DNA from: a virus
Virus record (IMG/VR): IMGVR_UViG_3300044949_000356
Location: 1 to 20,183 of that record
DNA: 20,183 nucleotides
Reading direction: 5' to 3' (one strand)
The number at the start of each line of letters is the position of its first letter. Positions within the stretch are counted from its first letter, which is position 1. The notes under the pieces are model-generated. The model saw only the letters and a program-made list of their open reading frames with translations, made no database searches and was not told where the DNA came from. Position numbers and translations under genes: made by a program. Positions 1 through 20,183 of the stretch are shown in pieces.

Positions 1-567
1 GATCGGGCCATTCAGCTTCACGACCAGCACCGGGAACGGATCGCCCCAGTTGTTGTCGGGAATGTTGGCCAGACCCACAAGCTTCACCGCCGTGTTGATG
101 GCGGAGGTGCGGGTGGAAGCGTCCAGAGTGTACTGCGACGTGCCGTACACCGAGTTGACATCGCCGCCAGACGCCGTCACATCGAAGTTCAGACCAAGGT
201 CGCCCGCCGTAACGGAGGCATCAGCCTGGATCAGGAACAGCGCGAACGGGTTGTCCACGATGTAGGCCGTCGGACGGTCGGAACCGTCGTACAGGCCAGC
301 CGAGGACGTGTCGGCCGGGATCGAGTTCTTAAGCTGGGGCTGCTTGGTCGTGGGGTCGATCCACGCGAAGCCAGCCGCCACACCGAGCAGCGGACCGCCG
401 CCCGTGCCAACCGAAGTAATAACGCCGCCCGACAGCTTGACCGGAGAGCCCTTACCGAGGTCGGGGCACGCGGAGCCGTTGGGAAGCGGATAAGCGCGGA
501 CTTCGTTGCCATGCGTGCCGAGGGCAGCAATGGCGCGAAGACCGAACGGTGCAAAAGACTGCGGCAC
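1..567 (-). CDS. Virion structural protein (partial, runs off left edge)
   Basis: A GTG start at 565-567 sits 6-7 bases after a strong AGGAGGA ribosome binding site (574-580). The frame is open to base 1, giving 189 residues without a stop. The protein is Gly/Ala/Ser/Thr rich and beta-like, with an N-terminal FAPFGLRAI stretch, a GSPVKL segment, an LLGVAAGFAWIDP stretch and an NPFALFLIQADASVTAGDLG segment. From memory, this layout (FGLRP-type start, GDPVKL, LGVFAG, then an IQADGS-type segment) recurs in uncharacterised head-cluster structural proteins of environmental tailed phages. It is the last gene of the portal-scaffold operon in this window, where a capsid or capsid-decoration protein is expected. 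It lacks obvious HK97 major-capsid features in the visible part, so decoration protein is at least as likely as major capsid. The role is inferred from position and resemblance. Confidence 0.72.
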   Translation of the reverse strand, partial: MPQSFAPFGLRAIAALGTHGNEVRAYPLPNGSACPDLGKGSPVKLSGGVITSVGTGGGPLLGVAAGFAWIDPTTKQPQLKNSIPADTSSAGLYDGSDRPTAYIVDNPFALFLIQADASVTAGDLGLNFDVTASGGDVNSVYGTSQYTLDASTRTSAINTAVKLVGLANIPDNNWGDPFPVLVVKLNGPI

Positions 568-588
568 CTTCTATCCTCCTTCTATCTG

Positions 589-1080
589 TTATCCGAACGA
601 GGGTCGTCGCCCCCGGGAAAAACGCTTGGAACCTTCGTTAGCAAACTGCACCTGCCGGCCGCCGTCCTCATAGCTGATCGTCTTCAGATCGAAAGCCTGC
701 TCCGCTTTGATGGCCCGATCTTCGGCCCACTTTTGGATGGCTTCCGCTTTCCGTCGAGGTAGCTTTGCGAGGACGAGGTCCCCGTTGATGGCTGCACCCG
801 CCAACGCAGAAATCTTGCTTTCGAGACCGGGGAAAACGTATCCATCGGGAACTTCTTCCAGTGGAACGAATGCCCAACCCTCTCGAAGTCGCGCCGAGAC
901 ATTGTTATAGTCTTCTTCCCTACCTGCCCGAAACCGAATCCAGCGATAAGCGTACTGGTCAGTATCCGGCATGGGAGGGATTTCTAGCGCATTGGGAGGA
1001 GTATACTCGCTTTCCAGAGAAATTTCAAGTGGATCGTCAATAGAGTTGTCAGAGGCCGGGCCGGCCTTCATGCGGGGCAT
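589..1080 (-). CDS. Conserved head-cluster protein of unknown function
   Basis: 163 residues. The ATG at 1078-1080 overlaps the TAA of the upstream scaffold-like gene (TAATG), implying translational coupling. The N-terminal 40 residues are acidic and low in complexity. They are followed by a compact region with YRWIRFRAG, then an N-x-x-x-R-L-R-E-GW motif and a [10 protein letters not shown] stretch, then a helical, charged C-terminus ending in a basic [11 protein letters not shown] tail. A W(V/I)R...N...REGW pattern is one I associate with small proteins beside the scaffold and capsid genes of marine and freshwater podovirus-like phages. No catalytic motif is visible. Its place between the scaffold-like protein and a structural protein suggests a head role (head completion or minor capsid), which is an inference. 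The base composition is somewhat AT-richer than the portal gene. Confidence 0.7.
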
Positions 1081-2108
1081 TACAGAATCTCCGTATATTG
1101 ATTTGCGGTGGACTGAGCCTTTTCAGTCTTGGCCTTTTCGCGGGCATACTGCTCGACAGTAATACCAAGTTGACGGGCCATCTGACGGTCAGCCTCAGTA
1201 AGTACAACTCGAATCTTGCCGGAAGCGGGGGCCGGGGTCGACCGATTCTGGATGGTCGGATTGGACGGCTGCCGGGCTGCCGTAGCGGGGGCTGCCTGTT
1301 TGCCGCCCAACTTGGCCGGGAACTCCCGCTTCAGGCGCTGGTCGAGGACGTCGAAGTAGTCAGGATCGCTGGGCAGGTAGCCTTCGCCCACCATCTGCTG
1401 GTCGATGACCTTGGCAGCAGCCGTCATGACGGCGTCCTTGTTGAACCAGTCCTTGTTGCGGTCATACCACTCGGTCAGGCCCGGGGGCTGGGCACGCCTT
1501 GCAGGCTGTTCAGGGGCGGTAGATCGAGTCTGCTGGGTCTGCTGCGGCGCTTCCTGTCCAGATTGGGGCGCCGTCTTGGTAGGGATGCTGCCCCTATCCT
1601 TTTCAGCCTGCGCCTTCTTGGCTGCCAGAGAGGCGAGTTGCTGCTGGACCTCGAAGATGCGAGAGCGGTCGCCGGACTCAAAGGCCGCGTCAAACTCGGA
1701 TCGCAGGGTCTTCATGCCCGCGTCGAGGTTCTGGATGTAGAGGTCGAAGCCGATGGCCGCGCCCTCATTGGCATCGTTCTCGTACCGCTTGGCCCGCGCT
1801 TCCGCCTCTTCTAGACGGGCTTGCGCGTCGGCTAGTTGCCGGGCATAAGCGTCTCGCTGGGCCTTCAGACGACGGCTTCGGGTCAGCTTCTTGCGGTCGG
1901 CGGAGCCGGCTTCGGCTGGGCTGCCGTCGTCGTCAGCATCGTCGTCGGCTGGTTCGGCCTCCTGCTGGGAGGGGGCGGGCTCGGCGACGACCGAGACGGG
2001 AGCTTCTTGCTCGGGAGCGCCGTCCATGACAATTTCGATGTCGTCGACGGCGCCCGCTTGCCCAGACGGATTGTCTAGGTCAATCTCTTTATAGCCTGAT
2101 TCGGACAT
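1080..2108 (-). CDS. Scaffold-like head assembly protein
   Basis: 342 residues, ATG at 2106-2108, six bases after the co-chaperonin stop. The N-terminal 75 residues are very acidic and Ala/Pro/Asp rich. Residues about 75-115 form a charged Ala/Arg/Gln/Glu helix ([20 protein letters not shown]) likely to be coiled coil, and a second helical stretch covers about 150-172. A Gln/Pro/Ala/Thr-rich linker follows, then a folded patch around WYDRNKDWF and [16 protein letters not shown]. The C-terminus contains [24 protein letters not shown]. This composition and the position between portal and capsid-type genes are typical of internal scaffolding proteins, which organise capsid shell assembly and then leave. 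The [16 protein letters not shown] type of segment is common in phage scaffold-like proteins of unknown structure. No protease motif was seen, so it does not look like a fused maturation protease. Confidence 0.7.
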
Positions 2109-2114
2109 AGGAAA

Positions 2115-2531
2115 TTATTCCTTGAAGTTGGCGTCGAGGTACTCGGGCTTTTCGACCACGAGTTCGATGTTGGAGGGCTTGATGAGAAGGAGCTTGACGC
2201 CCTTCCACCAGATCTTCTGGCCGACCAACTTGGCGTAGACGATGAAGTCGCCGGGCTTGACCCACGCGCCAGTCTTGTAGATTTCCTCGTCCTTGAAGGC
2301 GAGTTCGCCAATGGCCAGAACGCGACCAACCGTGTTCAGGTACTCACGGTCCTCGCGGAAAGTATCCGGGAGCAGGATGCCTCCTGCCGACTTACGCCGA
2401 ATGGGCACGGGCCGGACAAGAATCCCTACACCAGGAATCCTAGGCAGCGGCGACGGATCAGGAATTTCGTCCTGGGTCATCCACTGGTCGTTCGTGATTG
2501 CCCCGTCGAGGGGCACGCGGGCGGTAAGCAT
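2115..2531 (-). CDS. GroES-like co-chaperonin
   Basis: 138 residues, starting at an ATG (2529-2531) that overlaps the stop of the preceding small gene (TAATG). After a roughly 30-residue N-terminal extension the protein follows the GroES order: PGVGILVRPVPIR (first strand), a mobile-loop-like KSAGGILLPDTF (consensus TAGGIvLPd), VGRVLAIGEL, then VKPGDFIVYAKLVGQKIWW and LLLIKPSNIELVVE, matching the VGDrVLf...G, eylil and D/NI segments of bacterial GroES. GroES caps the GroEL chamber. Phage versions such as T4 gp31 replace host GroES to fold capsid proteins. The location between portal and scaffold fits capsid folding. No GroEL is seen here, so it presumably works with host GroEL. It is longer than host GroES (about 97 residues) because of both termini. 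Confidence 0.85.
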   Translation of the reverse strand: MLTARVPLDGAITNDQWMTQDEIPDPSPLPRIPGVGILVRPVPIRRKSAGGILLPDTFREDREYLNTVGRVLAIGELAFKDEEIYKTGAWVKPGDFIVYAKLVGQKIWWKGVKLLLIKPSNIELVVEKPEYLDANFKE

Positions 2532-2722
2532 TAGTTCCTTTCTTCTGCTGGCTTGGTCTCTACAAGGTCGTAGAGCAGTTGCACGGCCTGATTGAGGCCG
2601 GCAATAACGCCGCAGGAACGGGCATACTCTTCGTAGGTCTGGGCGCCGCCACGGGAAAGAAAGTCTCTTTCCCGCTCGACACGCTTCTGAACCTCTGCTA
2701 CATACTCAGAAAGAAGTCTCAT
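2531..2722 (-). CDS. Small helical protein between portal and co-chaperonin
   Basis: 63 residues. The ATG at 2720-2722 overlaps the portal stop by four bases (ATGA), and its own TAA overlaps the co-chaperonin ATG, so it is locked into the head operon. The sequence is largely helical with heptad-like spacing: EYVAEVQKRVERERDFL, then YEEYARSCGVIAGLNQAVQLLYDLVE. The pattern Y-x-x-x-x-G-x-I-x-G-L-x-x-A resembles short proteins beside portal genes in other phages. No signal peptide or transmembrane segment is visible. A small oligomeric head or portal-associated protein is plausible but not demonstrated. Confidence 0.72.
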   Translation of the reverse strand: MRLLSEYVAEVQKRVERERDFLSRGGAQTYEEYARSCGVIAGLNQAVQLLYDLVETKPAEERN

Positions 2723-5052
2723 TGGGTAGGTGCGTTAGCCCGTTCTGCAAGTCGTTTGGCTTGAATATCCGCCAGTTTGGCGGAGTTGTCAAGTATTTTC
2801 GAGGAAGCCGAAATCTGGTTCTGCTTGCTCTTGTTCTCGGCATCGAGGAGCATGCTGGTTTCCTTGAGGTCAAGCTCGCGGTTCTTGAGGGCGATCTTGG
2901 CTGCCTCGCGGACATCCTGCGACTGGATGCGTGCCGCCGAAAGCTGAAGCTCCTGCTGATTAAGCTGAACCATCTGCTGCTCAACGGACGGACCTTCGCC
3001 GCCCATGCCGGACGCCGCCGAGATCATCAGCATCTGTGTGGCGACTTGAGCCTGCACGTTCGGGTCTTCGATGGGCATGCCCATCTGCTGGGCCAGAAGC
3101 GCGGCCTGCGCCACGAACATCAGCACCTTGTGTTCGGCGATGTTGGCATTTAGAAGCTGGAGGCCAATGGCGATGGTCGGGTCGTTGGCGCCCTGCATCT
3201 GCGGCGTCTTGAGGAACGCTTCCTTCACGGCAATGTGAGCGGCATGATTCTGGCCAAGCTGGGCCTTGATGGGCTTGCCCGACATGGCAGCCTGCACCTC
3301 GGTCAACGGATCGGCGCTGATGGCTTGGGCTTCCGGGTTGACGAGGAGCTTGTCCACGTTCTCGGTGCCCATGGCCGCGTAGAAGCGCCGTAGCGCCTCG
3401 CGCATGTCGTGGAGTTGGGGGAACTGGGCAGCCATGTTGAGTTCGATCTGGGCGCGAGCCACCCGCTGCGACTCGGTCAGGGCATTGGGGTCAGACGCCG
3501 GAATGACGTCCACGGCCGCCGGGTCGAAGTCGTTGCGCTGGACGTAGGCGTTCTCGGAGCCGACCACGAAGTTGACGAGGTCGGGCAGGTTCTCAAAGTT
3601 GAGTTCGCCAATGAGCTTGAGGAACTCGCCCTGCGACTGGTGGAGGCGCTTGTGGATCGAGGAGTAGAATCGCTGCGAGGCTTCGATCAGGGCCAGCGTG
3701 GTGCCGACCGGACCGTAGTTGGTGGCGTTGGCGGCGACCTCGTCGGTGGCGTCGGCGAACTTCTGGCCGCTATCCACCATGAACTTGAGGAGGGCGAAGA
3801 GGGTCTGGTTCGGCTCCTTGCCCGGCAGCGGGAAGAACGCCTTGCCCAGTTCTTCGGGCGACAGGTTGACGTCGCGCCACTCGCCAAAGCCCAGCGGGGT
3901 GTCGCTGTCGGAGAACTTGGCGTCTTGGGACTTGAAGCCCGCCTGCCAGTTGGCGTACTGGCCTGCGTCGACCAGCGAGCGGAGGGCCACGGTAGCAGAG
4001 GCTGCGAGGTCGCCGATGAGGTGGACGTAGCCAAGGGCGTAGAAGCCGAAGGCCGGAATGAACTGGTCGACGGTGTACCAGATGCGCTTGGTCTTGGAAG
4101 TGTCGTCCTCGCGCCAGTTGCGCTTGATGGAGTAGACGTTGCCGGTCTTGACGTTGAAGTGAACAATGTAGGGCGCCATGCCACCGTCGGGCAGCGTGGG
4201 GTCGTCGCCGTTCAGATCGAGGTAGCAGTGAGCCTCGCCGACCGTGTAGCCCTTGCGTTCGAGCGACATGTCGAAGCCTTGGGCGTTGGCGATGGCTTCG
4301 GTTATTTCGTTGGTGTCGAGGACTTCCTCGGCATCGTTCTCGGAGACTTCGAGGAAGGTGCCAGCCGCCACAAGATTCTCCATCTTGCGGGTGGAAAGCT
4401 CCATGACCTCGATGTATTCCTCGGCGTCACGCAGATGGGTTGCCGATGGGTCGATGTAGAAGTTCTCGACGTAGACGACGGTGGGGTCGGGCGCGGAGTT
4501 CACGCTGTTCCAGCCCGCCTTGCGGATGCCGGTGCCCATGAAGCCAACGCGGAACAGGTTGCGTTCGAGGTCGTTGTAGAAGCCCGGCACCTGCTCGGTA
4601 AGCTGGTAGTTCATGTAGGTGCGGACGCGGGCAGCGGCCTGTTCGCGGGGGATGTCGACGTAGCCACGCACCTTGGTGCGGACCGGACCCTTGGCAGGCC
4701 ACAGTTCTTGGATGGCCTTGGCCTGGAACTTGACCACGTTTTCGATGAGGAGGGGATGGACGGCGGTGCAGGCACCATCGACCTCGGTGTTACCCTGGCC
4801 CTCGGTGTTTAGGCCCAGCCAGTGGATGCCCTGCTTGATTTTCTCTTCCCACTGCTGGCGGGCGTTCTTGAAGTTCTGGAGGGCGTCTTGACGCTGGGAG
4901 CCGATGTCCCGAAGTATTGCGTCGTCCATGCCGGCCGCTAGGTTAGCACCGAACGACATGTCAATCTCGACAATCTCGTCGGCCGGAATAACTTCGAGCG
5001 TCTCTTCAGAGAACTCAAATTCCATTTCTGGATTTTCGAGATTATCAGACAT
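2719..5052 (-). CDS. Portal protein
   Basis: 777 residues. The ATG at 5050-5052 overlaps the terminase large subunit stop by eight bases. The portal is the dodecameric ring at one capsid vertex through which the terminase pumps DNA and to which the tail attaches. Length and layout suit P22-like or podovirus-type portals (about 700-800 residues). The N-terminal region has GIHWLGLNTEG and a helical FQAKAIQELWPAKGPVRTKV segment (about 110-135). A core follows with VGFMGTGIRKAGW and a VYVENFYIDPSA strand-turn near residue 205, both typical of large phage portals. The central portion has an FGFYALGYVHL membrane-like but probably stem helix segment, then a long helical C-terminus (about 600-777) rich in Gln, Ala and Leu, as in portal barrel domains. 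Its place directly after terminase is the canonical order. I am confident of the family and less so of the tail type. Confidence 0.9.
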   Translation of the reverse strand: MSDNLENPEMEFEFSEETLEVIPADEIVEIDMSFGANLAAGMDDAILRDIGSQRQDALQNFKNARQQWEEKIKQGIHWLGLNTEGQGNTEVDGACTAVHPLLIENVVKFQAKAIQELWPAKGPVRTKVRGYVDIPREQAAARVRTYMNYQLTEQVPGFYNDLERNLFRVGFMGTGIRKAGWNSVNSAPDPTVVYVENFYIDPSATHLRDAEEYIEVMELSTRKMENLVAAGTFLEVSENDAEEVLDTNEITEAIANAQGFDMSLERKGYTVGEAHCYLDLNGDDPTLPDGGMAPYIVHFNVKTGNVYSIKRNWREDDTSKTKRIWYTVDQFIPAFGFYALGYVHLIGDLAASATVALRSLVDAGQYANWQAGFKSQDAKFSDSDTPLGFGEWRDVNLSPEELGKAFFPLPGKEPNQTLFALLKFMVDSGQKFADATDEVAANATNYGPVGTTLALIEASQRFYSSIHKRLHQSQGEFLKLIGELNFENLPDLVNFVVGSENAYVQRNDFDPAAVDVIPASDPNALTESQRVARAQIELNMAAQFPQLHDMREALRRFYAAMGTENVDKLLVNPEAQAISADPLTEVQAAMSGKPIKAQLGQNHAAHIAVKEAFLKTPQMQGANDPTIAIGLQLLNANIAEHKVLMFVAQAALLAQQMGMPIEDPNVQAQVATQMLMISAASGMGGEGPSVEQQMVQLNQQELQLSAARIQSQDVREAAKIALKNRELDLKETSMLLDAENKSKQNQISASSKILDNSAKLADIQAKRLAERANAPTQ

Positions 5053-6592
5053 GTGTTACTTGACTCCAATAGCTCTTGAAAGGGCGTCTACTTGAAGGCC
5101 GCTCCACATTGCCGACCTTTTCTTGCGTCAATTCATAGCGGCGTCGCAAGTAAAGCAGGGCCATCACCATAGCATCGACGGCGTCGTCATGGGCGCCCTT
5201 TGGAAATTCTAGGGCCTCCTGCAAAAGCTCGGCCGCATATTTCCGCTTGAGGGGTAGCCAGACGCGCTGACGCTCAATAATGCCTGTCACCGCATGAGCC
5301 CTAGCCACTTTATCACGGTCGGGCTGAAAAGGCAACACAGGCAGCTTATTGAGCTTAAGGTCCTGAATTAGGGACTGACCCGAGGCTTTATTTTCCACGA
5401 TTATGCGATCCGGCTTGAACGTCGTATATTGTTCTTTGGCCACGGCCCGAAGCTGGGGGTAGGTCCACCGGCCCCGGACTTGGTTCAGGAGGATGGCGTT
5501 GGGCTCCTGATACTCAAAGCCCTTCTCGTCGGTGAAGGTTAGGTGGAAGATGCCCCACGTCTGAATGACCGAGAAGTCAGCCTTGGCCTTGGTGGAGAAG
5601 GCGGTATCGAGGGTTTGGATGATCTCGTCGCACTCGGGCGGATCGTCTTCGTCCCAGTCTTGGAAGTCGTCCTTGTTGAAGACGTTGCCGTCCTCGCCGG
5701 TCGGGGTCTGCATGTACAGGGCACCCCAGTCGGCCCGCGACAAACCCTCGCGCGTAGCGATGAGGTCGTCCATCGTGATGTATTCGGGCCAGTAGGATTC
5801 GCTCTCAGGCAGCATGAGGTATTCGGCTGCGGGCTTGTCGAGGATGGCCGGAATGGATATGACTTCCCACTGGTCGACGCGCGGGTTGCGGGCAGCCTTG
5901 TCAAGCAGGAAGCCTGAAAGGTCGCGCACATGCCACCGGGTGTTGACGAGGATGATGCGGGAGTCGGGCAGTTTACGGGAGCGGAAGCCGGGGCCATACC
6001 AGTTGTTGACACGCTCGCGCTCGGTGTCGGACTTGGCGGTCTGCTCGGAGAGGGGGTCGTCGAGGATGCCCAGATTGAAGCGGTAACCGGCGATGGACTT
6101 GCCCGCGCCGGCAGGCATGAAGGAGCCGCCCGTGATTAGCTTCCAACTGGTGACGCCCGACATGTCGTCACGGATGCGAACGCCGTCGAAGATCTCTTGG
6201 TATTCGGAGGAGCGGACGAGGTCGCGGATACGGCCAGAACATTCGACCGCCTTGTCGGTGGTGTGCGAAATCCACATGAAGCGCCATGTGGGGTGGCGAC
6301 CCATGCACCATGCGACGAACAGCATAAGGAGGACGGACTTCATGGAGCCCGGCGGCAGCATGAGCATCAGGCGCTCGACGGACCCATCGTCTACATCTTC
6401 TAGTGTAGCAGCAATTGATTCAATATGGCGGCCGTCGCGGTATGTATTGCCGTCCAACATCAAATGGGCCAAAAGTTTTACGAAAACATAAAAATGATCT
6501 TGCGCTTCAAGAACAGCTTTCTTGTGCAGCAAATCAGCTAACTCTGCTTTGGCCTCAATAAGTTTATTGTCGTCGCTTGGAAGAACTGTCAT
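5045..6592 (-). CDS. terL: Terminase large subunit (packaging ATPase/nuclease)
   Basis: 515 residues; the ATG at 6590-6592 is one base past the HNH stop. This is the DNA-packaging motor. The N-terminal ATPase has a Walker A variant PPGSMKS (residues 80-86), a Walker B hydrophobic strand ending in acidic DD (GILDDP, 175-180) and a LVNTRWH coupling motif (215-221). The C-terminal RNase H-fold nuclease shows its three acidic positions in TLDTAFS (D329), IIVENKA (E400) and HDDAVDA (D469, D470, D473). All key residues are present, so the enzyme looks intact. It cuts concatemeric genome DNA and drives it through the portal encoded immediately downstream. Composition is uneven: the first roughly 150 bases (6440-6592) are about 40-50% GC, like the HNH gene beside it, whereas the middle is clearly GC-rich. 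Confidence 0.95.
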   Translation of the reverse strand: MTVLPSDDNKLIEAKAELADLLHKKAVLEAQDHFYVFVKLLAHLMLDGNTYRDGRHIESIAATLEDVDDGSVERLMLMLPPGSMKSVLLMLFVAWCMGRHPTWRFMWISHTTDKAVECSGRIRDLVRSSEYQEIFDGVRIRDDMSGVTSWKLITGGSFMPAGAGKSIAGYRFNLGILDDPLSEQTAKSDTERERVNNWYGPGFRSRKLPDSRIILVNTRWHVRDLSGFLLDKAARNPRVDQWEVISIPAILDKPAAEYLMLPESESYWPEYITMDDLIATREGLSRADWGALYMQTPTGEDGNVFNKDDFQDWDEDDPPECDEIIQTLDTAFSTKAKADFSVIQTWGIFHLTFTDEKGFEYQEPNAILLNQVRGRWTYPQLRAVAKEQYTTFKPDRIIVENKASGQSLIQDLKLNKLPVLPFQPDRDKVARAHAVTGIIERQRVWLPLKRKYAAELLQEALEFPKGAHDDAVDAMVMALLYLRRRYELTQEKVGNVERPSSRRPFKSYWSQVTHV

Positions 6593-6593
6593 T

Positions 6594-7094
6594 TTAATAC
6601 TTATTTTGCTTTTGCAGATTTTGCCAATCAGGAATTATTTGCAAATTCCAAGGAACGTGCAAACCGCAGACATGGGGATGCTGAAGCGGTATGATATGAT
6701 CCACATGATAAACAATACCTATCATATCTGAAACACGCTGTGCTTGCTGATAAATAGCAAGAAGCTCCTCAGATTTAACCCATGACGGTTGAGCAGCTTT
6801 ACAGCGCGCGCGTCTTGAAGCTGTCTGCGAACGAACTTTTGCTTGATTACGCTTCTTCCACTCTTTGATACGGGAGTTAACCTCTTGACGATTTTTGTCC
6901 GCATACGCTTTGGAATTTCGCGCGACAGCTTCGCGGTTGTTCTGTGCCCACGTTTTTGCGCGCAAGCGTGCGCAGACAACACAGCCGCTGCTGCCTTTGT
7001 AGCGTTCCCCTGTATGACCATTTTTACAAGGGATGGCTGACCAGTAAGTTTTAGTTGATTCGGAGTTTGCGTTCAATTTCCGGCTCGGCTTCAC
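6594..7094 (-). CDS. HNH endonuclease inserted between terminase genes
   Basis: Up to 166 residues from a GTG at 7092-7094; the first 44 bases overlap the end of terS. There is no internal Met before the catalytic domain and no clear Shine-Dalgarno, so the exact start is uncertain and coupling to terS is likely. The N-terminal half has a CxxGH...CxxC zinc-binding pattern (C23, H27, C38, C41), then a basic helical stretch (about 42-100). The C-terminal HNH core reads VYHVDHIIPLQ, GLHVPWNLQ and QNLQKQNK, with H133, N150 and N159 in expected places. Such free-standing HNH proteins act as homing endonucleases or nick DNA to help terminase. The GC content (about 35-42% in lines sampled) is far below its neighbours, a sign of separate acquisition. 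Confidence 0.85.
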   Translation of the reverse strand: MKPSRKLNANSESTKTYWSAIPCKNGHTGERYKGSSGCVVCARLRAKTWAQNNREAVARNSKAYADKNRQEVNSRIKEWKKRNQAKVRSQTASRRARCKAAQPSWVKSEELLAIYQQAQRVSDMIGIVYHVDHIIPLQHPHVCGLHVPWNLQIIPDWQNLQKQNKY

Positions 7095-7767
7095 GCAGGA
7101 TAGCAGTCAGTTCGCTGATCCGGGTATCCAGTTCCTCCTTGGAGTGGATGGTCCGGTGAACGATTTCCTTCTTCTCAACGAACATGCCAAGGTACTTGGC
7201 GAGGTTTTCCATGGCGCGGTTGGCGTTGGTAAAGTCGCCGGAGGCCATAGCTTGGGTGGCAATGTCGTTAAACCACTTGACGACATCCTCGATATTGATT
7301 TTCATGCGAGCCTTCTCCTCAATCTCGAATGCACTGATAAGGTCGTGGAACTCCGGGATGACCAGCATGCGGTTGGCCATCTCCAGCAGGACGACGGGGT
7401 TGTTGCTGTTGTAGCCCGCCTGCCGCATGGCACCACACTTGTTGGAACGGCCGTTCAGGGCGAACTGGCGGGCGAACTCGACCTGCTTGGGCGTCAGCTT
7501 CTTGATGGCTGTGATCTTGTCCCACTTGGCCTGCCACGTTTCGCGCAGGTGGTCGCGCAGGTTGCGGATCGCGTCGACGTTCTCTTTGGTGACGGCGCGG
7601 GCAGGCTTGTGGATGTTCATGCGCCGCAGATCGCGCCGATAGGCTTTTTGGCGCTCCTTCTGCGACGGCGGGTTCTTGCGCTTACGTTTGGGCGAAGGCG
7701 CCTCCCCCTCTTCAGGAGAGGCCGCCTCCACTACTTCGTCGGCAAGATCGAAAGGTTCGTCGCTCAT
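7051..7767 (-). CDS. terS: Terminase small subunit
   Basis: 238 residues, with the ATG at 7765-7767 sharing ATGA with the stop of the upstream ATPase gene. An acidic then very basic, Pro/Lys/Arg-rich N-terminal 45 residues precedes the DNA-binding part. Residues 91-120, LTPKQVEFARQFALNGRSN...CGAMRQAGYN, match the LTpkQ..F...y...gn...A.r.AGY helix-turn-helix signature of Terminase_2-type small subunits. The C-terminal half is helical (DVVKWFNDIATQAMASGDFTNANRAMENLAKYLGMF), as in oligomerising small subunits, and ends in a charged helix. The protein recognises the packaging site and loads the large subunit. It is longer than many small subunits because of the charged N-terminal extension. Confidence 0.85.
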   Translation of the reverse strand: MSDEPFDLADEVVEAASPEEGEAPSPKRKRKNPPSQKERQKAYRRDLRRMNIHKPARAVTKENVDAIRNLRDHLRETWQAKWDKITAIKKLTPKQVEFARQFALNGRSNKCGAMRQAGYNSNNPVVLLEMANRMLVIPEFHDLISAFEIEEKARMKINIEDVVKWFNDIATQAMASGDFTNANRAMENLAKYLGMFVEKKEIVHRTIHSKEELDTRISELTAILREAEPEIERKLRIN

Positions 7768-9233
7768 GCTACTCCGGTTTCGTCGTCTTCGCGGACAATC
7801 GAGATGCGCGAACGACCCTTCTGCGAAAGGCTGGTCGCCCGGCCCGCACTGAAGAAGCGGATACCCTGCCGTTCGAGGGCAGGACGGATACGCTTCAGTT
7901 CAGCGGCGAAGCTGTGCGAAGTCTGCGGCAGCTTCTCGCGGGGGCCGATGTTCATCTCAAGCTGGCCGATCAGGTCCGAATACGTCCCCGAAAACTCCTT
8001 CTGCTTGTCCATCATCCGCAGGATAGCCGAGGCCATCCCATGGAACTCCAGCATCTGGCTCTCTGCCGCAGAACGGTTGCGCTTATAGACTTCCATAAGG
8101 CGCCCTTCCTGCCAGCCAAAAGCCTTCTCGGCTGCCACCGCCCAGACCGCAAATGCAGACATGCGCGGCTTTTCAGCCAAGTGTACATTACCATAATTCT
8201 GCGTAGCAATCAACGCTGCATTCATAAGGGAGCCCAGCAGGCGGGCATGGCAGGCATTGAAGGCTTCCCAAAACTCGTAGTCGTCGCGCCGCTTGCGGGG
8301 GTCGATGCGGGGCAGGTGAACGTGGATGGAGCGGTCAACAAGGTCGCCGCGTTCCACGACATCGGGAATGCCGTTCATGGCGACGGGCCGGCAGACGCGG
8401 ACTGCGGACTCCTCGGCGTTGGTGTAAAGGGCACGACCACCCTGCGCCCCGGTGCCAGTGCTGATGACGCAGAGCGCGTCGGACATCTTGTTGGAAATGA
8501 AGGAGACGTTGTCGAAGGCGAGGACGAACGAGTTGCGCACCATGGCCTGCAAGTCGCGCTGGTCTTCGGGCGGCGTCCGCATGTCAAGGGCGTGCGGGTC
8601 AATGATGCGCCGCAGCAGGCGAAGGACGGTGGACTTGCCAGAGCCCTGTTCGCCAGAGATAGTGAGGACGGGGTAGGGACCTTCCGGCCGGAGGCAGCCG
8701 AGCAGCCATGCGGTCAGGAGCATGAGGCTGTCTTCGTCGGCCGCGATGAAGTCCTTGAGGAGTTCGGGGAACTCGGAAGCGGGCGCGGAGAGGTCGGGGT
8801 CGACGAGGGGCAGCATGCCAGCGCCGCGCAGCATGCGGATGTGGGTCGGGCCGCCAGGCAACTTGGTGATGCCGGAAGTCGAAATGCACCACGCGTCGTT
8901 GGCGTCGTTGCCGATGTCGATGTAGAGTTCGCCGACCTTGCCGCCAATGCGGATGAAGTCCTTGACCTTGCGGCCCTGTGCGCGGACCCAGTGGGCGAAG
9001 TAGGTCTGTGCGGAATTGAGAAGGTCACCGCCGGGCACGATGTTGACCTGATCGACGCAGAAGGAAGTGAACCAACCACGGAAGTCGCAGTGGCCACCGG
9101 GCGTGATGGTCAACGTGCGCCGCACACCAGCTTCGGTGTAGTCGAGGAAGAGGCGGCCATCTTCGGTGGTCCACGGCGAAAGCTGAAGCTTCGCATCGTT
9201 GATAAGCTGGACGCGATTGATCTTATCTGACAT
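7764..9233 (-). CDS. Phage ATPase, probable SF3/D5-like DNA helicase
   Basis: 489 residues from the ATG at 9231-9233, chosen because an AAGGAG ribosome binding site lies six bases upstream; a GTG eight codons earlier lacks one. The N-terminal 180 residues are not recognised. The ATPase core has Walker A SGEQGSGKST (193-202), Walker B FVLAFDN (236-242), a sensor-like RPVAMNG with N287 and an arginine-finger-like LVDRSIHVHL (R301). This arrangement is typical of AAA+/SF3 and D5-type phage helicases. The C-terminal 100 residues look like a winged-helix DNA-binding domain (SHSFAAELKRIRPALERQGI). No primase motif is seen. It likely unwinds DNA in replication, yet it sits at the head of the terminase operon, overlapping terS by ATGA, so a packaging-linked role cannot be excluded. 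Confidence 0.75.
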   Translation of the reverse strand: MSDKINRVQLINDAKLQLSPWTTEDGRLFLDYTEAGVRRTLTITPGGHCDFRGWFTSFCVDQVNIVPGGDLLNSAQTYFAHWVRAQGRKVKDFIRIGGKVGELYIDIGNDANDAWCISTSGITKLPGGPTHIRMLRGAGMLPLVDPDLSAPASEFPELLKDFIAADEDSLMLLTAWLLGCLRPEGPYPVLTISGEQGSGKSTVLRLLRRIIDPHALDMRTPPEDQRDLQAMVRNSFVLAFDNVSFISNKMSDALCVISTGTGAQGGRALYTNAEESAVRVCRPVAMNGIPDVVERGDLVDRSIHVHLPRIDPRKRRDDYEFWEAFNACHARLLGSLMNAALIATQNYGNVHLAEKPRMSAFAVWAVAAEKAFGWQEGRLMEVYKRNRSAAESQMLEFHGMASAILRMMDKQKEFSGTYSDLIGQLEMNIGPREKLPQTSHSFAAELKRIRPALERQGIRFFSAGRATSLSQKGRSRISIVREDDETGVA

Positions 9234-9257
9234 GCAGGGCTCCTTGATCAGAAGCAC

Positions 9258-9299
9258 ATCCTACATGAGGTGAGCGTCGTGTGCAAGAGGATTCTCACC
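9258..9299 (-). promoter_or_regulatory. Promoter with two GGTGAG operator-like sites
   Basis: Reading the minus strand, TTGCAC (9281-9286), a 17-base spacer and TAGGAT (9258-9263) form a sigma70-like promoter 24 bases before the ATPase start. The motif GGTGAGCGT lies at 9269-9277, inside the spacer, and GGTGAGAAT lies in the opposite orientation at 9291-9299, just upstream of the -35. Together they form an inverted pair able to act as an operator. The same two 9-mers occur repeatedly in the 18.3-18.5 kb control region. The -35 is weak, and the promoter call is inference. Confidence 0.5.
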
Positions 9300-9305
9300 C
9301 CCTCA

Positions 9306-10943
9306 CTATACGACGGTCCACGTCGACCCCGAAGGCACCTCGACGGTCACACCGCTAGCAATCGTGATGGGGCCGAATGTGCCCGCGTTCTTACCGGACG
9401 GAATGGAATAGGACACCGAGACGACCGTGTCGTTCAGGTAGAAGGCTTGGTTGGTGCCGCCACCTGTTGCACCGCCGCCACCACCGATTGCACCCCACGT
9501 CGCCGAAGTGTAGCCCTCGAAGGTATTGGAGCCGCTGTTGAAGCGGATGAGACCGGGTGTTACGGAGGTGGGCCGGGTAGCGGTGGTGCCTGAATGGAGA
9601 AGAAGGGCGCTGTCGCCTGTGAAGTTGACGACGCTGGTGACGACGAGGCCGCCGACAACACTGACGCCGATCTGGTCAGCCGAGACAGCGACAGCAAGCT
9701 GCCCCGTCATGCGGTCGCCTGCGCGGAGGACGCGGAGAGAGGTTGCTGCTGAAACTGCGTTGATGGCTACAGTATTGACGGAGACGGCAGCGGAGACGGT
9801 GCTGACCCGAATTTCCAGTGCCGAGACAACATTATTAATAGAGGTGATGGCAGCAGAGTTGGTAACACCGGTAGCCGAGGCGGCACTGACGCGAATTTCT
9901 AGAGCGGAAACAACATTGTTGATGGAAGTGATGGCCGCGCTGTTGGCAACGCCTGTCGCAGACGCAGCACTGACGCGGATTTCCAAAGCCGAGACGACAT
10001 TGTTGATAGACGTGATGGCGGCGGAATTTGCTGCACCCGTAGCGGAAGCGGCGCTAACTCGGATTTCAAGCGCAGAGACAACGTTATTCGTGGAAGTCAG
10101 GGCTGCTGAGACGTTGTTAACTTGAATTTGGAGAACGCTAACAGAAGCCGAAACAGCAGCCACACGGATTTCGAGGGCCGAGACGCGCGGTTCGAGGGCA
10201 GCCAGAGCCGAGGCGTCAATGGCTGCGAGGGCCGAATTGATAGCGGAGATGGAGGCTTGGACTGCCAGCATCTGCACGTTGAGGACGGAGACGGAAGCCG
10301 AGACGGCAGTCAGCCGTACATCAAGGACCGACACCACATTGTTGACAGACGTGACGGCAGCCGAAACCGCGCTAACGCGGATTTCTAGAGCGGAGACGAC
10401 ATTGTTGATGGATGTGATGGCGGCAGCATTAGCAGCGCCCGTTGCGGAGGCCGCGCTGACACGGATTTCGAGTGCGGAGACAACGTTGTTGGTGGAAGTG
10501 AGGGCCGCCGAAACTGCATTAATTTGAATTTGAAGGGCAGAGACGGATGCTGAAACAGCAGCAACACGATCAGCTAGAACAGAAACGACGTTGTTGGTAG
10601 AGGTGAGGGCCGTGCCCAACGAAACGGCAGCCGCCGACACCGCACTAACGCGCACTTCAAGCGCCGAGACAACCGCATTGACGGACGTGATGGCAGCCGC
10701 ATTGACAGAAGTGAGGGCCGAAACGATAGCGATCTGGGCAGCATTTGCGGAGACAGCGGCTGATACATTGTCGAGGCGCAGCGAAACAGCGGCCACGTCA
10801 TTGGTGACGGCACTGGTGGCGAAGATGGCGACCGTAGCCAGATTGGTTTGCAGGGTGCCGCTGTTCTGCACAATAGGCAGAAGCTCGACGCCGGTAAGGG
10901 GGCCAGCGGTCGTAAGTTCGGAAATCTTTTTCGGATCGGCCAT
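9306..10943 (-). CDS. Long tail fibre with 28-residue coiled-coil repeats
   Basis: 545 residues, ATG at 10941-10943 after a GGGA-type ribosome binding site. The N-terminus KKISELTTAGPLTGVELLPIVQ is the ISEL..a..ltG.EllpivQ virion-attachment module widespread in phage tail fibres. Residues about 45-400 are almost entirely Val/Ser/Ala/Asn heptads: NNVVSALEIRVS occurs six times, plus diverged copies, with a 28-residue (four-heptad) period. This predicts a long trimeric coiled-coil shaft. The C-terminal part has HSGTTATRPTSVTPGLIRFN, an FEGYTSATWGAIGGGGG linker and a short beta tip, common in fibre knobs. It is the last gene of the fibre cassette, and the stop TAG is at 9306-9308. Receptor specificity cannot be read from sequence. 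Confidence 0.85.
   Translation of the reverse strand: MADPKKISELTTAGPLTGVELLPIVQNSGTLQTNLATVAIFATSAVTNDVAAVSLRLDNVSAAVSANAAQIAIVSALTSVNAAAITSVNAVVSALEVRVSAVSAAAVSLGTALTSTNNVVSVLADRVAAVSASVSALQIQINAVSAALTSTNNVVSALEIRVSAASATGAANAAAITSINNVVSALEIRVSAVSAAVTSVNNVVSVLDVRLTAVSASVSVLNVQMLAVQASISAINSALAAIDASALAALEPRVSALEIRVAAVSASVSVLQIQVNNVSAALTSTNNVVSALEIRVSAASATGAANSAAITSINNVVSALEIRVSAASATGVANSAAITSINNVVSALEIRVSAASATGVTNSAAITSINNVVSALEIRVSTVSAAVSVNTVAINAVSAATSLRVLRAGDRMTGQLAVAVSADQIGVSVVGGLVVTSVVNFTGDSALLLHSGTTATRPTSVTPGLIRFNSGSNTFEGYTSATWGAIGGGGGATGGGTNQAFYLNDTVVSVSYSIPSGKNAGTFGPITIASGVTVEVPSGSTWTVV
9813..10485 (-). repeat. 84-bp coding repeats of the fibre shaft
   Basis: Three to four near-perfect 28-residue units lie in tandem at about 9813-10080, with further copies near 10370-10480 and diverged copies between. 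At protein level units such as INNVVSALEIRVSAASATG are identical. At DNA level they differ at many third positions; for instance IN-N-V-V is ATTAATAATGTTGTC in one unit and ATCAACAATGTCGTC in another. Confidence 0.85.
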
Positions 10944-10954
10944 CTGGATTCCCT

Positions 10955-11125
10955 TTAGGTCGCCGGCTCGATCACCAGCTTGCCCTCATCGACAAGGCGC
11001 ATGATGTTGGCGTAGTCGGCGTTCGCCGGATCGAGCGGCACGAAGCTGGTCACGCCGTTGATGTCACAGCGGACGCCTACAACGATGTCTTTGGGGTTCT
11101 TTAGGTATTGACAATCTTCATACAT
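10955..11125 (-). CDS. Small conserved fibre-cassette protein
   Basis: 56 residues from an ATG at 11123-11125, five bases after the stop of the upstream fibre gene and 11 bases before the next fibre start. It begins MYEDCQYLKNPKDIVVG and ends with FVPLDPANADYANIMRLVDE plus a short GKLVIEPAT tail. The pattern vPxxxxNxDYxxIxxxVxxGxLxI is one I associate with very short proteins next to phage tail-fibre genes; the role is unknown, possibly fibre assembly. It fills an otherwise unexplained gap between two fibre genes and has the codon usage of its neighbours. An AAGAAG sequence abuts the start, so its ribosome binding site is weak. Confidence 0.72.
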   Translation of the reverse strand: MYEDCQYLKNPKDIVVGVRCDINGVTSFVPLDPANADYANIMRLVDEGKLVIEPAT

Positions 11126-11129
11126 CTTC

Positions 11130-12251
11130 TTACAACTCTATACTTGCAATCCAAGAGTTTAAATCTACAAACTGACCTGCAGAGCGCCCGTAACTTGCTA
11201 GACAAAATGAGGTGGTCGTAGCTTGAATAAAGTTGGGAGTGGTGTTAGAACCATCATTAATATCAATAACAGCCGATACTGTAGGTATAGCTCGCATTGT
11301 TACAGGCAGAGATACAAAATGCCACACATCAAATGTTGAGGCTCCATAATTGTAGGCTCTATTTAATAACGAAGCACTCTGCTGGGCATAATACCTCTGA
11401 CACAGCGACAGTTCCTGCCCGTACTGCCTGCGTTCAAACGGCGTTGCGACGGTGCCGACCTCAAGCTGGACGCCGGTCAGGTAGAAGGTCGCGCCAGCGT
11501 TGGCGATCCAGTTGACGCAGCCCGAAGTCCTCCATAGACCGCCACCTGGACCCCAGACACCGGCTGTTGCGTTGCAATTTGAACCGGAGCCCAGATCAAA
11601 GCAGACGCCAACGCCAAGGCCATTGCTCACATTCTGCGTGCCACTGGTGTCGCCCGGAACGGTGAGCGTCTTAAACTCCCAGGTGTTTGAGACATTTACG
11701 GTGTATGTCGTGACGTAGGATCGGGTGTACGAGGCAGCCTGAATACCAACACCGTAAGTGCCGGTAATAGACGAGCGTACCCAGAAGGACAGCGTGACAG
11801 TCTGAGCCGATGCTGTGCCCCAACCCAAGTCGGAGGTGTTGAAGCCTTCAATGCGCTGCTCAAAATCATACACATCGCCAGCAGCAATTGAGGCATCAGC
11901 GGTCTGCACAGTCAGGGCTGCCGAGTAGGCAAACCCGGTCGGAATAACTGCTGTTGACTGCTGGTTGGCAATAACGCCACCACCCGAGACACGATTGAGC
12001 CAACGGTCGAGCGAGTAGCTGTCAGAACTGACGTTCACCGAAGACGTTCCGTTCCGTTGAGATACGGACATCGCCCCATTGATGATGCGGTTCCGCAGGA
12101 AGCTGCTGCTCGGCACCACCATGCCGGTCGAGGTCACGTTGCCGCTGGCCGTCACGTTGCCTGCAAAGGCTGCGTTGCCCGAGGCGTCGAGGACGATGTT
12201 GTTGCTCGCGGAGGCGGCGTTCTTGAGGTTGGTCGTAGCTACGGTCGACAT
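11130..12251 (-). CDS. Tail fibre / receptor-binding protein
   Basis: 373 residues; the ATG at 12249-12251 overlaps the stop of the S74 fibre (TGATG). The N-terminus carries short beta repeats (IVLDASGNAAFAGNVTASGNV), then the phage adhesin motif FLRNRIINGAMSVSQRNGTS and YSLDRW. A jelly-roll-like carbohydrate-binding domain follows (AALTVQTADASIAAGDVYDF, TVTLSFWVRSS, WEFKTLTVPGDTSG, FYLTGVQLEVGTVATPFE), ending in YGQELSLCQRYY and a C-terminal tip. The RNRIINGAM...DRW...LTGVQLE(v)G..aTpFE...Y..EL..CqRYY order is a well-known phage tail-protein layout. The last roughly 280 bases (11130-11410) are much AT-richer than the rest, which suggests that the receptor-contact tip was exchanged. Confidence 0.85.
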   Translation of the reverse strand: MSTVATTNLKNAASASNNIVLDASGNAAFAGNVTASGNVTSTGMVVPSSSFLRNRIINGAMSVSQRNGTSSVNVSSDSYSLDRWLNRVSGGGVIANQQSTAVIPTGFAYSAALTVQTADASIAAGDVYDFEQRIEGFNTSDLGWGTASAQTVTLSFWVRSSITGTYGVGIQAASYTRSYVTTYTVNVSNTWEFKTLTVPGDTSGTQNVSNGLGVGVCFDLGSGSNCNATAGVWGPGGGLWRTSGCVNWIANAGATFYLTGVQLEVGTVATPFERRQYGQELSLCQRYYAQQSASLLNRAYNYGASTFDVWHFVSLPVTMRAIPTVSAVIDINDGSNTTPNFIQATTTSFCLASYGRSAGQFVDLNSWIASIEL

Positions 12252-13183
12252 CAGCGGGCCTCCAGCGTTGCGATGCGGGCCTCGGCGGCTTCCAGTTTCG
12301 TGGTGAGTTCCTGCACAGCGGCGACGAGGTGAACGACGATCTTGGAGTAGTCCACGCCCTGCGGCTTGATGGAGCCGTCAGCGTTCACCGCGTCTTTCTC
12401 GCCGGTCACCGCGAGTGGGATGTGTTCCGCAAGCTCATGCGCGATGAAGCCTTCGCCGTGGCTATCGTCGGCATTCCACTTGTAGGTGGAGGGCTTGAGC
12501 GCAGCGATGGTGGCAAGCCCGCCGATCAGGGGGGACACATCGTGCTTGAGACGATAATCGGAGCCGGTGTTGTAGCTTACGCCTGTACCGCCGCTGTTAA
12601 TTTGACCAACTTCGCCATTTGGATTGTGGAACGTAATCTGATTGGCTGCGGAAGTAGTATTAACATAACAAGAAATAGGGGGCTGAGACGCCGTTTGATA
12701 TGCAAGCAAAAGTGGAGTTTTGCTGTTAATCGTGGGGTTCGCTGCGTTGAGGCAAAGCGTGCCACCAGAGGTGATGCGAGCGCGTTCGGCGCTGTTTGTC
12801 ACGAACACCATGTTGTTGCCCGCGTTGTCGTAAAACAGGCGACCAAGGTCGAACGTGGTGCTGTTGCCAAAATACAGTCCGCTGTTGCTGCCGGAGGTCT
12901 GGAAACGAAGATCGCAGCGGGTGCTATCGGTTGAGATGATGCGAGCAACGGCAGTGTTGGACGCGCCAGAGACATCCAGCCTTGCGCCCGGTGTCGTCGT
13001 GCCAATCCCCACGTTGCCGCTGGCGTCCAAGCGCATCGCCTCAGTGCCACCCTCAGCAAAGGCGATGGTGTCAGCCGCAGGGAAAAACATCCCGGTGTTC
13101 GCGTCGGTGCCCTGCACGGCAGGCGTTGCGGCAGAGCCGTCCGTGCCCGAGATGCCGGTGGAGCCGTTGATGATTACGGGCAT
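12251..13183 (-). CDS. Tail fibre with self-cleaving S74 chaperone domain
   Basis: 310 residues. The ATG at 13181-13183 overlaps the stop of the upstream small gene (TAATG). The N-terminal part has an NTGMFFPAADTIAFAEGG module and an MRLDASGNVGIGTTTPGARLDV repeat typical of trimeric beta fibres. The C-terminal 105 residues are a peptidase S74 intramolecular chaperone: NTGSDYRLKHDV with the Ser208-Lys213 dyad (spacing five, as in endosialidases), GFIAHELAEHIP, VDYSKIVVHLVAAVQEL, and a final coiled coil LEAAEARIATLEAR. The domain trimerises the fibre and then cuts itself off just before Ser208. Both catalytic residues are present, so cleavage is expected. A central AT-rich patch (12590-12720) marks a variable segment. 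Confidence 0.92.
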   Translation of the reverse strand: MPVIINGSTGISGTDGSAATPAVQGTDANTGMFFPAADTIAFAEGGTEAMRLDASGNVGIGTTTPGARLDVSGASNTAVARIISTDSTRCDLRFQTSGSNSGLYFGNSTTFDLGRLFYDNAGNNMVFVTNSAERARITSGGTLCLNAANPTINSKTPLLLAYQTASQPPISCYVNTTSAANQITFHNPNGEVGQINSGGTGVSYNTGSDYRLKHDVSPLIGGLATIAALKPSTYKWNADDSHGEGFIAHELAEHIPLAVTGEKDAVNADGSIKPQGVDYSKIVVHLVAAVQELTTKLEAAEARIATLEAR

Positions 13184-13422
13184 TAGCCGGGCGCTCCCAG
13201 AGCGGTCTTGATCTCGTCAGGTGTTACCGCCGCGTCGATCTGGTTCTGCATGGCAGCGTACTTGGCGCGGATAGCAGCGCGAGCCGCTTCGGCTTCAGCC
13301 TCGACCGTGCCGGGCAGGCGCTTGGCGATGGCCTCGTCATGCGGCGCGAACTCAGCAGCACGGGCAGTCCGGCGCATGTCGTGCGCGATGGCCTTGGCCT
13401 TGTTCACGTTGATCGTGATCAT
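13183..13422 (-). CDS. Small helical fibre-cassette protein
   Basis: 79 residues. The ATG at 13420-13422 overlaps the upstream stop by ATGA, and its own TAA overlaps the S74 fibre ATG, so expression is tightly coupled. It starts MITINVNKAKAIAHDMRR, then RAAEFAPHDEAIAKRLPGT, then an Ala/Glu/Arg helix (AEAEAARAAIRAKYAAMQ) and a DAAVTPDEIKTALGA end. The pattern (I..dkAkaIahd.RR..R..EFaP.D......p.....ae..Rq.iR.ky...q...d.a.t.deik..l) is frequent beside fibre genes in phages and prophages. A fibre assembly or tail-tip role is likely but unproven. Confidence 0.75.
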   Translation of the reverse strand: MITINVNKAKAIAHDMRRTARAAEFAPHDEAIAKRLPGTVEAEAEAARAAIRAKYAAMQNQIDAAVTPDEIKTALGAPG

Positions 13423-13625
13423 TCGGCGTACTCCCAGGCGGCACGGAAAGTCCGGTCGGTTGGGATGTCCTCGACGCTGACGATCTTCCAGGGCTTGCCA
13501 GCAGGCACGTCCTTAGCGGCAAGGGTCTCCAGCGTGTTGCCTTCCTGGGCCAGCCACTCGGGGGCCGGGATGATGACGGCAACGCCGCCTTCGTCGGTGG
13601 GGTAGATAATGCGCTGATCGGTCAT
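13419..13625 (-). CDS. Small fibre-cassette protein
   Basis: 68 residues; the ATG at 13623-13625 is six bases after a GGAG ribosome binding site, and the stop overlaps the next ATG. It reads MTDQRIIYPTDEGGVAVIIP, then PEWLAQEGNTLETLAAKDVP, then AGKPWKIVSVEDIPTDRTFR and AAWEYAE. The RIIY.td.GGvaVi.P.p......ie.iA.KDvP.g.py.iv...diPtDrtFR.AWe pattern is common in small proteins next to phage tail-fibre genes. It always seems to travel with a protein like the one encoded just downstream. Function is unknown. Confidence 0.75.
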   Translation of the reverse strand: MTDQRIIYPTDEGGVAVIIPAPEWLAQEGNTLETLAAKDVPAGKPWKIVSVEDIPTDRTFRAAWEYAE

Positions 13626-13637
13626 GCTTGGCTCCTA

Positions 13638-14270
13638 TCAGCGGAATACAGCAATACAGCACTCAACAACATCAGTCCGCCCCGATCCCCCAGAGTTAAC
13701 GTAGCCGTTGTAGACCAAAACTTGGTTAGTTAGGTGCGGATAAACCATCATTGATTGGTCAAAGAACAGGACGTTCGGGGGAGTGCCATTGTCGTACTGG
13801 TAGCTTCCGATAGCTGCGTAATTTGTGTCGGGCATTGCTGTGCTTAGATTGACGGTGTAGTCGCCCACACCATTATCTGTAATGCTGCTGACGTTGCCGC
13901 TACCCCGGATAGCCACCGTGCCGGTGCCGTTAAAGTTCACCCAAGCTCGGCAGCCGTAAGCCGTGGCGACAGAGCCGTAGCCGGAATTGAACTGAAGGTT
14001 GCCGCTGGCGTCGAACTCACCAACCTGCGCGCCACCTTCAGCAAAGCCTATGCGATCCGCGCCGGGGAAGTAGATGCCAGTGTTGGTATCGCCGGTCGTC
14101 GTGATAGACGGGGCAGAAGCAGAACCAGCACCAAACTGGACTGTAGAGCCACCAGCGTCCGTGACGAGAGTTCCGGTCACGGCAGGGATTGTCGCGGTAA
14201 AAGTGCTGGCGGTGACGGGCACATCCAGCGTGACGGAGCCGCCACCGGAGCTATTTATCTTCACGGGCAT
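13638..14270 (-). CDS. Tail fibre / adhesin protein
   Basis: 210 residues, first large gene of the fibre cassette, ATG at 14268-14270. The N-terminus is beta-rich with VTLDVPVTASTFTATIPAVTGTLV, a repeat pattern typical of fibre shafts. It continues with TNTGIYFPGADRIGFAEGG and GEFDASGNLQFNSG, which closely parallel the S74 fibre encoded downstream. The C-terminal half (ARAWVNFNGTGTVAIRG-like segment, then YTVNLSTAMPDTNYAAIGS and a Gly/Ser tip) matches the AWVnFnGtG....ir.s.NVssitdnGtGdytvnf...mp...Ya tail-tip domain common in phages. The last roughly 200 bases are AT-richer than the start. It starts five bases after a 14-codon mini-ORF and may be coupled to it. Confidence 0.85.
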   Translation of the reverse strand: MPVKINSSGGGSVTLDVPVTASTFTATIPAVTGTLVTDAGGSTVQFGAGSASAPSITTTGDTNTGIYFPGADRIGFAEGGAQVGEFDASGNLQFNSGYGSVATAYGCRAWVNFNGTGTVAIRGSGNVSSITDNGVGDYTVNLSTAMPDTNYAAIGSYQYDNGTPPNVLFFDQSMMVYPHLTNQVLVYNGYVNSGGSGRTDVVECCIAVFR

Positions 14271-14275
14271 CTAAG

Positions 14276-14320
14276 TTAGTCTTTCCAGCCGCTGCCCGGC
14301 CGAAGAATCTGGGAAGCCAT
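14276..14320 (-). CDS. Possible 14-residue leader peptide
   Basis: ATG at 14318-14320 encodes MASQILRPGSGWKD and stops five bases before the fibre ATG. An AGGATAGG sequence five to six bases upstream is a credible ribosome binding site, and an extended -10 promoter lies at 14347-14355. It may be a leader that couples ribosomes into the fibre gene, or chance. A 14-codon frame is too short to prove coding. Confidence 0.3.
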   Translation of the reverse strand: MASQILRPGSGWKD

Positions 14321-14346
14321 TTCAACCTATCCTAGATCAGCGGAAA

Positions 14347-14375
14347 AGTATAACATACGCGGGCAAAGTATTCCA
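14347..14375 (-). promoter_or_regulatory. Extended -10 promoter of the fibre cassette
   Basis: On the minus strand TATACT (14347-14352) is preceded by TGT (14353-14355), giving a TGnTATACT extended -10; a poor -35 (TGGAAT, 14370-14375) lies 17 bases upstream. It sits in the 118-base gap between the stop at 14389 and the fibre gene, the only noncoding break in this stretch. It would drive the fibre cassette and perhaps the operon beyond. Confidence 0.45.
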
Positions 14376-14388
14376 GTGGAAGACCAGC

Positions 14389-14670
14389 TTAGTGGTCATC
14401 GACCTCTTCGCCTTCCTCATCCGCCGGGCCAGAGCCGTCACCCCAGAGCAACTCATAAACAGCATCCGACATCCCCTTGGCCAGACACACCGAGAACGGT
14501 ATAGTCGTCGCCCTGACGTCTCCGTTCTCCTCCCACACAATCATAACCGCACTGGGAGACCGCGCCATCACCTTAGAAATAGCCTGTGCCACCTTCTTAT
14601 CGAGGGCAGCCATCTCAGCAAATTCTTCGATAGCGTCCATAACTTCCTTATTGGACGCGGCCGGAGGCAT
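14389..14670 (-). CDS. Hypothetical acidic protein
   Basis: 93 residues. The ATG at 14668-14670 overlaps the upstream TAA (TAATG). The N-terminal half is helical (NKEVMDAIEEFAEMAALDKKVAQAISKVMAR); the centre looks beta-like (SAVMIVWEENGDVRATTIPF) and is followed by a VCLAKGMSDAVYELLWG helix; the tail is acidic (DEEGEEVDDH). I do not recognise the family. There is no signal peptide or transmembrane segment. It forms a two-gene unit with the preceding gene, both acidic, between the nucleotide module and the fibre cassette. A small early or regulatory protein is one possibility. Confidence 0.7.
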   Translation of the reverse strand: MPPAASNKEVMDAIEEFAEMAALDKKVAQAISKVMARSPSAVMIVWEENGDVRATTIPFSVCLAKGMSDAVYELLWGDGSGPADEEGEEVDDH

Positions 14671-14876
14671 TACTGCTGCTCCATCCCGCCAAACAGATCG
14701 TCAACGTCGTCGTCGACCTCTTCAGCCTCCTGAATCTCCTCGATCAGGTCCTCGACCATGTCCTTGGCCTGCTCCGGGTCCTCGATCTCGAACTCTTCAA
14801 GGTAATTCGGGTCCGTCTCCGGCGCACTCACCGAGAAGAAGAACACCCCGCCCTTATATTCCACGCTAAACTGCAT
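14670..14876 (-). CDS. Hypothetical very acidic small protein
   Basis: 68 residues from ATG at 14874-14876 with a GCAGGA sequence just upstream. It begins with a beta-like MQFSVEYKGGVFFFSVSAPE and continues into a strongly acidic helix (YLEEFEIEDPEQAKDMVEDL, then IEEIQEAEEVDDDVDDLF). The net charge is very negative. Small acidic phage proteins often mimic DNA or bind basic host proteins, but nothing specific is recognised here. It is the first gene downstream of the dyad-promoter at 14897-14938 and is coupled to the following gene by TAATG. Confidence 0.7.
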   Translation of the reverse strand: MQFSVEYKGGVFFFSVSAPETDPNYLEEFEIEDPEQAKDMVEDLIEEIQEAEEVDDDVDDLFGGMEQQ

Positions 14877-14896
14877 GATCCTGCCCTCAAAAGGTA

Positions 14897-14938
14897 GAAG
14901 CCGATAGGAATACTACCCTACCGGCTTCCAGAAGTCAA
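14897..14938 (-). promoter_or_regulatory. Promoter with -10 inside a 12-bp dyad (or terminator)
   Basis: Minus strand TTGACT (14933-14938), 17 bases, TAGTAT (14910-14915) is a good sigma70 promoter for the gene starting at 14876. Inverted arms GAAGCCGGTAGG (14917-14928) and CCTATCGGCTTC (14897-14908) flank the -10 exactly, with an 8-base centre. As RNA the hairpin pairs fully (one G-U) and is followed by UACCUUUUG, so it could instead, or also, be a terminator for the RNR/DUF1289 transcript. Confidence 0.6.
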
Positions 14939-15102
14939 GACTTGAAGGCCCTCAGAGGCAGCAGCGCCATGACGGCCCGCCGTTCCTCATCAGTAAATCC
15001 GCGCCAACCCGCCAACTCCTCAAGAGTACGATGGCAGGAGGCACAGCAAGCAGGCTCAACAGCCCGATTAACACTACACTTTCCATTACACGGGCTCTCC
15101 AC
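14935..15102 (-). CDS. DUF1289-like Cys-rich small protein
   Basis: 55 residues from a GTG at 15100-15102, one base after the RNR stop, so it is probably translationally coupled; a TTG at 15150 would extend it into the RNR gene and looks less likely. The order SPCNGKCSVN, then CCASCHRTLEELAGWRGFTD, then EERRAVMALLPLR matches the DUF1289 layout (SPC...C......C.gC.RtldEia.W...sd.e...vl..lp.R), including the four spaced cysteines. DUF1289 proteins are small, widespread in Pseudomonadota and of unknown function; the cysteines suggest metal or Fe-S binding. Its presence beside an RNR in a phage raises the possibility of a redox or metal role, but that is speculation. Confidence 0.75.
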   Translation of the reverse strand: MESPCNGKCSVNRAVEPACCASCHRTLEELAGWRGFTDEERRAVMALLPLRAFKS

Positions 15103-15103
15103 C

Positions 15104-17131
15104 TTAGCGGATGGGGCAGGCGCCGGTCGCACACTCGCTCCCGGTGTCAATTTCGAACTCCTGCTCGTCCTTATCGCCCACTTCCACCCCCTGCTGACCG
15201 CCTTCCAGCGGCTTCAAGGTGCCTGCATAGGCCCGGAACGTCGCCTCATCCACCACTTCCTGCGGCAAATACAGGTAGCCGAGGTCCTTGGCAGTCTTAG
15301 TCGGGTCAGTCCGGTACAGGAAGCTCACACCAACGTAGTGATCCCAGTTCTTATGCAGCCATTCCGCCGCCGCACCCGCCTCTTCAGGGCTGTAGCTGAT
15401 GGTGACCGAGCAATTATGGTCAACATAGTGGTCCATCAGCAGCTTATAGCGGTCCAACTGCACCGTTGCCGGCTCCAGATTGACGAACTTCCCATCAACC
15501 TCGTCGAACTTGACGTTCTCATAGGCCACGGGGAAGGTCACCAACACCGCATCCGGGCTGGACGGGTCCTGAAACACCCGATAGTTCGCCGCAATCAGCT
15601 TCTCAACATACGGATCGTGCTTGCTGAACCGCACATTGTTGAAAATGAACTTGCCCAGCGGCTTATGCACACCCTCAGTCGTGTCCATAATCTTGCTCAG
15701 GGTGCCCGACGGCTTGACCGTCGTGACAGCCTTCGGCCGGGGCAGCCCCAACTCGTCGGCCATCTTGTACGCCGCCGTCTTCGCAACCAGCTTCAGCGTC
15801 TGCCAAGCCTTCGGATCGTCAGCAAACTCCCACTCAGCAACGCCCGTAATGCCCACGCCGCACAGCCGGAGGAACTCGTTGTTCTCATGCCACGCACGCT
15901 GAAGCACACCGTCCACCAGATTCACACAGGTCTGGCGGTAATTAGCACGGGCCAGCAGTTCAGCCGTGCGCCACAGGCGATTCACAGCCACCCCATTGTA
16001 GTGGCTCAGGTTGATTTCAACCAGATTACAGAAGCCCTTGTTGGGCAGCAGGATTTCGGCGCAGGGATTCACGCCCGAAATCCACGGGGCGCTACGCTTA
16101 CCTTCCACCATATTAATGAAGCCAGGCTCCGAGCCACCGGCTTCCTGCATCAGATCGAACAGTTCCGTGATGTCGCCCTGCGTGGGACGCGACTTGAACA
16201 TCACCGAGTTGTTGGACTGCTGCCGGTGGAAGTTGTTATGAACCCAGAAGTCCTTCTTCGCCTTGGCGAACTCCACCCACTCCGGGTCGCCATGCGGAAC
16301 CAGTGCAATCTCAGCCGAACGGCGGCTAGAAAGCGTGGTGCCAAGGTGGTTGAGCAGATCGAGGATGTCGATGCGGCTCAGAAGCTGGCCCGCCCGCTTG
16401 TTGAGAACTTCCGCAATCCGCTCCATCGCGGGCGCGAAAGTCTCGTCGCCGCTCGAAATCCAGCCATACCCACGCAGGCGCTGACCAGCCGGACGAATCT
16501 GCGTGAAGTCAAGACGAAGCACATCCGCCTTCCGCTTACCCGCCAGCACCTTACCAACCGACTTCGCCCACGCCTCGGCGCTGTCACCCACACTAATAGT
16601 CCAGACGGTCTTGCCGTTTTCCTGCGTGTAGGTCTCGACGTTGGTCTCGCGGCCCTTCTTCTGCTCCAGCAGGTGACGTTCGCTGCGCACCAACTGAATG
16701 TCCATCGGCGTCGTGAACCCGTTCAGCGTCCCAACGACCGGCTCGAAGCCGACGCCACAACCCTGCAACAGCAGCCAGAACGCATCCACCACATCATGCA
16801 CGGTCTCGATCTTCGTGAACGCGCAGTTGAACATGCTGGCCTCACGGCGCTTTGCAACTTCCGTGCCACCAAGCCACAGCGTCCGCCCGCTCACCGACCC
16901 AGCCCGGGTCAGCAGCACCTCACGCAGTTCCTCAAGCTCGTCTTCCTGCATGATATCCAGCGGCTTATCGCCCAGAGCCCGCTGCCACAGCCAACGCTGA
17001 TGGCTAATCACCCGACCAACAATATCGTCCCACGACTCAAAGCCACCACCCTCGGTCGGGCGGGCATAGGTACGACGAATGATAGTGGCAGCGCGCGCGG
17101 ACGGCATGCGCGGCTCTTCGAAGTTACGCAT
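15104..17131 (-). CDS. Adenosylcobalamin-dependent (class II) ribonucleotide reductase
   Basis: 675 residues from the ATG at 17129-17131, chosen for the AGGAG six bases upstream; a TTG two codons earlier has no such signal. It reduces ribonucleotides to deoxynucleotides using coenzyme B12. Against the Lactobacillus leichmannii monomeric enzyme (739 residues), C103 (FNCAF) and C368 (GFCNL) match the active-site disulphide pair, and NPCAEI (355-360) holds the thiyl radical cysteine C357 and glutamate E359. The spacing C357-C368 is 11, as in the reference. TVKPSGTLS (471-479) is the phosphate-binding segment, and the C-terminal CATGACP carries the re-reducing pair C667/C672, again five apart. 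All catalytic residues are present. It follows thyX by 54 bases and supplies dNTPs for phage replication independently of oxygen and of a second subunit. Confidence 0.95.
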   Translation of the reverse strand: MRNFEEPRMPSARAATIIRRTYARPTEGGGFESWDDIVGRVISHQRWLWQRALGDKPLDIMQEDELEELREVLLTRAGSVSGRTLWLGGTEVAKRREASMFNCAFTKIETVHDVVDAFWLLLQGCGVGFEPVVGTLNGFTTPMDIQLVRSERHLLEQKKGRETNVETYTQENGKTVWTISVGDSAEAWAKSVGKVLAGKRKADVLRLDFTQIRPAGQRLRGYGWISSGDETFAPAMERIAEVLNKRAGQLLSRIDILDLLNHLGTTLSSRRSAEIALVPHGDPEWVEFAKAKKDFWVHNNFHRQQSNNSVMFKSRPTQGDITELFDLMQEAGGSEPGFINMVEGKRSAPWISGVNPCAEILLPNKGFCNLVEINLSHYNGVAVNRLWRTAELLARANYRQTCVNLVDGVLQRAWHENNEFLRLCGVGITGVAEWEFADDPKAWQTLKLVAKTAAYKMADELGLPRPKAVTTVKPSGTLSKIMDTTEGVHKPLGKFIFNNVRFSKHDPYVEKLIAANYRVFQDPSSPDAVLVTFPVAYENVKFDEVDGKFVNLEPATVQLDRYKLLMDHYVDHNCSVTISYSPEEAGAAAEWLHKNWDHYVGVSFLYRTDPTKTAKDLGYLYLPQEVVDEATFRAYAGTLKPLEGGQQGVEVGDKDEQEFEIDTGSECATGACPIR

Positions 17132-17185
17132 CAACAACTCCTATATCAGGTGAACAACCACTATACCAAAAACCAGCCCACTTTA

Positions 17186-17824
17186 CTACCGCGCTGCGGT
17201 CAGGGCTGCCCACGAAAACGGGAAAAGCTCTGCCATCTTAGGCCCAATCTTCTCCACAACCTCGCGGGTCTCACGCTGCGCATCAGGCTTGACCCGAAGG
17301 CCCCACACCCGCGCCCAGCCCAACAGACTACCAGTCCAGTGCCACTCAGTATACATGTTCTGCGGCAAAATCATCCGCGCCTGTTCCGCGCAGCAGCCTT
17401 CCGCAACCATGCGCTTGTAATCCCATACCAGCGACCGGGCCGCAATATCCACCCGCTCCGTAACACCGTACTTATCCTGCCACTGATCGTCCGTGCTACC
17501 CTGCTTGATATCCTCAGAGCCCCGGCGCCACTCCTTCGGCCAGTACAGTTCCGGCGTATCCTTGACGTACCGGCGGCTGATCTCGCTCCACACGAAACCA
17601 ACCTGATGCTTCGCCAACTGGCGAGCCACAAAGATAGGCGCCTTGAAGTGGAAGCTCACATGCGGATGCGCGAACGGCAACTCATGCTTATGCCGCGCCA
17701 GATAGCTCAGAAGCCGGCCATCCTTCTCAGGCCGGAACTCCTGCACCCGCTTCCCAAACGACACGCGGGCCGCGTTGACAACCGTCAGGTCGTCCCCGTA
17801 GTGGCCCAGATAGGTCACATCCAC
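17186..17824 (-). CDS. thyX: Flavin-dependent thymidylate synthase ThyX
   Basis: 212 residues from a GTG at 17822-17824 with GAGGAG eight bases upstream. ThyX makes dTMP from dUMP using FAD, NADPH and methylene-tetrahydrofolate. The N-terminus has VVNAARVSFGK (family: vv.aARvsf.k). The ThyX signature region is RQLAKHQ (68-74) followed by VGFVWSEISRRY (75-86). The usual RHRxxSxNExSxRY motif is therefore altered to KHQ, the Asn before the conserved Glu is Ser, and there is one extra residue. KHQ-type variants are, from memory, common among phage ThyX proteins. AEQARMILPQNMYTEWHWTG (146-165) matches the ExxRxxLP...t...w C-terminal motif. Its stop is followed by 54 bases and then the RNR gene, so the two probably form one dNTP operon. 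Confidence 0.93.
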   Translation of the reverse strand: MDVTYLGHYGDDLTVVNAARVSFGKRVQEFRPEKDGRLLSYLARHKHELPFAHPHVSFHFKAPIFVARQLAKHQVGFVWSEISRRYVKDTPELYWPKEWRRGSEDIKQGSTDDQWQDKYGVTERVDIAARSLVWDYKRMVAEGCCAEQARMILPQNMYTEWHWTGSLLGWARVWGLRVKPDAQRETREVVEKIGPKMAELFPFSWAALTAAR

Positions 17825-17853
17825 CGATAGCTCTCCTCGTTGATGGGAGGCGC

Positions 17854-17882
17854 AATTTAATGCTAGACTCTCAGCTTGTCAA
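17854..17882 (-). promoter_or_regulatory. Sigma70-type promoter of thyX-RNR
   Basis: A perfect -35 TTGACA (17877-17882), a 17-base spacer and TAAATT (17854-17859) on the minus strand lie 30 bases before the thyX start. On the opposite strand an overlapping TTGATG-18-TAGACT with an extended TGC is also visible (17840-17869), so the spot may fire both ways; the plus-strand version is weaker evidence. Confidence 0.65.
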
Positions 17883-18131
17883 GGAAGGGGAGGTCCTCAC
17901 GAATTGGACTTCCGGCGTACTGGCATCTCGACGGCCGGGCATTCCCAGCCGTATCCAGATCGCAGACGGGGCTACTGTCCCAGCAGGCAGGACAACCCCG
18001 AAAAAGGTGGGCGGGCCCCCTACAGTTTAGTGGATGACCCGCCCTTGAAGCGGGGTTTCCCCCGCCTAGCCACACAACAAGGAGACACTTGCTTAGTTCT
18101 AGTACGCCAGCCCGATGCGACTCTGCTGACA
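17883..18131 (-). ncRNA. Highly structured thyX leader or noncoding RNA
   Basis: About 250 bases without a convincing gene, transcribed leftward if the promoter at 18138-18166 is active. Clear hairpins are a GAAA tetraloop stem at 18048-18067, a terminator-like stem at 18009-18044, a two-part stem at 17967-18000 (CGGGG/CCCCG around GTCC/GGAC) and a 9-bp stem at 17931-17952. In several stems a pair that is G-U on the minus-strand RNA would be a C-A mismatch on the plus strand, favouring the minus orientation; a further hairpin at 17889-17913 favours plus. I do not recognise a known RNA family. It could be one 5' leader of thyX or a separate small RNA. Confidence 0.45.
18001..18067 (-). terminator. 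Attenuator-like terminator with alternative stems
   Basis: Minus-strand RNA order: GCGGGG (18060-18065), GAAA, CCCCGC (18050-18055); then GGGCGGG (18038-18044), a 22-base loop, CCCGCCC (18009-18015), ACC and five U (18001-18005). The CCCGC at 18050-18054 can pair either back to GCGGG in the tetraloop stem or forward to GCGGG at 18038-18042, which would break the terminator. This is the classic anti-antiterminator, antiterminator, terminator layout. Confidence 0.5.
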
Positions 18132-18137
18132 AGAAGC

Positions 18138-18166
18138 AATATAGTACACCCGCACCCATTTGTCAA
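18138..18166 (-). promoter_or_regulatory. Strong sigma70-type promoter, leftward
   Basis: Perfect TTGACA (18161-18166), exactly 17 bases, then TATATT (18138-18143; five of six to consensus). It is the best promoter match in the window. It reads into the structured leader and, if the terminator is passed, into thyX. It diverges from the plus-strand promoter at 18203-18231; between them lies a GC-rich near-palindrome (18179-18198, GAGGGACCC...GGGCCCTC) that could be an operator. Confidence 0.7.
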
Positions 18167-18202
18167 GCGTCGCTACGCGAGGGACCCGCCGGGCCCTCCC
18201 AC

Positions 18203-18231
18203 TTGATTTCCCCCTTGACCTATGCTATATA
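18203..18231 (+). promoter_or_regulatory. Divergent rightward promoter
   Basis: TTGATT (18203-18208), 17 bases, TATATA (18226-18231). It faces right into the repeat-rich region and the two small plus-strand genes. Together with the promoter at 18138-18166 it forms a divergent control pair, as at phage early regions. Confidence 0.5.
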
Positions 18232-18270
18232 GGACTCTACCCTGCCGAAATGCACCCTTTTGCCAGAGTA

Positions 18271-18535
18271 GGTGAGAAGCCCCGCGCAGTGAGAAAGTCC
18301 AAAAGCCTTCCTCCCTCCCGGCGCCCAGCTAAGTCATTGAAATCATTGGCAAAGTGAGAAGGTGAGCGAGTGAGCGCGTTTTCCCAACCTTTTCTATATA
18401 ATACTCTTTCTTCTTCTCTCATAAAAAGGGTACGCTCACCATTCTCACTTCCTCACCTTCAGGGCTTACGCCCTTGATATACAACGCTTTTTACGGTGAG
18501 AATCCCCGGTGAGCGTTACGCTCCCGTAACTCACC
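18271..18535. repeat. GGTGAG-type repeat cluster around AT-rich core (candidate origin/operator)
   Basis: About eleven copies of (G/A)GTGAG plus AAx or CGx. Plus-strand copies start at 18271, 18288, 18353, 18361, 18369, 18495 and 18508; inverted copies (CTCACC/CTCACT) lie at 18433-18440, 18441-18449, 18451-18457 and 18529-18535. Composite AGTGAGAA...GGTGAGCG units at 18353-18368 and 18433-18449 are inverted about an AT-rich, pyrimidine-rich core (18379-18430) that holds a perfect TATAAT (18397-18402). A dyad at 18508-18535 has arms GGTGA..GTTACG and CGTAACTCACC. Iterons plus an AT-rich element suggest a replication origin; an operator array is the alternative. Confidence 0.6.
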
Positions 18536-18543
18536 TGGCCCCC

Positions 18544-18672
18544 GTTGGACGGCGACCGGCGTTGCGCGGCGTTGCGCGCGGTGACATTTGCCCCCGTCGA
18601 AAGTCTGCGTCTGGGTACGGGATCGTTACGAATGCGGAATAAATTATGTGCTTGACGTTGGACGGCGACCGG
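18544..18672 (+). repeat. 16-bp direct repeat GTTGGACGGCGACCGG
   Basis: Identical copies at 18544-18559 and 18657-18672, 113 bases apart. The second overlaps the -35/spacer of the promoter at 18652-18680. A short tandem repeat GTTGCGCGGC/GTTGCGCGCG lies just after the first copy (18561-18580). These may be protein-binding sites. The stretch between has no supported gene. Confidence 0.65.
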
Positions 18673-18680
18673 GCTAGAGT
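18652..18680 (+). promoter_or_regulatory. Promoter of the two small plus-strand genes
   Basis: TTGACG (18652-18657), 17 bases, TAGAGT (18675-18680), followed 14 bases later by AGGAGG and a start codon. The 16-bp repeat copy lies from the last base of the -35 through the spacer, a position suited to repressor or activator binding. Confidence 0.6.
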
Positions 18681-18705
18681 GGCAGCGTTGCATAGGAGGT
18701 TGCGT

Positions 18706-18915
18706 ATGTTGAAGTGGTTCAAGCCGGAGTACCGGATCATACGGAATAGGTTCGGGTCTTTTGAAGCGCAGTCCCGGCGCTGGTGGTGGCCCTTTTGGAC
18801 TCATGTTCCTGGGACGCGCACTCGGTCTGCGGTAGAGACGGAGGTCAGTCTGACTGTGTGCCTGGAAATTAAGAGGGGCCACGAAGAGGAAATTCAGTAC
18901 CTGGGGCGCCTGTGA
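18706..18915 (+). CDS. Small hypothetical protein, Trp/Arg-rich
   Basis: 69 residues from the ATG at 18706-18708, six bases after a perfect AGGAGG (18694-18699); an upstream ATG at 18646 lies before the promoter and is rejected. It begins MLKWFKPEYRIIRNRFGSFE, continues AQSRRWWWPFWTHVPGTRTR and ends with a beta-like SLTVCLEIKRGHEEE stretch. The YrIi...FG.fe.Qsr..wWpfW pattern is familiar from short phage early-region proteins of unknown function. There is no catalytic motif. Its stop overlaps the ATG of the next gene (TGATG), so the pair is an operon running opposite to the rest of the window. Confidence 0.78.
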   Translation: MLKWFKPEYRIIRNRFGSFEAQSRRWWWPFWTHVPGTRTRSAVETEVSLTVCLEIKRGHEEEIQYLGRL

Positions 18916-19085
18916 TGGCGATTCCGTTGAGGGTGGTGCAGTATTATAGGCTTGATGAGCAGGGCGAGAGGGAGTATGTGGGGTATAAGTTGCAGGTAAC
19001 GACGGCGCATGGGTGGGCGGATGTGCCCATTGTTAATGTGGAGCAGGGAAAGGAGCCTGAGTCGGGGATTATGGCAAAAGTGTGA
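18915..19085 (+). CDS. Small hypothetical protein
   Basis: 56 residues; the ATG at 18915-18917 shares its A with the preceding stop. It begins MAIPLRVVQYYRLDEQGERE and continues YVGYKLQVTTAHGWADVPIV before a charged tail ending MAKV. It looks like a single small beta sheet with a conserved-looking W-x-D-V-P. The family is not recognised. GC skew on its coding strand is strongly G-rich. The overlap with the upstream gene and the codon bias argue that it is real although short. Confidence 0.7.
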   Translation: MAIPLRVVQYYRLDEQGEREYVGYKLQVTTAHGWADVPIVNVEQGKEPESGIMAKV

Positions 19086-19413
19086 CAAAGTCTAAAAAAT
19101 TGCGCGACTGTGGTAGGGGTATCCTGACAAAAAACACAGCCGGCTAGAATTTTCCAGCCCCCACTGGGCCTACCCTTCGCGCTGGGAAAAAATGCCTAGG
19201 ACGGGAGTCTGGTTCGGGGCCGGAACGGCGCTGGCCGGAGCAGGGCTGTTGCGGGGCCGGAAGGAATAAATGCCTGGGAAAACATTCCTAGCAGGGGGCA
19301 GCAAAAAACCCCTAGGCCGGTTGACCTAGGGGCCTTTCGTTCTGGGGCCGACCCGTTGCGTCCGGGGCCGGGGTGGAAAGGGGCCGGGCCGTACTGGCCT
19401 AGCCCCTAGCCTA
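19086..19413. other. Convergent intergenic region
   Basis: 328 bases without a supported gene, between convergent units. It holds the terminator at 19309-19332, five GGGGCCG(G/A) copies (19216, 19253, 19344, 19364, 19380) all on the plus strand, and two related A-rich elements (19184-19200 and 19263-19278) of the form GGRAWAAATGCCTRGG. Confidence 0.6.
19303..19336. terminator. Bidirectional Rho-independent terminator
   Basis: A perfect 8-bp stem CCCCTAGG (19309-19316) / CCTAGGGG (19325-19332) around CCGGTTGA. On the minus strand it is followed by six U (A6 at 19303-19308), a strong terminator for the gene ending at 19414; on the plus strand by CCUUUCG, weaker, for the small genes ending at 19085. 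Confidence 0.85.
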
Positions 19414-19932
19414 TCAGGCAGCGCGCTTTCCCTTCCGCGTGATCGTGACACCGTGCGCCGCGCTCAGTCGGGCCGCCACGCTAAACGGGCCGGGGGCCGT
19501 CTTAGCCTTGGGCGCCACGGGGGCCGCCTTCACAACGGGGGCCGGGGGCGCCTTAGCCTTGGGGGCCGGAGGAGCCGGGGGCGCCTTGGGGGCCTTGGGG
19601 GCCGCCTTAGATGCGGCAATCATGCGCGCCACCATCTTTTGCATCCCGGGCCATGCCGCCAATGCATCAAGCGTGCCGGCGCCGCTCAGAATGGCCAGCG
19701 CCCAAGCCTCGGCATTGGCCACTTCGCTATCGTCCTCGACGTTGCCGGCTTCAAACGCGGCGGCATCACAGGAAAGCACCCCCCGCAGGATGCCGCGCAC
19801 GTTCAACGCCTTTGGCAAATCGCCCCGTCCGCCGGCCGCCTTGAATGCCTCGACGATAACGGCGCGGATCGTCGCAACGCCTTCCGCCGGAACCATGAAG
19901 TCGGCCCAATCCTTCACGTCATTGCGTGCCAT
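19414..19932 (-). CDS. Hypothetical protein with Ala/Pro/Lys-rich basic tail
   Basis: 172 residues from the ATG at 19930-19932, with GAGAGGA eight bases upstream; the frame continues 96 bases further but without a better start. Residues 1-105 look globular and helical (DWADFMVPAEGVATIRAVIV, EAFKAAGGRGDLPKALNVRG, then ANAEAWALAILSGAGTLDAL and WPGMQKMVARMIAASK). Residues about 107-150 are Ala/Pro/Lys repeats, reminiscent of histone H1 or AlgP-like tails. The C-terminus is PFSVAARLSAAHGVTITRKGKRAA, basic. The tail predicts nucleic-acid or polyanion binding. I do not recognise the N-terminal domain. A strong terminator follows directly, so it is transcribed as the end of its unit. Confidence 0.78.
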   Translation of the reverse strand: MARNDVKDWADFMVPAEGVATIRAVIVEAFKAAGGRGDLPKALNVRGILRGVLSCDAAAFEAGNVEDDSEVANAEAWALAILSGAGTLDALAAWPGMQKMVARMIAASKAAPKAPKAPPAPPAPKAKAPPAPVVKAAPVAPKAKTAPGPFSVAARLSAAHGVTITRKGKRAA

Positions 19933-19999
19933 CTGATTAATCCTCTCTGCGCCCCTTGGCCGGGGCTCGGCGCCTTCGCTCCATTGCGTCGGCGGCGCC

Positions 20000-20028
20000 C
20001 ATCTCGGCGCAAGGCAAAATCCTGTCAA
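20000..20028 (-). promoter_or_regulatory. Possible promoter of the basic-tail gene
   Basis: Perfect TTGACA (20023-20028) with a poor -10 (GAGATG, 20000-20005) after 17 bases, about 70 bases before the start at 19932. The -35 is convincing, the -10 is not. Confidence 0.35.
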
Positions 20029-20109
20029 TCCCTCTTCGCCGAAAATAACGCATTTGTAATCCCGCGTTCCCGGTCCGTTCGCCTGTTGTTCATGTTCCGT
20101 TGCCTTCTG

Positions 20110-20181
20110 TCACACGTTGCGGCCCCGGGCCGATCGGAACCTTTCCGCCATCGCACCAATCCGGCGCGCCGCCCCCTTACC
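20110..20181 (-). CDS. Possible C-terminal end of a gene entering from the right
   Basis: One minus-strand frame open to the window edge reads GKGAARRIGAMAERFRSARG then RNV and stops at 20110-20112. Its composition looks like a natural basic C-terminus. A second frame, open from an ATG at the very edge to a stop near 20024, is Arg-rich and less protein-like. Too little is visible to decide, and both may be noncoding. Confidence 0.3.
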   Translation of the reverse strand, partial: GKGAARRIGAMAERFRSARGRNV

Positions 20182-20183
20182 AT

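Follow-up and report, generated by a model that had tools for sequence, protein, structure and literature searches.

The window, the whole 20,183-base virus record analysed here, carries a ribonucleotide reductase gene, thyX and a leader upstream of them, all on the minus strand. The reductase (15104–17137) is class II-like, with a PF02867 match (E 5.6e-7) and a weak match to a B12-dependent insertion domain, and thyX (17186–17824), which has a GTG start, encodes a Thy1 protein (PF02511, E 4.5e-39). Two promoters precede thyX on the same strand: P2, the thyX promoter (17854–17882; TTGACA-17-TAAATT, 10/12 consensus), and P1 (18138–18166; TTGACA-17-TATATT, 11/12 consensus), from which a transcript would start near 18131. 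By consensus scoring, P1 was the top promoter-like site in 15000–20183 and P1 and P2 were the two highest-ranking ones, in line with an earlier sequence-only reading of this DNA that had called P1 the best promoter of the window and P2 a second promoter directly before thyX.

A scan for ThyX yielded 31 viral loci, and seven of their leaders formed our comparison set (L002, L003, L005, L009, L011, L014 and L025; L002 is nearly identical to the window). These seven share a common layout: P1, a hairpin CUUGUCAGC..GCUGRC, a terminator hairpin GGGCGGGUC..GGCCCGCCCACCUU, more hairpins, an element that we call Y, P2 and thyX. Both promoters are conserved among them; the invariant bases amount to 6/6 of the -35, 6/6 of the -10 and 6/17 of the spacer for P1, and to 6/6, 5/6 and 4/17 for P2. 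Directly upstream of the -35 lies a block, GCGGGTCCCTCGCGTAGCG (18172–18196 in the window, and in homologues), that is almost invariant in the group, and relatives carry a palindrome, TGTGGTAAATTTGCCACA, near it; both are likely operators. The intergenic region at 18240–18540, between divergent gene blocks, holds GTGAG-rich repeats around an AT-rich stretch at a position that is conserved in relatives, and is possibly a replication origin.

Seven other thyX loci (L004, L006, L007, L010, L012, L013 and L015) have a single promoter at an intact thyX and lack the hairpin module altogether, so the module is optional. L008 carries Y, then a P2-like promoter and another type of leader. This other leader, a conserved GC-rich 5' segment (CGCTCGTAAGACCCCGTGGATTGGGGCGGATAACGGGGGATAAGG) between promoter and thyX, is found in L004, L006, L007, L008, L010, L012 and L013, and may represent a genuine leader of thyX.

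The minus-strand RNA that follows P1 had been described as structured, and it did fold better than dinucleotide shuffles (z = -3.6 for 18132–17995, -3.4 for 18131–17883 and -2.7 for 17972–17885). The roughly 250-base run of hairpins is not, however, the single leader that it had been taken for: its P2-proximal segment, 17972–17885, is Y, a separate and widespread RNA. The P1-proximal part, which we call element X (18001–18131, minus strand), was delimited by homologue comparison and would be transcribed from P1 as an RNA of ~130 nt. An alternative offered by the sequence-only reading, a stand-alone small RNA of about 130 bases, comes close to X but does not account for the 3' part. Three hairpins make up X. 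Hairpin A (18106–18130; GUCAGC/GCUGGC) keeps its 6 pairs in 7/7 leaders, with one G-U/A-U change. Hairpin B (18050–18065) is the perfect 6-bp GAAA tetraloop stem that had already been noticed, GCGGGG-GAAA-CCCCGC; three relatives have both partners replaced in two of its pairs, and 3/7 leaders lack it. Hairpin C (GGGCGGGUC/GGCCCGCCC plus ACCUUUUU; 18001–18044) is the proposed terminator stem with five U: a terminator-like hairpin at 18044–18009, with a predicted pairing probability of 0.97–1.0 and a stem that is invariant in 7/7 leaders, is followed by ACC and then by five U (18005–18001). It escaped a simple terminator scan, presumably because three bases separate the stem from the U-run. Hairpins A and C are neutral on structure because they are almost invariant in sequence over the seven leaders, and covariation among homologues was weak for X and very strong for Y. 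The linker hairpin between X and Y (17968–18001) has other hairpins in its place in relatives. Read by eye, L005, L011 and L014 carry a second stem (CCAACCC..GGGUUGG) plus UUUUCUU after the first terminator, and such a double terminator fits a plain rather than a tunable stop. X was found solely in this thyX phage group; the pattern GGGCGGGTC..GGCCCGCCC also matched six unrelated, near-identical phage terminators.

The sequence-only reading had seen in this leader an attenuator or riboswitch, in which a segment pairs either into the GAAA stem or into the terminator stem; by sensing a nucleotide, folate or cobalamin, it would toggle the terminator to control thyX and the reductase gene. The parts do come in the correct order for such a device (promoter, structured leader, terminator-like hairpin, metabolic genes). 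The mutually exclusive pairing was not borne out: the minimum-energy fold contains both hairpins, with probabilities near 1, and forcing CCCGC to pair with GCGGG cost 16.8 kcal/mol (-42.9 instead of -59.7), at an ensemble probability of 0.0. In six homologues, the 5' arm of the terminator paired upstream with a probability of at most 0.007, in equilibrium folding that leaves co-transcriptional kinetics aside; the GAAA hairpin is transcribed first anyway. Neither did the relatives show a conserved switch: three leaders out of seven lack hairpin B, the stem of the terminator does not vary, no anti-terminator partner was found, and P2 bypasses the terminator. Relatives that lack the whole module drive thyX from one promoter, and Y, the best-conserved element, recurs in contexts unrelated to thyX. 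A covariance search of the window against Rfam gave no match at the gathering threshold, in keeping with the sequence-only reading, in which no known family was recognised, and permissive settings returned one chance match (E 3.2, other strand). We consider a riboswitch or attenuator of these genes quite unlikely, an attractive but, in our judgment, wrong reading of the thyX leader that we correct here; the leader is probably a small non-coding RNA locus, not a gene switch.

Element Y came to light as a sequence, GATCTGGATACGG..CCGTCGnGATGCCAG, that recurred in an unrelated phage (L046). We built the family from a covariance model of five sequences and then from two wider patterns that fixed stem I only, and scored loci with models R1 and R2. 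Y is tRNA-sized, about 70–90 nt, with the consensus CUGG-AU-[hairpin AC..GU]-CGCRAUG-CCAG followed by a second hairpin with the loop AA(N1-4)CGUG(A/C). The window copy (17885–17972, minus strand; 89.8 bits, E 1.2e-19 with R2; family alignments A3 and A5) has both parts. In its stem I (17920–17958), CUGG pairs with CCAG and encloses an inner hairpin (17952–17931) together with an internal loop in which AU faces CGAGAUG (CGCRAUG in the consensus), and its stem II (17889–17913) carries the AA..CGUG-type loop AAUUCGUGA (17905–17897). About 55 IMG/VR contigs carry Y, a figure that includes duplicates of one virus; L210 (E 7e-4 with R2) was excluded as uncertain.

The fold of Y is under selection as RNA. 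An alignment of 40 distinct rows has 95% of its cells paired and 18/24 pairs changed on both sides; for stem II the count is 7/8. Cells changed on both sides numbered 173, against 47.6 ± 5.8 in shuffles, and the covariation score was 0.471, against 0.126 for shuffled alignments and at most 0.086 with slid partners; the first, 21-row alignment gave the same result. Fitting A3 and A5 to the model tilts these alignments towards pairing; still, neither the magnitude of the effect nor an out-of-sample test of stem II depends on that fitting alone. In that test, a paired stem II was found in 44/79 pattern matches overall and in 150/4000 random 50-mers; with patterns of stem I only, stem II was paired and carried a CGUG loop in almost all true Y loci, but not in chance matches in coding DNA. 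The near-invariant bases are AUCUGGAUAC, GUCG-RAUGCCAG and the stem II loop AA..CGUG. Conservation of the first two groups arises partly by selection, as the search patterns fixed GGATAC and ATGCCAG; that of AA..CGUG does not. The CGUGA loop of Y could pair with an upstream UCACG, an arrangement that works in some phages only.

Compensatory, strand-specific pair changes across unrelated phages need RNA, and they leave very little room for the view that the region acts as DNA, as an operator, an origin or a degraded insertion-sequence end, with incidental hairpins. The GTGAG-rich repeats and conserved operator-like blocks of the upstream intergenic region would suit such a view, which we rate as extremely improbable; for the degraded insertion-sequence end, which had been named as a trivial explanation, the searches made returned no insertion-sequence match. 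We also dismissed three further candidates. The sequence GGGCGGGTCATCCAC, which we take to resemble insertion-sequence/omega-RNA ends, is not kept in homologues. A small protein (ORF 17863–18159) had no PHROG match, and a one-base shift inside Y in L046 indicates that the frame is not coding. Because of such frame shifts, we likewise rejected the idea that Y encodes a protein on the opposite strand.

Searches beyond these contigs did not extend the family. Rfam gave no match for the Y copies of L138 or the Y site of L141; with ARAGORN and Rfam, no tRNA or tmRNA was found in the window, and Y sites in tRNA arrays were not called. BLASTN of Y against cultured phages returned nothing meaningful, which is weak evidence given that only short blocks are conserved. 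Plasmids gave chance matches only, and none of 53 exact-pattern matches in bacterial genomes was convincing by covariance model. In the class of G013 (the genome behind L174, labelled uncultured Roseovarius), Y was found in 0/385 genomes, under stricter filters and with no positive control. Judging from sequence, with the nearest thyX genes in Roseobacter phages, the hosts of Y-carrying phages may be Alphaproteobacteria.

The genomic contexts of Y vary. In 12–13 phage contigs (L138, L141, L234, L236, L237, L243, L258/L263, L266, L268, L271, L273 and L278), Y adjoins tRNA genes, with the neighbouring tRNA 4–8 nt away in 10/13. Y occupies tRNA slots; the one in L243, bounded by tRNA-Met and tRNA-Ile, is 86 nt long and is filled by Y with 4–8 nt gaps on both sides. 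A tmRNA is also encoded in L141 and L277. Most records have one copy, but Y occurs in tandem as two copies in L138 and L262 and as four in L265. Elsewhere, it immediately precedes a start codon inside an operon (L145, L209, L216, L222 and L232), or lies at a convergent operon end where its own strand has nothing further downstream (L046 and L225). The L046 copy has its own promoter-like and terminator-like sequences, with integrase-side genes on the other strand, and the L225 copy faces an endolysin operon on the other strand. Because these contexts vary and no single gene is associated with Y across them, the RNA itself would be the product; this is our main argument, and it makes a small RNA that stands on its own more likely than a riboswitch of thyX. 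A leader or an antiterminator is made less likely by the mid-array and operon-end positions.

Several other features were observed around Y. A structured RNA-like block (AGUUUGCCGCUCUG..CCCAUCAC..) lies directly 5' of Y in L145, L209, L216, L222, L232, L256, L270 and L272; in some phages its stem UGCCGG/CCGGCA is replaced by UGUUGG/CCAACA, a change that looks compensatory by eye, and pairing of its UCAC with GUGA in the loop of Y would be possible. An RNA-like block of ~115 nt, closed by GUUCUAC/GUAGAAC, lies upstream of Y in L251 and in L141 (7425–7560, minus strand), where it had no Rfam match. L141, a 108 kb phage contig, also encodes an alphaproteobacterial-type permuted tmRNA (4943–5306, minus strand), many tRNAs and a PstS-like protein. 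Between Y and P2, L011 has an extra hairpin with the loop AAUGCCGUGC; this hairpin looks like another copy of Y stem II and is followed by UUGCUUCUU.

The compactness of Y, its ~30 near-invariant loop bases and covarying stems, and its context-independent location in phage transcripts would also suit a small self-cleaving ribozyme that releases neighbouring tRNAs or mRNAs. No Rfam ribozyme family matched, no invariant cleavage site was apparent, and we regard this reading as improbable. Another candidate is an RNA like put of phage HK022, which antiterminates in cis through the zinc-binding domain of RNA polymerase beta-prime. Such a two-stem-loop RNA would bind RNA polymerase and override terminators or Rho in long untranslated or polycistronic transcripts, and Y is indeed often located in tRNA arrays, which are untranslated, or ahead of a long operon. 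The likeness extends to size and shape, put RNAs being phage RNAs of about 70 nt with two stem-loops, located at early phage promoters or up to about 270 nt past them (PMC9378689). Unlike put, Y occurs at the ends of operons and in mid-array, positions that offer antitermination no target: nothing is left to transcribe on the same strand in L046 and L225, copies often sit within arrays and in tandem, and the window copy lies downstream of the X terminator. In the HK022 genome, R2 gave only a chance match (E 1.1), antisense to an ORF, with no homology to putL or putR. We judge a put-like role for Y to be unlikely.

The nearest known kind to Y comprises GOLLD/ROOL and the T4 RNAs rnaC and rnaD. 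Bacterial Y RNAs (YrlA type) are small RNAs with a tRNA-like, T-loop-like module, some of them in phages; set against this general description, element Y showed no such module and no Rfam match, and we treat the comparison as a lead only. GOLLD and ROOL are structured phage or prophage RNAs of unknown function that often lie near tRNA islands (PMC12286853). Y resembles them as a structured phage RNA near tRNA genes, but they are ornate and hundreds of bases long, whereas Y has two hairpins in ~70–90 nt and no Rfam match to either. The T4 stable RNAs species 1 and species 2 (rnaC and rnaD) are, like Y, small, structured and beside phage tRNA genes; at 139 and 119 nt they differ from it, and R2 found no match in the T4 tRNA region (NC_000866, 69500–74000). 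We rate Y as a new family within a known kind, the structured phage RNA of the tRNA island; it is unmatched in Rfam, and an earlier description elsewhere is possible.

We favour, with some reserve, an explanation in which an RNA locus has been inserted between the conserved promoter-proximal block upstream and the thyX promoter. P1 would give rise to element X, an RNA of ~130 nt ending at a constitutive intrinsic terminator, and thyX and the reductase gene would be expressed mainly from P2, after X termination. Y would come from some read-through or from another source and, judging from its slots in tRNA arrays, may be cut from long transcripts by tRNA-type enzymes, as tRNAs are. The RNA itself would then be the product, free-standing and acting in trans, perhaps through contacts of its invariant loops with a protein or some large piece of host machinery. 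Against this explanation, the Y copies of the thyX group come after one or two terminators, with no promoter of their own recognised there, and in several phages Y lies just upstream of start codons, where a cis-regulator would also be placed. More tentatively, and somewhat short of an even chance in our estimate, Y is a new class of small RNA, widespread in tRNA-array phages and expressed and processed like a tRNA, that takes over or shields a host machine such as the ribosome, RNA polymerase or a tRNA-targeting defence.

Not many families of structured RNA are known from phages, and the majority lack an assigned function. Y is a tractable target among them: compact, with fixed loops and covarying stems, it is small enough to synthesise, to probe and to use as bait. 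If our reading of Y is true, phage tRNA arrays would carry more than tRNAs, and Y would offer a handle on what these arrays are for.
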